Shown here piece by piece: positions 1 to 47,723 of a stretch of DNA of 47,723 nt. A program made the translations under genes and the position numbers. The notes beneath the pieces were generated by a model. That model saw only the letters and a list, made by a program, of their open reading frames with translations, was not told where the DNA came from and made no database searches. How positions within the stretch are numbered: position 1 is the first letter of the stretch; every line of letters begins with the position of its first letter. Source of the stretch: a virus; IMG/VR virus record IMGVR_UViG_3300036985_003617, positions 1-47,723 of that record; one strand, given 5' to 3'.

Positions 1-49
1 GGACCTTCTTGCGAAGATCGACTTCGTCGATCTCGATGTCAAGTTTCAT
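1..49 (-). CDS. Partial 5' end of the MKLDIE-type small protein, cut by the window start
   Basis: The minus strand from base 49 encodes MKLDIEIDEVDLRKKV and runs off the window. Its ATG overlaps the TGA of the upstream gene (46-390) as ATGA. The same 16 codons begin the complete 99-residue gene at 46103-46402. If the genome is circular through the 127-bp repeat, the two are the same gene. Function is unknown. Confidence 0.8.
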   Translation of the reverse strand, partial: MKLDIEIDEVDLRKKV

Positions 50-127
50 GGCTTCACCTCTTGGTCTTTCGCGCGCAGCCGCCAATCGCTGTCAAGACGG
101 AAGCCGTCAGGTAGCCTCGACTCGCCG
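1..127. repeat. 127-bp direct repeat, copy 1 (window start)
   Basis: Bases 1-127 are identical to 46354-46480. Divergence begins exactly at base 128 versus 46481. The repeat covers the start of the MKLDIEIDEVDLRKK gene and the last 26 codons of the gene upstream of it on the minus strand. A repeat that begins at the very first base of a contig suggests an assembly-graph junction, for example a circular genome with a variant branch. A true two-copy repeat is the alternative. Confidence 0.95.
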
Positions 128-390
128 AGCAGTTCGCGCACGCGCCGCATCGGGGTCATTTCGGCGTTCCACTTGGCTAGCTGCGAGGGGTAATCGAGAG
201 TCCCGAAGAAGCGGTTCGCCAGATCCGCTTCGAGGTCGTTAGCGCACTCCTTCGCGGCGGCGCGCAGCGTCTTGCACTCTTCCTCGCTCGCGGCCAGCTC
301 TTTCGCGATCCAAGGGACGCTGTGGCCCTCGGCGATCCACGCGCGCAGTTGGGGCTCGTTCCACGCCTGGCGGGTGCTGGTGCTGGTCAC
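46..390 (-). CDS. Small mosaic protein with putative HTH-like N-terminus
   Basis: This encodes 114 residues. The GTG start at 390 overlaps the RNA ligase stop (GTGA). Residues 9-28 read WNEPQLRAWIAEGHSVPWIA, identical to residues 7-26 of the zinc-finger protein at 45543-46106; they resemble a short helix-turn-helix (inference). The last 26 residues, from GESRLPDGF onward, are identical to the end of the 135-residue zinc-ribbon protein at 46399-46806. The protein is thus built from two modules found in two other genes. Function is unknown. The gene is last but one in the leftward early operon. Confidence 0.75.
   Translation of the reverse strand: MTSTSTRQAWNEPQLRAWIAEGHSVPWIAKELAASEEECKTLRAAAKECANDLEADLANRFFGTLDYPSQLAKWNAEMTPMRRVRELLGESRLPDGFRLDSDWRLRAKDQEVKP
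317..363. repeat. 47-bp repeat encoding the WNEPQLRAW module, copy 1
   Basis: Bases 317-363 match 46041-46087 exactly. Outside the 47 bp the genes diverge at once on one side and gradually on the other. The repeat encodes the shared N-terminal module of the proteins at 46-390 and 45543-46106 and looks like a recombination or duplication footprint between small leftward genes. Confidence 0.9.
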
Positions 391-1265
391 GGGTGAGCCT
401 CCGAGATGAGCCTCGCCGCCAGAGCCTCCTTCACCAGAATGGCTGTGGCGGTGCCGATCGCGCGGCGAGCCTCCTTGCTCACAACGATTTCGCCGAGAGC
501 CTCTCGCTCCACGTCTTCGACCATGGCCGTGATGAAGTCAGGGATGTTGGCTGTGTCGAGCGCGATGGTTCCGCGCCCAAGGATGTGTTGTAGCCGCATC
601 GGCGTGACCCACTCGCCTGAGATCGCAGCAGCATCAGCCAGGATCTTGATCTTGTCGGGGTCGCCTACCTTCGGCGTGTTTCTACGCTCCGAGAACGCAT
701 CGCCCTTGTGCTTCGCGATGATGCGTCCGCCATTGCTCGTCGCGAACTCTTGCAGCGGTCGCAGCACCACTCCCTCGCGGTGCTTGTCCTCGGTGATGCC
801 GCGCCGCTTGGCGACATCGCTCGGCATATCGCGCAGCAGATCGAGAGAGGCAAGATCCGTGCTCGTCCTCTCGAACGGAACGAACTCCAGGCCAAGGGCC
901 GCGACACATCCCGCCGCTTGTTCGACCTGGAACCACCGATCGCCCTTCTTCACGTCGAACGCGATGAAGCGAAGCTCATTCCCGTAGGCGTGGCCCATGC
1001 GCTGCATCTTGCCGCCGTAGGCTTCGCCGTAGATCGCGATCCCTCCAACAGGAGCCATCTCGGCAAGCCTCGACTTCATCGCGTCGAGATCGAACAGCGC
1101 GGTGAAAACGTGGTGCTCAGAGCCACCACTGAATAAGTAGAGCCCTCGTTCTTGGCTGTAGCCGATGTGCGCCGAAGTGCCGTGGACCTTTTCGAGCGCG
1201 TAGCACTCGCGAAAGAGGAGGATCGTCCGGTCTTTGTACAGATTGTCGATGTGTAGGTAGCCCAT
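387..1265 (-). CDS. RNA ligase, T4 Rnl2-like
   Basis: This encodes 292 residues. It is a nucleotidyltransferase-fold ligase expected to seal RNA nicks via an enzyme-AMP intermediate. Visible motifs: motif I EKVHGTS with the putative adenylated Lys26; GEAYGGKMQ; motif IV EGVVLRP; and motif V IIAKHKGDAF. Spacing and overall length fit Rnl2-type ligases rather than ATP-dependent DNA ligases. The gene sits in the leftward operon downstream of RusA and a zinc-ribbon gene and overlaps the next start by four bases. Its presence suggests repair of phage-targeted RNA (for example nicked tRNA) or ligation of replication intermediates; the substrate is not evident. No polynucleotide kinase partner is recognised nearby. 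Confidence 0.85.
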   Translation of the reverse strand: MGYLHIDNLYKDRTILLFRECYALEKVHGTSAHIGYSQERGLYLFSGGSEHHVFTALFDLDAMKSRLAEMAPVGGIAIYGEAYGGKMQRMGHAYGNELRFIAFDVKKGDRWFQVEQAAGCVAALGLEFVPFERTSTDLASLDLLRDMPSDVAKRRGITEDKHREGVVLRPLQEFATSNGGRIIAKHKGDAFSERRNTPKVGDPDKIKILADAAAISGEWVTPMRLQHILGRGTIALDTANIPDFITAMVEDVEREALGEIVVSKEARRAIGTATAILVKEALAARLISEAHP

Positions 1266-1268
1266 AAG

Positions 1269-1826
1269 TCAGTCCTCGTGATTCAGTTTGCAGCCGTTTG
1301 TCCCGCGCGAGCAGGTGCAAGACGCGAATGGATCGATCGCGCACGCCTCGATGTAGATGTCGCAGAGGCTCCCCACCATGATCGGGAGCGTCCACGTCTG
1401 CCGCTCGACGTTGCGCGCTGTGAAGCGATAGCACCTGTCGCGACGGTCGCAGACTTCGAGGTGGATGCGCCCCTGGCACTTGGCAGTGTCGTTCACGGCA
1501 ACTGCCTCCACGCCGCCGAGCACATGCCGACGCCTGCGAATGGGTCCATCAGTTGCCTTCCTTGCCATCGCCTTCTGTCGCCAATAAGCCCGCGCGTGCG
1601 CTGGGGAAATCGCGGTGAAGCACGCTAGCTTGTCAGGTTCGGGAAGTGAGCGCATCTTCTGAGCCAATGTCATGGTCGAGTCCATCGGGTTCTCTCCTGG
1701 TTGTTCGTGGGTTATCGCCCAGCATGCTGGGCATTCGAGGATGTTGAGGTTGTTGCGCGCGAGCTTGCCAGAGCCACACCATCGGCAGGTGTCGAGCGGC
1801 ACAGCCGGGCGCGGGTAGGGGATCAT
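1269..1826 (-). CDS. Cys-rich putative zinc-binding protein, MIPYPRP family
   Basis: This encodes 185 residues; the ATG start at 1826 overlaps the RusA stop as ATGA. The N-terminus MIPYPRPAVPLDTCRWCGSG contains a CxxC knuckle, followed by CPAC about 18 residues on, so a zinc ribbon is likely. A second Cys cluster (CDIYIEACAIDPFASCTC) lies near the C-terminus. The N-terminal pattern is shared with the protein at 46399-46806 (MIPFPRPSLPHGACTSCGAT), pointing to a duplicated zinc-ribbon module. Function is unknown. Confidence 0.7.
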   Translation of the reverse strand: MIPYPRPAVPLDTCRWCGSGKLARNNLNILECPACWAITHEQPGENPMDSTMTLAQKMRSLPEPDKLACFTAISPAHARAYWRQKAMARKATDGPIRRRRHVLGGVEAVAVNDTAKCQGRIHLEVCDRRDRCYRFTARNVERQTWTLPIMVGSLCDIYIEACAIDPFASCTCSRGTNGCKLNHED

Positions 1827-2200
1827 TCGCAGAGGAAGACGCGATCGGCTCGCAAAGTCACGTTGACTTGGCCATCCTTCGGGAGCACCTCGCCAAACTC
1901 ACACGTCACGCGGCGAATGATCTTGTCGTCGAAGCGAAGGCCGTCAGCGATTCCATCTTGGCCAGACTTCATGCGCGCGTGCAAGTTGTCGAGGGCATAC
2001 CGACGATTGTCTGGCGGGAAGAACCAGTAGGTGATCGCGAGCTTGGCGTCGAACGGGAACAGGAAGGGAGTCCAGGCACGACTTGCGATGCTGGCGCAAG
2101 CCATTCGGTACATGGCAATCGCTTCGCTTTTCTGGCCCCAATGGCCGCGCTTGTTTGGCGAGAGGAGCTTCGACGGCCACGGAAGTTGAAGAGTCAGCAT
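1823..2200 (-). CDS. rusA: RusA-like Holliday junction resolvase
   Basis: This encodes 125 residues from the ATG at 2200 (MLTLQLPWPSKLLSPNKRG). RusA-family features: an N-terminal PxPxS-N-K-R segment and the core PPDNRRYALDNLHARMKSG, then DGIADGLRFDD, which supplies the acidic and lysine catalytic residues (D64, D71, K78, D86, D91/D92 by my count). RusA dimers cut four-way junctions, which suits its position downstream of the YqaJ exonuclease and RecT-like gene. The reading frame stays open 18 codons further upstream, but the shorter start matches family length. A second, unrelated resolvase of RuvC type is encoded at 6723-7184. Confidence 0.88.
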   Translation of the reverse strand: MLTLQLPWPSKLLSPNKRGHWGQKSEAIAMYRMACASIASRAWTPFLFPFDAKLAITYWFFPPDNRRYALDNLHARMKSGQDGIADGLRFDDKIIRRVTCEFGEVLPKDGQVNVTLRADRVFLCE

Positions 2201-2277
2201 TGGAGAAAGTGGCCCGTGCGGGACCAAGCCCGACCCGCACGGGCCAGCGCACACAAAGAACGAGCAGCCTCCCCCGG

Positions 2278-2565
2278 TCAGGGGGTCGGGCTACTGGAGG
2301 GGGTTGACTCGGCGGCGAGGATGACGGCCTCACACTCGGTGGCGAGGATCTCGACAAGGGCCTCGACAACGGCGTCGCGGTCGCCTTTGGGCATCGCCAT
2401 CACCTTGGCGTAGAGTCGAATGCCGCGCGCTTCCACGTCCTCGCCGTCATGACTGAGGATGTTGAGGCAGCGGCGAACCAGCTCGGAAAACTCACCGAAC
2501 GGCTTCGCCGCTAGCTTGGTGCAGAGCGTGAGGAGGGGAAGAGATTGTTCTTTCGTCATGGTCAT
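2278..2565 (-). CDS. Small hypothetical protein
   Basis: This encodes 95 residues, mostly helical and acidic, with the segment LVEILATECEAVILAA near the C-terminus and a Ser/Pro tail. The ATG at 2565 overlaps the upstream stop (ATGA). It lies between the zinc-ribbon gene and rusA in the recombination operon. No family is recognised. Confidence 0.65.
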   Translation of the reverse strand: MTMTKEQSLPLLTLCTKLAAKPFGEFSELVRRCLNILSHDGEDVEARGIRLYAKVMAMPKGDRDAVVEALVEILATECEAVILAAESTPSSSPTP

Positions 2566-2765
2566 GGGTAGATGTAGGGTCGCTTAGCGTGCGGCGATGG
2601 GCTGCCCACGCCGTGGAAGGAGAAGCGGCAGTCGTCGAGCACTGAGCCGCACAGCGAGCACTTCGCCGCGCGCTCAACGGCGATGTTGTCGTGCCCGCAC
2701 TTGTCGCAAGTGTTGAACTTGAACGGAGCGGTCGCCTCCGGTTTGCGTTCGATGCGATTGGTCAC
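2562..2765 (-). CDS. Small zinc-ribbon protein
   Basis: This encodes 67 residues from a GTG at 2765 that overlaps the RecT-like stop (GTGA), which decides this start over longer open frames upstream. It contains CDKCGHDNIAVERAAKCSLCG, a four-cysteine zinc ribbon (CxxC...CxxC). Co-translation with the RecT-like gene suggests a DNA-transaction accessory role, but this is inference only. Confidence 0.75.
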   Translation of the reverse strand: MTNRIERKPEATAPFKFNTCDKCGHDNIAVERAAKCSLCGSVLDDCRFSFHGVGSPSPHAKRPYIYP

Positions 2766-3622
2766 GGGTTGGATCCCGGCTCTCCAACCATCGCGTCGAC
2801 CACCGCCTTCTCCTTGTCGAGAGCCGTCGACAGCACTTCGAGGTTGGCGATCGACAGGTCGCTGATGCGTCCTTGCGGCAAGTTGTTCGCAGCCATCAAG
2901 GCGAACACGTTGTCGCGGGTCAGGCCGAGAGCCTTGGCCTTGGCTGCGCAGTCCTTCGCCATGGTTTCGATCTTGATTGCGGTCTCGTCGACCGCCGCGC
3001 CGACGATGGCGGCAACCTTCTCGCTTGCGGTGCCTGTTGGCGGCAGCGAGGGCAAGCCCGACATCTCGGCATCCTTGATGATCTCGTCCATCTCCGAGGT
3101 CTCGTAGCAGCCGAACATCACTTCGGCGGCGAACTTTCGCCCTGCGCTTGTCACTGCGCGAGCGGTCAACATCGTCTCGGGATACTTGCGCCAGTTGTCC
3201 TTGCCGTTCCACAGCCCGGCGGTCATCGCGCGCTGCTTGTCCCATGGCTCTTCGTGAGACTCACCCTCTGGGTTAACCAGGCGGCACACCACCTTCTCGG
3301 GTCCGCTCACCGGGAACGACACCTTGTAGCCAGCAGATCGCAACCGAGCGACCCAGAAGTGGTAGCTAGCGACGACGTGGCCTTCAACGATGTGGAAGGC
3401 GCGGAAGCTCGCCATCGGACTGATGCCAAGCTCTTGACCCGCCATGATCGTCGCGAGGATCATCCCAGGGTTGCCAAGGCAGTTCTTCGGAATCATGCCG
3501 GAGGCGTTCTTGACCATCTCCGCGAACTGCATCGCCTCCGCGATTGTAGCGAAGTCGGTGAGCATCTTGCGCGGCTGCAAGGCGCGGACGGGAGACGAGA
3601 CGGTTTCTGGTAGCTGGCTCAT
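2762..3622 (-). CDS. RecT-like single-strand annealing protein
   Basis: This encodes 286 residues from the ATG at 3622, whose ATGA overlaps the exonuclease stop. RecT-type features: an N-terminal helical segment with MIPKNCLGNPGMILATIMAG and ELGISPMASFRAFHIVEG (the typical ...G..P....a....i..G region), and WRKYPETMLTARAVTSAG followed by RKFAAEVMFGCYETSE, the ..p..m...ra.t...r..fpe...g.y...E pattern of phage RecT proteins. A helical tail follows. It is expected to bind ssDNA and anneal strands generated by the adjacent YqaJ nuclease. Assignment is by motif pattern and by the nuclease-annealase gene pair. Confidence 0.82.
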   Translation of the reverse strand: MSQLPETVSSPVRALQPRKMLTDFATIAEAMQFAEMVKNASGMIPKNCLGNPGMILATIMAGQELGISPMASFRAFHIVEGHVVASYHFWVARLRSAGYKVSFPVSGPEKVVCRLVNPEGESHEEPWDKQRAMTAGLWNGKDNWRKYPETMLTARAVTSAGRKFAAEVMFGCYETSEMDEIIKDAEMSGLPSLPPTGTASEKVAAIVGAAVDETAIKIETMAKDCAAKAKALGLTRDNVFALMAANNLPQGRISDLSIANLEVLSTALDKEKAVVDAMVGEPGSNP

Positions 3623-4545
3623 GGATTCTTGTCCTTCCACGCCTTGGTGACGTGCATCTGGCGAAAACTGGCTGGTGCGACGGTGTAGCCAGCGCGGGCA
3701 ATGGTTTTGAGGGTGACCACGGGCTTGCCCTCCTCGTCGACGACGATCTCGTTCGCGCCGATAGCTTCGTGCAGCGCGAAGTCGTGTGCTTCGACTTGTG
3801 CCTCAAGCTCCTTGATGGCCTTTTTCACTTCGGCGCGCATCAGCAACCGCCCGACGATCTCTGCCGTCAACGGCGTCGTCTGGCCCTTCGCACTCCACAC
3901 GAGGCGGCGAGCATCGGCGAGGTCCACAGGCTTCGGAGGGGTCTCGCCGAGCACGTGCTGCTGCCAGAACTCATCCACCTTGTCGCGGATCGTCTTCGCC
4001 AGAGTTGGGCTGTAAGCGACCGACAGCACGCGGAGGCCGATGGCTTCCACGATCTCGGCTGGCGTCAGCCCCATCAGGTCGCGCATGCCGGTGCTGTGCG
4101 GCCACACGAGCACAGGGTAGTCGGCCTGATCCACCTCGTGCATGTCCATATACCACGTCCCTTGGCAGTCGTAGTAGAGAGGCACGGTGTCAGTACCGCT
4201 CTCGCCCCACTCGCTGCCCATCGTTGTCGCCTTGGCTTCAACGATGCGCTTCCAGCCACCAACCTCGGCCATCGCATCAACGTTGGCGCGACGGTAGCCC
4301 TTGCGCAGCGTCTCAAGCGACCACACCTTGGAGCCCTCGGGCAGCGTCTTGGCGTAGGCCGCGATGACCGGGGCCTCAAACCGCTTGCCCGCGCGCATCG
4401 CTGGTGTCTCTTGCTTGTCATCTTGCTTGAGTACCTTCGAGCGCCAGACGTCAAGAGGGGTCGAGAACGGGGACAGCCCCATGATCGCAGCGACTTCGCT
4501 GCCGCCGATTCCGCTGAATCGGTCTTCGGTTGTGGTGGTGGTCAT
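3619..4545 (-). CDS. YqaJ-family phage exonuclease
   Basis: This encodes 308 residues from the ATG at 4545 (MTTTTTEDRFSGIGGSEVAA). YqaJ/PD-(D/E)xK nuclease features: IGGSEVAAIMG with LDVW, a conserved FEAPVIAAYAK segment, then the catalytic set ANVDAMAE (D90) and IVEAKA (E103-x-K105), followed by YYDCQGTWYM, the conserved Q-containing helix. It probably acts as a 5'-3' dsDNA exonuclease that feeds the RecT-like protein encoded next. The frame is open much further upstream, but that extension overlaps the region downstream of the gene at 4814 and lacks protein-like sequence, so the short start is preferred. Confidence 0.87.
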   Translation of the reverse strand: MTTTTTEDRFSGIGGSEVAAIMGLSPFSTPLDVWRSKVLKQDDKQETPAMRAGKRFEAPVIAAYAKTLPEGSKVWSLETLRKGYRRANVDAMAEVGGWKRIVEAKATTMGSEWGESGTDTVPLYYDCQGTWYMDMHEVDQADYPVLVWPHSTGMRDLMGLTPAEIVEAIGLRVLSVAYSPTLAKTIRDKVDEFWQQHVLGETPPKPVDLADARRLVWSAKGQTTPLTAEIVGRLLMRAEVKKAIKELEAQVEAHDFALHEAIGANEIVVDEEGKPVVTLKTIARAGYTVAPASFRQMHVTKAWKDKNP

Positions 4546-4681
4546 GGTGAGTAAGAGTGCCGTCTCTCCGGCTGTCACGTCCGCCGTAACCAGAAGGCTT
4601 AGGCGTTGTCCGCCCCGACGTTGGGCGGTTCCGATGGATTGGGGGCTCGGGTACTGGCCGAGACCAACCCATGATGGTCGG

Positions 4682-4816
4682 CTATTGTGGCTCGCTCCAG
4701 GCTGGTTCAGTGGTTCCGTGCGCTTCCTTGATGTAGCCTCGGATGTGGTCGTCGATACCGAGTCGAAGGGCTTCGTCGTAGGTGGCGAACTCGCCACCGT
4801 CACCGGAGCATTGTCA
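4682..4816 (-). other. In-frame continuation after the TGA at 4814
   Basis: Translating past the TGA in the same frame gives 43 residues without a stop, with ordinary amino-acid composition (ATYDEALRLGIDDHIRGYIK) and no start codon of its own near the TGA. It is best explained as the C-terminal part of the 4814-5059 gene rather than as a separate gene. The remaining 136 bases to the exonuclease start hold nothing else I recognise. Confidence 0.6.
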
Positions 4817-5059
4817 ACCGTGCCCGGTGTAGTCCTCACTCTCGATCGCGGTCCCGTAGTTGCCGTTCTTCAACTTGACGATGCACGCGCTGCTGTCTTC
4901 CGTCGCCCATTCTGTGCTGCTTGTCCACGCGACGCAGACGCGGTCGATGTCAGCCGTCTGCCACGGAACGGTTGCGTGATCCGAGCACAACATGGCTTGC
5001 CTCCATGTCTCTTCGGCCCACATGAACGCCTGCACTTGGGTCTCGGCGAGGTAGCTCAT
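4814..5059 (-). CDS. Hypothetical protein ending at an in-frame TGA (possibly interrupted)
   Basis: This encodes 81 residues from the ATG at 5059, which overlaps the upstream stop as ATGA. It ends ...IESEDYTGHG-TGA. The same frame continues for 43 protein-like codons to a TAG at 4682-4684 (QCSGDGGEF ATYDEALRLGID...). I recall, unverified, phage proteins with an uninterrupted DYTGHGCQC-type stretch, which would place a cysteine at the TGA. A TGC-to-TGA change, a sequencing error or stop readthrough are all possible. Function is unknown. Confidence 0.65.
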   Translation of the reverse strand: MSYLAETQVQAFMWAEETWRQAMLCSDHATVPWQTADIDRVCVAWTSSTEWATEDSSACIVKLKNGNYGTAIESEDYTGHG

Positions 5060-5283
5060 TGTGGTTCCTTCTTCGACAAGCTGGCGAAGCAGTCCAGGTG
5101 GCTATTGACACCGAAAGTGAACAGGGTTGCGGCAGCCCTCGCGTAACCCATGGCACCCGTCAGATGGTAGGTCTCCGAGAAGTTGTTCTTTCGATCCGCA
5201 AGCTCCCCTTCGAGTTGGATGACTAGGTTGCCAAGTCGCGCGTAGATCGTTCGCGCCTCAGTAATCAGACTAGAGGTGTCCAT
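5056..5283 (-). CDS. Small hypothetical protein
   Basis: This encodes 75 residues (MDTSSLITEARTIYARLGN...), predicted helical, with no cysteine clusters apart from one Cys near the end. It joins its neighbours by ATGA downstream and by TGATG upstream, so it is translated as part of the early operon. No family is recognised. Confidence 0.65.
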   Translation of the reverse strand: MDTSSLITEARTIYARLGNLVIQLEGELADRKNNFSETYHLTGAMGYARAAATLFTFGVNSHLDCFASLSKKEPQ

Positions 5284-5615
5284 CAGTAGTCTCCATCGTC
5301 GCGATCGGGCGCGTCGAATGCCTGCTCGGCGGCGTCGTCGGTCGCGTGCGCGATAATGTCGTCCGTTGCGCCTTCGATCAAAGCCACCATCGCGGCTCTA
5401 GTGGGCTCGATGCCGGGGTGCGCAGACTCCCACGCGGCGAGGTCGTAGAGGATGCATTGGTTTGCATCGAAGTCGATCTCAACGCCGCCGGTCCAGCCCA
5501 CGTCGGGTTCTGGCCGCGAGCCGCCGACTGTGTAGGCCACACGGACACCATCGACGGTGGCGATCCCGTCGCTGGCGTAAACTTCATCCGCTTCGATCTT
5601 GGACTTGGCGGTCAC
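5283..5615 (-). CDS. Acidic hypothetical protein
   Basis: This encodes 110 residues with a strongly acidic C-terminus (DDAAEQAFDAPDRDDGDY). The start overlaps the stop of the 5612-6298 gene by four bases. Residues VEIDFDANQCILYDLAAW suggest a mixed alpha/beta fold. No family is recognised. Confidence 0.65.
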   Translation of the reverse strand: MTAKSKIEADEVYASDGIATVDGVRVAYTVGGSRPEPDVGWTGGVEIDFDANQCILYDLAAWESAHPGIEPTRAAMVALIEGATDDIIAHATDDAAEQAFDAPDRDDGDY

Positions 5616-6298
5616 GACGATGCCCCCAAGTCAACCGTCGTCGGCGAGCGCATCGTCCCCTCGCCAATGGCCTCGATGATGTCCGACTGCGAGTAGACCT
5701 TCGCGAGAAACCCACGCGCCACGGTCTCGTCGCAATAGGCCAGCTCGTAGTAGTCAGCGAAGGTCTTCTTGATGCCTTCCAGGTAATGCACTCGCGTCAA
5801 CGCTTCGTTGCGGGCAGTCCACAATCTGTCCGTGATCTTGTCAGCCTTCTTGCGGGCCTCAGCGAACGCGCTCTGTGCCGCATCGTTCGCTTTCGAGTTT
5901 GACTTGGCGGTCTCCAGTGATGCGCGACGAGTCTCGACGCTCGCTTGCGTCGGCACCATGCGGCACTCGAACGCGAGCCCCTCGGTTGGCTTCGTTGACT
6001 CTGTGTCGGTGCGATAGTCCTTGTCAATCTGGAGGGGGTCTAAGGCGACGAACTTGGCCGCAGCCTCCTCAGTCAGGAACGCGATGCCAATCGCGCTGTA
6101 GCCCTTGTGGGTCGGGACGTAGCGAGCTTCGGTTTGAAGCTCTGGCGGATCTGTTGGCAGCAGCACGGGCTTGATGGGGTCCAGTACGCCAGCCTCCATC
6201 AGCGCCAGCTTGCAGACGCCGCGCATGTCGTCGTCGGAGAGGGCCGCCTTTTCAGCAGCCGAGAGGTTCCAGAAGGCAGACTCAGTGGATCGGTTCAT
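5612..6298 (-). CDS. Hypothetical protein, first gene of the leftward early operon
   Basis: This encodes 228 residues from the ATG at 6298 (MNRSTESAFWNLSAAEK). An N-terminal region is followed by a central helical, coiled-coil-prone stretch rich in K/A/E (ETAKSNSKANDAAQSAFAEA and onward) and a C-terminal VARGFLAKVYSQSDIIEAI. Position just before the YqaJ/RecT genes suggests an early or recombination-related role, but no domain is recognised. There is no Shine-Dalgarno sequence before this ATG; a promoter -10 box lies seven bases upstream, so the transcript may be leaderless. A TTG further upstream is the only alternative start and lies inside the -35 box. Confidence 0.75.
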   Translation of the reverse strand: MNRSTESAFWNLSAAEKAALSDDDMRGVCKLALMEAGVLDPIKPVLLPTDPPELQTEARYVPTHKGYSAIGIAFLTEEAAAKFVALDPLQIDKDYRTDTESTKPTEGLAFECRMVPTQASVETRRASLETAKSNSKANDAAQSAFAEARKKADKITDRLWTARNEALTRVHYLEGIKKTFADYYELAYCDETVARGFLAKVYSQSDIIEAIGEGTMRSPTTVDLGASS

Positions 6299-6305
6299 GG
6301 GGCAG

Positions 6306-6334
6306 GTCTTATGCGTTCGCCATCGACGTGTCAA
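6306..6334 (-). promoter_or_regulatory. Leftward early promoter (sigma70-like)
   Basis: On the minus strand: -35 TTGACA (6334-6329), a 17-base spacer and -10 TAAGAC (6311-6306). The ATG of the first operon gene follows after seven bases, so transcription would begin at or next to the start codon. The -35 is a perfect consensus match; the -10 is weaker. Confidence 0.6.
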
Positions 6335-6371
6335 GCGCGCGTCCAGTTATTTTTGCGAATTGTGCCGTGGC

Positions 6372-6400
6372 TTGACAGCGCTCTCCTTGACACCTACAGA
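6372..6400 (+). promoter_or_regulatory. Rightward promoter divergent from the early operon
   Basis: TTGACA (6372-6377), 17-base spacer, TACAGA (6395-6400), then six bases to the ATG at 6407. The geometry mirrors the leftward promoter on the other side of the same intergenic region. A second TTGACA at 6387-6392 repeats the -35 motif. Only a weak AAGG lies before the ATG. Confidence 0.55.
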
Positions 6401-6406
6401 CAAGGC

Positions 6407-6697
6407 ATGGTCAAGCAAAGAAAGAAACGCCGCGACGGCATCGACAACCACAAGCTGGTCGTGCGCGCAGCGGGCTTCAAGTGGTCTCCCGCGCGCATCG
6501 CCAGACACTACGGCCTGAGCTTGCGCACGGTGCAGAAGCATCTCTTCCGCGCCGGTATCGTGAGTGCGCCACCGCTGGAGAACCGCAAAGAGGTGCAGCG
6601 GCTGGCCACCACCTACGGCGTCACCGAGGCGGCGAGGCAGCTCGGCGTGAGCCGACAAGCGATCTACTTGCGCCTGGCTGCGTGGGGTGTCAAGTGA
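6407..6697 (+). CDS. Small helix-turn-helix DNA-binding protein
   Basis: This encodes 96 residues. Two HTH-like segments are visible: SPARIARHYGLSLRTVQKHL (about residues 26-45) and VTEAARQLGVSRQAIYLRL (about residues 72-90). The N-terminus is basic (MVKQRKKRRDG). It is likely a transcriptional regulator of the divergent promoters it faces. Its own promoter overlaps the region it would bind, so autoregulation is plausible but not shown. The frame is open upstream, but the start at 6407 fits the promoter. Confidence 0.75.
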   Translation: MVKQRKKRRDGIDNHKLVVRAAGFKWSPARIARHYGLSLRTVQKHLFRAGIVSAPPLENRKEVQRLATTYGVTEAARQLGVSRQAIYLRLAAWGVK

Positions 6698-6722
6698 ATA
6701 CCTCGGAAGGCGGGGATGACGA

Positions 6723-7184
6723 GTGAGCACCATCCTCGGCGTCGACCCTGGCGAAACCACGGGCTGGGCTGTCTACAACACGCTGTCGCGACGAGTGGAG
6801 CAGAGCGGGCAGTTCGCTACCTACCTGCTGCCGCTGATCGCGGCGTCCCTCGCCGATGCATGTGATCGCATCGTGATCGAGAGGCCGGTCGCTCACGGGC
6901 CTACTCGACCCCAGGTCGTTGAGTGCGCCTGGATCGCTGGGCGGCTGATCGAGCGGCTTGGCAGGAGGTGTGAGGAGCGGACTCGACTCGACGTCAAGAA
7001 GGCACTCACCGCCGCAACCCATGGCGAAGTTGTGGTACGCAACGACGCGACTGCGTGGGCTGCGCTGCTGCTGCTGCATGGCGGTGCCGCCGACGCGAAG
7101 AAGAATGGACCGTTGCACGGAGTCAGGGCGCACGAACGCGCCGCTCTGGCTGTTGCTTACGCGCTGCACTGCGAGGTCAAATGA
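6723..7184 (+). CDS. RuvC-like Holliday junction resolvase (variant catalytic site)
   Basis: This encodes 153 residues from GTG 6723. RNase H-fold hallmarks: ILGVDPGETTGWAV with Asp8, and IVIERPVAHG with Glu53. The C-terminal motif reads VRAHERAALAVAYAL: His137-Glu138 are present, but the position where RuvC-type proteins usually have the final Asp (H-x-x-D) is Ala140, so either Glu138 substitutes or activity is altered. This is the second junction-resolving enzyme in the window besides RusA. The next gene starts within its stop codon (ATGA). Confidence 0.75.
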   Translation: MSTILGVDPGETTGWAVYNTLSRRVEQSGQFATYLLPLIAASLADACDRIVIERPVAHGPTRPQVVECAWIAGRLIERLGRRCEERTRLDVKKALTAATHGEVVVRNDATAWAALLLLHGGAADAKKNGPLHGVRAHERAALAVAYALHCEVK

Positions 7185-7447
7185 ACTCAGACCTAAACGT
7201 CGCGACTCGCAGGCTGCTGCAAGTCGTTCTCGACATGCTGAAAAACCCTCTCTACGCGCATGCGATGGCCGAGCGCGAGGAGAAGCAGAAGGCCGGTGAG
7301 CGCGTCTATGACCCTCCATCGCTCTACCGAGTCGAAGGCATCGCGGTCGAAGCAGCCGTGCGCGCGGCGCATGAGGCGCAGCAGATGCTGTTTGAGGCCG
7401 CGTGCCGAGAGGAGACTGTCTCGAACGGTGGATCATCCAATGGTTAG
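7181..7447 (+). CDS. Small hypothetical protein
   Basis: This encodes 88 residues from the ATG at 7181, overlapping the RuvC-like stop. It is helical and charged (MLKNPLYAHAMAEREEKQKA), with a Gly/Ser tail NGGSSNG. No domain is recognised. Its stop lies inside the start region of the following secreted-protein gene. Confidence 0.65.
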   Translation: MNSDLNVATRRLLQVVLDMLKNPLYAHAMAEREEKQKAGERVYDPPSLYRVEGIAVEAAVRAAHEAQQMLFEAACREETVSNGGSSNG

Positions 7448-8036
7448 ACTCCTGCCCATCCTGTTGCTCGCCTGCGCCCAGCCCCCGCTCGCCGCCCCCG
7501 CGCCGATGCCGTGGAGCGCCGCTGTGGCCACGACCGTCGAGGAGGCTCTCGCGCCATCGATCCTCCGCGACCTGTTCGCCTACGCGGTTCCGACGCCTCC
7601 CGAGCGCGGCGTGGTGCGCGCAATCAACGGCTCTAGCTGCGTGTGGGCTGGCGCGACGCCGGTCGCGTGGCCTGCTCGGCACGAGCCTCGCGTGGGTCGC
7701 CAAACCGAAATCACATGGACGCTCGGCGTCACCTCACCAGCCGCGCCCTACGCGGCCTCAGTGCTCGCCTCGCTGCGCCCGCTGACGACGCCGATCGCGC
7801 TGGGTGGCATGCCTGGTTGTGCCTTGTCGGTCCACCCCGACTTCGTGCTACTGCCCAACGTGCCGGGGTCGCTCCTAACCTGGAACGCGACCACGGGCGT
7901 GATGACGTTGCGCTGGACGCCTGCGGTGGGCATGGCGGGCACGTCGGTCTACCTGCAACTGCTCGTGGCGATCCCCTCGGCGAACGCGGCGGGGCACGTT
8001 GTGTCGCGAGCGATCGAGATTCACGTAGGAGCCTGA
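7440..8036 (+). CDS. Putative secreted or lipoprotein with beta-rich C-terminal domain
   Basis: This encodes 198 residues from the ATG at 7440. The N-terminus MVRLLPILLLACAQPPLAAP is a short signal peptide with LLAC, a possible lipobox, so export or lipidation is likely. The rest is Pro/Ala/Thr-rich and beta-prone, ending MAGTSVYLQLLVAIPSANAA and onward. The last 35 codons are duplicated at 8411-8518. Compositionally it looks like a host-type exported protein. A lysis, superinfection-exclusion or surface function is possible but not demonstrated. Confidence 0.65.
   Translation: MVRLLPILLLACAQPPLAAPAPMPWSAAVATTVEEALAPSILRDLFAYAVPTPPERGVVRAINGSSCVWAGATPVAWPARHEPRVGRQTEITWTLGVTSPAAPYAASVLASLRPLTTPIALGGMPGCALSVHPDFVLLPNVPGSLLTWNATTGVMTLRWTPAVGMAGTSVYLQLLVAIPSANAAGHVVSRAIEIHVGA
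7929..8036 (+). repeat. About 108-bp coding repeat, copy 1
   Basis: This matches 8411-8518 (offset 482) with scattered differences, mainly at third codon positions. It encodes the C-terminal MAGTSVYLQLLVAIP module. Differences are mostly synonymous, so both copies have stayed under protein-level constraint or the duplication is recent. Confidence 0.85.
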
Positions 8037-8040
8037 ACCC

Positions 8041-8151
8041 ATGGAAAATGAACCCCTCACCGACGAAGATTGCTTCAAGGTTGTTGCGACCGTGGCAGTG
8101 GTGGCATGGCTGTTGTCGGTCATCATGCAGGGCAGGCAGGTGCTCGCGTGA
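8041..8151 (+). CDS. 36-residue single-span membrane protein
   Basis: MENEPLTDEDCFK is followed by a hydrophobic span VVATVAVVAWLLSVIM and a short tail GRQVLA. The stop overlaps the next GTG (GTGA). Small size and position next to another tiny membrane protein suggest a lysis-accessory or membrane-targeted role, but there is no family evidence. Confidence 0.55.
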   Translation: MENEPLTDEDCFKVVATVAVVAWLLSVIMQGRQVLA

Positions 8152-8330
8152 ATCTCCTCGTCCCTCTCTCTGTCTTCTACGTTACCACCGGCGTGACCTT
8201 CGCGGTGACTCACACGTTCCACGTGCTCGGCAGCGGCCACCGTAGCTCGACCGGCGGGTTCGGGTTGTTGTTGGACGCGGTGGTGCGCGCCGTGCTGTGG
8301 CCGGTCTTCCTGCGGGAGGCTCTCCGGTGA
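8148..8330 (+). CDS. 60-residue membrane protein
   Basis: GTG start at 8148, coupled to the previous stop. The first 24 residues (MNLLVPLSVFYVTTGVTFAV) form a membrane span, and a second moderately hydrophobic stretch (LLLDAVVRAVLWPVFL) lies near the C-terminus, so one or two spans are possible. Function is unknown. Confidence 0.55.
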   Translation: MNLLVPLSVFYVTTGVTFAVTHTFHVLGSGHRSSTGGFGLLLDAVVRAVLWPVFLREALR

Positions 8331-8518
8331 CAACACGAAGTCCTAGAGCACACGAGAGGCACGGGCCAACTCCAACGTTGTGGGTACCTGCTTCGGGCCA
8401 CACCGTCACCGGCATGGCTGGCACGTCGGTCTACCTGCAACTGTTGGTGGCGATCCCCGGTGCGAACGCTGCGGGGCACGTTGTCAGCCGCGCGATCGAG
8501 ATTCACGTCGGCGGGTGA
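8327..8518 (+). CDS. Truncated duplicate of the 7440-8036 C-terminal domain
   Basis: This encodes 63 residues from a GTG at 8327 coupled to the upstream stop. The N-terminal part is unrelated and basic (TTRSPRAHERHGPTPTLW). The last 35 residues copy the end of the 7440-8036 protein almost exactly (SANAA becomes GANAA, VGA becomes VGG). There is no signal peptide. It overlaps the opposing gene at 8503 by 16 bases. Confidence 0.55.
   Translation: MTTRSPRAHERHGPTPTLWVPASGHTVTGMAGTSVYLQLLVAIPGANAAGHVVSRAIEIHVGG
8411..8518 (+). repeat. About 108-bp coding repeat, copy 2
   Basis: Second copy of 7929-8036; see that entry. Confidence 0.85.
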
Positions 8519-8874
8519 AGGATCGCCTCGATGGCGAGGAGCTTGGCTTCCGCTGCCTCGGCTACGCCCACTGCCTCGCGGGGGCGCTTCATCAATCCGC
8601 TTCCATCTCGCTCCGCGCGCAGCTCCCTCACGACTTTTCTGAGGTCTTTGATTTCGAGGGCCAACACGATAGTGGCAGCGCGATCGGCCTCGTGGGTGGC
8701 CCGCTCCTGAGCCAAAGCCAACCAATCGATCCGCTGTGCCGCCGTCAGGCTTCCTCGCCGGTCGGTGTGGGGCACGCCAGCCGCGTCCAGTGCGTCGTCG
8801 ATGTCGCGGGACGGGGTGACGCTGCGAGGTAGTGGGTGCGGCAAAGAGGATGGGGCGCTGGAGTCTGAGTTCAT
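8503..8874 (-). CDS. Hypothetical protein with coiled-coil-prone helix
   Basis: This encodes 123 residues from the ATG at 8874 (a GTG at 8883 is possible). A Ser/Pro-rich N-terminus is followed by DALDAAGVPHTDRRGSLTAA and then QRIDWLALAQ, with a long charged helix after it. The segment aligns by eye with residues 98-126 of the late-operon protein at 17705-18169 (LDEAQVPTIDKSGSVLAAMT then AVERIRWLAG). Both may share an interaction domain. It is encoded alone, opposite to its neighbours. Confidence 0.6.
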   Translation of the reverse strand: MNSDSSAPSSLPHPLPRSVTPSRDIDDALDAAGVPHTDRRGSLTAAQRIDWLALAQERATHEADRAATIVLALEIKDLRKVVRELRAERDGSGLMKRPREAVGVAEAAEAKLLAIEAILHPPT

Positions 8875-8903
8875 GGCGGTCACGCTTTGTAGGGCTGGCC
8901 CCC

Positions 8904-8969
8904 TTGACGGTCAAGCGTGGATGTTGACCTCCGCTTACGCCAGCTTACAGTAAGCAACCAATGGCTTAC
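8904..8969 (+). promoter_or_regulatory. Operator/promoter region of the replication initiator gene
   Basis: It contains the palindrome TTGACGGTCAA (8904-8914), a TTGACC -35-like box (8924-8929) and TACAGT (8946-8951) 16 bases on. A perfect 13-base palindrome GCTTACAGTAAGC (8943-8955) overlaps that -10. Further GCTTAC copies lie at 8933-8938 and 8964-8969, the last inside the coding start. GTAAGC is also the repeat unit of the iteron array inside the gene, so the initiator may bind and repress here. Confidence 0.55.
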
Positions 8970-9812
8970 GGCAAAACTTTCGAGTCACTCTACACCGGAT
9001 CGATGGTCGGAGCGGGGCTCAACGTCTTCGGGGTCTGGAACTACTGCATCGCCTCCGCGAAGCCGCCGGGGTTCGTCGAGTTGAACCCGATCATCATGGC
9101 CACGATCTTCGGCTGTCCCGTCCAGGACGTCGAGGATGCGATCGTCAAGCTCTGCGAGCCCGATCCGCGCAGTCGATCTAAGGAGTGTGATGGACGCAGG
9201 TTAGTCAAGGAAGGTGAGTTCCTGTACTCGATCCCGACATGGGCGAAGTACAACGGAATCAAGAACGAAATCGAGCGGAGAGAGCAGAACCGGGAGGCTC
9301 AAAAGACGTGGCGGAATCGTCAGCGCGGCGTAAGCAATAGTAAGCAAGCGTCAGCAGGCGTAAGCAACATAAGCCGCGTAAGCGGAGTACCTTCTACATC
9401 TACATCTACATCTACATCTACGTCTCCGTACTCTGGAGAGGGGATGCAAGGGGAGATCCCGCCTTCCAAGCCTCCCGAGTTACCGCCGGACTTCTTGGAG
9501 TTCTGGGACGCCTACGGCAAGAAGGGCTCGCGCCGGGAATCGCTGGCCAGTTGGACCAAGCTCAAGCCGAATCCTGAACTAGCCGCCGAGGTCATCGCCG
9601 CCGCAAAGAAGTACCGGGCCGCTCATACTGACGATCCCCAATTCCAGAAGGACGGGCAACGGTGGCTCAAAAACGAGGGCTGGAATGACGAGATCGTGCC
9701 CCGCAAGGACGATACCAAGCGCACCGGCATCTGGGCGCAAGACTACTCCCCCGAAAACTACGCCACCAAAGGCCAGATCGACGAGTACGGCTTTCCCGTG
9801 AGTAACCCATGA
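8961..9812 (+). CDS. Phage replication initiator, lambda O-like in organisation
   Basis: This encodes 283 residues. The N-terminal 110 residues (MAYGKTFESLYTGSMVGAG; VWNYCIASA; LNPIIMATIFGCP VQDVEDAIVKL; EGEFLYSIPTWAKY) have the winged-helix pattern of phage replication and DnaD-like initiators. A linker rich in Ser/Thr (VSNSKQASAGVSNISRVSGV then alternating STSTSTSTST) is followed by a C-terminal domain with FLEFWDAYGKKGSRRESLAS and FQKDGQRWLKNEGW, a pattern common in phage initiators that contact the helicase loader. The linker DNA carries a phased iteron array. The DnaC-like gene follows with a four-base overlap, matching the O-P arrangement. Confidence 0.78.
   Translation: MAYGKTFESLYTGSMVGAGLNVFGVWNYCIASAKPPGFVELNPIIMATIFGCPVQDVEDAIVKLCEPDPRSRSKECDGRRLVKEGEFLYSIPTWAKYNGIKNEIERREQNREAQKTWRNRQRGVSNSKQASAGVSNISRVSGVPSTSTSTSTSTSPYSGEGMQGEIPPSKPPELPPDFLEFWDAYGKKGSRRESLASWTKLKPNPELAAEVIAAAKKYRAAHTDDPQFQKDGQRWLKNEGWNDEIVPRKDDTKRTGIWAQDYSPENYATKGQIDEYGFPVSNP
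9330..9422 (+). other. Putative replication origin (iterons plus hexamer array) inside the initiator gene
   Basis: Six GTAAGC-type units start at 9330, 9340, 9350 (GTCAGC), 9360, 9369 (ATAAGC) and 9378, that is, every 9-10 bases or about one helical turn. Directly after them come five tandem hexamers TCTACA (last one TCTACG) at 9393-9422, much less GC-rich than the surroundings and a plausible unwinding element. This matches the lambda design of origin iterons in the middle of gene O followed by an AT-richer stretch. Confidence 0.6.
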
Positions 9813-10642
9813 ACGAACCCATCGAAGCGATTCTCAGGCAGCACGTCATCACCGACCGCCGAGAGGGCACCTGTGCAGACCACGGGGCTTTCGAGCAAGT
9901 CCAGTGGTCGATGCAGCCAGCGTCCCACGCCCCCATGTGCAAGCCGTTCTGGAGCAAGTGCCCGACTTGCGACGCGGCGATCCAAGCCGAGCAGGACAAG
10001 ACCAACCCGGCCAAGTCCCAGGAGGCACGGGATCGCGCCCACGCCAACCGCATGCGCGACTGCAACATCCCCGAACGCTTTCACAAGTCCACCGTGTGGA
10101 ACTGGCAGCACGGCATCCCGCAGCAAGGGCACGTCTGGCACTGGGCTAGCGACTACTGCAACGCCTTCGCTCTCGCCATCGAGAGCGGTCGGTCAGCAGC
10201 CTTCTTCGGTGCCCCAGGAACTGGCAAAACACACCTGGCATGCGGGATGCTGGCTCACATCTCCGAGAAGGGCGGGACCGCGTGGTACACGACCGTCATG
10301 GATGCACTCTCGCGAATCAAGGACACCTACCACCGCAGCTCTGCCGAGACGGAGGCTCAGGTCGTCAACCAGCTATCCACCGTCGACCTGCTCGTGATCG
10401 ACGAGGTAGGGCGCACCCTCGACACCAACTACGAGAGCGCGCAGTTTTTCCGCCTGATGGACATTCGCTACCGGCACCTCAAGCCGACCATCCTCATCAG
10501 CAACCTCAACCGCGAGAAGTTGTGTGCCTACCTGACGGAGCCAGTTGTGGACCGGATACGCGAAGCGGGTGGCGCGTTGCTGTCGTTCGATTGGGCGAGC
10601 CAGCGCCGAACCAGGCGGGCCGATCCCGAGGGGGACTCGTGA
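9809..10642 (+). CDS. DnaC-like AAA+ helicase loader
   Basis: This encodes 277 residues. An N-terminal Cys-rich region (CADHG...CKPFWSKCPTCDAAI) suggests a zinc knuckle. The AAA+ core has Walker A GAPGTGKT (residues 134-141) and Walker B LLVIDEVG with D198-E199, followed by TILISNLNREKL (sensor I-type Asn) and VVDRIREAGGALLSFDW, typical of DnaC/IstB-family ATPases. It is expected to load the host replicative helicase at the origin together with the upstream initiator. No phage helicase or polymerase is recognised in the window, consistent with use of the host replisome. Confidence 0.88.
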   Translation: MNEPIEAILRQHVITDRREGTCADHGAFEQVQWSMQPASHAPMCKPFWSKCPTCDAAIQAEQDKTNPAKSQEARDRAHANRMRDCNIPERFHKSTVWNWQHGIPQQGHVWHWASDYCNAFALAIESGRSAAFFGAPGTGKTHLACGMLAHISEKGGTAWYTTVMDALSRIKDTYHRSSAETEAQVVNQLSTVDLLVIDEVGRTLDTNYESAQFFRLMDIRYRHLKPTILISNLNREKLCAYLTEPVVDRIREAGGALLSFDWASQRRTRRADPEGDS

Positions 10643-10803
10643 GGGCGTCACCAGGGAGAGCCTCATTAGCGGCCCTAGCGCCTCGCCAGATCGACGATCG
10701 CGCCGGGATCGACTCCTGGCATGCGTCGCGCTGGATCATCGATACAGCGACCTATGGCGCAATCGTCGTGGCCGCTGCGGCATCGACCTTAGCCGCAAAG
10801 TGA
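10639..10803 (+). CDS. 54-residue putative membrane protein
   Basis: GTG start at 10639 inside the helicase-loader stop (GTGA). A basic N-terminal half is followed by a hydrophobic C-terminal segment TYGAIVVAAAASTLAA, a possible membrane anchor. It is the last gene of the rightward replication block and ends eight bases before the opposing gene. The short hairpin-like stretch at 10800-10815 between them is too weak to call a terminator. Confidence 0.5.
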   Translation: MRASPGRASLAALAPRQIDDRAGIDSWHASRWIIDTATYGAIVVAAAASTLAAK

Positions 10804-10811
10804 CTCCGAGG

Positions 10812-11366
10812 TCACGGACGGTAGGCGCGGCTGGCCGCGAGCACAAGCCACTCGGCGAACGCGGGCGGGGTGAGCCGCCGCTGCACCTTCGATAGCATCT
10901 CACACCAGCCCCGCACTTGGCGCCCGGTGCGCAGCAACGGCGGCGGCGGTGGGGCGGGCATTCTCGGCGGCATCAGCGGCAGGTCGCAACCCACGACGTA
11001 GAGCCACGTGCGTTTCTCGGCGCGGTGGCCCCAATCGATCTGCCGCACCTCAATCGAGTAGCCGCCAAATGCGTCGGCTTTCTCTCCTGGCTTGGGCAGT
11101 CCGCAATGCGCCCACAACTTGCTGTCGCGAGGCGACTCAAGCACTCCGCCCCACCGCCGCACCTGAGCAACCGCGATTGGGCCGGTGTGGCCGTCGTCTT
11201 TGCACCTCTGATGGTACCGGCCCCAATGGCCACACGGCGGGTGAGCAATCACCGGCCAAGGCCCAGCGTACTGCGTTGCATCACGTTCCTCGCCCCAGCA
11301 ATCGACGCCGGGGATGCGCGGATACGGGCCGTGCTTGCAGTCGACGTAGAGCGCGGCGACGGTCAC
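10812..11366 (-). CDS. Phage protein with PPCGHWG motif, methyltransferase-like
   Basis: This encodes 184 residues from a GTG at 11366 coupled to the upstream stop. It contains ALYVDCKHGPYPRIPGVDCW, then VIAHPPCGHWGRYHQRCKDD and RWGGVLESPRDSKLWAHCGL. The HPPCGHWG segment resembles the PPC catalytic motif of DNA cytosine methyltransferases, and such proteins recur in phages. The SAM-binding and target-recognition motifs of a full C5 methyltransferase are not obvious and the length is short. The role may be structural or non-canonical modification. The gene is the last of the leftward accessory operon. Confidence 0.6.
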   Translation of the reverse strand: MTVAALYVDCKHGPYPRIPGVDCWGEERDATQYAGPWPVIAHPPCGHWGRYHQRCKDDGHTGPIAVAQVRRWGGVLESPRDSKLWAHCGLPKPGEKADAFGGYSIEVRQIDWGHRAEKRTWLYVVGCDLPLMPPRMPAPPPPPLLRTGRQVRGWCEMLSKVQRRLTPPAFAEWLVLAASRAYRP

Positions 11367-11671
11367 ACCCGCCACCCCGCGCTTTCGTAGAGCGCAAGCG
11401 ACAACGCGCCAAAGCCGAGCCATTCCATTGTGTCTTGCCGATTGGAGAACACGGCGAACTTGGTGCGCAGCTTGTCGGGCCGTGACGTCGTGCGCTGCGC
11501 AACGAAGCGGCCCTCGCTCGTGCGGTAGAGATCCAGCGCCGTATACCACTCGGCTTTGTCGTCGGTGCCGTCGCGACTCGTCGCCGTGCCGAGAAGCCAG
11601 CCGCGAAACGGCAATTCCTTGCGCCCGTCCGAGACAACAAAGTCGCATGCCTCTTGCAGGTGGTGATTCAC
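11363..11671 (-). CDS. Hypothetical protein
   Basis: This encodes 102 residues from a GTG at 11671 (GTGA overlap). The sequence is mixed, with FRGWLLGTATSRDGTDDKAE then WYTALDLYRTSEGRFVAQR, suggesting a small alpha/beta domain. No family is recognised. It is coupled to both neighbours in the accessory operon. Confidence 0.65.
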   Translation of the reverse strand: MNHHLQEACDFVVSDGRKELPFRGWLLGTATSRDGTDDKAEWYTALDLYRTSEGRFVAQRTTSRPDKLRTKFAVFSNRQDTMEWLGFGALSLALYESAGWRV

Positions 11672-12408
11672 GACGCCACCAGCCTATTTTCAATCAGGTC
11701 GCATAGGGCGGTTGCGTTGGACGCGTAGGCCGCGTTGGCCGCGTAGGACGCGTTGGCCGCGTTGGCCGCGTTGGCCGCCGCGTAGGCCGCCGCGTTGGCC
11801 GCGTTGGCCGCCGCGTAGGCCGCCGCGTTGGACGCGTTGGCCGCCGCGTAGGCCGCTTTGGCCGCCGCGTAGGCCGCCGCGTTGGACGCGTAGGCCGCCG
11901 CGTAGGCCGCCGCGTAGGCCGCGTTGGCCGCCGCGTAGGCCGCGTTGGCCGCGTTGGCCGCCGCGTGCAGGTCGCCATCGCCTCGCAGCGCGGCAACCAC
12001 TTGGGCGCACGCCGCTGCCACGGCGGGCCAATAGCTCGCGCCCTCACACACGGCCCGCGCATTCTCCGCCGCTCGCTCCACGGTGCCGACTAGCCACTCA
12101 CTTCGCAGCGTGCCATCGTTCACCACCTCACCCCATCGCGGGTGTGACAGTTGCGCCCCTAGGCGCTTCCCCCACGCCAACGCGGCGGCTGGCGTCTGGC
12201 CGTCGAATAGACCGACCACGACGTGCGCTAGCCACTCCGGCATCAGCCACGCTGGACAATTCGCGGCGTCGTTGATGCCTGCTGCGGCGCCGAGCCAACA
12301 GGCGACTCTGCGCCCGTCCATTGTGCCGTTCCATTCGTGCTGCACGAGCCGCCCTTCGGCGGCGAATGCCAGCACTCGGCGGCTGGCTTCCAGAAAATTA
12401 CTTTGCAT
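11668..12408 (-). CDS. Alanine-rich repeat protein (AAYAAAN tandem repeats)
   Basis: This encodes 246 residues from the ATG at 12408. The N-terminal 150 residues are an ordinary globular sequence (ACWLGAAAGINDAANCPAWL; EWLAHVVVGLFDG; LRSEWLVGTVERAAENAR). Residues about 150-235 are almost pure alternations of Ala with Tyr, Asn and Ser (AAYAAANAAYAAAYAAAYAS), followed by a short tail CDLIENRLVAS. The DNA repeat makes length changes by slippage likely. Putative immunity-type and phage proteins with similar Ala-Tyr-Asn tracts exist as I recall. Function is unknown. Confidence 0.65.
   Translation of the reverse strand: MQSNFLEASRRVLAFAAEGRLVQHEWNGTMDGRRVACWLGAAAGINDAANCPAWLMPEWLAHVVVGLFDGQTPAAALAWGKRLGAQLSHPRWGEVVNDGTLRSEWLVGTVERAAENARAVCEGASYWPAVAAACAQVVAALRGDGDLHAAANAANAAYAAANAAYAAAYAAAYASNAAAYAAAKAAYAAANASNAAAYAAANAANAAAYAAANAANAANASYAANAAYASNATALCDLIENRLVAS
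11703..11965. repeat. Tandem repeat of GCGTTGGCC/GCGTAGGCC units
   Basis: About 260 bp of short repeats (read on the plus strand as gttggccgc, gtaggccgc and gttggacgc in varying order, in 3-base register). They encode the Ala/Tyr/Asn/Ser tract of the 11668-12408 protein. The reading frame is preserved throughout. Confidence 0.9.
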
Positions 12409-12529
12409 TTGTGTAACCGTTGCGCCTTTGCGCGATCGAGAGAAGCAGGAGCGCCAGTTCGCGCGCCTCCGGAAAGAGAAGCCCCCTAGCCAACAAGGCG
12501 CGGAGGAGGGTTCGTTGGGCGTCGGTCAT
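12398..12529 (-). CDS. 43-residue hypothetical protein
   Basis: MTDAQRTLLRALLARGLLFP with a leucine-rich second half (EARELALLLLSIAQRR). The ATG at 12529 overlaps the upstream TGA (ATGA) and the 3' end overlaps the next start by 11 bases, so it fits the operon. It could be an amphipathic or membrane-associated peptide. Confidence 0.5.
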   Translation of the reverse strand: MTDAQRTLLRALLARGLLFPEARELALLLLSIAQRRNGYTNAK

Positions 12530-12660
12530 TGGATGGCCTCACTCACAACCAATACGAGGTTGGCTAGCGCCTGCTGGATCGTCTTGCCGCGCTTGGAAAT
12601 AGGCGCTACCCAGCCAAGCGCCACCGCAGCCTTCTCGTCCAATTCGAGCGAGGGGGTCAC
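12526..12660 (-). CDS. 44-residue hypothetical protein
   Basis: The GTG at 12660 overlaps the upstream stop (GTGA) and the stop overlaps the next ATG. The sequence TPSLELDEKAAVALGWVAPI then SKRGKTIQQALANLVLVVSE is protein-like. No family is recognised. Confidence 0.5.
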   Translation of the reverse strand: MTPSLELDEKAAVALGWVAPISKRGKTIQQALANLVLVVSEAIQ

Positions 12661-12797
12661 GTTGCGCACCCGCGAGCAATCACGCACGCCAGCACCGCAC
12701 CGATAGCGCAGAGAGTCCAGAACACCGCAGACGCACTCTCGCGCACTTCGCGCGAGCTGCGGCCTTGGCCGCCGCCTACCAAGGGCGGGCGGCTCAT
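12657..12797 (-). CDS. 46-residue single-span membrane protein
   Basis: The ATG at 12797 overlaps the upstream stop (ATGA). A basic N-terminus (MSRPPLVGGGQGRSSREVRE) is followed by a hydrophobic span AVFWTLCAIGAVLACVI. Positive-inside topology would leave the N-terminus in the cytoplasm. The longer open frame upstream of this ATG runs inside the 12794-13519 gene and is rejected. Confidence 0.55.
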   Translation of the reverse strand: MSRPPLVGGGQGRSSREVRESASAVFWTLCAIGAVLACVIARGCAT

Positions 12798-13519
12798 GGC
12801 GTCACCCATTGGAAGCCACACGATTCCATCGCGGCGCGAAACCGCGCGAGCAAGGCGGGCAAGCGTGCGGCGAGCTGCTCGCGCAACACTGTCGGATCGG
12901 CGCATAGATCTTCGTCGGTGGCTTCCGGCCACACTGCGGCATTGCGTGCGGCGGCAAGGTTGCGTTCCTTGCCTTCCCCGATCGTGTGCCACGGGAACCA
13001 TCGAAGGGTGAAGGTGCCTTCCGGTCGCTCCGCTGCGTCGCAAGACTCATGGCGGCCAGGGAGGTCCGCGCCGAAGTTCGTGCCGTCGTCCCCCTTCAAC
13101 TGCCAGCAAGGTAGGCCAGTTCGCCCGTTGCGAAGCTGCCGACGCTCGCCCTTGAGCAGCCCCCAATGGTCGCGATTGCTGGCGTGAAAGACCGTGTTAG
13201 CGGCGTAGTGACTCGGGCCATCGGTCGAACAAAGGTGCCACTGAAGCAGCGGCGCAAGGCGCGGGAAGTGCTCGGCGATCTCGCCGTGAATGCAGCCGCC
13301 CGTGTCATCGTCGTGTGCGCCTTTGACGCGAATACTTGCCGTTGCCGAGAACGTCTGGTGCCCGTTCCTGCAGCTATCGTCGAACCGCAGAGCGACGGTG
13401 ATAGCGGCTTGCTTGCCGTGCCAGTTGATGTTTTTGCTGGCGGTCCAGCGTTGGTGAGTCTGCGGCGTGTCGAGGGCGAGAACGCCCGCGTAGAGCGAGC
13501 ATGGATCGTTGTCGTTCAT
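12794..13519 (-). CDS. Conserved phage hypothetical protein
   Basis: This encodes 241 residues from the ATG at 13519. Notable segments are SCRNGHQTFSATASIRVKGA, GGCIHGEIAEHFPRLAPLLQ, WHLCSTDGPSHYAANTVFHA and RDHWGLLKGERRQLRNGRTG. I recall this GP-x-HY-x-ANT and WGL-kGE-rxLxNG pattern from a widespread but unnamed group of phage proteins (unverified). Conserved His and Cys residues could bind metal. Function is unknown. Confidence 0.7.
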   Translation of the reverse strand: MNDNDPCSLYAGVLALDTPQTHQRWTASKNINWHGKQAAITVALRFDDSCRNGHQTFSATASIRVKGAHDDDTGGCIHGEIAEHFPRLAPLLQWHLCSTDGPSHYAANTVFHASNRDHWGLLKGERRQLRNGRTGLPCWQLKGDDGTNFGADLPGRHESCDAAERPEGTFTLRWFPWHTIGEGKERNLAAARNAAVWPEATDEDLCADPTVLREQLAARLPALLARFRAAMESCGFQWVTP

Positions 13520-13617
13520 CTTGTAACGTGGCCCGGTATCGTCGGGAATCGCCGCGCGCTTGACACTCCGCGCGGTGAGCTATGGATGCCGGGTTCGGAC
13601 GCCACCCGGCGGGACGG

Positions 13618-14097
13618 TTAGGCGAGCTCGGCGTCGATCCTTGCGGCGTCGGCCGTGGCGATGGCATGGTAGCCAGCCAATGCGGACGCGATCGCGTCCG
13701 GCAGCGCCCGCGCTAGGTCTACAGTCTCGGCCACCGTCGCATCATAGAGAACGGCTTGTTTGTAGGCGGTCGGGCCGCGTTGGTGTTGCATGTTGTGCCC
13801 GTCAAAGAATCCACAGTCAACGGGCAGGAGTAGCGCCCGCCCGCCGATGACGATGGCCGTCTCTCGCCCGACAGTAGCGGCTGCCCCATCGGAGCACGAC
13901 GCGGATACAGTGACGCGGGCCACGGGTACGCCGCCCACGTCCAGCGACGTGGCCCCCGTCGCGTCAAAGTAGGCGGCTAGTTCGGTGGCAATGCGCGCGG
14001 CAAGGACGGCGCGACGGTCGCGTACGCGACCTATGGCGGCTTTCACTTGAGCGTGCGCGGCGAAGTAGGGCGCGGGGAAATCGTTGGATGTTGCCAT
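13618..14097 (-). CDS. Hypothetical protein
   Basis: This encodes 159 residues from the ATG at 14097 (MATSNDFPAPYFAAHAQVKA). The N-terminal half is helical; the middle is beta-prone (SLDVGGVPVARVTVSASCSD, TAIVIGGRALLLPVDCGFFD); the end is Ala-rich and helical. Unlike its neighbours it has gaps of about 95 bases on both sides instead of coupled overlaps. No family is recognised. Confidence 0.6.
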   Translation of the reverse strand: MATSNDFPAPYFAAHAQVKAAIGRVRDRRAVLAARIATELAAYFDATGATSLDVGGVPVARVTVSASCSDGAAATVGRETAIVIGGRALLLPVDCGFFDGHNMQHQRGPTAYKQAVLYDATVAETVDLARALPDAIASALAGYHAIATADAARIDAELA

Positions 14098-14188
14098 GCT
14101 GGTATCGTTGCGCGGTTTGCCCGTGCGCGGCGGGACCATCGGGAAACCGGATGGTGCGGCAGTGATGGCGATGCGCTCGCCGGGGCGG

Positions 14189-14530
14189 TTAGAATCTAGT
14201 CGTGCCGCGCTTGCCGCAGGATCCGCACCGATGCCTACCTAGGGCACAATCAATTCGCACATCACGGTAGCTGTTGGCGTGAGGGTATTGAGCGTTGCAG
14301 TAGCTGCAACGAGACCACCGCACCGATGGGCCGGTAGCGCCATCGTGCGAAAGCCATTCGCCATCGACGAAGCACGCGCCGCAAGCGTCGCACGTAGCGC
14401 CGGATTCCTCCGCTGCGGCATCCGCGAACACGGGCGATGGCTCGTCATGCGATCGGCCCTGCGATGGCTTGCAGTCGTTGCAAAAGGCGGCGCCATCGTG
14501 GTGCCACGCGATGATCGTTGCGGCGTGCAT
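14189..14530 (-). CDS. Zinc-ribbon hypothetical protein
   Basis: This encodes 113 residues. Several Cys pairs are present: FCNDC, TCDACGACF, RCSYCNAQY and RCGSCGKRG, enough for two zinc ribbons. The 151 bases between this gene and the next upstream gene hold only a 16-codon coupled reading frame, which I do not call. Confidence 0.6.
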   Translation of the reverse strand: MHAATIIAWHHDGAAFCNDCKPSQGRSHDEPSPVFADAAAEESGATCDACGACFVDGEWLSHDGATGPSVRWSRCSYCNAQYPHANSYRDVRIDCALGRHRCGSCGKRGTTRF

Positions 14531-14681
14531 GTTGTTATTGGGTGCCCGATTGCGCCGCGGAATTGCGGCGCGCGCCCTGGGCGGGGCAATGGGGCGCGAC
14601 TATCTGGCCGTCGCGCTAGGGGCGCTAAAGATACTCAGAAAGTTTGCGGGGGCGCGCGGTCCCATGCCGTGGTGCGCGCCG

Positions 14682-14948
14682 TCACACCACACCCACTTGC
14701 GGCGCTAGGTAGAGCCTGCGCCGTCCCTGCATCAACATGGCGCGGGATTCTTCCGCGTGCCATTGTTCAACGGCCGCAGCATCGGACGGGAACCGGACGA
14801 GGTAACAACCGGCGTCCCACGCCAGCCCGGCTTCTCGCCACGCTAGGCCCGTCTTGTCCGCGATCGCGTCTAGCACGTCTGCTTGGCGACCGAACGGGAC
14901 GGGACCATGGCCGAACAGTGTTCGCACCTTGCGCTCGCGGGGCTTCAC
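14682..14948 (-). CDS. Hypothetical protein, last gene of the GGAS cassette series
   Basis: This encodes 88 residues from GTG 14948, translated from the repeated junction signal (GGCGGTGCATC before GTGA). The sequence has VRTLFGHGPVPFGRQADVLD and AWDAGCYLVRFPSDAAAVEQ. It does not itself end in GGAS, so it marks the downstream end of the series. Confidence 0.6.
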   Translation of the reverse strand: MKPRERKVRTLFGHGPVPFGRQADVLDAIADKTGLAWREAGLAWDAGCYLVRFPSDAAAVEQWHAEESRAMLMQGRRRLYLAPQVGVV

Positions 14949-15217
14949 GATGCACCGCCCGGCTCGTCTGCCGTCCCCGGCAAGGGAGCGTTGCAATGGT
15001 CGCAATAGCTCCAGTCGTCTACTTCGCACGTTGCCATGGTGCCTACAACGTGCCAGCCGTCGCCGGGGACCGATTCCGCGATGGATTTAGCCTCGCTTTT
15101 GCAACACTTGCGACATAGCTCGCCGCCGTCGTCAGTGATGGCCCATCGCTCGTACCCGCCGGGCCATGCGTAGGGGGTTGCAGCGATATCGGCCGCTATT
15201 GTGGCGGGAGCGTTCAC
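14945..15217 (-). CDS. Conserved phage zinc-binding protein, GGAS cassette
   Basis: This encodes 90 residues from GTG 15217. ATPYAWPGGYERWAITDDGG, then ELCRKCC and SYCDHCNAPLP, gives two CxxC pairs. I recall the AYAWPGGYP...DGG..LC..C...CDHCG pattern from many phage genomes, without known function. It ends EPGGAS, and that tail contains the ribosome-binding site for the next gene. A longer frame exists upstream (MQGRCLV...), but it overlaps the preceding gene's 3' end and is rejected. Confidence 0.65.
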   Translation of the reverse strand: MNAPATIAADIAATPYAWPGGYERWAITDDGGELCRKCCKSEAKSIAESVPGDGWHVVGTMATCEVDDWSYCDHCNAPLPGTADEPGGAS

Positions 15218-15390
15218 GAGGCACCGCCCTTGCAAACAACCTCAACGTCGCTGTCGTTGTCGCAACCGCCGCAGGTGCTCGTACCGTCGCAGTCGTCGCA
15301 CAGTGTGCCCGCCACGCCGATTACGGTCGCAAAGCAGTTGCGGCAGGCACAGTCGCGGTAGATCGACGCTAGCGGCTCGTGGAGGCTCAC
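15214..15390 (-). CDS. Cys-rich 58-residue protein, GGAS cassette
   Basis: GTG start at 15390. CACRNC, LCDDC and TCGGC in 58 residues indicate a compact zinc-binding protein. It ends VCKGGAS at the repeated GTGA junction. The higher cysteine content than its neighbours suggests a structural zinc role. Function is unknown. Confidence 0.6.
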   Translation of the reverse strand: MSLHEPLASIYRDCACRNCFATVIGVAGTLCDDCDGTSTCGGCDNDSDVEVVCKGGAS

Positions 15391-15617
15391 GATGCACCGC
15401 CTTGCGCATCGGCGAGCGAGATTGCCCCGCGTGCTAGGAGCCGCTCCAATTCCGCCGTCGAGTACCGCTTCGTATTGCATCGCCCGTCAATATCTCTTAG
15501 GGCGAACAAATGGCGGCCGTCGCCCACGAGTTCGTACGGCTTTCCGCCGCTCCCGTCTAGGGCATGCCATCGAATGCATGATCCGCCACGGATGGCCGAT
15601 CGGTCGGGAGCGTTCAC
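15387..15617 (-). CDS. Hypothetical protein, GGAS cassette
   Basis: This encodes 76 residues from GTG 15617. Segments SCIRWHALDGSGGKPYELVG and HLFALRDIDGRCNTKRYSTA suggest a small beta-rich domain. It ends DAQGGAS. Coupled to both neighbours by GTGA overlaps. Confidence 0.6.
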   Translation of the reverse strand: MNAPDRSAIRGGSCIRWHALDGSGGKPYELVGDGRHLFALRDIDGRCNTKRYSTAELERLLARGAISLADAQGGAS

Positions 15618-16003
15618 GATGCACCGCCTTGTGCCCAACAACGGTAGACGTCGGCAAGGTAGTCTTTGGTGGTTTCGTCGCCACGCCCCGTCACCGCAAC
15701 GTCGATGCCATCGAACGTCGGGCGGATCGTCACACGGTAGTTTCGCCAGCCGTCGTATCCACCGTGCTCGTTCATGCGGTGGAATGCCACATTGAACACA
15801 ATCCGCTTGCCGCCGCTAGCCGAGGTAGTGTCATCATCGAGCACCGTTCCGTTGTCGATGCCACTGCCGCTAGGCGCTTCGCCCATGATGCGGTCGATGG
15901 TTGCCTCGTGCTTAGTCGCCCATTCGGTGTTGCCCGATCGCTCACAGTTGCCGAGTGCCTCCAAGGCGGAGGCTAGGGCGGCGATGTTGGTGCGAGCGTT
16001 CAC
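15614..16003 (-). CDS. Conserved phage hypothetical protein, GGAS cassette
   Basis: This encodes 129 residues from GTG 16003. It contains SGSGIDNGTVLDDDTTSASG, RIVFNVAFHRMNEHGGYDGW and DVAVTGRGDETTKDYLADVY. The FH-MNE-G-YDGW core and the closing G(R)...KDYL.D.Y recur in many phage proteins as I recall; no biochemical function is known. It ends WAQGGAS. Confidence 0.68.
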   Translation of the reverse strand: MNARTNIAALASALEALGNCERSGNTEWATKHEATIDRIMGEAPSGSGIDNGTVLDDDTTSASGGKRIVFNVAFHRMNEHGGYDGWRNYRVTIRPTFDGIDVAVTGRGDETTKDYLADVYRCWAQGGAS

Positions 16004-16356
16004 GATGCACCACCTTGCTCGTCTAGCGTGCGATACATCGGCGCAAGGAACCGGATCGCGGCATCGACCGCCGCGAGCATGTGGCGGATACCGTCGCGTC
16101 GGTGCCCATCGGTCCTGCCGAGCCCGTCGCGCGAGATTCCCGCACGCTCGCGGAGCACGGCTAGCCCATGCATCATAATGTCAGACACGGCGTCGGCAAC
16201 CACGTCCCGGCCGTACGATTCTTCGTCATCGCGGAACGCCAGCACCAACGCTCGCACCACGTCGCTCGCGATGGTATAGCGGTTGGCCGCCTCGCCGTAC
16301 TGGTGTTCGGCGATGCCGGTCGAAATGTCGATCCCGTCTTTGCGGGACAGGCTCAC
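16000..16356 (-). CDS. Hypothetical protein, GGAS cassette
   Basis: This encodes 118 residues from GTG 16356, mostly helical (VVRALVLAFRDDEESYGRDV; IRHMLAAVDAAIRFLAPMY). It ends LDEQGGAS. It is preceded by the junction with the best Shine-Dalgarno match (AAGGGAGGT). Confidence 0.6.
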   Translation of the reverse strand: MSLSRKDGIDISTGIAEHQYGEAANRYTIASDVVRALVLAFRDDEESYGRDVVADAVSDIMMHGLAVLRERAGISRDGLGRTDGHRRDGIRHMLAAVDAAIRFLAPMYRTLDEQGGAS

Positions 16357-16838
16357 GAGGCACCTCCCTTGCACGTCAACCAGTGGCTTTCGGCTTGGTC
16401 TACCATGGCCACGGCATCAACCATTGTCATGCGCCGTTCGCCACCTTGTACGGTGGCGTAGACAGCCTCCAAGCCAAGCCCACCAAGCCGCCTTAGCACG
16501 TCGCTACAACGTGAGGGGGAACCGTTCTCCTCTCCCGCCTTGCGCATCACAACGCGCATCCTCTTAGCCAACGGCAGCGAGCGTTCCACTTCCCGTAATG
16601 AACCGTCCAAGCGTGGTTCGTCGCATCCGTAGACGTGCGAAACCTTCCCGTTCTCGGCATGCCGTTGCACCGGCAATTCTGCACTGGCGATTGATCCGCT
16701 TAACGGTGCGCAATCGTCGGCGATGGTCGCATCGTGCCACAATCGCACGACGCTAAACGCGAACGCGAAGAACTGCCCGTGCCTCTCCGGAAGGCGAGGG
16801 ACGAACGCGATCAAGCGGGGTTTGGTCATCTTGGGCAT
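16353..16838 (-). CDS. Hypothetical protein, first gene of the GGAS cassette series
   Basis: This encodes 161 residues from the ATG at 16838 (an ATG at 16829 is possible). Segments LIAFVPRLPERHGQFFAFAF, SVVRLWHDATIADD and RVVMRKAGEENGSPSRCSDV are present. It ends LTCKGGAS. No Shine-Dalgarno sequence is clear before its start, in contrast to the following genes. It is the first gene of the leftward accessory operon. Confidence 0.6.
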   Translation of the reverse strand: MPKMTKPRLIAFVPRLPERHGQFFAFAFSVVRLWHDATIADDCAPLSGSIASAELPVQRHAENGKVSHVYGCDEPRLDGSLREVERSLPLAKRMRVVMRKAGEENGSPSRCSDVLRRLGGLGLEAVYATVQGGERRMTMVDAVAMVDQAESHWLTCKGGAS

Positions 16839-17204
16839 CTAGGTATCTCGGGTATCGTGGGCCGCGGAAAGTCGCGGGCCTCTACACTACACTAAAAGCC
16901 CAGTGCTTTACAGGGGTTATGACGATTAGCGTCTCCCGCCAACCGGCGCAAGCCAGGCAACCGCACCATGTTGCATCTATTTGCGAGATTGCCGGATTTT
17001 CCTAGGGGGGTCGCTACTCACTCTGCGGTGCAAAGCCAACCAGGCCGGATCGAGGTTGCTCGTGGCTAAGATCGGGGGTGTTCTCTCGACCACCGCCTAC
17101 GCAAGCGACACGGATAGCGCGCGTCTTCTCCGGTGACTGCTGTCGCGAACCTCGATCGGTTGGCTCTGCGCTCCCCTGTAATCTTGGTGCGAAGGTGGCA
17201 TGCC

Positions 17205-17390
17205 TTACAGTCGAGTACTGGTTTGCGCAAGAGGGTAAATGGCCCGCCCCAGTGCGGATTCTGTCGGATGCGTCGCCATCGAGCGAGGTAGCGAGTTCGG
17301 CAAGAATGCCCGACTCGCCATCGCCAGGCAGTTGGGCAAGGCATGCAACGCGAAAGCGGCGAGTAGCGGCAGCATGCGGATGCGTGCCAT
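17205..17390 (-). CDS. Weak candidate: 61-residue secreted peptide
   Basis: The minus strand reads MARIRMLPLLAAFALHALPN then CLAMAS, which looks like a signal peptide, followed by 35 unremarkable residues. There is no operon context and competing frames cover the same bases, so it may not be a gene. Confidence 0.2.
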   Translation of the reverse strand: MARIRMLPLLAAFALHALPNCLAMASRAFLPNSLPRSMATHPTESALGRAIYPLAQTSTRL

Positions 17391-17580
17391 GCCGACCGTC
17401 CGAGGGGGTGGGGGGGGCGGGATTCACGAGCGCCTAATGTGTTCGACCCCCCTGCGCAAAAATTATTGGCCTGCTCGAACCTCTTTCCACATAGTCAAGT
17501 CCATTATCCCATGGTTGACTTAACGAAGTGGATTGGCGATGCTTTGTGTCGAGCCACCCATGGACAGCCTGCTGGGCTTT

Positions 17581-17598
17581 CCAGCACTGGAGTGCTGG
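17581..17598. other. Perfect 8-bp stem hairpin
   Basis: CCAGCACT-GG-AGTGCTGG upstream of the late operon. The two-base loop makes it nearly a continuous palindrome, so it could equally be a protein-binding site. No T-run follows. Confidence 0.5.
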
Positions 17599-17704
17599 GG
17601 TAATGGCTTTCGGCCTCGTTGCACACATGGTCAAGACGAGGTCACCTCTAGCCCCCTAGGTGAAGTAGGTGGACAATCTGGCTGTGGCGGGCTAAGGGAG
17701 GCGC

Positions 17705-18169
17705 ATGGCGATTCTCAGCAATGAAGACCCGCAGAAGGTGGTCGATTGCTGGCGCGCAGAGTGCCGTGCCCGAGCGGCGGCAGATGCGGCTCTTTCCCCA
17801 TCGACGGCTGACTACAACCGCGATGATGTGGCGGATGCGATCCGAGGCATTGCGCGGACACTGGACTACCACCGCAGTGCGGCGGAGAACATCACCAAGG
17901 GGCGGCTGTATGCCTTGGCGGACAAGACGAGGGCCGGGAACGTGGACGTGGAGCCTGGCAGCGTGGACCACGGCGAGCCGGATGAGGTTGACCTGGCGCT
18001 TGATGAGGCTCAGGTGCCCACAATCGACAAGAGCGGATCGGTGCTGGCGGCCATGACGGCTGTCGAGCGCATCCGATGGCTGGCTGGCAGGGTCCAGAGT
18101 CTTGAGCGGGCACTGGAGCGCGAGCGGGATGCGTTCAGGGATCTGGCGATGGTCAAGGCGGCGCGATGA
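17705..18169 (+). CDS. Hypothetical protein, first gene of the late operon
   Basis: This encodes 154 residues with a strong Shine-Dalgarno sequence. The N-terminal half is helical (QKVVDCWRAECRARAAADAA); the C-terminal half holds TIDKSGSVLAAMTAVERIRW and a charged helix (LERALERERDAFRDLAMVKA). The motif matches the protein at 8503-8874. Placement just ahead of the terminase small subunit is typical for poorly conserved packaging-region genes. Confidence 0.65.
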   Translation: MAILSNEDPQKVVDCWRAECRARAAADAALSPSTADYNRDDVADAIRGIARTLDYHRSAAENITKGRLYALADKTRAGNVDVEPGSVDHGEPDEVDLALDEAQVPTIDKSGSVLAAMTAVERIRWLAGRVQSLERALERERDAFRDLAMVKAAR

Positions 18170-18258
18170 ACTCCTGCTTTGGTCCAGACGACCGCCGCGT
18201 TCTCGATGTTTGGAGTGCGCTCTTCCGCTACAGCGGCGTGGCATACGGCGTAGCCTGA
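18166..18258 (+). CDS. 30-residue reading frame coupled to the previous gene
   Basis: The ATG at 18166 overlaps the upstream TGA (ATGA). It encodes MNSCFGPDDRRVLDVWSALF then RYSGVAYGVA. Very short; the overlap is the only support. Confidence 0.35.
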   Translation: MNSCFGPDDRRVLDVWSALFRYSGVAYGVA

Positions 18259-18300
18259 CCATCTTGCGTTTGGGGCTCACTTTTGGGATAGTGGGATTCC

Positions 18301-18804
18301 ATGGTGATGCCGATCGCGATGACGCCGGAGTTTGAGGAGTCGCTCATCGAGCATGTGTGCGAGGGCGGCACGATTCGGGCGTGGTCCCGCCTGAAAGGGA
18401 AGCCGAGTTACAGAGCGGCGTATCGGCACATCATGCGCTCGCCCGAGTTTGCCAAGGCGATGGACCAGGCGCGCGAGATCGGGCACGAGGCGATTGCGGA
18501 CGACTGCCTGATGATCGCCGACGACAGCGGCAACGACGTGACGTTTGACCAGAACGGCGAACCGCGTGCGGATGCCGAGGTGGTTGCGCGGAGCAAGCTG
18601 CGGGTGTGGGCGCGGCTAGAGTTGCTGAAGAAGTGGCACCCGAAGAAGTACGGGGACAAGTCCTCGCTTGAGCACAGCGGCCCCGGCGGCGCTCCGATTG
18701 CGATCAGTGACGAAGCGGCGGCGAAGCAGATTGCGTCGCTGCTTGCGGTGGCGGCTGCGCGGGCGAAGGCGGCAGAGCCGGAAGCTGACGGAGATGCGTC
18801 GTGA
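18301..18804 (+). CDS. terS: Terminase small subunit
   Basis: This encodes 167 residues. HVCEGGTIRAWSRLKGKPSY then RAAYRHIMRSPEFAKAMDQA is the DNA-binding HTH region of a common small-terminase family. VVARSKLRVWARLELLKKWH and PKKYGDKSSLEHSG is its hallmark ending. It should recognise the packaging site and regulate the large subunit. The ATG at 18301 is used; in-frame ATGs at 18307 and 18319 are alternatives. One gene lies between it and the large subunit. Confidence 0.85.
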   Translation: MVMPIAMTPEFEESLIEHVCEGGTIRAWSRLKGKPSYRAAYRHIMRSPEFAKAMDQAREIGHEAIADDCLMIADDSGNDVTFDQNGEPRADAEVVARSKLRVWARLELLKKWHPKKYGDKSSLEHSGPGGAPIAISDEAAAKQIASLLAVAAARAKAAEPEADGDAS

Positions 18805-19103
18805 ACGGATTCGACGTGATGCGGCTCGATGTCGCTGCCAATGAGATGCCCAAGCAGCGCGGGTTGGACTGCATGCTGCTGGAACGCGCCAGCGGCGATG
18901 TCTACTTCCACGCAAGCCTGATTGGCGGCCAATGCAGAGTGTTCTTTCTCGCAAGCTACGAGGGCGAGCCGATTGTGATGAACGACGGTGAAATCTACGT
19001 GCGGGCTTCGTTCATTCGGTCTCTGGACCCGGACATTGCCGACGTGCTCGACAATATCGAGGCGAAGGTCAGGGCGATTGCCGAGACGGACGACTCCGCG
19101 TGA
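18801..19103 (+). CDS. Hypothetical protein between the terminase genes
   Basis: This encodes 100 residues, coupled on both sides. VYFHASLIGGQCRVFFLASY then EGEPIVMNDGEIYVRASFIR is beta-rich; the tail is a helix ending in acidic residues. No family is recognised. Confidence 0.65.
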   Translation: MNGFDVMRLDVAANEMPKQRGLDCMLLERASGDVYFHASLIGGQCRVFFLASYEGEPIVMNDGEIYVRASFIRSLDPDIADVLDNIEAKVRAIAETDDSA

Positions 19104-20623
19104 ACGTCGACCCGGCAGTGCTTGCGCTGCTCACGCCGCAAGAGCGTTCCCAGCTTGACAGGCTAGTTGTCGCAACGACGAAGGTTTGGGCTCCCGACGC
19201 ACGCAACAAGCCGCAGTGCATTGGGTATGCGAGCGACGCGGACGTGATTGGGTACGGCGGATCAGCAGGTGGCGGCAAAACAGACCTGGCCATCGGCATG
19301 TCGCTGACCAAGCACAAGGTCGTGCAGTTCTTCCGCCGGGAGGGCACCGAACTGAGTGCGATCATCGACCGATGTGCCGAGTTGGTTGGGCACCGCGAAG
19401 GGCTTGCGGGCAGACCGGCGGTGTGGCGCGACCCGACGCCGCAGTGCAGGCTCATCGAGTTCTGCTCGGTGCCGCACCTTGGCGATGAGGCGGCCTATCA
19501 GGGCAGGGCGAAAGACTTCCTCGTGATCGACGAGGCGAGCAACTTCCTTGAGCAGCAAGTGAGGTTCTTGATGGGCTGGGTTCGCAGCGTCGACCCCAAG
19601 CAGAAGTGCCAGACGCTGCTGACACTCAACCCGCCGACCAACGTCGAAGGCCGCTGGGTCATCAAGTTCTTTGCGCCGTGGCTCGACACCAAGCACCCCA
19701 ACCCGGCGAAGTCGGGAGAGGTGCGGTGGTTTGCGATGGTCGACGGCGCGGAGACCGAATGCGACAAGGAGCCGTTCGAGCACAAGGGCGAGACGATAAG
19801 GCCGCAGAGCCGCACCTTCGTGACGAGCAGGCTCTCGGACAACCCCTACTTGCGGGACACGCCCTACGGCGCGACCCTGCAAGCACTGCCGGAACCGCTG
19901 CGAAGCCAGATGCTGCACGGCGACTTCGCCGCAGGCATGGAGGACGACCCCTGGCAGGTGATCCCCACCGCGTGGGTGGAAGCCGCGATGAAGCGGTGGA
20001 CTCGCCCCGACATCTTGCAGCGCATGTGCTCGCTTGGCGTCGACGTGGCATGCGGCGGCAAAGACAACACCGTGCTCGCGCGCAGGCACGGCAACTGGTT
20101 CGACGTGCCGTTGGTCTACCCCGGCACACAGACGCCGGACGGGCCAACCACCGCTGGGCTGTGCATCGCCGCGATACGAGACCGCGCCGTCATGCACCTC
20201 GACTTGTTCGGTGTAGGCGCGAAACCCTACGGCCACCTGATGGCCACGAACCAAGAAGTCATCGGCGTCAACGTCGGCGACGTCACCAGCGAGACCGACG
20301 AAACCGGGCGGCTGGGGTTTGTCAACGTGAGGTCGCTGCTGTGGTGGCGAATGCGAGAAGCCCTCGACCCGTCGAGCAACCGGGGGCTGTGCCTGCCGCC
20401 CGACAGACGGCTGCTTGCGGACCTGTGTGCGCCGACGTGGGAGCCGCAGGGCAAGAAGATCAAGGTTGCGGGCCGCGAAGAGATCCGAACGCGAATTGGT
20501 AGATCGCCGGACTTCGGCAGCGCCTACTGCCTTGGCCTCATGGACACGCCTGTCGAAGACGACATCCTTTCGGTGAGGCTGTCGAAAAGTGATCGCGACT
20601 ACGACATGTTCGGGGACTTATAG
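19100..20623 (+). CDS. terL: Terminase large subunit
   Basis: This encodes 507 residues from GTG 19100 (GTGA overlap). ATPase: Walker A GSAGGGKT (54-61), Walker B FLVIDEAS (D144-E145), and coupling motif TLLTLNPP. C-terminal RNase H-type nuclease: LGVDVACGGKDN (D315), VMHLDLFGVG (D368) and FGSAYCLGLMD (D482) supply the acidic triad. It translocates DNA into the prohead and cuts the concatemer. The motif order and length are complete. Confidence 0.95.
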   Translation: MNVDPAVLALLTPQERSQLDRLVVATTKVWAPDARNKPQCIGYASDADVIGYGGSAGGGKTDLAIGMSLTKHKVVQFFRREGTELSAIIDRCAELVGHREGLAGRPAVWRDPTPQCRLIEFCSVPHLGDEAAYQGRAKDFLVIDEASNFLEQQVRFLMGWVRSVDPKQKCQTLLTLNPPTNVEGRWVIKFFAPWLDTKHPNPAKSGEVRWFAMVDGAETECDKEPFEHKGETIRPQSRTFVTSRLSDNPYLRDTPYGATLQALPEPLRSQMLHGDFAAGMEDDPWQVIPTAWVEAAMKRWTRPDILQRMCSLGVDVACGGKDNTVLARRHGNWFDVPLVYPGTQTPDGPTTAGLCIAAIRDRAVMHLDLFGVGAKPYGHLMATNQEVIGVNVGDVTSETDETGRLGFVNVRSLLWWRMREALDPSSNRGLCLPPDRRLLADLCAPTWEPQGKKIKVAGREEIRTRIGRSPDFGSAYCLGLMDTPVEDDILSVRLSKSDRDYDMFGDL

Positions 20624-20893
20624 ATGGCGTCGAAACGCTTTGGCCAGAAGCCGACTAGCCCAGATGGGCCATGCATCATCGTTCACTGGCGCGAAGCGAG
20701 AAAGGGATCGCACGCGATGGCGGCATCGTTCTTCCCGCTGCCCGCCGAATCGAAGGACGAGATGGAGGCGACGTGCTTTGAGTGGTTCGCAAGCCGCCAA
20801 GCCGTCGTGGTGTCGATGACATGGGCCTGGGGAGCGATCCCCGACTTCGTCACGAAGAGCAGGCGTGTTGCTCTCTGGGTGGAGCCGCAGTAA
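20624..20893 (+). CDS. Hypothetical protein
   Basis: This encodes 89 residues starting directly after the terminase stop. Segments KPTSPDGPCIIVHWREARKG and CFEWFASRQAVVVSMTWAWG; Trp-rich. No family is recognised. Confidence 0.6.
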   Translation: MASKRFGQKPTSPDGPCIIVHWREARKGSHAMAASFFPLPAESKDEMEATCFEWFASRQAVVVSMTWAWGAIPDFVTKSRRVALWVEPQ

Positions 20894-20902
20894 TGTGCGC
20901 GA

Positions 20903-21367
20903 ATGCGCTGCTCCGCAATTCCCGAGGTAGACATCCGCACGGTGTCAATTGCGGAGTTGCAGCAGCACGGCATTGGCCTGTTCCTGATGGCGTGGCGTGA
21001 AACCGGCGGTGAGACCCAGCTAGACATCGACTGGGACCAGTACCTCGGGGTCGAATCGATGGGACTGCTCACCGCTTGGGCCGCATGGCGAGGCGGCACG
21101 ATGGTCGGCTACAGTGTGATGGTGGTGCTGCCAAGCATGCACTCGCGCATCGTGGTGGCCGAGAGCTTGGCGCTTTTTGTGCATCCAGAGCACCGGCGCG
21201 GTGGCTTTGGCATGAGGCTTATCCGGCTGACGGAAGCGTCGGCCAATGAAGCTGGTGCCGAACTTCGGTGGCGATCCAAGAGAGGCCAGGCGCTCGATCG
21301 ACTCTTGCCACAAATGGGCTACGTGCCGATGGACGAGATTTGCTACGTCAAGGAGAAGTCCCAATGA
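20903..21367 (+). CDS. GNAT-family N-acetyltransferase
   Basis: This encodes 154 residues. The GNAT core is visible: beta-strand SRIVVAESLALFVHPEHRRG, then acetyl-CoA-binding GGFGMRLIRLTEASANEAGA (R-x-x-G-x-G/A pattern as RRGGFG), and a C-terminal YVPMDEICYVKE strand. Its place between terminase and portal genes is typical for an accessory late gene. The acceptor is unknown and could be a virion or host protein. The stop overlaps the next ATG. Confidence 0.8.
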   Translation: MRCSAIPEVDIRTVSIAELQQHGIGLFLMAWRETGGETQLDIDWDQYLGVESMGLLTAWAAWRGGTMVGYSVMVVLPSMHSRIVVAESLALFVHPEHRRGGFGMRLIRLTEASANEAGAELRWRSKRGQALDRLLPQMGYVPMDEICYVKEKSQ

Positions 21368-21714
21368 TCTGGAAGCCATCTTGCAATGCGTGTGGTCTAG
21401 TGACTGCTGGGTTCATCTTGGCGGCAGCCAGCCTGCGCTACAGCGTCTACGCGGGCGAACGCGCCAACGAAATGCAGAAGCGCGGGCTTGACAGGCAGAA
21501 GGCAGCGCAACAGACCGCGCAAGACGCCGCGATCCGGCAGCAGAAGCTGAGCGCCGAGGCATACGCCAAGGCCAACGCCAAGACGCCAGACATCGGCTCG
21601 ATCCTCGCCGCCGAGCAAGAACTGAGCAAGACCGGGGCCGCCTCAACGCAGTTGACGACGCCAGGTCCGAAGAAGAAGCCGGTCGGCCAGACCACAACCC
21701 TGCTAGGTGAGTAA
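21364..21714 (+). CDS. Small virion-associated protein with N-terminal membrane span
   Basis: This encodes 116 residues from the ATG at 21364. The hydrophobic stretch LVTAGFILAAASLRYSVYAG is followed by a long polar helix rich in Ala/Gln/Lys (RQKAAQQTAQDAAIRQQKLS) and a Pro/Lys/Thr tail. Similar small proteins precede the portal gene in related podophages as I recall. A structural or membrane-insertion role is inferred. Confidence 0.6.
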   Translation: MIWKPSCNACGLVTAGFILAAASLRYSVYAGERANEMQKRGLDRQKAAQQTAQDAAIRQQKLSAEAYAKANAKTPDIGSILAAEQELSKTGAASTQLTTPGPKKKPVGQTTTLLGE

Positions 21715-23396
21715 TGGTGAAGTCCTGGCGCGACATGAACGAGCGCGAGCAGATGATGCGCCGCCTCAACGGGCTCAAGAACGAGCGCGCACCTTTCACG
21801 CCGGTCTACCAAGCTCTGAGTCAGCAGCTTGCGCCAGCCAACGGGCGGTTCTTCGGCGAGACACCAAACCGCAACGTCCGCGACTACAGCCACATTGTTG
21901 ACGCCACCGGCATCGAGGCCATCGAGACCAGCGTCGCCGGGCTGATGTCGATTGCATCGAATCCGTCGCAGCCGTGGATCGCCTACACCACGCGCGACCC
22001 GGAACTCGACGACTACCAGCCGGTCCAAGCCTGGATGGCGGACGCAGCGGCCATCACGCTTGACGTGTTCGCGAACAACAACACCTACACGGTGTTGCCA
22101 CACTACTACCGCGAGCTGCTTTCGTTCGCGACAAGTAGCGGACTGTTGTTGCCGCACTTCAACAAGGTGGTGTGCCACTACCCGATGACGTGCGGCGAGT
22201 ACTACCTCCAGCAGAACGCCGAAGGCGAGATCAACACGTTCTGCCGCGAATACCACATGACCGTCGCGCAGATGGTCAAGCGGTTCAAGTTCGAGAACTG
22301 CTCGCAGGTTGTCCAGTCGCAGTTCAAAAACGGCGATCTCGACTTCCACCACCACATCGCACACTTGATCGAGCCGCGTGAGGATCGCGAGCACGGCAAG
22401 ATGGACGGCAGGAACAAGCCGTGGCGATCGGTGTACTGGGAGATGAACCACGACAACGAGAAGCTTCTCGATGACACAGGGTTCGATGAGTTCCCGGTGC
22501 TGGCGGCGCGGTGGGACACGGTTGGCGGCGACACCTACGGGACCGGGCCGGGCAACCGCGCGCTGCCGCACGCTCAACGATTGCAGATCATGGTCAAGCG
22601 CCTGGCGCGAGGCATCCATCAGCAGATGGACCCGGCGACGCTGTGGCCCGCCTCGATGAAGAACCGCGAGGTGGACACGAACCCCGGCGGTCGTAGCTTC
22701 GGCGACATCGGCAACCAGCAGGGCGGCGCGCGCGCACTGCACGATACTCGCCCGCAGCTTGACCACATGCTGTCGCACCTCCAGGACATCCGCAACCAGG
22801 TCAAGGAAGCGTTCTACTCGAACTTCTTCGCCAAGGTCACGAACGACCAGCGCAACGAGCGAGCGACAGCCACCGAGATCAACGCCATCAAGCAAGAGGC
22901 GTGGCTGATGCTCGGCCCGTTCGCGCAACGCATTTTCAGCGAACTGCTCTCGCCGATGGTGCAGATCACGTTCACGCAACTGCTCAAGAACGGTGCCTTC
23001 CCGCAACCGCCGCCTGAACTCTACGGTCGCGAGATCAGCGTCAAGATGGTGTCGGTGCTCGCTCGCGCGCAGGAAGCCGTTGGTGCCGCCGCCGACGAGC
23101 GCTTGACGTTCCAGATGAGCCAGATCGCGGCTTGGTCGCCAGACGTCGTCTACTCGTTCAACTCGAACAAGTGGGCCGAGCGGTATGCCAAGAAGATCGG
23201 CGCTGACCCCGACCTGGTCGTGCCGAGCGAAGAGGTTGCGAAGATCCTCCAGGCTCGTGACCAAGCGCAGTCCGCGCAGGCACAGACAGAGATGATGGAG
23301 AGCCAGAGCAAGACCGTGAAGAACCTCGCTGGTGCGCCGACTGGCGGCGAAACCGCGCTGACCGACGTTAACCAAGCCGCCGCCGCAGGAGCCTGA
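21714..23396 (+). CDS. Portal (head-to-tail connecting) protein
   Basis: This encodes 560 residues. N-terminal LNGLKNERAPFTPVYQALSQ, VDATGIEAIETSVAGLMS and PSQPWIAYT are the hallmark of the T7/BPP-1-type head-tail connector family, and ATATEINAIKQEAWLMLGPF then AQRIFSELLSPMVQ is its conserved C-terminal clip/barrel region. It forms the dodecameric portal at the capsid vertex. Length fits the family. The ATG at 21714 overlaps the preceding stop. Confidence 0.93.
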   Translation: MVKSWRDMNEREQMMRRLNGLKNERAPFTPVYQALSQQLAPANGRFFGETPNRNVRDYSHIVDATGIEAIETSVAGLMSIASNPSQPWIAYTTRDPELDDYQPVQAWMADAAAITLDVFANNNTYTVLPHYYRELLSFATSSGLLLPHFNKVVCHYPMTCGEYYLQQNAEGEINTFCREYHMTVAQMVKRFKFENCSQVVQSQFKNGDLDFHHHIAHLIEPREDREHGKMDGRNKPWRSVYWEMNHDNEKLLDDTGFDEFPVLAARWDTVGGDTYGTGPGNRALPHAQRLQIMVKRLARGIHQQMDPATLWPASMKNREVDTNPGGRSFGDIGNQQGGARALHDTRPQLDHMLSHLQDIRNQVKEAFYSNFFAKVTNDQRNERATATEINAIKQEAWLMLGPFAQRIFSELLSPMVQITFTQLLKNGAFPQPPPELYGREISVKMVSVLARAQEAVGAAADERLTFQMSQIAAWSPDVVYSFNSNKWAERYAKKIGADPDLVVPSEEVAKILQARDQAQSAQAQTEMMESQSKTVKNLAGAPTGGETALTDVNQAAAAGA

Positions 23397-23403
23397 TCGA
23401 CCT

Positions 23404-23499
23404 ATGCAAACTCAAAACTCGTACAACTTCGCGGTCGCCGCTGTCACCGCCACCGCATTCAGCGCGTCGAGCATTCCTCTTGGCGTTGCTCTCGCCTAG
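23404..23499 (+). CDS. 31-residue hypothetical peptide
   Basis: MQTQNSYNFAVAAVTATAFS then ASSIPLGVALA. Small, hydrophobic, squeezed between portal and fibre genes with gaps of 7 and 3 bases. No ribosome-binding site stands out. Confidence 0.35.
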   Translation: MQTQNSYNFAVAAVTATAFSASSIPLGVALA

Positions 23500-23502
23500 T
23501 CG

Positions 23503-24255
23503 ATGACCTCGCGACAGAAACCGCGCGACCCTTACGATGGTGGCTCTCCAGACAAGCTGGAAGAGGCCCTGCGGCCAGACATCGTGCTGGAGTATGAGCT
23601 ACGTCGGCTGATCCAGGCAGTAGACACCACCTCGACTCCTGGTGCCGATGGGCCTCCAGGAGAGCCGGGCGAGCCTGGCCAGGATGGGCCGCCAGGACAA
23701 CCTGGCAACGATGGGGCACCAGGGCCAGCAGGAACCGGAACTCAGGGGCCTGCGGGCATCCAAGGGCCTCCAGGAGAGGACGGGGCCGATGGTGCCCAAG
23801 GACCGACTGGAAGCATGGGTGCGCAAGGTGTGACGGGCACCGCAGGATTGATCGCCCAGGTTCAAGACGAGGGCGTGGCCATCACGGATCGCCCGGTTCT
23901 CAATTTCGTTGGGGCAGGAGTCACGGCCACCGATAGTGGGTCCAGCATTCTCGTCACGATTCCTGGAGGCGGTGGATCAGCCACCGCGTTCCTGAACCAA
24001 AACCTTGGATCGCAAGCCGCACAGTCTGGCTCGTTCACGTTCACCATCGCGAGCAGCGCAATCGGCTCTCTCATCGAGATGTTTGAGACGGCCGAGACGT
24101 TGGCCAGCGGCGAGACAGCCGACCGCCTGGAATGCGACTCAATCCGCGCGACGGGCATCGTCACGGCGGCCACGACTGGCACTGCATACTGGAATGCGAT
24201 GCCGGGCTATGCTGCCGGGACCAAGCGGTTCGCCTACAGAATCACAGCAATCTGA
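23503..24255 (+). CDS. Collagen-like fibre protein
   Basis: This encodes 250 residues. After a charged helical start ([20 protein letters not shown]) residues about 46-120 are Gly-X-Y triplets ([20 protein letters not shown] and onward) that should form a triple helix. The C-terminal 130 residues contain [20 protein letters not shown], a phage fibre motif, and a beta-rich head (ending [16 protein letters not shown]). It is probably a trimeric fibre or capsid-decoration spike. The gene order places it near the portal rather than with a distal tail-fibre block. Confidence 0.8.
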
Positions 24256-24258
24256 ACC

Positions 24259-24921
24259 ATGACTTTCCTTCAAGACGGAATCGCGACCAGCACGCTGCAA
24301 GGCGTCAACGCAACGCACAAGGCAGCGCGTGTTGCGCTCTACCCGAACGAAGCGTTGGGGCACTACCGGATGGTCGCAACCTCCGGCCTACTCACCACGA
24401 TCGCCGCAGGCTCTGCGACGGCCGGTCACCTCTTCGTAGTTCGGGCACCATCAACCAATGTGATGGTCGTCACGAGACTTGTTGCGAAATGGCGCACGGT
24501 AGTGGGGTTCACTGCGGCTCAAGAAGTCGCAATGAAGGTATTCCGCCTGACCGGCTTCACCGTCAACTACTCGGGCGGCACCGACATCATTCTGACCACC
24601 CCCCAGTTCAAGAAGCGAACGTCGTACGCAAGCACGACGATCCAGCAGGCGCGCATAGGTGGGGCTGGTGCTCTGACCGCTGGCACGCAAACGCTCGACA
24701 CCAACGAACTCGCGTCGGAGTCGACGTGGGAGCTGGCAGTCGGCGCTACCGTGCCCAAGACGCGGTTTGACATGGCGTGCAATTCGAGCTCGGCAGGCGA
24801 CCATGCGATCGTGCTGACCGGCAACGAGGGTCTTATCGTGCGCAACGAGATTCTGATGGGGGCCGCTGGGACCGGACGCCTCATTGTCGAGATGGATTGG
24901 TTCGAGACCGCTACCTACTGA
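24259..24921 (+). CDS. Putative virion structural protein
   Basis: This encodes 220 residues, beta-rich, with LGHYRMVATSGLLTTIAAGS, ATAGHLFVVRAPSTNVMVVT and GRLIVEMDWFETATY. Related sequences occur in phage structural clusters as I recall. Adjacent to the collagen-like gene it may be part of the same fibre or a surface decoration. No catalytic motif is seen. Confidence 0.6.
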   Translation: MTFLQDGIATSTLQGVNATHKAARVALYPNEALGHYRMVATSGLLTTIAAGSATAGHLFVVRAPSTNVMVVTRLVAKWRTVVGFTAAQEVAMKVFRLTGFTVNYSGGTDIILTTPQFKKRTSYASTTIQQARIGGAGALTAGTQTLDTNELASESTWELAVGATVPKTRFDMACNSSSAGDHAIVLTGNEGLIVRNEILMGAAGTGRLIVEMDWFETATY

Positions 24922-24928
24922 GAGACCT

Positions 24929-25315
24929 ATGGCACAAAACAAGACAATGAAGTTCGGTCCAATCGCGCTGACCGCGACGCTCACGACCAACATCCTCAAC
25001 GGTGGTGCCGCTGGGGCGGGAGCTGTCGGAATCACTGTTAGTGCTCCCTACCTGCTGCTGAAGCGCATCCGCATCACCAACAAGGATTCGACGGCTAGGA
25101 CGTTCTCGTTGTACCTTGGCGCAACAGGTGCCAACGCGCCCGGCACCGAGTTCATCGGTGCTGCACTCAGCATCGCGGCCAACTCGGCCTACGACTGGAC
25201 ATCAGCCTCGGGGGTGCGGATGGAGTTGACGGACTTCCTGGTCGGCGGTGCCAGCGCGCTCACCACCCTGACGATCCAAGGCGAGCTTGAGATCGGGATT
25301 TCACATGGCACTTAG
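24929..25315 (+). CDS. Putative virion structural protein
   Basis: This encodes 128 residues from the ATG at 24929. It is beta-rich with APYLLLKRIRITNKDSTART then FSLYLGATGANAPGTEFIGA, resembling small jelly-roll-like phage decoration proteins. The frame is open upstream into the previous gene, but the ATG follows a normal spacing. Confidence 0.6.
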   Translation: MAQNKTMKFGPIALTATLTTNILNGGAAGAGAVGITVSAPYLLLKRIRITNKDSTARTFSLYLGATGANAPGTEFIGAALSIAANSAYDWTSASGVRMELTDFLVGGASALTTLTIQGELEIGISHGT

Positions 25316-25497
25316 CGCGCGCCCGTCCTTGGCGCGACCACGGATGGCCGTAGTGTAGACTTTGAAGTAGTTTCGACCTGCCACGAGGTCGCCGCCGAGC
25401 GCCGCTGCCGCCGGTTTGGGCAGCACAGCAGCCAGGGGAGCTTTTGCTGGCCAGAACTTGCCCCGAGCATCGAGCCGAGGAAGGAGCGGCGGTTCAT
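25301..25497 (-). pseudogene. Frameshifted small gene with Tat-like signal on the opposite strand
   Basis: The minus strand from the ATG at 25497 starts MNRRSFLGSMLGAS, a twin-arginine signal-like beginning. The frame changes near 25455-25465; a shifted frame continues as APLAAVLPKPAAAALGGDLV and ends KVYTTAIRGRAKDGRALSAM at 25301. Each half is protein-like only in its own frame, so this looks like one gene of about 65 codons broken by an indel or a sequencing error. It is antisense within the late operon and overlaps the previous gene's 3' end. Confidence 0.45.
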
Positions 25498-25568
25498 TGC
25501 CACGGTTTAGCAGCGCCGCCAAGGGCGCGCAAGGGTGACGCCCAGGATTGCCCGTTTCCGCTCTTGCG

Positions 25569-25608
25569 CATGCAGTATGTTGCATGTTCTTACGCTCCGC
25601 AGTAAGTT
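25569..25608 (+). promoter_or_regulatory. Inverted repeats and possible internal late promoter
   Basis: CATGCA-6-TGCATG (25569-25586) is followed by CTTAC-8-GTAAG (25589-25606). A weak -35/-10 pair TTGCAT...TAAGTT (17-base spacing) ends six bases before the ATG at 25615, the same close spacing as at the 6.3-kb promoters. No Shine-Dalgarno sequence is seen. The rest of the 299-base gap holds only the broken antisense gene. Confidence 0.35.
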
Positions 25609-25614
25609 CTGGGC

Positions 25615-25935
25615 ATGAGCCGGTCGTCCGCCGATGCATACCTGGACTCCGAGGAACGCGCCGAATCTGAACAGAAGGCGCGCAACGATCGGATTCGCCT
25701 GGAGGAGATCGAGGACATCACCGTGCTCATGGGCAGCAGGAGCGGGCGTCGATTCGTCGCGCGCCAGCTAGAGGACACGGGGGTCTACCGCCCGTCGTTT
25801 GCTCTCAACACTGTGCAGATGGCACAGAACGAGGGGAATCGGCGGGTCGGCATCGATCTGCGTGACCTGGTCCTTCTTCACTGCCCTGATCTCTACATCG
25901 AGATGGAGAAGGAGCGTTTGAGCGATGGCAAGTGA
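25615..25935 (+). CDS. Bbp19-like phage protein
   Basis: This encodes 106 residues. DITVLMGSRSGRRFVARQLE, DTGVYRPSF, QNEGNRRVGIDLRDLVLLHC match the pattern of the Bbp19-like family of BPP-1-type podophages (...GRr.l..lLe..Gvyr.sf........G.R..Gl.l...). The role is unknown; the gene is always close to the scaffold and capsid genes. It overlaps the next start by 11 bases. Confidence 0.75.
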   Translation: MSRSSADAYLDSEERAESEQKARNDRIRLEEIEDITVLMGSRSGRRFVARQLEDTGVYRPSFALNTVQMAQNEGNRRVGIDLRDLVLLHCPDLYIEMEKERLSDGK

Positions 25936-26614
25936 AACAAGTGGAGTGGTCGAAGCGGAAGCAACTTCAACAACTGAAGCGGACGCCACCGGAAAGGCCG
26001 CAGTCGCAGCGCCAGCAGGCGAGGCGAAGGTAGCGGCGAAGTCAGAAGCGAAGGTAGCAAGCAGCAGCGATCCGAAAGACGCAGCCAAGCCGGAAGCGGC
26101 AAAGCCAAGCGATGCAGTCGTTCCCGTCGAGGCCGAGACGCAAGCCACGCTGGAGTTCAAGACCCCAGAAGGCGAGGCGATCAAGGGGCCTGTCATTGAT
26201 GCGTTCACTGAGATGGCGAAGGGCCAGAAGTGGACGCAGGAAGTCGCGAGCGAGCACCTGGGGAAGTTGTCCCAGTCGATGCGCGACGCCCGCACGGCCA
26301 TGGCGGCTGGGTGGGAGAAGGAACTGCGAGCCGACAAGGATTTCGGCGGTAGCAAGTTCGACGAGAACCTTGGCTTGGTGAAGGGCGCAATCGAGCGGAT
26401 CGGTGGGGCTGACTATCTCAAGTTCCTGGCTGAGTCTGGCCTTGAGAGAGAGCCAAAAACCATGAAGGCATGGCTCAAGGTCGCGAGCGCAATCAGTGCT
26501 GACAAGTTCACCGCTGGGGTCAATGTGCCTGGACGTCCTGGGCAGATTGCGAATCCCAACGACACATCCGTTGACGCCTTTGCGAAGGCGTTCCACGGCA
26601 ACCACAAGCAGTAG
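25925..26614 (+). CDS. Capsid scaffolding protein
   Basis: This encodes 229 residues. The first 70 are low-complexity Ala/Glu/Lys/Thr (VAAKSEAKVASSSDPKDAAK), then an amphipathic helical domain with WEKELRADKDFGGSKFDENL and GGADYLKFLAESGLEREPKT, the signature of the scaffolds preceding BPP-1-type capsid genes. It should template prohead assembly and then leave or be degraded. Its location immediately before the capsid gene supports this. Confidence 0.8.
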   Translation: MASETSGVVEAEATSTTEADATGKAAVAAPAGEAKVAAKSEAKVASSSDPKDAAKPEAAKPSDAVVPVEAETQATLEFKTPEGEAIKGPVIDAFTEMAKGQKWTQEVASEHLGKLSQSMRDARTAMAAGWEKELRADKDFGGSKFDENLGLVKGAIERIGGADYLKFLAESGLEREPKTMKAWLKVASAISADKFTAGVNVPGRPGQIANPNDTSVDAFAKAFHGNHKQ

Positions 26615-26624
26615 GTAACCACAG

Positions 26625-27680
26625 ATGGCAGTTCTCACGTCCACCATGCCGAACATCGCCGACTTGATGAAGTCGCTCGATCCTGACCACAAGTTGGCCA
26701 AGGCGGCAAACCTGATGACGCAAGCGAATCAGCTTGTGCCAATGCTTCCCGTCGTCGAGGCGAACAACATCACGCATCACCGCGTGAACCAGGTTGTCGC
26801 TCTCGGTGCGGCCAGCGAACGCGGCCTGAACCAAGGCACGCAAGCCACCAAGAACGAGAAGGCGCAGCACGATGAGGGCATCGCGCTCGTCGACAAGTGG
26901 AACATCTGCGACAAGAAGGTCGCCGAGCTTTCGGGCGACGTGGCTGCGTTCCGTGGCCAGGAGACTCGCCTCGGCACGGTCGCTGTCTCGCAGCGCGTTT
27001 CGTTCCTCACCGTCCTTGGCAACAAGGCGACGAACGACCTGCAATTCACGGGCCTCTTGCCTCGCTACAACTCGCTGGCTGACACGAGCGTCGCACAACA
27101 AATTGTTGACTGCGGCGGCTTGGTTGCGGCGACCGGCGCTCTCACGTCGATGTGGCTCGTTCGCGCTGGCGTCGACTCGGTCTTCCTGACCTATCCGAAG
27201 GGTAGCAAGGGCGGCTTGTTTCACCACGACTACGGCTTGGTAGCTGAGTCGAGCGCGTCCAACTCCAGTGGCACCCTGACGGCGGGCTACCACATGGCCC
27301 AGTACAAGGACCAGATCGGCTGGGACGTCGGTCTCGTGGTCAAGGACCAACGCTGTGTCGTGCGGCTGGGCAACATCAACCCTGCTCACTTCACCTTGCT
27401 GACGAGCACGCAAGCGCCAGCCACCTTCGAGAACATCGTCCACAAGATGATGATCGCGCACGGCAGGCTGCCGCTCGACGTCATGGGCGACGACTTCTAC
27501 GTCTGCAACCGCGTGGTTCGCACCGGCCTGATGCGCCTCGCCTACGAGAAGTCGACGCCAGGCCTCGGTCTCCGCGAGGGTCTGACCCAACTCGGCAAGC
27601 CGACGACCATCCTGTCTTTCTGGGATGTCCCCATCCTTCTGGAAGACCAGATCACCAGCACCGAAACCTTCATCCCGTGA
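26625..27680 (+). CDS. Major capsid protein, BPP-1-like HK97 fold
   Basis: This encodes 351 residues. NIADLMKSLDPDHKLAKAAN, ANQLVPMLPVVEANNITHHR, and FTGLLPRYNSL correspond to the conserved N-arm, spine and A-domain segments of the capsid family found in BPP-1-like podophages (D..lv......n..l..m.w.e......h......gLP...). The C-terminal GKPTTILSFWDVPILLEDQI is the typical P-loop/end strand. No protease gene is seen next to it; this family does not need N-terminal delta-domain cleavage. Confidence 0.9.
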   Translation: MAVLTSTMPNIADLMKSLDPDHKLAKAANLMTQANQLVPMLPVVEANNITHHRVNQVVALGAASERGLNQGTQATKNEKAQHDEGIALVDKWNICDKKVAELSGDVAAFRGQETRLGTVAVSQRVSFLTVLGNKATNDLQFTGLLPRYNSLADTSVAQQIVDCGGLVAATGALTSMWLVRAGVDSVFLTYPKGSKGGLFHHDYGLVAESSASNSSGTLTAGYHMAQYKDQIGWDVGLVVKDQRCVVRLGNINPAHFTLLTSTQAPATFENIVHKMMIAHGRLPLDVMGDDFYVCNRVVRTGLMRLAYEKSTPGLGLREGLTQLGKPTTILSFWDVPILLEDQITSTETFIP

Positions 27681-27690
27681 GGAACAACCC

Positions 27691-28428
27691 ATGAACGACA
27701 TCAACCTCAGACTCTGCGGCACGGGCCAAGCGGTTACCGATACGGTCCCTGGAGCTGTGTCGTCCGCGTGGCTCGACCTTGACAGCCTCGGCGCAGGCAA
27801 CAACCGGCTTCTCGGAGGTGGGCAAATCGTGGTCGCGAGGTTCGCGTGCCAGGTGGCGGCCAATCCGGCGGCCGATCCTGACAACACGGTCGAGTTTTCG
27901 ATCGTGCTGACACCCATCACGCTAGCGACCCCGACAACGGCCCGCACCGTGCCGACGCCAACCTTCACCAACGGCACCGACGTGGTCAACTCGACTGCGC
28001 ACGGGCTGCCCAACGGCACGTTGGTCAAGATCACGGCGACCGGCGGCAGCCCCACTGGCCTTGCCGCCGATACCCATTACTGGGTCATCAATGCGACGGC
28101 CAACACGTTCCAACTGGCCGCGACGCCGGGCGGTGTCGCTGTGCTGTTCACGAACGACGGCACCCCCGCCCACACCATCACGTGGTACCCGACGCCGCTC
28201 GTGTCCAGCGGCGCGATCCCGACGCAGAAGATTGTGGTCGGGTCGGTGTGCGAACTGGTGATCCCGCCGGGGTTCAGGCCGCCGACCAACAACGTGATCC
28301 ATCGCTATCTTTATGCGATGTTCTCGGGGCCGACCGACATCACGGCAGGCACCTTCACATGCGATCTCACGAGCGGGTTCTCCATGGAAGGGAAGCCATT
28401 CAACAAGGTCAACTACGTCACGGCCTAG
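27691..28428 (+). CDS. Cement/decoration protein with inserted FCCH-like module
   Basis: This encodes 245 residues. The outer parts (LRLCGTGQAVTDTVPGAVSS; CELVIPPGFRPPTNNVIHRY, TDITAGTFTCDLTSG) fit the Bbp16-like cement family that follows BPP-1 capsid genes. Residues about 91-168 are an extra beta module (DVVNSTAHGLPNGTLVKITA ... DTHYWVINATANTFQLAATP) of a type that recurs in the next two large genes. The paralogous gene directly downstream lacks this insert. Confidence 0.72.
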   Translation: MNDINLRLCGTGQAVTDTVPGAVSSAWLDLDSLGAGNNRLLGGGQIVVARFACQVAANPAADPDNTVEFSIVLTPITLATPTTARTVPTPTFTNGTDVVNSTAHGLPNGTLVKITATGGSPTGLAADTHYWVINATANTFQLAATPGGVAVLFTNDGTPAHTITWYPTPLVSSGAIPTQKIVVGSVCELVIPPGFRPPTNNVIHRYLYAMFSGPTDITAGTFTCDLTSGFSMEGKPFNKVNYVTA

Positions 28429-28438
28429 TGCCGTGACG
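28416..28438 (+). terminator. Hairpin across the cement-gene stop codon
   Basis: A 9-bp stem CGTCACGGC and GCCGTGACG encloses a loop containing the TAG stop. There is no T-run, so it may attenuate transcription or protect the upstream mRNA rather than terminate it fully. Confidence 0.45.
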
Positions 28439-28452
28439 GGGGATCAATCCAC

Positions 28453-28971
28453 ATGAGAGACGCATTCACTACAGTAGACAGAGAGCGCGCGGCGGCGGAC
28501 ATCAACTCAGCCCTCGGCGTGGTGTCGTCGAAGGCATATCTGGTTTCCGCAACAGCAGGCGTTCCGAGGGATCTCGGTGATGGCAATCCGCTGATGATGA
28601 CGCTCAGGGTCGACACAGCGTTCGTTGGAGATGCAACGCTTCAATGGGGCATCATCGCCTCGAATGTGGAAGCTCTCTCTGGCGGCGGATCAGAGATCAT
28701 TCTGGCGATGAGCGCATCCATCCCAGGTCTTCCAGGCTCCTTCGGTCACTTGGATGCCGCGCACCTGACCGCAGGCGCTGACTTCAAGTTGTACATCCCG
28801 CCGTTCCCCAAGACGTGGATTCTTGCGGCGTGTGGGCTCCAGTACCTGGGCGCGATCTACCTGATGACAAGCGGCACGTCGTTCACGGCGGGAACGTTCA
28901 CCACTTCGATCTCGCACGCCAGCACTTCGTCGATGCCTCGATCGCATGTGATTGGCTACCGAGGCCCGTAA
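28453..28971 (+). CDS. Bbp16-like cement/decoration protein paralog
   Basis: This encodes 172 residues. KAYLVSATAGVPRDLGDGNP, LMMTLRVDTAF, LYIPPFPKTWILAACGLQYL and FTAGTFTTSISHAS follow the Bbp16-like pattern (short beta strands around a G..Y.....aG-T segment). It is a tandem paralog of the 27691-28428 protein. It likely stabilises capsid contacts. Confidence 0.7.
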   Translation: MRDAFTTVDRERAAADINSALGVVSSKAYLVSATAGVPRDLGDGNPLMMTLRVDTAFVGDATLQWGIIASNVEALSGGGSEIILAMSASIPGLPGSFGHLDAAHLTAGADFKLYIPPFPKTWILAACGLQYLGAIYLMTSGTSFTAGTFTTSISHASTSSMPRSHVIGYRGP

Positions 28972-28976
28972 GGGCC
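28963..28976 (+). terminator. Hairpin at the stop codon of the second cement gene
   Basis: GGCCC-GTAA-GGGCC with the TAA in the loop. Same position relative to the stop as the hairpin at 28416-28438; no T-run. Confidence 0.4.
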
Positions 28977-29021
28977 GTGCCCGTTCGCCACACACCACTT
29001 CAACCTCGCTCCTGAACCCTC

Positions 29022-31382
29022 ATGGCTGAGACTCCCGTCATTATCTCGATCGGGTCCAGCAACATGGCTGGGTTCGGGGCGGCGCTGAACGACGTTTCGC
29101 TGGCAGACGGCGCGCGCTGGTTTGGCTACGCGCCGTCGCAGTTGCTGACCTATCCGCGCACAGCGTCGATGGCTGGCGTCCGCATCTGGACGCCTCGTCT
29201 GCCCTACGCGACGGTCGAGACTTACACGATCACGGCGGTGCCGACGACGAGCCAGGTCACGGTTTCTGTCTACACCTTCGTGGCTGGCGACGAAGGAAGA
29301 TGGGTCTTCGTGTCGTCCAACGCCACGGGCCAAGGCAACGTGCGGCGCATCACGTCTGCGGGAGGCTCTGCCACCGCAACGGTCAACGCTGTCTGGGCAT
29401 CGACTTTGACGGCTGCCGGGTCGCTCACAATCATTCGCGACTCGCATACGGTGCTGTCGGTCGACTCAACGTCAACCGTCATCAGGAAGACTGGAACCAC
29501 GCCAGCCCTCAACTTCGGTGGGGCGGACTTAACCGGCAAGTTCGTGGTGTTCTTCGCCTCATACGGAAGCTCTGGCAGCGCGATCTTCTCGCAGTCACGG
29601 AAGATCACCTCGCACACCGCAGAGACTATGACCCTGGAGTATGCGCTCGGATTGCCCGGCGCAACGCTGGCACCCTTCGACAACACAGATAATGTGGCCG
29701 GTGCCACCATCACGTCGGTGGCTCATGGTCTGTCCAACGGCACGCGCATCACAGTCGCGGCGGCATCTGGCATCCTCAATACGGGCGTCGGCTACGCCGC
29801 TGGCACGGATCTCTACATCATCAACAAGATGAACGACACCTTCGAGGTTTCGGCGACGTTTGGTGGCGCCGCCATCGTGCTGACCGACCAGCTTGGGACG
29901 ACCACGGTGACGTGGTACGCGCTTGGTTACAGCGGATTCGTCATCCTCACCGGCACGGGAGCCAACCAGTCGCTCGCCACGCAAGCAACCGGCGCTGCGC
30001 TGCGCACGCTCGCGGTCCACATGGACACAGCCCCGGTCTACCTGACCGGCTACGACTACAACAACTGGGACGCGACGCCATTCGGCTCGCCGCTGGCGGC
30101 GCTCGGCACCTTTGGCACGCGGGCGGTGACGACGTTCCCGCCTGCTGTCGCCAACACCAACCCGACAATCAACAGCGTTCCCGAGCTTGCATGGCAGTTC
30201 CGCTCGCGGTTCGACACGCCGATCGTGATGCTGGAGCTGGGGATCTCGTCTTCGATGATCTCGCCGCTCATCATCGATGCATTGGTTGGGTCCAACTACA
30301 CCGGCTGGGCGCACGACATCACGCAGCTCGACTTCCATCCGAGTTCTGACAACGGGCTCTACGAAGCGTTGGTGATGCGGATCGATTCGCTGCGCACGCT
30401 GATCGAAGCGGAAGGCAACACCATGTCGGTGAAGGCCATCTGCATCAACCTGTTCGACAACGACGCAGCCGACCCTCGCTACCTGCGCATTGGCGCGAAC
30501 GCGGTGCTGCTGCGCGATGCACTGCGCACCTACATCGGCGACCAGACCATCCCGTGGATCATGGCGGGGCCGAGCGTCTACGGCGGTGCCCTCCAGCCCG
30601 CCATCTATGCGCAGCTTGCGCAGGTTGAGTTTGAAGACCCTTACTCGGCCTACTTCGACACGCGCCTCACCTACGGGCTGCACACGGACGGCGTCCACTA
30701 CTCGGCAGCGGGCCAGATCCAACTCGGACGCGACTTCTTCACCGCGTGGCTGCGCATTGCCGACCAGGCCGACAACTCGGCGGTCAGCACCGACGTCGAC
30801 ATCTGCAATATCGCGTTGTCGAACATCGGCGACAGCGCCAAGGTCACCGCGCTCGACGGCACCGACACCTCGGCGCAAGCGCGGCACTGCATCCGCTACT
30901 ACCCGGTCGCGGTGCGCGAGATGCTGGAGATGCACTCGTGGGACTTCGCCACGCTCCGCATCGAGCTTGTCGAGGTGACGAACACGCGCGAGGACGAGTG
31001 GACCTACGCCTATGCCGCACCGACCGGCATGGTGGGCGCTATAGCGGTCCTGGCGGCAGGATCGTCAAGGGACGCCCCGCCACAGCCATACATCATCGAA
31101 ACGGACGCTGGGGGCACGCTGGTGCTCTACACGGACGTCGAAGGTGCGGTCATTCGCTACAACCGCAACGCCAAGAACCCTTGCATGTTCAGTGCGCTGT
31201 TCGTTGACGCGCTGGGGTGGCTTCTCGCGTCGAAGTTGGCAGGCCCGATCATCAAGGGCGATCAGGGCAAGAAGGAGGCGAAGGACTGCCTCTCGATGAT
31301 GCAGCAAGTCCTTGGTCGCGCATCGACCCACGACAGCAACCAACGCAAGGTCGAACCGGAAACAGACGCCCCCTGGATCTAA
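29022..31382 (+). CDS. Fusion: SGNH/sialate-esterase-like hydrolase plus head-tail adaptor (T7 gp11-like)
   Basis: This encodes 786 residues. The N-terminal part begins ETPVIISIGSSNMAGFG, a variant of the GQSNM.G block with putative nucleophile Ser13. LHTDGVHYSAAGQIQLG near residue 553 gives the D556-x-x-H559 dyad of SGNH esterases. An FCCH-like beta module sits at about residues 222-302. From residue 591 the sequence becomes DVDICNIALSNIGDSAKVTA, ARHCIRYYPVAVREMLEMHS, WDFATLRIEL, the hallmark of T7 gp11-type adaptor (tail tubular A) proteins. No frameshift or stop separates the parts. Expected location: the ring between portal and nozzle, with an enzyme attached. A decapping or deacetylating role on surface glycans is inferred. 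Confidence 0.82.
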   Translation: MAETPVIISIGSSNMAGFGAALNDVSLADGARWFGYAPSQLLTYPRTASMAGVRIWTPRLPYATVETYTITAVPTTSQVTVSVYTFVAGDEGRWVFVSSNATGQGNVRRITSAGGSATATVNAVWASTLTAAGSLTIIRDSHTVLSVDSTSTVIRKTGTTPALNFGGADLTGKFVVFFASYGSSGSAIFSQSRKITSHTAETMTLEYALGLPGATLAPFDNTDNVAGATITSVAHGLSNGTRITVAAASGILNTGVGYAAGTDLYIINKMNDTFEVSATFGGAAIVLTDQLGTTTVTWYALGYSGFVILTGTGANQSLATQATGAALRTLAVHMDTAPVYLTGYDYNNWDATPFGSPLAALGTFGTRAVTTFPPAVANTNPTINSVPELAWQFRSRFDTPIVMLELGISSSMISPLIIDALVGSNYTGWAHDITQLDFHPSSDNGLYEALVMRIDSLRTLIEAEGNTMSVKAICINLFDNDAADPRYLRIGANAVLLRDALRTYIGDQTIPWIMAGPSVYGGALQPAIYAQLAQVEFEDPYSAYFDTRLTYGLHTDGVHYSAAGQIQLGRDFFTAWLRIADQADNSAVSTDVDICNIALSNIGDSAKVTALDGTDTSAQARHCIRYYPVAVREMLEMHSWDFATLRIELVEVTNTREDEWTYAYAAPTGMVGAIAVLAAGSSRDAPPQPYIIETDAGGTLVLYTDVEGAVIRYNRNAKNPCMFSALFVDALGWLLASKLAGPIIKGDQGKKEAKDCLSMMQQVLGRASTHDSNQRKVEPETDAPWI

Positions 31383-31384
31383 GC

Positions 31385-34300
31385 ATGAACCTGCGCACCA
31401 TTCAGCGGAGCTTTGCGGGCGGCGAGATGTCGCCATCGATGTTCGCAAGGGTGGACGACGTTCGGTTCCAGAACGGCTACGCCCAGGCGCGCAACTTTGA
31501 GGTGCTGCCGAATGGCAGTCTGCGTCGCCGACCAGGTCTGCGGCACATCCGCCGTTGCAAGTACAACGACAAGCGTGCGCGAGTGATCCCGTTCACGCAC
31601 TCAATCAACGACACGTTGCAGATCGAGATGGGTCACCAGTACTTCCGCTTCCATCAAAACGGCGGGACGGTGCTCTACGCGACGCCCTACGTCGTGGCCT
31701 CGGTTGATGTCGCTGGGAACACAATCAAGTTCACTGCGGCGCACGGGTTGGCAACAGGGACGTCGGTGCAGTTCACGTCAAGCACTCGCGTGGCGGCCGA
31801 TCTGCCAGACCCGCTAGCACCTCAGACGGTCTACACCATCACCGTCATCGACGCGAAGTCGATCCGTGTCAACACGGTGACGCTCCTCCCCGATACAGGG
31901 GCCGGGACGATCTACATGTGGCTTGACAGCGCCATGCCGATCGACTGGTTCTCGCTGCGCAACTTTGTTGACGCCGCAATCGACCTATCGGACGACCGGA
32001 TCAGTCTGGCATCGCCGCACGGGTTCGTCACTGGCGATGCCATCAGGTTCGTGACAACCGGGACTCTTCCGACTTCGACACCAGCGTTCACTCCATCGAC
32101 GACATACTACGTAATCTTTTTCGATGTAAATCAGATCCAGGTGGCGACAACGCTTGCGAATGCGCTGGCTGGCACTCGGATTGATATGACCGTGCTGAAC
32201 GGCGGCGCCCACACGATCTATCGCCTCTATTCGGTCGGCGATCTCGTCTTCTCCAGCATTGGAGGCCACGGAGTCTTCTACTGCATCGCAGACGTGGCCG
32301 ACAGCACGGTGCCCAGCAGTGACGTGGCACACTGGCACATGTTGCCGGTTGACGGCCCCTACGAGATTCCACACCCCTACATCGAGTCAAACCTGGGGGC
32401 GGTTGGTTACGATCAGAGCAACGACATCATCTATCTGGCGCACGACGACCACTTGACTGCCGAGCTTCGGCGCGAGGGAGCGTTGCGGTGGATCTACGCA
32501 GCGGTGACGTTTGCGCCGCAGTTGGCTCCGCCAACCATTGGGACGGTGACGGAGACATACGGCACGTACATGACGTTTGACGCGGCCATCGGCGACCTCG
32601 CGAATCCTTCGATCTTTACAGCCGTAAGCTCGGTAAGCAACGGTCACGGCTTGCAGGTTGGAGACAGCGTCTACGTCGAAAACACCTCTGGAACGATCGG
32701 TGGCGGTGTCGCCTTCCCCGCTGTTGCGGCTGCACTTTACCCTGCTGGATACTACGAGGTGATGAGGGTTGAGCCTGGAACGCCGCCGTTCACTAAGATT
32801 CGCCTCAAGACGGTCAATGGCGGCGACGTGATCTTTTCGGATATCATCTACTCGGTCTACATCCGATACGCCTCGGTGCTGACCGACACGACGCAGACCT
32901 ACAAGGTGACAGCCGTCACTGAGGATGGGCTTGAGTCCCAGCCGTCTGGCACCGCGATCGCCGTCAACAACCTGAGCGTCGCCGGGTCATCCAACCTGGT
33001 GTCGTGGTCGGCGGTGACGGGTGCGGCAGGCTACTACGTCTACAAGCTGCGCGGTGCGACCTACGGGTTCATCGGCCGGAGTGACACAGGTGTGCTCACC
33101 TTCAAGGACGACAACATCGCACCAGACCTTGGGCGCTCGCTGGCGACACTGGACACGTCGCTCAACGCGGGATCTGGGAACTCGCCAGCAGCGGTGGCCA
33201 GCTTCGAGCAACGGCGGTTCTTCGCTGGCACCGACAACTCGCCGAACGGCGTGTGGGCAACACGCAGCGGGACCGAAACGGACCTGAGCTACCACATCCC
33301 GGTTCTGGACGACGACCGGCTCAAGTTCGAGATCGCCAGCCGGGAAGCGGTCGCGATCCGCCATCTCGTGCCGATGCAGCAGTTGCTCGTGCTGACGAAC
33401 TCCACCGAGTTCCGCATCGTGCCGGTCAACAGCGAGTCCTTGACGCCCAGCAGCATCGACGCCAAGGTCCAGAGCTACCAAGGCTGCTCGGTTGTGCGTC
33501 CAGTGGTGGTGAGCAACAACCTGGTGTTCTGCGCTGCTCGCGGTGGCCACGTCTTCGAGATGGGGTATCAACCGCAGGGTGGTGGGCTCTCGACGCCAGG
33601 CGACGTCTGCCTGCGCGCCGAGCACCTCTTCGACGGCCACACCATCGAGGACCAAGCGCATTCAAAGGCCCCGCACCAGATCGTCTGGTTCTGCTCGCCG
33701 TCCAGCAGTCTTCTTCTGGGTCTCACCTATGTGCCACAGGAGCAGATCGGCGCATGGCACGCCCACGACACGGCGGCCGGTGGCGTCTTCGAGTCGTGCA
33801 GCGTTGCCGCCGAGGGTGTCGAGGACGTTCGCTACTACGTCGTCAAGCGCACAATCAACGGCTCCACGGTGCGCTCGATCGAGGTGATGTCCACCGAGGC
33901 GGTCGCCAGCCTGACCAGCGCCTACTTCGTGGATGCGGGCGGCAGCTTCAACGGCACCTACGTCGGCTCCACCAACGACATCACCGTGACCGGCGGCACG
34001 ACATGGACCTACGGCAACTCGGTGACGATCACCGCAGATGAGGTCACGTTCGTGTTGGGGTCTGATGACGTTGGCGACCAGATCGTGCTGACCAGCGCGG
34101 GCGTGACCTACCGAATCCGCATCACCGCCGTGTCCACCAACAAGATTGCCACCGGGACGCTACTTGCCACCCTGCCGACCGCCCTTCGCAGCGCCCCCAC
34201 AACGGCCTGGGCGTTCGCCAGAGACGCGATCGGCGGCCTAGACCATCTGGAGGGCCAGACGGTTCAGATCCTCGGGGACGGGCTCGTGCAGGCCACTAAG

Positions 34301-34672
34301 GTGGTCGCAAGCGGTGCCATCACTCTCGCCACGCCAGCCGTCGCTGGCTGCGTCGGCCTTGGCATGCCCTCGTATGTCAGGTTGCTGCCGATCGGGCTCC
34401 CGAACGTCGAGGCATGGGGCCAGGGTCGCACCAAGAACGTGAACCAGGCGGCCATCCGCGTCGTCAGATCGGGAGAGTTCTTGATCGGGCCGAACGACAC
34501 ATCCTTGGCACCGGCCAACACCGAGGCGGTCGCGGGCTCGCTTGTCACTGGCGAAGCGCGCGTTACGTTGCCTCCTGATTGGACATCTGACGGCCAAATC
34601 GTGATGAGGATTGAAGACCCGCTACCGATGACCATCCTGGGAACGATCCTCCAGGTCTCCTTAGGGGACTAA
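31385..34672 (+). CDS. Large tail nozzle protein (T7 gp12-position) with beta modules and Fn3-like domain
   Basis: This encodes 1095 residues from the ATG at 31385. The N-terminus LRTIQRSFAGGEMSPSMFAR then FEVLPNGSLRRRPGLRHI is the start of BPP-1-type nozzle proteins. FCCH-like modules follow (about residues 106-180, 199-281 and 412-485). SQPSGTAIAVNN...LVSWSAVTGAAGYYVYKLRG is Fn3-like (about 515-575). A conserved core follows with FAGTDNSPNGVWATRSGTET and LLVLTNSTEFRIVPVNSESL. It lies directly after the adaptor gene, as in T7. An open frame further upstream overlaps the adaptor gene and is rejected. Confidence 0.82.
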   Translation: MNLRTIQRSFAGGEMSPSMFARVDDVRFQNGYAQARNFEVLPNGSLRRRPGLRHIRRCKYNDKRARVIPFTHSINDTLQIEMGHQYFRFHQNGGTVLYATPYVVASVDVAGNTIKFTAAHGLATGTSVQFTSSTRVAADLPDPLAPQTVYTITVIDAKSIRVNTVTLLPDTGAGTIYMWLDSAMPIDWFSLRNFVDAAIDLSDDRISLASPHGFVTGDAIRFVTTGTLPTSTPAFTPSTTYYVIFFDVNQIQVATTLANALAGTRIDMTVLNGGAHTIYRLYSVGDLVFSSIGGHGVFYCIADVADSTVPSSDVAHWHMLPVDGPYEIPHPYIESNLGAVGYDQSNDIIYLAHDDHLTAELRREGALRWIYAAVTFAPQLAPPTIGTVTETYGTYMTFDAAIGDLANPSIFTAVSSVSNGHGLQVGDSVYVENTSGTIGGGVAFPAVAAALYPAGYYEVMRVEPGTPPFTKIRLKTVNGGDVIFSDIIYSVYIRYASVLTDTTQTYKVTAVTEDGLESQPSGTAIAVNNLSVAGSSNLVSWSAVTGAAGYYVYKLRGATYGFIGRSDTGVLTFKDDNIAPDLGRSLATLDTSLNAGSGNSPAAVASFEQRRFFAGTDNSPNGVWATRSGTETDLSYHIPVLDDDRLKFEIASREAVAIRHLVPMQQLLVLTNSTEFRIVPVNSESLTPSSIDAKVQSYQGCSVVRPVVVSNNLVFCAARGGHVFEMGYQPQGGGLSTPGDVCLRAEHLFDGHTIEDQAHSKAPHQIVWFCSPSSSLLLGLTYVPQEQIGAWHAHDTAAGGVFESCSVAAEGVEDVRYYVVKRTINGSTVRSIEVMSTEAVASLTSAYFVDAGGSFNGTYVGSTNDITVTGGTTWTYGNSVTITADEVTFVLGSDDVGDQIVLTSAGVTYRIRITAVSTNKIATGTLLATLPTALRSAPTTAWAFARDAIGGLDHLEGQTVQILGDGLVQATKVVASGAITLATPAVAGCVGLGMPSYVRLLPIGLPNVEAWGQGRTKNVNQAAIRVVRSGEFLIGPNDTSLAPANTEAVAGSLVTGEARVTLPPDWTSDGQIVMRIEDPLPMTILGTILQVSLGD

Positions 34673-34675
34673 CCC

Positions 34676-35305
34676 ATGGCAACGCCAGGACCGGGGAGTT
34701 GGTCTCCAGATCAGAGCCCCGACAGCTACGAGCGCATGGCCACGCTTGGTCTGTGGACCTCGATTGCGGGCAGTGCCCTGCAAACGGTTGGCAGCTACTA
34801 CTCGGTGAAGTCACAGGCCAACGCGATGAAGTCGCAGGCGCTGTCGCTAGAGCATCAGGCGTCGATGAGCGCGATCAACGCGCGGGCAGCCGAGCAAGAC
34901 GCGCAGGCGATCACGGAGGCCGGGCAGCAACAGATCGGCCAGGTCTCGGCGCAATACGGCCAGGTGAAGGCGACAGAGCGCGCATCAACCGCCGCTCGCG
35001 GCATCCAGGCTGGCGTTGGCAGCGCTGCCGAGGTGCAAGCCAGCATCGAGCTGGCCAAGCAAACCGACATCTACACGATCAACAGCAACGCGGTGCGAGC
35101 GGCGAGCGCGGCACGAACTGGCGCAGTGAACGCGCGCAACGATGCGCTGCTAGCTGGCGTCTCGGCCACGAACATGCGCAAGACGGCTGGCAGCCTTGAC
35201 CCCTACGCGGCGGCAGGCGGATCGCTGCTGGCAGGCGCTAGCGGCATCTCGGAGCAGTGGCTTGCACGATCGCGGTACCGCAACAGGACCAGGTATGCGA
35301 CATGA
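34676..35305 (+). CDS. Internal virion/ejection protein, T7 gp14-position
   Basis: This encodes 209 residues. LGLWTSIAGSALQTVGSYYS near the N-terminus is membrane-prone; the rest is a long Ala/Gln-rich helix (AMKSQALSLEHQASMSAINA) with a glycine-rich end. This matches the small internal protein preceding the two large ejection proteins in T7-like virions. It is predicted to enter the outer membrane during DNA ejection. Confidence 0.7.
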   Translation: MATPGPGSWSPDQSPDSYERMATLGLWTSIAGSALQTVGSYYSVKSQANAMKSQALSLEHQASMSAINARAAEQDAQAITEAGQQQIGQVSAQYGQVKATERASTAARGIQAGVGSAAEVQASIELAKQTDIYTINSNAVRAASAARTGAVNARNDALLAGVSATNMRKTAGSLDPYAAAGGSLLAGASGISEQWLARSRYRNRTRYAT

Positions 35306-35326
35306 GCATCTCGGAGTAAGTGACCC

Positions 35327-37732
35327 ATGCGAATCCCGCTTCCATCCGTCCAGCAAGATCCAAGGCCCAGTGGTCAATTCACCGCCAGGTCGGTCGTCCC
35401 GCAGCAAGATGCGACAGGCCAGAATCTGGCGGCGATCGGCCAGGGCGCGCAACAGCTTGGTGACCAGGTCTCAGGGGTCGCCGACTTCCTCCAGGACCAA
35501 CTAGACCACGCGAAGGTCACGGAAGCCTCGAACCTAACCTCTGATGCGCGCCGCGAGGCGATGCTCGGTGAGGGTGGATACCTTCGCCTGATCGGTGTCA
35601 ACGCAACGGGAGACAGCCGCAAGAAGGCGTTCGATGCCTTCGACAAGAAGGTGGAGGGTATCGGAAAGACCCTGACCAACGACGTGCAACGGGCACGGTG
35701 GAGGCAAAGATTGGCCGAGCAGCGCGAGCGGGCGATGGTCGATGCTGACAACCACGAAGCCACGCAGACGCACAACTACTGGATGGGCGTTGAGACCGCG
35801 AGCATCGAGACGAAGAGGATCGATGGCGACAAGGAAGGAATGCTCAAGTCCGTCGACACGGTGTCGAAGCTGAAGGGTGAAGTCCCAGGTGAAGCGCCAC
35901 ACACTTTGCGACGGCTTGACGCCACGACGCAGTGGCATGAGCAGAACATCACGCTGCTGGCTCAAACCAACCCGCAGGAGGCCGCCACGAAGCTCAATGA
36001 GGCTGTCGCCGCGAAGGAGATTGATCCGGCTAGGCTCGACGTCCTTCAAAGGGTGGTGCGCCAAGCCAACATGGCCGGACAAGAGAAGGCGATCAAGCAG
36101 GCGGCGTTCGACGTGCTGAGGTCCGAGGCCGTCGCCGCCATGCCCATAGGCGAGAAGATCGACTGGCTTCGCAAGCAGGTTGGCAAGGATGGAGGCATGC
36201 CGCTGGAGGTCTCCGACGCGGCGGTATCGCGAGCCCTCGACAACGAGAAGATCGACCGGGACATCAAGGCCAACGAGCAGAACGCCATCCTCAAGACTGG
36301 CAAGGACTGGGTCGACGCGAACCAGGGCAAGGAATTATCTCTCATGCCGGAGAAGGCCCTGGCTGCTATAAAGGACGCTGGGCTTCTCGATGAAGTTGAG
36401 CAGCACGCCGCATCTGGATCGATCACGACCGCTCTTGGTTGGAGGTTGTTCAACACATACCGATCGGACCCGTCAGAGCTCAAGGGAAAGAGTTGGCCGC
36501 AGCTTGCTAGCGTCATCGGCGTTGTGATGAGTCGTACCGAGGTCACATCCACCCACAAGTTGTGGTCGGAAGCTAACGACATCGACGGCAGCGAGGCTGC
36601 TAAGGCGACGCGCGCAGCGAAAGCTAGCGCCACGACGGTCAACCTGTCGGAGTTTGGCAGTGACTCCGACTTCCACTTAAGGTTGATGCAGATTGCCGGG
36701 TTGGCTGAAAAGGACGAGGACGATCTCAAAGACGTCGATGCGCTTGAGGTCAACACGTTCCTTCGCACCGTGGGCGACCAGGTCAACGCTCGCGAGAGGA
36801 AGTCGGGCAAGCCCATGCAGCAGGATGAGATCCTCTCCATGGTGAGGCAGTGGTCTATCGAGAAGGTCCAGGTTGGCACCAAAGACCGACCGTTCGCACT
36901 CGTCAGGGCCGACGAGTTTGGCATTACGTCAATCACTTACGCTGGCCAGCGCGTGCAAATGTCCGAGGTCGCGGATGCGGTCGACGACCCGATGAACGAG
37001 ACGGGATCAACCACTACAGCGGCGAGGGCGCTGGTAACGGCCTACAACGCCCAACTCGTGGCTGTTGGAGCGACCGGCGGACTCCGCGATCCCAAAAACA
37101 TCGTGGACGCGATGAAGACCGTGGCCGAGGCCAAGCGAGCCCGAAAGCAGTGGGCCGAGACGGTTAGTCTTAGGCGACGGGATAGTATCGCTGAGGAGCG
37201 GGCGAGCGCCCTTCTGTCCATTGAGAAGCGCTTCCAATACCTGAGAGCGGAAAAGTCGTGGGATAAGGCCGTCAACCTTTCTTCGACTCAGATGGCCGAA
37301 ATTAGAGGAAGAAAGCTTGTTGCTGGATACCAGAAACCGCTATCTCGCACTGAGATGGAATCACTCAGTGAGAGTGTCAGGGAGAGTCAGAAGGCAGCCG
37401 ATCTACGAGAAAGGACAAGATCCACTGACTTGATTATCTACCGTGATGGCGAGGCGAAGAGGCATGCCACCTACCTGAAAGAGAAAGCTCAACTTGACGC
37501 ATCACCGGAAAGGGTGGAGGGTAGCCGCGCCAAGAAGCAGAAGATCGCCGACGATCTGGCCGCCAAGCGCAAGGCCGACCTAGCCACCATCAAAGAGCTA
37601 CAGATTGAGCACGATGAATTGATGAAGGATCTAAGGAGCCGGAAGGAGCCCGTGGTGGAAGGCGGTGGTTGGGGCCGAGTCGTGGAGATCGAGAAAGAGA
37701 TTGAACGGCTTGGTGGGAGAGTGCGGAAATGA
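35327..37732 (+). CDS. Internal virion/ejection protein, T7 gp15-position
   Basis: This encodes 801 residues, almost entirely helical with no cysteine-rich or catalytic motif. The N-terminus (PSVQQDPRPSGQFTARSVVP, LGDQVSGVADFLQDQLDHAK) and helical repeats resemble core proteins of podophage ejectosomes. The C-terminal 250 residues are strongly charged coiled coil (RAKKQKIADDLAAKRKADLA). The stop overlaps the next ATG (ATGATG). Codon use becomes slightly less GC-biased toward the 3' end. Confidence 0.7.
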   Translation: MRIPLPSVQQDPRPSGQFTARSVVPQQDATGQNLAAIGQGAQQLGDQVSGVADFLQDQLDHAKVTEASNLTSDARREAMLGEGGYLRLIGVNATGDSRKKAFDAFDKKVEGIGKTLTNDVQRARWRQRLAEQRERAMVDADNHEATQTHNYWMGVETASIETKRIDGDKEGMLKSVDTVSKLKGEVPGEAPHTLRRLDATTQWHEQNITLLAQTNPQEAATKLNEAVAAKEIDPARLDVLQRVVRQANMAGQEKAIKQAAFDVLRSEAVAAMPIGEKIDWLRKQVGKDGGMPLEVSDAAVSRALDNEKIDRDIKANEQNAILKTGKDWVDANQGKELSLMPEKALAAIKDAGLLDEVEQHAASGSITTALGWRLFNTYRSDPSELKGKSWPQLASVIGVVMSRTEVTSTHKLWSEANDIDGSEAAKATRAAKASATTVNLSEFGSDSDFHLRLMQIAGLAEKDEDDLKDVDALEVNTFLRTVGDQVNARERKSGKPMQQDEILSMVRQWSIEKVQVGTKDRPFALVRADEFGITSITYAGQRVQMSEVADAVDDPMNETGSTTTAARALVTAYNAQLVAVGATGGLRDPKNIVDAMKTVAEAKRARKQWAETVSLRRRDSIAEERASALLSIEKRFQYLRAEKSWDKAVNLSSTQMAEIRGRKLVAGYQKPLSRTEMESLSESVRESQKAADLRERTRSTDLIIYRDGEAKRHATYLKEKAQLDASPERVEGSRAKKQKIADDLAAKRKADLATIKELQIEHDELMKDLRSRKEPVVEGGGWGRVVEIEKEIERLGGRVRK

Positions 37733-40700
37733 TGATCCTGCCCCAGGGTCCACAAGACCCCGTCAAGAAGCCCCAAGATCCCGTGGTGGCTTCGCCAGCC
37801 GCGCTACCTCTGGCCACTCCCGCGCCGACCCCTGTCGTCGAGCCGGAACGCAGCATCCTCGATGATGCGCGCGACGCGGCAATGGCAGCCCACCGCGAGC
37901 GGAAGCAGTGGGAGGAAGGCGTTCGCAACTCGGTCATGGCGACCACGGCTGCCGAGGCTGCCAAGGCGTGGGAGGCATCCGGCAAGCTCGGTATTCGCCC
38001 TGACATCGCGTTGAAGGAGCCGATCACGGTCGACGAGGCGATGCGGCGCAGGGCCATCGACCAGGATGCGCTCAGGCAGACTCACCCAGGTCTAGCGCGG
38101 CAGATGGAAGACGCCTGGTTCGCCATGGTCGCGCAGGACGACGTCGAGAACCTCAAGGAGACCGAAGGCATCATCGGCTGGATCGGCGAGCAGGCGAGTT
38201 GGGTTGGCAGGCAGTTCAAGAGCGGCTTCTACGACATGCAAGCTCAAGGCTACCTCGGTCTGCTTCAAGCGACCGGGAGCGGAAGCCCTGAGATCACGGC
38301 GCGGATGGACGAGCTTCGCGACTCCCTCTCGAAGAACGGGCAGGGGTGGATCGGTGGCGGGTTGCAGGTGCTTGGCCAGGTCTTCGCGACTGCGCCGCCA
38401 GCCATCGGCGTCGGTGCCGCAGCATCGCTTGTCACCACGCCTATTGGCGGCGTGATCGCTGGTGGTGCCACGGCATTATCGATGAACAGCTTGCTGGAGA
38501 CTGGCCGCCAGTATGACAACATGCGTCAGCGCGGCATTCCGCACGAACAGGCGCGGGGGCCTGCCTTGGCTGCTGGCATCGGCGTCGGCACACTTGATAC
38601 CCTCGCTGATCTCGTTGGCGCTAGGGTGTTCGGCAAAGCCGCCAGCAAGGTCTTCGGCAAGACGGCGTCGGCAGTTGTCGACATCACGAAGTCGAGAGCC
38701 AAGCGCGAGTTTGTGCTCGACTACCTCAAGGTTATGGCGTCGAACACTGGCACCGAGGGCCTTCAGGGTGGCTGGGAGTGGGCGGCAGAGCAGCAGGCAC
38801 TCAAGAACTCGGGCTTCTCAACCGACGAGTGGTCGTCCCTCAAGTCGAGGATGGTTGACTCGATGACCCAAGCAGCCCAGAGCATGGCCATCGTCGGCGG
38901 TCTTGGCCCAGCGGCCAACTACCTCGCGACGGCATCCAAAGCTGGCTACGTCAACCGCAGGGCTGAGTATCTAGACCGCATCGGGAAGGCGGCGAAGGAC
39001 AACACGTTCGCTGACAAGGCTCCCTCGCTGCACGAGGAGTTCATCGGTAGAACGGCTGGCGAGGCTGGCGTGGCGACCGCTCACGTCGATGGCGCTGCCA
39101 TGGCTGGTGTGCTGCGGCAGATGGACGCAGACGCAAAGGACAAGGGCGAACCCTCCGTGAGCGGGTCACTGGAAGCCAAGATCCCCGGCATCACCGACAA
39201 GATCACGCAGGCGGTGACTGACGGCGAAGACGTGTCGCTGCCGATGGAGAAGATCGTCAGGGCTCCCATCTTCGACAACCTCAAGGAGCACATCCGCCTT
39301 GATCCAACAGAGCCGAGCTTCGCCGAGGTCGAGGCCGCCCAGAAGGAGGCCGCGAAGATCATCACGGCAACCGAGAAGACTATCGAGGAGCGCGAGGTCT
39401 TCGACAAGGCTGGCGACGAGATCGAGACCCGCCTTGTCAACGAGGTTGTTGCGACTGGTGCGCCCGTCAGCAAGGAGCAGGCGCAAGCATTCGCGACGCT
39501 GGCGAGGAACGTCTCCGACAACTTGGCGCAAGAGCAGGGCAAGCTGCCGAGCGAGTTGAAGCCGCTCACTGTTGGCAAGGAGACACCGGGACAGGGCGGT
39601 GGGCTGAACCAGTTTGCCGGGGAGAGTGCAAAGGGAGCCCCAAGGTCAGCGTTTCGCAAGGCGACAGAGATGCTCAGGAGCGGATCGACCAAGGAGCAGA
39701 TATTCACTGAAACAGGGATCAGCGTCGGCGCTGACGGTGCGCTCAGGTTTGAGATCAGCGACCACGATGCTTCCATCAAAGGGGACGTAAAGGCTGGCCC
39801 GACGACCCTCGGCGAACTTCTGCATCACCCCCGCCTATTCAAGGCTTACCCGCAGCTTCACTCGTTGAAGGTGTTTGTCGATGGCGACTCATCCACTGGG
39901 GTGGAGGGGAAGCGCGTTGTCGGCTCCTACCGCAAGTCTCAGCGCATGTGGATAGGAGACAGGAAGCCTCTTGGCTCCATCTCTCTGGCGATCATGTCGG
40001 GACCGAGGATGCTGAGTAGTCTGCTGCACGAGATTCAGCACGCCATTCAAGACGCGGAAGGCTTTCATGGCAGCCTATCGGCCTCATCCGATGCCACGAC
40101 GGTTGATTCACACCGCAAGGCACCAGAGGAGATTGAGGCTCGCAACACTCAGGCGCGGCAAGCCTTGACGCCAGACGATCGCCGAAGGACGCCGCCAGAG
40201 GCCACCGAGGATATCAAGTCAATCGCCGTCGTCGCGGACTCCAACATCCTGAACCAGCCGTCGCGAGGCAGCTACGACATCGCCAACAACAAGATCACGC
40301 TCAACGAGCGCACCAATGCATCGACGCTGATGCACGAGCTGGCCCACGCCGCGTGGAACATGATGCTGGCGATTGCGGAACCGAGTGCGGCGCTGCAAGC
40401 GAACATCGACGCGATGTTCAAGTGGTTCGGCATCACCCGCGAGCAGTGGGATGCGATGGGTGTCGAGAAGCAGGAGAAGTATCAGGAGCGGTTGGCTGCC
40501 TCATTCGAGAAGTTTCTTGAGGAAGGCAAGGCTCCCACCGTCGAGTTGCAGAGCGTGTTCGAGCGCATCGCCAAGTGGATTCGCGATGCCTACAAGGACA
40601 TCGTCGGCAAGATCAACGAGAACCACCGGGCGCTCTACGGCGAGGACTTGCCAGCCCTGACTGACGAGGTGCGCCGCGTCTTCGGCAGCATGATCGCGGC

Positions 40701-43700
40701 AGAGGATGCCATCGCGAACGCCGAGGTCGTGCGGGGGCGCATGGCTGCGTTCCAGACGCGCGAGGAGTTCCCTGGCACTGACGCCGATTGGCTCGAATAC
40801 CAGGCGCTCGTGGCAGCCAGGCGCGAGGGAGGCATCAGCAAGCTGACGGCTTCGATGCAGGGTCACATCCGTTGGCTCAAGCGCAGCAAGGACGAGTTGA
40901 CGAAGGCTGAGAACAAAGACGTGCTCGCCGCCAGGAAGGCAGCCGAGGTCGAGGCCAAGGACGAGGTAGAGCAGCGCGACGTCTACCGTCTGCGCGCCTG
41001 GATCAAGGACGGCAAGAAGGTGCTGCGGTTGGAGGACATCGAGGACGTCTTTGGCAACGAGAGCGAGGACATCCTCAAAGCCCTCGACGGCAAGGCTGGC
41101 GTTGGCAAGGAAGGCTGGTCGATCGATTACGTGGCGCAGGAGTTCGGCTTCGACAGTGGTGAGGCCATGGTGCGCGCCCTGATCGACGAGCCTGAGCTGG
41201 CCGACGCCATCGCAAACCGGGTGGACGAGATCGTCATGCGTGACCACGGCAGCCTGCGCACCGAGCACGACCAGGTGGCGGCGATCGAAGCCGCCCTCAA
41301 CACCGAGGCGGCGTCGAGGCTGGCTTACGAGACCCTACGGCTGGTCCAGGGCGTAAAAACGCCCGACCGCAAGATGAGACTGGTGGTCAAGGAGATGGCC
41401 CGGCTCAAGCTGCGCGCCTTGGCTGTGCGCGAGGTGAAGCCTGCCAGGTTCCTGATGGCCGCCACGCGAGCGGAAAGGGCTGCCAGCGAGGCGTTCAAGG
41501 GCAAAAAGCCATCCAAGGCCAAGGACGGCTCCGAGCGCCCTGCGCGCGACCCCAGCCCCATGGAGGGGGTGCGGTTCCTGGAGCAGTCGTTGCTCAACAC
41601 CGAGATGGCGAAGCAGGCGGCGGAAGCCCAGAAGGACATCGAGAAGGCCAAGCGCCTGTTCGCCAAGTTCTTCGGCTCCGACAAGGACATCGGCAAGCAC
41701 CGCAACCTGGACATCGTCAACGCGGGGCGCGCGATCCTGGCTTCGTTCTCGCTCTACGGCGGCAGCAAGCTACCCCTGGAGTTCCTGGCTGGCCTGGAGA
41801 AGTACAGCCCCGAACTGTTTGCGCGCCTGAACGAGAAGCTGGTGCGGGCCACCAACGGCAACACGATCCAGGACTACAAGGACATGCCGTTCGGTGAGTT
41901 CGCGGACCTGGCCGACACCGTAAAGATGCTGTGGCAGGAGTCGCAGCGGACGAAGCAGATCGAGGTCGACGGCAAGACGACTTCGCGCGATGCCGTGGTC
42001 GCCGAGATGATCGCGGTTGCGGTCGAGGTTGTGGGGCTCGGTGACACCTCCAGCGGGCCAGTTCCAGCCGACGCCAGGAAGAAGACGTGGATGGCCGACA
42101 TCGTGGCGCACGTCCGCCGGGTGGAGTCGTGGGCACTCAAGATGGACGGCAACAAGCCGTCCGGCATCTGGACGCGAGCGTTGTTCCGTCCGATGCGGAC
42201 CCGCTTCGACCTCTACATGAGCGATAGGGGGCGGCTCGTCGGCAAGATGGAGACGCTGCTGCGCGGCGTGAACCTCTCCGAGCGGCTGATCGATGCAGAA
42301 GCCGATCTTGGGCACACGTTCACCGACATGAACCAGTTGCTCGGCGCTCTCCTACACATCGGCAGTCAAAGCAGCCTGCGAAAGCTGCTGCTCGGCTACG
42401 GCTGGGGCTCAGAGACCAAGATGGGCGACCAGATGGTGCTCGACACCAGCCGATGGGACTCGTTCATCAGCAAGGCCATCGAGCGCGGCACGCTGACGAA
42501 GGAGCACTTCGACATGATCCAGGCGATCTGGAACATCAACGCCGAGTTGAAGCCGATCGCGCAGAAGGTCAACCACGAGATCGCTGGCGTCTACTTCACC
42601 GAAGTTGAGGCCCGTCCGTTCACGAACAAGTTCGGCACCTTCGCTGGCGGCTACGCACCGGCACCGCCAGACCTTGCCCACAAGGGGAACAAGCACATCG
42701 CCGAGCGGGTCGAGGGCGACATCCTCGCCGAGATGGAGCGCAACTTCGTCGAGTCGATGCCGCCTGCCGCGAGCAAGAGCTTCACCATCGAGCGCAACAA
42801 CAGCGCGAACCCGTTGGTGCTGGACCTTCGGATGCAGAGCAAGCACTTCGACCAGGTGCTGCGGTTCGTCCACCTGCAACCGGCGGTGCGCGATGCGCTG
42901 TCACTGCTGCAAGACGAGAAGTTGAGCACCTACCTCAACCAAGTCGACCCGAGCGCCATCCGGCAGATGCTGATGCCTTGGCTCAAGGACACGGCGGCAA
43001 ACCAGAGGGTGAGGCGAACGCGCTTCACTGCGATGGACGGCTTCTTCAGCTTCGTGCGCCGGGCGGTTGGCCTGCGCATCATGTTCGGCAGCATCAGCAA
43101 CGCACTCCAGCAGTTGACGGGCATCAGCAACGTGCTGGCCTACGTGAAGGCAAAGCACGTCGGGGCTGCTTACTGGAAGGTGCGGGAGTTGGGCGGCCAC
43201 GTCAAGGCGCTCGACTACGTGAAGTCTCAGTCGGTTGATATGGCCGTGCGCCTCGACAGCAACCTCGCCACCAGCTCGGACGAGATCGAACTGCTGCTGA
43301 ACCCGTCGAAGTGGGGGCGGCTCCAGGCGATGGCTGGCAAGCACGGCTACTTCATGCAGCGGTACATGCAGAACCGCGTGGACGTCATCGCGTGGATCGC
43401 CGCACAGTCCCAGTCGATCGCTGCTGGCAAGTCGCCAGAAGCAGCCGCGCTCGAAGCCGACAGCGTGGTGCGACTCAGCCAGGGCAGCCACGCCGTTGTC
43501 GACGTTGCGGCCTACGAGCGGTCGTCGGCCTTCGGGCGCTTGTTCACGCAGTTCAGCGGCTACTACAACACCGTGCTGAACCAGATCATCACTGCGCCAG
43601 AGGACCAGAAGACGAAGGTCGTGGCCATGGCCCTGGTGATGCCAGCATTCGCTGCGGCTTCGATCGCTGCTGCGCTCGGCCTTGGCAGCGAGTTCGATGA

Positions 43701-44157
43701 CGACGACGACACCGGGCTCGGCGGTGAGATCGCTTGGTGGATGTTCAAGACGCCAGCCAAGGCGGTTCTCAGCCTGGTGCCAGGGTTCGGCCAGTTGGCT
43801 GCACAGCGCATCGCTGGCGAAGGATCGGCTGGCGACCGCATCTCGCTTGCTCCGTTCGCATCAGCCATCGACTCGCTGTCGAGGACGATCCAGGCCACAT
43901 TTGACACGGTGCAATACGCACTCGGCAACGACGAGATGGAGGAGCGGGTCAAGAACAGCAAGTCAGGGGCCGTCAGCGGCGCAGGTATCCGAGACTTCGC
44001 GAACGCTGTGTCTGACGTGAGCGGCATCCCTGTCGCCCTGCTCGGCAAGGCGTTCGGCTACCTCGAAGATGTCGCTGACGAGAAGATGCCCGCACCGAGT
44101 GGCGTGCTGGAAGCCATGTCAGGGATTACGGGCAACCTCCGCATGCCAAAGCGATAA
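37729..44157 (+). CDS. Giant ejection protein (T7 gp16-position) with two HExxH zincin motifs
   Basis: This encodes 2142 residues. The N-terminal region has a membrane-prone stretch (GVGAAASLVTTPIGGVIAGG). At about 615-820 lies a polyvalent-protein-type domain with SLLHEIQHAIQDAEG (H767-E-I-Q-H771). A second, STLMHELAHAAWNMML (H869-E-L-A-H873), follows about 100 residues later. Long helical regions then run to a C-terminus containing FGRLFTQFSGYYNTVLNQII, AFAAASIAAALGLGSEFD and VPGFGQLAAQRIAGEG, membrane-prone segments typical of ejected proteins. No lytic transglycosylase motif is recognised. The zincins could act on host envelope or defence proteins after injection; this is inference. Confidence 0.8.
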   Translation: MMILPQGPQDPVKKPQDPVVASPAALPLATPAPTPVVEPERSILDDARDAAMAAHRERKQWEEGVRNSVMATTAAEAAKAWEASGKLGIRPDIALKEPITVDEAMRRRAIDQDALRQTHPGLARQMEDAWFAMVAQDDVENLKETEGIIGWIGEQASWVGRQFKSGFYDMQAQGYLGLLQATGSGSPEITARMDELRDSLSKNGQGWIGGGLQVLGQVFATAPPAIGVGAAASLVTTPIGGVIAGGATALSMNSLLETGRQYDNMRQRGIPHEQARGPALAAGIGVGTLDTLADLVGARVFGKAASKVFGKTASAVVDITKSRAKREFVLDYLKVMASNTGTEGLQGGWEWAAEQQALKNSGFSTDEWSSLKSRMVDSMTQAAQSMAIVGGLGPAANYLATASKAGYVNRRAEYLDRIGKAAKDNTFADKAPSLHEEFIGRTAGEAGVATAHVDGAAMAGVLRQMDADAKDKGEPSVSGSLEAKIPGITDKITQAVTDGEDVSLPMEKIVRAPIFDNLKEHIRLDPTEPSFAEVEAAQKEAAKIITATEKTIEEREVFDKAGDEIETRLVNEVVATGAPVSKEQAQAFATLARNVSDNLAQEQGKLPSELKPLTVGKETPGQGGGLNQFAGESAKGAPRSAFRKATEMLRSGSTKEQIFTETGISVGADGALRFEISDHDASIKGDVKAGPTTLGELLHHPRLFKAYPQLHSLKVFVDGDSSTGVEGKRVVGSYRKSQRMWIGDRKPLGSISLAIMSGPRMLSSLLHEIQHAIQDAEGFHGSLSASSDATTVDSHRKAPEEIEARNTQARQALTPDDRRRTPPEATEDIKSIAVVADSNILNQPSRGSYDIANNKITLNERTNASTLMHELAHAAWNMMLAIAEPSAALQANIDAMFKWFGITREQWDAMGVEKQEKYQERLAASFEKFLEEGKAPTVELQSVFERIAKWIRDAYKDIVGKINENHRALYGEDLPALTDEVRRVFGSMIAAEDAIANAEVVRGRMAAFQTREEFPGTDADWLEYQALVAARREGGISKLTASMQGHIRWLKRSKDELTKAENKDVLAARKAAEVEAKDEVEQRDVYRLRAWIKDGKKVLRLEDIEDVFGNESEDILKALDGKAGVGKEGWSIDYVAQEFGFDSGEAMVRALIDEPELADAIANRVDEIVMRDHGSLRTEHDQVAAIEAALNTEAASRLAYETLRLVQGVKTPDRKMRLVVKEMARLKLRALAVREVKPARFLMAATRAERAASEAFKGKKPSKAKDGSERPARDPSPMEGVRFLEQSLLNTEMAKQAAEAQKDIEKAKRLFAKFFGSDKDIGKHRNLDIVNAGRAILASFSLYGGSKLPLEFLAGLEKYSPELFARLNEKLVRATNGNTIQDYKDMPFGEFADLADTVKMLWQESQRTKQIEVDGKTTSRDAVVAEMIAVAVEVVGLGDTSSGPVPADARKKTWMADIVAHVRRVESWALKMDGNKPSGIWTRALFRPMRTRFDLYMSDRGRLVGKMETLLRGVNLSERLIDAEADLGHTFTDMNQLLGALLHIGSQSSLRKLLLGYGWGSETKMGDQMVLDTSRWDSFISKAIERGTLTKEHFDMIQAIWNINAELKPIAQKVNHEIAGVYFTEVEARPFTNKFGTFAGGYAPAPPDLAHKGNKHIAERVEGDILAEMERNFVESMPPAASKSFTIERNNSANPLVLDLRMQSKHFDQVLRFVHLQPAVRDALSLLQDEKLSTYLNQVDPSAIRQMLMPWLKDTAANQRVRRTRFTAMDGFFSFVRRAVGLRIMFGSISNALQQLTGISNVLAYVKAKHVGAAYWKVRELGGHVKALDYVKSQSVDMAVRLDSNLATSSDEIELLLNPSKWGRLQAMAGKHGYFMQRYMQNRVDVIAWIAAQSQSIAAGKSPEAAALEADSVVRLSQGSHAVVDVAAYERSSAFGRLFTQFSGYYNTVLNQIITAPEDQKTKVVAMALVMPAFAAASIAAALGLGSEFDDDDDTGLGGEIAWWMFKTPAKAVLSLVPGFGQLAAQRIAGEGSAGDRISLAPFASAIDSLSRTIQATFDTVQYALGNDEMEERVKNSKSGAVSGAGIRDFANAVSDVSGIPVALLGKAFGYLEDVADEKMPAPSGVLEAMSGITGNLRMPKR

Positions 44158-44166
44158 CCTCACCCC

Positions 44167-44376
44167 ATGCCACGCCTACGCAAAGTCATCCTCACCGTCG
44201 AAGTCGAGACCGTCTTGACGCTCAAGGAGTTGAGGAAGCTCAACTACCTCGGGTTTGACAGCGATCCCGATGTAGCCATTCGCGACCTGCCGTGCCCGCC
44301 AGGGGAATCCAACTGGCGCGGGCGCATCGCGCAGGTGCAGGCAAACCAAATCGCCGGGCCAGTTAAGGCTCGCTGA
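44167..44376 (+). CDS. 69-residue hypothetical protein
   Basis: MPRLRKVILTVEVETVLTLK then ELRKLNYLGFD is protein-like, with a small beta-alpha start. The stop overlaps the next start (TGATG). Function is unknown. Confidence 0.55.
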   Translation: MPRLRKVILTVEVETVLTLKELRKLNYLGFDSDPDVAIRDLPCPPGESNWRGRIAQVQANQIAGPVKAR

Positions 44377-44654
44377 TGCCGCCAGGTGAATGCATGCCGT
44401 CACAAGACCTTCCTCTTTGGGTGCTGATCTTCGAGCGCATCGGGCCGGGCAGCGCCATCCTCGTCTTCACCGGGGCCGTGCTGTGGAAGCTGGTGCCTGG
44501 GATCACGCGACTTCTGGTAGCATGGCGCAAGCAGAGCGATGCCGTGACGCAAGCAGTGCCCCAGGTGCTCGACGGGCTACGCAACCTTGTTGGGCACGCC
44601 GAGCGCGTAGCCGATCGGCTCACTGATGGCGAATCACGTCTGGGGACTGAGTAG
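44376..44654 (+). CDS. Small membrane protein, possible holin-like
   Basis: This encodes 92 residues. One strong span LPLWVLIFERIGPGSAILVF then TGAVLWKLV, followed by a charged helix (QAVPQVLDGLRNLVGHAERV). Single-span late proteins downstream of the structural genes are often lysis proteins, but no holin family is recognised. Overlaps the next gene by 29 bases. Confidence 0.5.
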   Translation: MPPGECMPSQDLPLWVLIFERIGPGSAILVFTGAVLWKLVPGITRLLVAWRKQSDAVTQAVPQVLDGLRNLVGHAERVADRLTDGESRLGTE

Positions 44655-44910
44655 GGATGCGATCCTCTTCGGTCTCCTCGCTTGCATCCCAGTCACACTG
44701 CTCGCCATCACGGCTGCCCAGCTACAGAGATTCAACTCCATGAAGATCACCGTCACCTACGACAGCGGCACTACCGAGGTCTACACCTCGTGCAGCAACT
44801 ACAGCAACTTCGGCGTCGTCGTCACGTTCACCGGCACCGACGCGAGCGGCGCTGTCCGCGAATGGGAGATCAACTGGGCAAAGGTCAAGAAGATCGAGGG
44901 CGACCACTGA
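44626..44910 (+). CDS. Membrane-anchored small protein
   Basis: This encodes 94 residues. DAILFGLLACIPVTLLAITA is a membrane span; the rest (MKITVTYDSGTTEVYTSCSN ... WEINWAKVKKIEG) is a soluble beta domain. An internal ATG at 44740 could start the soluble domain alone. Possible lysis or cell-envelope protein. Confidence 0.5.
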   Translation: MANHVWGLSRDAILFGLLACIPVTLLAITAAQLQRFNSMKITVTYDSGTTEVYTSCSNYSNFGVVVTFTGTDASGAVREWEINWAKVKKIEGDH

Positions 44911-44916
44911 CGGCTG

Positions 44917-45210
44917 ATGCCCTACCGCGACCCGGCAGCGCAGATTGAGGCTCACCGCCGCTGGCGCAAGAAGAACGCCGAGCGCATCCGCGAGCTGTGG
45001 CGTCGATGCAATCGAAGGCGCGCGCCGGGCCGAAAGCGCAACGTTGGCTGCCGCATCTGGCGGCTGGATCGGTTCCCGCTGCGGTGCTGCCACCGGCTCC
45101 TGAGCGCATCGGGCGGGTGCCGACGCCGAGCTCGATGGCGCAACGGCGAGTGGCGCTCTTGCGATCTGCACCGCCATGAAGGTGACCGCCCATGGATCGC
45201 CAAGGTATGA
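44917..45210 (+). CDS. Basic HNH-leader-like protein, uncertain frame
   Basis: This encodes 97 residues. MPYRDPAAQIEAHRRWRKKN resembles the N-terminal leader of some phage HNH proteins, and a Cys/His/Arg-rich tail follows (SGGCRRRARWRNGEWRSCDL). An alternative frame over the same bases starts at GTG 44997 and ends at 45179, overlapping an ATG at 45176 as ATGA. A frameshift between the two is possible. No complete HNH motif is visible. Confidence 0.4.
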   Translation: MPYRDPAAQIEAHRRWRKKNAERIRELWRRCNRRRAPGRKRNVGCRIWRLDRFPLRCCHRLLSASGGCRRRARWRNGEWRSCDLHRHEGDRPWIAKV

Positions 45211-45217
45211 TTCGCCG

Positions 45218-45556
45218 ATGCGCAACTTCCTTCTCCTCGCCGTGCTCGTCGCGTTGACCGCCTGCGCCGCCACTGGCCCGCTGTCAGCCCCCGCTCTCGC
45301 TGGAGCCGCCGCAATGGTGGCTGTGTTCGATCAACTGCTCGCGGGCGGGGTAATCGACCCGTTGCAGCATCAGGCGCTTGTGCAGGGCCTGGGGGCCGTC
45401 CAGACGGCCGTGGAGGCCGTCCAGAGCGCCCAGCAGGGCAACATCACCGTCACCGAGGGCGCTACCGCCGCTGGAGGGCTGACTGCCGCAATCCTGGCTG
45501 GCATCCGCGTCTGGCGCGGCAAGCCGACGAAGGGCGCAGCGGCTACTCCGGCTTGA
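45218..45556 (+). CDS. Putative lipoprotein, last gene of the late operon
   Basis: This encodes 112 residues from the ATG at 45218. MRNFLLLAVLVALTACAATG is a lipoprotein signal with lipobox LTAC. The mature part has LAGAAAMVAVFDQLLAGGVI and GATAAGGLTAAILAGIRVW, a second hydrophobic stretch. A spanin- or holin-like lysis function is possible from position, not from family. It overlaps the opposing gene by 14 bases. Confidence 0.6.
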   Translation: MRNFLLLAVLVALTACAATGPLSAPALAGAAAMVAVFDQLLAGGVIDPLQHQALVQGLGAVQTAVEAVQSAQQGNITVTEGATAAGGLTAAILAGIRVWRGKPTKGAAATPA

Positions 45557-46106
45557 CCTTGTGGCGGATCAGCCATTCCTTCACGGATGGCGCGAGGCGG
45601 TCGTAGATCGGCGTTGCGAACTCGCTGTCGTGCAGTATCTCCCACTCGGCCCAGGTCCATAGCTTCTCGGCTGCCGCCGTGGTCCGCGCCGCAGCCTTGA
45701 CGCACACCTTGCACTGGCCGTCGCGCCGCGTGTTCCACCGCTTGCCGTGGCCATTGGGGCAAGTCTCCAGCGCCTCCATCTCGCGGATCTCGGCGGTGCG
45801 CGCCTTGCGCTTGCGGTTCTCGTTGAGCCGCCTGACCTGATCGCACTTCGACGAGTGCATGGCGCGGCAGGCGTGGCAGACTCGATGCCCTCGCTCGGTC
45901 ACTGTTGAGCCAACTTCGGCGTAGCGGTGGTGGCGGCGCGGGCAGTGCGTGCGCTCGGCTGGCTTCGTGCTCTCGCCCATGCGCCTGAGCTTCAGGCGGA
46001 CGGCGTCGTAGGTGTTACCTGTCTGCGTTGCGATCCACGGAACGCTGTGGCCCTCGGCGATCCACGCGCGCAGTTGGGGCTCGTTCCAGTCCAGAAGAAC
46101 GTTCAC
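45543..46106 (-). CDS. Zinc-finger protein with HTH-like N-terminus
   Basis: This encodes 187 residues from GTG 46106 (GTGA overlap). Residues 7-26 are WNEPQLRAWIAEGHSVPWIA, identical to the module at 46-390. CPRRHHRYAEVGSTVTERGH then RVCHACR, and CPNGHGKRWNTRRDGQCKVC, are two C..GH/H...C..C clusters of the kind found beside phage HNH nuclease domains, but no HNH catalytic core is seen. It is convergent with the late operon. Confidence 0.65.
   Translation of the reverse strand: MNVLLDWNEPQLRAWIAEGHSVPWIATQTGNTYDAVRLKLRRMGESTKPAERTHCPRRHHRYAEVGSTVTERGHRVCHACRAMHSSKCDQVRRLNENRKRKARTAEIREMEALETCPNGHGKRWNTRRDGQCKVCVKAAARTTAAAEKLWTWAEWEILHDSEFATPIYDRLAPSVKEWLIRHKVKPE
46041..46087. repeat. 47-bp repeat encoding the WNEPQLRAW module, copy 2
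   Basis: Exact match to 317-363; see copy 1. Confidence 0.9.
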
Positions 46107-46402
46107 GGTTTCACCTCGAACCCGGTCGCGATCTGCCGGGCCATCCGCTTGCCGATGCGTTCCATCTCGGCGGTGATCGAGCGGCGCAGCACGTCGTCCA
46201 TCAGATGCCTTAGCCCATCGCTGGATAGCAGCACGTTCAATTCGGCGAGCAACCGCGATGTCAGTTCGGGGGCTGCGTCTGTCATCGCCTTCTCGATGAT
46301 CTCGTCGGCGACGCCACGCGAGCGGATGACGTTCGATCCGAACAGAATCGACTGGACCTTCTTGCGAAGATCGACTTCGTCGATCTCGATGTCAAGTTTC
46401 AT
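46103..46402 (-). CDS. Hypothetical 99-residue protein
   Basis: MKLDIEIDEVDLRKKVQSIL then helical segments (DEIIEKAMTDAAPELTSRLL; RHLMDDVLRRSITAEMERIG), ending GFEVKP. The ATG at 46402 overlaps the upstream stop (ATGA). The start of the same gene is found at 49-1. No family is recognised. Confidence 0.7.
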   Translation of the reverse strand: MKLDIEIDEVDLRKKVQSILFGSNVIRSRGVADEIIEKAMTDAAPELTSRLLAELNVLLSSDGLRHLMDDVLRRSITAEMERIGKRMARQIATGFEVKP

Positions 46403-46480
46403 GGCTTCACCTCTTGGTCTTTCGCGCGCAGCCGCCAATCGCTGTCAAGACGGAAGCCGTCAGGTAGCCTCGACTCGCCG
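46354..46480. repeat. 127-bp direct repeat, copy 2 (internal)
   Basis: Identical to 1-127; see copy 1. From here the sequence continues to 47723 along a path different from bases 128 onward. Confidence 0.95.
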
Positions 46481-46806
46481 CCGGGCGGAACGACGGGCGC
46501 AGGCGCGGAGAACGCGAACTCAACTTTCTCCCGGTTCCGCGCGATCCGCGCATCCCGCGCCCGCTCGCGGACCACTTGCTCGATCTTCGGCCCGCCCGCG
46601 TAGATGCGTCGCTCACGCTCAGCCACGTCGGCAACCGACATGCGCGCACGCCGAGCGACACATGACGCACACGCGCACGCATCGCACGCGCGGTCGGCGC
46701 ATTGGTCGACGCCACAGTGCGGGCACTTCGGATCGGTGGCGGGTGGAGTCGCGCCGCACGAGGTGCATGCACCGTGCGGCAGCGATGGGCGCGGGAAGGG
46801 AATCAC
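46399..46806 (-). CDS. Cys-rich zinc-ribbon protein, MIPFPRP family
   Basis: This encodes 135 residues from GTG 46806 (GTGA overlap). CTSCG...CPHCG, then CADRACDACACASC, indicate zinc binding. The N-terminus resembles the 1269-1826 protein and the last 26 residues equal those of the 46-390 protein, so it combines parts of two left-end genes. Function is unknown. Confidence 0.65.
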   Translation of the reverse strand: MIPFPRPSLPHGACTSCGATPPATDPKCPHCGVDQCADRACDACACASCVARRARMSVADVAERERRIYAGGPKIEQVVRERARDARIARNREKVEFAFSAPAPVVPPGGESRLPDGFRLDSDWRLRAKDQEVKP

Positions 46807-46943
46807 GAGCCGTCGTCCTTCTCGTCACCAACGACCTCGAACACGGCGACCATCACGGCGGCCCTCAGTTCCTCGTCCGTCAGCGACGTGTCGAGATCGA
46901 TGGTGACTCGTTTGCGCTGCGCCTTCGCGTTGGCGGCGGTCAT
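46803..46943 (-). CDS. 46-residue acidic protein
   Basis: ATG at 46943 (ATGA overlap with the previous gene). MTAANAKAQRKRVTIDLDTS then LTDEELRAAVMVAVFEVVGD is protein-like. Function is unknown. Confidence 0.5.
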   Translation of the reverse strand: MTAANAKAQRKRVTIDLDTSLTDEELRAAVMVAVFEVVGDEKDDGS

Positions 46944-47071
46944 ACGGGCACCGCCTGACGCAACGCGCGCGCACGATCCGTAGATCGCCGCTTGGCGAGA
47001 ACGCGACACGCTCTGCAACCACGCCCTTCGCGCAGGCGCGCGGACGTCTGGTCGTTCTTGAGGTCTTGCAT
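46940..47071 (-). CDS. 43-residue basic protein with CxxC
   Basis: MQDLKNDQTSARLREGRGCR then ACRVLAKRRSTDRARA. A G-run before the ATG at 47071 may serve as ribosome-binding site and the stop overlaps the next ATG. It is the first gene after the repeat-rich gap. Confidence 0.45.
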   Translation of the reverse strand: MQDLKNDQTSARLREGRGCRACRVLAKRRSTDRARALRQAVPV

Positions 47072-47566
47072 GCCCCCGATCTAGCGGGGCGGCTGTTTTT
47101 CCAAGCGAACCCGCACGCCGCGCACGCACGAGTAGGTCGATGGCGGCGGGTTAGCCGACTGGCACGTCATCAGCTTCGGCGCGGGCAGTGGCGCCTCCAT
47201 GCTGGTCCACGACGACGAGCAGTCGTAGGAATCAGTCCACTCGCCCGGCTCGAAACAGGGGTCGGGTGTAACAGAAGGCGAACGATCCGACCGGGTGGGC
47301 TCTGGTCGTCGAATCCGTCAAGATCCGTCAAGGCTCGTTTTGACGGATTTACTGACGCAAGTTGTTGTTGTGTATAGTAGTTATTGAATCCGTCAATATA
47401 TTCAAGACTACTATAGGTATCCTCAACCCCAGGATGCCCACCACCACCTACCCTAGTGGGGCCTTGATTTCTTGACGGATTCGGCAACCTCGGCCATTTG
47501 GCTAGGTTACGTCAGTAAATCCGTCAATTGGCGTCTTGACGGATCTTGACGAATTCGGATCCCTGA
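47072..47566. promoter_or_regulatory. Repeat-rich intergenic region with TTGACGGAT elements
   Basis: At least seven TTGACGGAT/ATCCGTCAA elements occur between 47311 and 47545 in both orientations. TTGACGGATTTACTGACG (47340-47357) and its perfect reverse complement (47510-47527) form an 18-bp inverted repeat around an AT-rich core with the direct pair tatagtagt/actactata (47372-47415). Candidate origin or operator region. A 39-codon frame at 47081-47200 (minus) is possible but weak. Confidence 0.5.
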
Positions 47567-47723
47567 CTAGGAATCGCGTGCTTCGCTGGTTGCGACGTAG
47601 ACCGTCGCGGGCTGGGTAGAGGTGCCGCGCTGCTGGGTCGCGACCTGTCCCGACTCGATCAGGGTCTGCACGATGTCCTTGCGGTCGCCGCGCCGCAGCC
47701 ACTGGGTGGCGCGCGTCAGTCGG
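47567..47723 (-). CDS. 3' end of a gene cut by the window (winged-helix-like C-terminus)
   Basis: The last 51 codons of a leftward gene read RLTRATQWLRRGDRKDIVQT then LIESGQVATQQRGTSTQPAT, VYVATSEARDS. The helix-turn-helix-wing pattern at the very end is common in large phage primase/helicase-type (DUF3987-like) proteins, but the identity cannot be settled from this fragment. It lies on the path beyond the 127-bp repeat. Confidence 0.45.
   Translation of the reverse strand, partial: RLTRATQWLRRGDRKDIVQTLIESGQVATQQRGTSTQPATVYVATSEARDS

Follow-up and report, generated by a model that had tools for sequence, protein, structure and literature searches.

Seven small genes stand in a row on the minus strand of the window (the whole stretch of DNA analysed, a 47,723 bp IMG/VR virus record with a G+C content of 63%), and their six successive borders carry one joint, GG(N)GGTGC(A/C)TC-GTGA, in which the end of one gene also holds the ribosome-binding site and the start of the next. 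On balance, we lean towards reading this array as an operon of accessory genes, translationally coupled, that was extended by short-homology recombination at its own joint. The array runs from 16838 down to 14682 and comprises the following genes:

16353..16838, minus strand: array gene 1, 161 aa, ATG start, ends CKGGAS; no homologue found in the search
16000..16356, minus strand: array gene 2, 118 aa, GTG start, ends EQGGAS; no homologue found in the search
15614..16003, minus strand: array gene 3, 129 aa, GTG start, ends AQGGAS; belongs to a family found widely in phages
15387..15617, minus strand: array gene 4, 76 aa, GTG start, ends AQGGAS; no homologue found in the search
15214..15390, minus strand: array gene 5, 58 aa, Cys-rich, GTG start, ends CKGGAS
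14945..15217, minus strand: array gene 6, 90 aa, GTG start, ends EPGGAS; phrog_18452, with a weak Endonuclease VII-like match (PF02945, below cut-off)
14682..14948, minus strand: array gene 7, 88 aa, starts with GTG at the last of the shared joints; lacks the GGAS tail and closes the coupled array

Successive genes overlap by four bases, GTGA, which provide the stop of the upstream gene and the start of the downstream one. The five segments between junctions are all open in the matching frame (P ~8×10−8, from the stop frequency of the window), and homologues exist for genes 3 and 6; the reading frames of the array are therefore real. Two long plus strand ORFs, 14279-15118 and 15392-15976, were rejected as genes, given their low third-position G+C, unlike that of reference genes, and the homologues of minus-strand genes 3 and 6. 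A first-pass annotation of this DNA had placed the Shine-Dalgarno sequence of each next gene inside the last codons of the preceding one, and this was borne out. Same-strand neighbours, NTGA overlaps and a Shine-Dalgarno sequence inside the upstream gene are the marks of a translationally coupled overlap operon, and because of the 4 nt overlaps and the position of the ribosome-binding sites, the seven genes are very probably co-transcribed and coupled. Between 14000 and 18000, no promoter or terminator scored better than in shuffled sequence. Once the tails are removed, the array proteins have no significant mutual similarity and no body-to-body likeness, in agreement with the earlier statement that they are unrelated. 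The product of gene 6 (14945-15217), 90 aa long and with Cys residues, hardly fits its PHROG label 'DNA ligase' (phrog_18452); the Pfam hint of Endonuclease VII is below cut-off.

The six junctions noted at first pass, with GGAS at the end of each upstream product, are all present. The sequence GGNGGNGCNTCNTGA occurs 6 times, always on the minus strand and nowhere else in the 47.7 kb, whereas shuffled sequence gave 0.10 on average and 2 at most; likewise, the GGAS-stop ending is found six times in the window, each time in the array. Listed from position -17, the joints are:

16353..16373, minus strand: junction J1, TGCAAGGGAGGTGCCTC-GTGA
16000..16020, minus strand: junction J2, GAGCAAGGTGGTGCATC-GTGA, then ACGCTC
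15614..15634, minus strand: junction J3, GCACAAGGCGGTGCATC-GTGA, then ACGCTCCCG
15387..15407, minus strand: junction J4, GCGCAAGGCGGTGCATC-GTGA
15214..15234, minus strand: junction J5, TGCAAGGGCGGTGCCTC-GTGA, then ACGCTCCCG
14945..14965, minus strand: junction J6, GAGCCGGGCGGTGCATC-GTGA

The longer form AAGG(C/G/T)GGTGC(A/C)TC, first ascribed to every junction, is exact in only three of them (15387, 15614 and 16000). Those at 15214 and 16353 read AAGGGCGG and AAGGGAGG respectively, one base longer before GG, and the junction at 14945 reads CCGGGCGG. Conservation across the joints is confined to about -17 to +10: pairwise identity is 73% over -17..-1, 43% over +5..+19 and 24-28% further upstream, with background values on either side. 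Both variable positions in the last 11 bases of the joint are third codon positions. When the flanks are compared, the upstream affinities (J1-J5, J2-J6, J3-J4) and the downstream ones (J2-J3-J5, J1-J4) are discordant over stretches of 20-25 bp, a small sample; short as they are, this fits a reshuffling at the joint.

Part of the joint is explained by translation. A GGNGG motif six bases ahead of the GTGA overlap necessarily reads Gly-Gly in the upstream frame, so that the two glycines of the tail are a by-product of the ribosome-binding site. The spacer TGC(A/C)TC is not such a by-product. Of 105 further GGNGG junctions of equal spacing, a set from which those matching the search motif were excluded, none has it, 3 have TGCNTC, and 21 have TGC after GGNGG. 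Among 59 AAGGAGGTGCNNNGTGA junctions of IMG/VR stretches with open frames on both sides, 5 had an NTC spacer. Sets of six drawn from other phage GGNGG junctions were never as alike as the array in 20,000 draws, and 10 of 20,000 were when GGNGGTG was also required; these null figures are approximate, the junction pools being mechanical (NTGA and open frames) and not made of curated genes. We conclude that the identity of the joints exceeds the needs of ribosome binding, and that a short border sequence is shared beyond both chance and those needs, as boundary-sequence mosaicism supposes. A motif no commoner than ribosome-binding and codon constraints give, which the first-pass annotation had named as the outcome that would undo its reading, is not what these counts describe.

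Gene 3 belongs to the one family that could be examined at depth. Its homologues are found in phages of Sphingobium, Brevundimonas, Achromobacter, Ruegeria and Microcystis; 51 IMG/VR loci were retrieved by the family profile and 47 distinct relatives compared. Homology stops near residue 120 of 129, none of the 47 relatives ends in GGAS, and 14 overlap any downstream ORF. The GGAS tail is thus foreign to this family, in keeping with the initial view of the shared tail as a product of the junction. The family (loci L302-L352) is widespread and has no name; its core reads PSGSG...YDGW...TPS..., and it was annotated once as 'antitoxin' (Rhodobacteraceae phage MD06), on a basis not stated. Homologues of genes 3 and 6 also occur together, in the same order and orientation and within ~1.3 kb, in two unrelated and distant phages, Lacusarx and contig L346. 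The genes between them differ, and from this comparison it follows that gene content changes between conserved neighbours. The first-pass annotation had asked whether content varies while the junctions are kept; in these two phages content varies, and the joints have diverged too. Because no gene 3 relative carries the tail, and because of these diverged joints, the joint is a property of the operon of the window phage, not of its genes, and not an ancient shared border.

In its terminase, the window phage has 60% identity with Phage zth2-2 and Limnohabitans phage DC33, and 52% with Bordetella phage BPP-1. Because of these identities and of the portal (head-tail adaptor), major head protein and tail genes on the plus strand, the phage is a BPP-1-like podovirus. 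The record of phage DC33 (L291, PQ492659) carries Inoviridae in its taxonomy line, yet its terminase is that of a tailed phage, like BPP-1's, and the classification seems mistaken. No near neighbour was found in the collections searched (by DNA, and by terminase in IMG/VR and GTDB genomes), and none of the relatives sought by DNA, by array proteins or by terminase has the array, so that a direct comparison of swapped genes came to nothing. A contig (L058) with replication genes and one motif copy in common with the window phage was taken as a coincidence.

Some other features of the window were recorded in passing. An exact 127 bp repeat lies near both ends (1-127 and 46354-46480), its length being a common assembly k-mer size; the genome is probably a circle or a permuted molecule of ~46,353 bp that has a side branch, 46481-47723. 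On the minus strand, at 46103, 46399 and 46, there is another set of similar joints, smaller than the array, which read GAGGTGAA(A/G)CC-(G/A)TGA and give EVKP tails, the copy at 46 falling within the end repeat; two genes of that operon share a 59 bp block (305-363 and 46030-46088) at 97% identity. Finally, dense 9/12 bp repeats (GCCGCGTTGGCC...) occupy 11707-11983, inside the ORF 11668-12408, whose product is probably an alanine-rich repetitive protein.

The joint motif, a 17-mer, was retrieved from 65 IMG/VR stretches, mostly as a single copy and mostly at gene junctions of unrelated phages. Its extended form was not found elsewhere in IMG/VR, and the idea of the extended joint as a mobile sequence was rejected. 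Neighbouring junctions were alike (at least 11 of 17 positions) in 19 of 106 cases in the motif-bearing phages, compared to 1.4% when the two junctions lay far apart on one contig and 0.7% for random ones; here the phages, but not the neighbours, were picked by the motif, and an open-frame NTGA site taken at random is a true gene junction less often than a chained neighbour is. Among the terminase relatives, chosen regardless of their junctions, 0 of 268 consecutive pairs reached 12/17. The pattern of alike neighbouring joints is therefore recurrent, but not universal. Several early-operon joints of BPP-1 itself (L292, 33702-40858) look mutually similar, with GAGGTG(C/G)TGGC before the start, a weaker case. 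The pair L028/L063 was discarded as two phages for comparison, the two being nearly identical where they match.

A second array was found in a different phage, G001 (L287/L353; IMGVR_UViG_3300020180_000533), and as a junction array it is more striking than that of the window. It has ten GG-GG-GC (GGA-type) stop/start joints, whose tails (GGAS, GGAA, GGAT, GGAK) and spacers (GCGTC, GCGAC, GCCTC, GCCGC) vary. Its first 9 kb hold 11 pairs of duplicated DNA blocks, and 7 of these 11 include a stop/start junction or border on one; the junction has the same position in the two copies, and beyond the block the genes diverge. Examples, in reverse-complement coordinates of L287, are:

288-330 and 1332-1374: duplicated block
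545-569 and 2709-2733: duplicated block
225-311 and 479-565: duplicated block

An exact 255 bp duplication is also present, as are duplicated gene starts (MSALDDLI..., MSAE...) on otherwise different genes. Such blocks are what recent recombination at joints would look like; the mechanism of G001 may apply to the window phage by analogy. Contigs L354-L356 were set aside as comparators, having one short stretch only in common with G001.

The window phage encodes general recombination functions that could act at its joints:

2762..3622, minus strand: RecT-like single-strand annealing protein, candidate recombinase (phrog_561, 2e-18)
3619..4839, minus strand: RecE/YqaJ-like exonuclease
1823..2254, minus strand: RusA-like Holliday junction resolvase (phrog_34, 1e-17)

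No tyrosine (PF00589) or serine site-specific recombinase, and no integrase or resolvase of that kind, was detected in the window. In the reading that we favour, the ~20 bp joint would descend from one ancestral joint, and would have been copied whenever a crossover within it inserted, duplicated or replaced a gene. The crossing over would proceed by general short-homology recombination, most likely with the phage's own RecE/RecT/RusA-type proteins. The last few codons of an arriving gene would be replaced by the joint, leaving a Gly-Gly-Ala-Ser tail on unrelated proteins; selection for initiation would keep GGNGGTG, while the identical spacer TGC(A/C)TC would be a trace of common descent. The route and the enzyme, as well as exchange at the window joints, are what we infer. 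Several findings count against this reading: with no close relative, there is no before/after pair for a swap at a GGAS joint; variable positions at third codon positions are equally expected from selection on the peptide; some null sets are as alike once GGNGGTG is given; and the terminase relatives have no alike junctions. The term cassette array, used at first pass, suits the architecture; exchange in the window phage itself is deduced. The independent G001 array shows recombination blocks centred on junctions. The junction as a conserved exchange site is not supported: its extended form is nowhere else in IMG/VR, the junctions of distant relatives have diverged, no swap between close relatives was found, and no cassette integrase was detected. 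A bolder and doubtful extension is that in some phages operon joints may be self-propagating: each would be a coding, ribosome-binding landing site, at which a captured small gene is expressed at once and supplies the next site, by RecT-type annealing and free of any integrase.

Other origins of the joint were weighed. It could be a functional translation-initiation element, a ribosome-binding site and spacer recognised by a phage or host factor, that sets or co-regulates translation of the array genes, much like the Start-Associated Sequences (SAS) of cluster K mycobacteriophages, and is kept identical for its function. The joints do lie exactly at starts, their conservation passes the Shine-Dalgarno core into the spacer, as argued for SAS (PMC3203893), alike neighbours recur in unrelated phages, and the plus strand gene at 18801 is preceded by a partly similar joint, GGAGATGCGTC-GTGAAC. 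However, the spacer is not shared across phages, the extended joint was not found elsewhere in IMG/VR, other starts of the window phage have different spacers, often AACCC, and the spacer of G001 varies; we hold this explanation to be unlikely. Plain convergence would need only a 63% G+C genome and a Shine-Dalgarno sequence fixed 6 nt from the GTGA overlap, forcing Gly-Gly-x-x, with codon and base bias making up the rest. TGC after GGNGG in 21 of the 105 other junctions, and the mostly single motif copies in the 65 IMG/VR stretches, speak for it. It is already disfavoured by the random draws, by the concentration of identity between neighbours in motif-bearing phages, and by the other NTGA stop/start junctions of the phage, which match the array joints at a mean of 5.4 of 17 positions, against 12.3 within the array; we give it little credit.

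The array might also have arisen by tandem duplication, a small gene with its joint being repeatedly duplicated and the bodies diverging past recognition, with the ends left. Three products start with MNA(P/R) and two with MSL, and G001 has its 255 bp duplication and short duplicated gene starts. But the bodies have no mutual similarity, the gene 3 family is unrelated to its neighbours and lacks the tail, gene ends with no function should have diverged no more slowly than the bodies, and the upstream and downstream affinities of the joints disagree, all of which makes this quite improbable. Still harder to credit is that GGAS was itself selected, the tail being a peptide tag such as a signal for the stability of accessory proteins. 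Six identical tails, with the two variable bases at third codon positions, would suit it; against it, gene 7 has no GGAS, the tail varies in the analogous G001 array, and the joint is not freely variable, since it holds the ribosome-binding site of the next gene.

The boundary sequences of lambdoid phages are, like the window joints, short sequences at gene borders, and they were proposed to guide homologous recombination that makes mosaics. There the same border is common to different phages, whereas the window phage repeats one border at six successive positions in one phage. That phages recombine at such borders is an established proposal (Susskind and Botstein 1978; Clark et al. 2001, as cited in PMC3029335), although boundary sequences reportedly cannot be identified at most mosaic borders (PMC3029335). 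In the nin region of lambda the joints do not resemble each other: 1 of 45 pairs reaches 10/17. Boundary mosaicism would also show as different genes between identical borders; in the distant phages the content between genes 3 and 6 differs, and so do the borders. As to break points at borders, they are seen in 7 of the 11 G001 blocks, and the window has only discordant flanks. In mycobacteriophage Island3, genes 67 and 68 have ~60 bp in common at their 3' ends, and the relative Brujita has a single recombinant copy (PMC3029335). The likeness is that genes come or go when repeated gene ends recombine; Island3, however, has two copies, one event and a sequenced partner genome, and the window has six shorter copies that overlap the next start, with no partner genome.

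The SAS of cluster K mycobacteriophages is a repeated ~13 bp sequence that contains the ribosome-binding site before many unrelated small genes and is conserved beyond rRNA pairing (PMC3203893). The window joints are likewise a repeated sequence overlapping the ribosome-binding site upstream of many starts. SAS has a GGGATAGGAGCCC-type consensus, precedes mostly genes more than 50 bp from their neighbour, mostly with ATG, and is conserved among related phages (PMC3203893). Unlike SAS, the window joints have a different sequence, 4 nt overlaps and GTG, and belong to one operon of one phage, being absent from its terminase relatives. As in integron cassette arrays, promoterless genes stand in a row with a repeated joint between them and variable content; unlike integrons, the window phage has no detected tyrosine-recombinase cassette integrase (no PF00589 match in the window), and its joint is coding and ribosome-binding, with no intergenic room. 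G001 shares with the window GG-GG-GC joints at stop/start overlaps and GGAS-type tails, but its duplications spanning joints are longer and apparently more recent, and its genes are unrelated. The unusual feature of the window is iteration, one coding, ribosome-binding joint at six successive borders, best read as an iterated boundary-sequence mosaicism and not as an integron-like system. How phages gather many small accessory genes is an old question, for which border recombination was proposed decades ago. A border repeated six-fold, and a second phage with duplicated blocks at its borders, are concrete places to test it, and alike successive stop/start joints offer a simple signature for searching other phages.

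Follow-up and report, generated by a model that had tools for sequence, protein, structure and literature searches.

A single gene at 29022-31382 of the window (the whole stretch of 47,723 nucleotides that was analysed, an uncultured virus record of 47.7 kb with 63% GC) joins a hydrolase of the SGNH type to the head-tail adaptor of a podovirus. The fusion within one gene, the folds of both halves, the invariant Ser, Asp and His residues concerned and the inheritance of the fused proteins within one clade are all observed. We consider it probable that the product is a head-tail adaptor that bears an N-terminal SASA-type SGNH esterase, and that this enzyme would act as a collar at the neck of the virion to deacetylate the polysaccharide of the host.

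Genomic context

From about 18.3 kb onwards the + strand carries a morphogenesis cassette that is colinear with that of Bordetella phage BPP-1 and encodes, in order, the portal, the scaffold/protease, the capsid, decoration, adaptor and nozzle proteins, an internal virion protein, an endolysin-like protein and a giant internal protein. Judged by this cassette, the virus is a BPP-1-like podovirus. The genes that matter here are the following, where L159 denotes the closest relative and L096 a more distant one.

21714..23396, + strand, portal protein (Pfam Head-tail_con, 3.1e-131; Bbp21 homologue)
26625..27680, + strand, major capsid protein (Pfam GP7, 4.9e-57; Bbp17 homologue)
27691..28428, + strand, cement/decoration protein at the Bbp16 position, with an AHGL module at 27973-28191 (gene order as in BPP-1; counterpart in L159)
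28453..28971, + strand, second small protein at a decoration position, directly upstream of the fusion gene (Bbp16-like ORF of L096, 9e-5; match in L159)
29022..31382, + strand, SASA/SGNH hydrolase-adaptor fusion gene, 786 aa (open frame; phrog_394; SASA; Foldseek)
31385..34672, + strand, nozzle protein, 1095 aa (phrog_376, 4.1e-156; homologue of BPP-1 Bbp13; two AHGL modules)

The reading frame of the cement protein opens at 27625, but the ATG at 27691, which lies past the capsid gene, more likely marks its start. The interval between portal and scaffold (23503-25315) contains a gene for a fibre-like protein with collagen repeats (Pfam Collagen, 1.8e-10), a candidate fibre gene at 23503-24255, together with two small ORFs. 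At the same interval L096 and another relative, L099, carry fibre-like genes with DUF5907 repeats, and L096 also encodes a Kelch protein. The early region of the window encodes an RNA-ligase-like protein (387-1265, - strand), a RecE-like exonuclease (3619-4839, - strand) and a replication initiator with a DnaC-like helicase loader (8961-10642, + strand). Among the genomes compared, Limnohabitans phage DC33 (L006, PQ492659.1) is filed under the Inoviridae, although in gene content it is a BPP-1-like podovirus.

The fusion gene and its junction

The first-pass annotation had described one uninterrupted gene of 786 codons, and this is what is found: the frame runs from ATG to TAA with neither an internal stop nor a frameshift, and the GC content at third codon positions is high over the entire ORF, as for a single coding gene. 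In the protein, residues 1 to about 585 form a SASA-type (PF03629) SGNH hydrolase, and the adaptor follows at about 588-786. In the alignment the free BPP-1-like adaptors begin with MASEVDIC where the 786-residue protein reads STDVDIC. Since the free adaptors start exactly at the junction, some 588 residues have been added ahead of a complete adaptor. An internal start at this point was considered and rejected: the 70 codons that precede the junction contain no start codon, and the nearest ones are Met514 and a TTG at codon 599, the latter inside the adaptor.

The record is a single metagenomic contig, and in a relative that is 63% identical (L097:10001-13810) the fusion gene is broken up over several reading frames, for which sequencing errors in the contig are the probable cause. 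One could therefore suppose that an error of assembly or annotation has joined two adjacent genes. However, L159 and three further lineages carry the fusion on many independent contigs, intact and with the same junction. This confirms that it is a real single gene, and leaves the artefact with a negligible probability.

The adaptor domain

The presence of a complete T7 gp11-like adaptor domain, as annotated initially, is well established. Residues 589-786 match phrog_394 with an E-value of 1.5e-39 over profile positions 2-185 of 190, i.e. over the full length of the family, and PDB entry 8ck1_E with 3.9e-12; they are 42-48% identical to most of the free BPP-1-like adaptors. The AlphaFold2 model of this half shows helices at 591-637, strands at 644-715 and helices at 725-775, and a helix bundle, a beta fibre dock and a C-terminal helix can be recognized in it on basis of the model and Foldseek. 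The latter paired it with the connector 8ck1 (TMt 0.79), with T7 gp11 (0.55-0.56) and with the adaptor structures 9efk, 8vb4, P-SCSP1u and KP32 TTPA. The genomic position is also that of the Bbp14/T7 gp11 family (phrog_394), between the cement proteins and the nozzle, the ATG of which follows two bases after the stop codon of the fusion gene. Thus, residues from about 588 to 786 are a complete adaptor of the T7 gp11/BPP-1 Bbp14 type. Members of this family are free-standing proteins of about 200-230 aa in nearly all loci examined, whereas the protein described here adds about 588 residues.

The hydrolase domain

The features within the fusion gene are listed below.

29052..29063, + strand, SGNH block I, GSSN, with the putative nucleophile Ser13 at 29058-29060 (invariance; model)
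29124..30173, + strand, beta-rich insert between block I and the remainder of the core, residues about 35-384 (pLDDT below 50)
29688..29933, + strand, AHGL/FCCH-like module inside the insert, residues 223-304 (common to the cement protein and nozzles)
30174..30776, + strand, C-terminal part of the SGNH core, residues 385-585 (profile of relatives; alpha/beta order)
30453..30464, + strand, equivalent of SGNH block III, FDND, residues 478-481 (alignment to relatives; D481 invariant)
30687..30698, + strand, SGNH block V, Asp556-Gly-Val-His559 (the Asp and the His do not vary among six fused proteins)
30783..31379, + strand, T7 gp11/Bbp14-type adaptor domain, residues 588-786 (phrog_394, 1.5e-39; fold; identity to free adaptors)

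The match of the protein to Pfam SASA (PF03629) covers residues 469-576 and scores 18.6 bits (E=0.0015), which is below the curated cut-off of 24.8 bits. Fused relatives exceed this cut-off, with 48.3, 37.9 and 44.4 bits (1.3e-12, 1.9e-9 and 2e-11, respectively). Moreover, a profile made from four of these relatives, which covered the C-terminal SASA region only and from which the 786-residue protein had been left out, recovered that protein with 36.6 bits (E=2e-10), against 6.7 bits for the best of 999 shuffles.

The putative catalytic residues that had been assigned at first sight, Ser13 in GSSN and D556/H559 in DGVHY, are indeed conserved: in an alignment of six fused proteins, where the others share 29-41% identity with the 786-residue protein, G11, S13, N14, D481, D556 and H559 are invariant. 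For block II, a glycine (Gly407) is present in the equivalent loop, and in some relatives it is offset by one or two positions. Block III, which reads GxND in SGNH hydrolases with the Asn as oxyanion residue, varies among the fused proteins. The SASA motif QGExD is present in L096, L099, L101 and L113, and the fused relatives other than L159 read QGE(E/N)D, whereas the block is FDND in the protein described here and SEND in L159. Both retain the Asn-Asp pair (N480 and D481) and have lost the glycine of this block. As a consequence, the contribution to the oxyanion hole may be lost, and catalysis may be altered in the branch formed by this virus and L159.

An AlphaFold2 model of the full protein (alignment of 27 rows) has a mean pLDDT of 59. 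The adaptor is modelled with confidence, and so are most of residues 1-12 and 440-585, with pLDDT mostly at 70-93 beyond residue 440. Residues 1-26 and 383-587 together show the beta/alpha order of an SGNH core: a strand (3-12) is followed by a helix (13-26) with Ser13 at the nucleophile elbow, and D556 and H559 lie in the loop that precedes the last hydrolase helix. This topology is compatible with an SGNH triad of Ser13, Asp556 and His559. Foldseek paired this half with acetylesterases of the SASA/CE families (2apj, 7kmm, 1zmb, EstL5 and NanS), so that structure prediction and fold search agree with the SGNH fold that the first-pass annotation had put forward. The more specific call of a sialate-type esterase stands as far as a SASA-like SGNH hydrolase of the acetylxylan/sialate type is concerned, but the domain is not demonstrably sialate-specific. 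Similarly, the N-terminal part does contain the proposed hydrolase core, but it is not hydrolase throughout, as it also holds the large insert modelled below a pLDDT of 50. On the strength of the relatives above all, and of the model, residues 1 to about 585 are taken as a SASA-like SGNH hydrolase with a beta-rich insert, and as a predicted enzyme. It shares the order of the SGNH core and the GxSN and DxxH blocks with the SASA esterases 1zmb and 2apj and the acetylesterase 7kmm, and it differs from them in the absence of the QG of QGExD. In addition, the fused proteins as a group differ by some 300 to 1000 residues that follow block I and by the C-terminal adaptor.

The altered block III also brings up the reading in which the SGNH domain has ceased to function as an enzyme and is retained on the adaptor as a collar that binds glycans or has a purely structural role. 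Loss of QGExD in this protein and in L159 fits such a role, as do the sub-threshold SASA score of the former and the lack of any Pfam SASA match for the latter, and there is a precedent in phage DEV, where no LPS hydrolase activity was detected in virions that carry an esterase-like domain on a fibre (PMC10925440). Nevertheless, Ser13, Asp556 and His559 have remained invariant over a deep divergence, during which decay should have removed at least some of them, and Asn-Asp is kept at block III even in the branch of this virus. We therefore regard a dead enzyme as unlikely, though it is the strongest of the alternatives, and retain an active esterase as the preferred reading.

The insert and the AHGL module

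The insert behind block I amounts to about 300 residues in the protein described here and to as many as about 1000 in relatives, and it differs in content as well as in length among the fused proteins. Its AHGL module of some 80 residues recurs within the same virion. The cement protein shares it (4e-12; 27973-28191), and the nozzle has two copies (31706-31876 and 31997-32221); in fact, the module is widespread in the nozzles of BPP-1-like phages. It is absent from the fusion protein of the close relative L159. In this distribution it behaves like a module that moves between virion proteins. A model based on 22 sequences (mean pLDDT 67) gave no significant match in the PDB. In Nostoc phage Nsp-JY18, a protein at the position of the nozzle carries the annotation FCCH domain protein.

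Relatives and descent of the fusion

With the 786-residue protein alone as query nothing was found in the viral and genome collections, and relatives came to light only via alignments of the adaptor, the portal and the family. A scan of IMG/VR with the adaptor alignment yielded 80 loci, four of which (representing two distinct types) encode adaptors with more than 1000 additional N-terminal residues that match Pfam SASA above its cut-off (1.3e-12 and 1.9e-9). Near-copies, L101 and a further fused lineage (L112-L114) came from later scans, and the scan based on the portal revealed L159, with a fusion protein of 720 aa that is 41% identical to the one described here and is intact, with the same junction, on a different contig. 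Thus, the search for further adaptors with N-terminal extensions, which had been suggested at the outset, was rewarded: besides L159 it brought to light no fewer than three lineages of uncultured phages that are more divergent.

Such extensions are otherwise rare. Out of the 154 adaptor ORFs collected, 122 are extended by fewer than 30 residues at the N-terminus and the remainder consists mostly of near-copies of the fusions; nearly all other BPP-1-like adaptors that were found stand alone. In the cultured-phage collection no fused adaptor was present among the phages searched, and the N-terminal domain had no relative there apart from a short match to the AHGL module that was not significant. 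A search for the prokaryotic host gave no match in genome contigs. Among viral structure models, the BFVD protein A0A516LTA4 aligns to our model over 450 columns (E=1.8e-29), as would be expected of a fused homologue, and two viral-model proteins in all align over 450-575 columns, which suggests that fused homologues have already been deposited there.

Between this virus and L159 the identity decreases from 73% for the portal to 52% for the adaptor half and 37.5% for the hydrolase half. The front half thus evolves fast, as host-facing proteins do. In the adaptor tree all fused proteins form one clade with a support of 96/84 (95/81 when L159 is added), which is consistent with a single fusion event followed by turnover of the insert. 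An independent origin of the fusion in this virus is not supported by this tree, in which the branches are long.

The more distant fused relatives have a methionine at the junction, in RMG(T/S)SEVDIC, which is likely a relic of the old start of the adaptor; it is absent from this virus and from L159. The persistence of this residue would fit a scenario in which the fusion is a polyprotein or a device to set stoichiometry, with the halves parted by proteolysis or internal translation and the free esterase acting elsewhere, for instance in lysis or release. A weak GAGG precedes the junction Met in L079, and these phages encode a protein of a protease family (phrog_458) at the scaffold position. 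Yet the Met is missing from the junction in this virus and L159, the relatives other than L079 have no ribosome-binding sequence at the junction, and in the model the last hydrolase helix (562-587) nearly abuts the first helix of the adaptor (591-601), with little linker in between. A separation of the halves is therefore improbable, and we proceed with the reading of a permanently joined esterase and adaptor.

A putative esterase collar at the neck

The adaptors of T7 and P-SCSP1u assemble below the portal into a ring of twelve, which provides a dock for the fibres (PMC6702177, PMC10575957). By analogy with these phages and with DEV, we infer that twelve copies of the fusion protein make up the ring. 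The adaptor half would then form the ring between portal and nozzle, and the esterase half and the beta-rich insert would hang outside as a collar. In T7 the channel of the adaptor is 40 angstroms wide (PMC6702177, PMC10575957) and the tail complex 175 angstroms. Hundreds of extra residues per subunit exceed such a channel, so that by this analogy the additional bulk should lie outside the ring, where the width of the T7 tail complex leaves about 46 angstroms of circumference for each of twelve subunits, i.e. room for one SGNH domain each. The collar would strip O-acetyl or similar ester groups from the surface polysaccharide of the host, and this deacetylation would let the short tail and its fibres reach the receptor.

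Deacetylation without cleavage of the chain may abolish receptors as well as expose them, as is the case for receptor-destroying esterases. The esterase could accordingly serve receptor destruction, against re-adsorption of the phage itself or on lysis debris, instead of entry. The virus appears to have a separate collagen-like fibre, and for that reason the esterase need not act in adsorption. On the other hand, virion SGNH esterases that have been studied, such as G7C gp63.1, are required for infection (PMC13123978), and our data fit entry as well as exit. We consider receptor destruction very improbable, somewhat more so than a separation of the halves, and keep to a collar that assists entry.

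SGNH esterases as such are common on phage fibres and have been confirmed biochemically for G7C gp63.1 and fibres of Klebsiella prophages (PMC13123978). These are likewise virion deacetylases for surface glycans, but they are separate receptor-binding proteins, whereas here the predicted enzyme is part of the neck ring. Thus, what is unusual is the location and not the presence of such an esterase on a virion. That location had been noted as unusual from the start, which holds, with the qualification that parallels exist. In Schitovirus DEV the esterase-like domain is carried by the gp53 fibre, which forms a collar around the adaptor ring, and the adaptor gp83 has a lectin-like insertion (PMC10925440); the difference is that the domain sits on a separate fibre protein in DEV and on the adaptor itself in the virus described here. 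For KP32 TTPA (5mu4), an adaptor of the T7 type, hydrolysis of saccharides has been reported (PMC5440376, PMC5741709), an activity that is claimed for the adaptor fold itself, without an added enzyme domain. The neck-passage structure proteins of lactococcal phages swap carbohydrate-binding or pectin-lyase-like domains (PMC10684548), but are collar proteins unrelated to the adaptor ring. Finally, VP2p14 of the cultured Vibrio phage VP2 (L156:3989-6214) is an adaptor of 741 aa that is enlarged by fused domains like the protein described here, except that the additions are C-terminal Ig domains and include no hydrolase; it is annotated only as tail tubular protein. In the open-access literature we found no description of an esterase fused to the adaptor of a podovirus.

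In a sister group (L144:3590-6612 and L163:2576-5606, and also L162) the adaptor has an N-terminal extension of about 130 residues, and a gene for a galactose-oxidase-like protein of about 677 aa lies just upstream of it. The assignment rests on GO-like_E_set (9e-9) in L144, and L163 is alike by eye. This arrangement is possibly a second way of placing an enzyme at the neck. More generally, the N-terminus of the podovirus adaptor might be an evolvable site for the display of enzymes, used here for an active esterase as a fixed neck collar and in the sister group for an extended adaptor with the galactose-oxidase-like protein upstream, which would set neck enzymes apart from those of fibres and spikes. 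We offer this as a tentative idea that has rather less than an even chance of being right.

Implications

The search for glycan-active enzymes of phages is usually directed at tail fibres and spikes, and an esterase that is fused to an essential protein of the neck would for that reason be overlooked when receptor-binding proteins are looked for. If the esterase is active, a structural ring protein would double as a surface-modifying enzyme, the copy number of which would equal that of the ring and which could not be shed. Moreover, it is disputed whether adaptors (tail tubular protein A) contribute to the attack on polysaccharides, and the fusion allows this idea to be tested cleanly.
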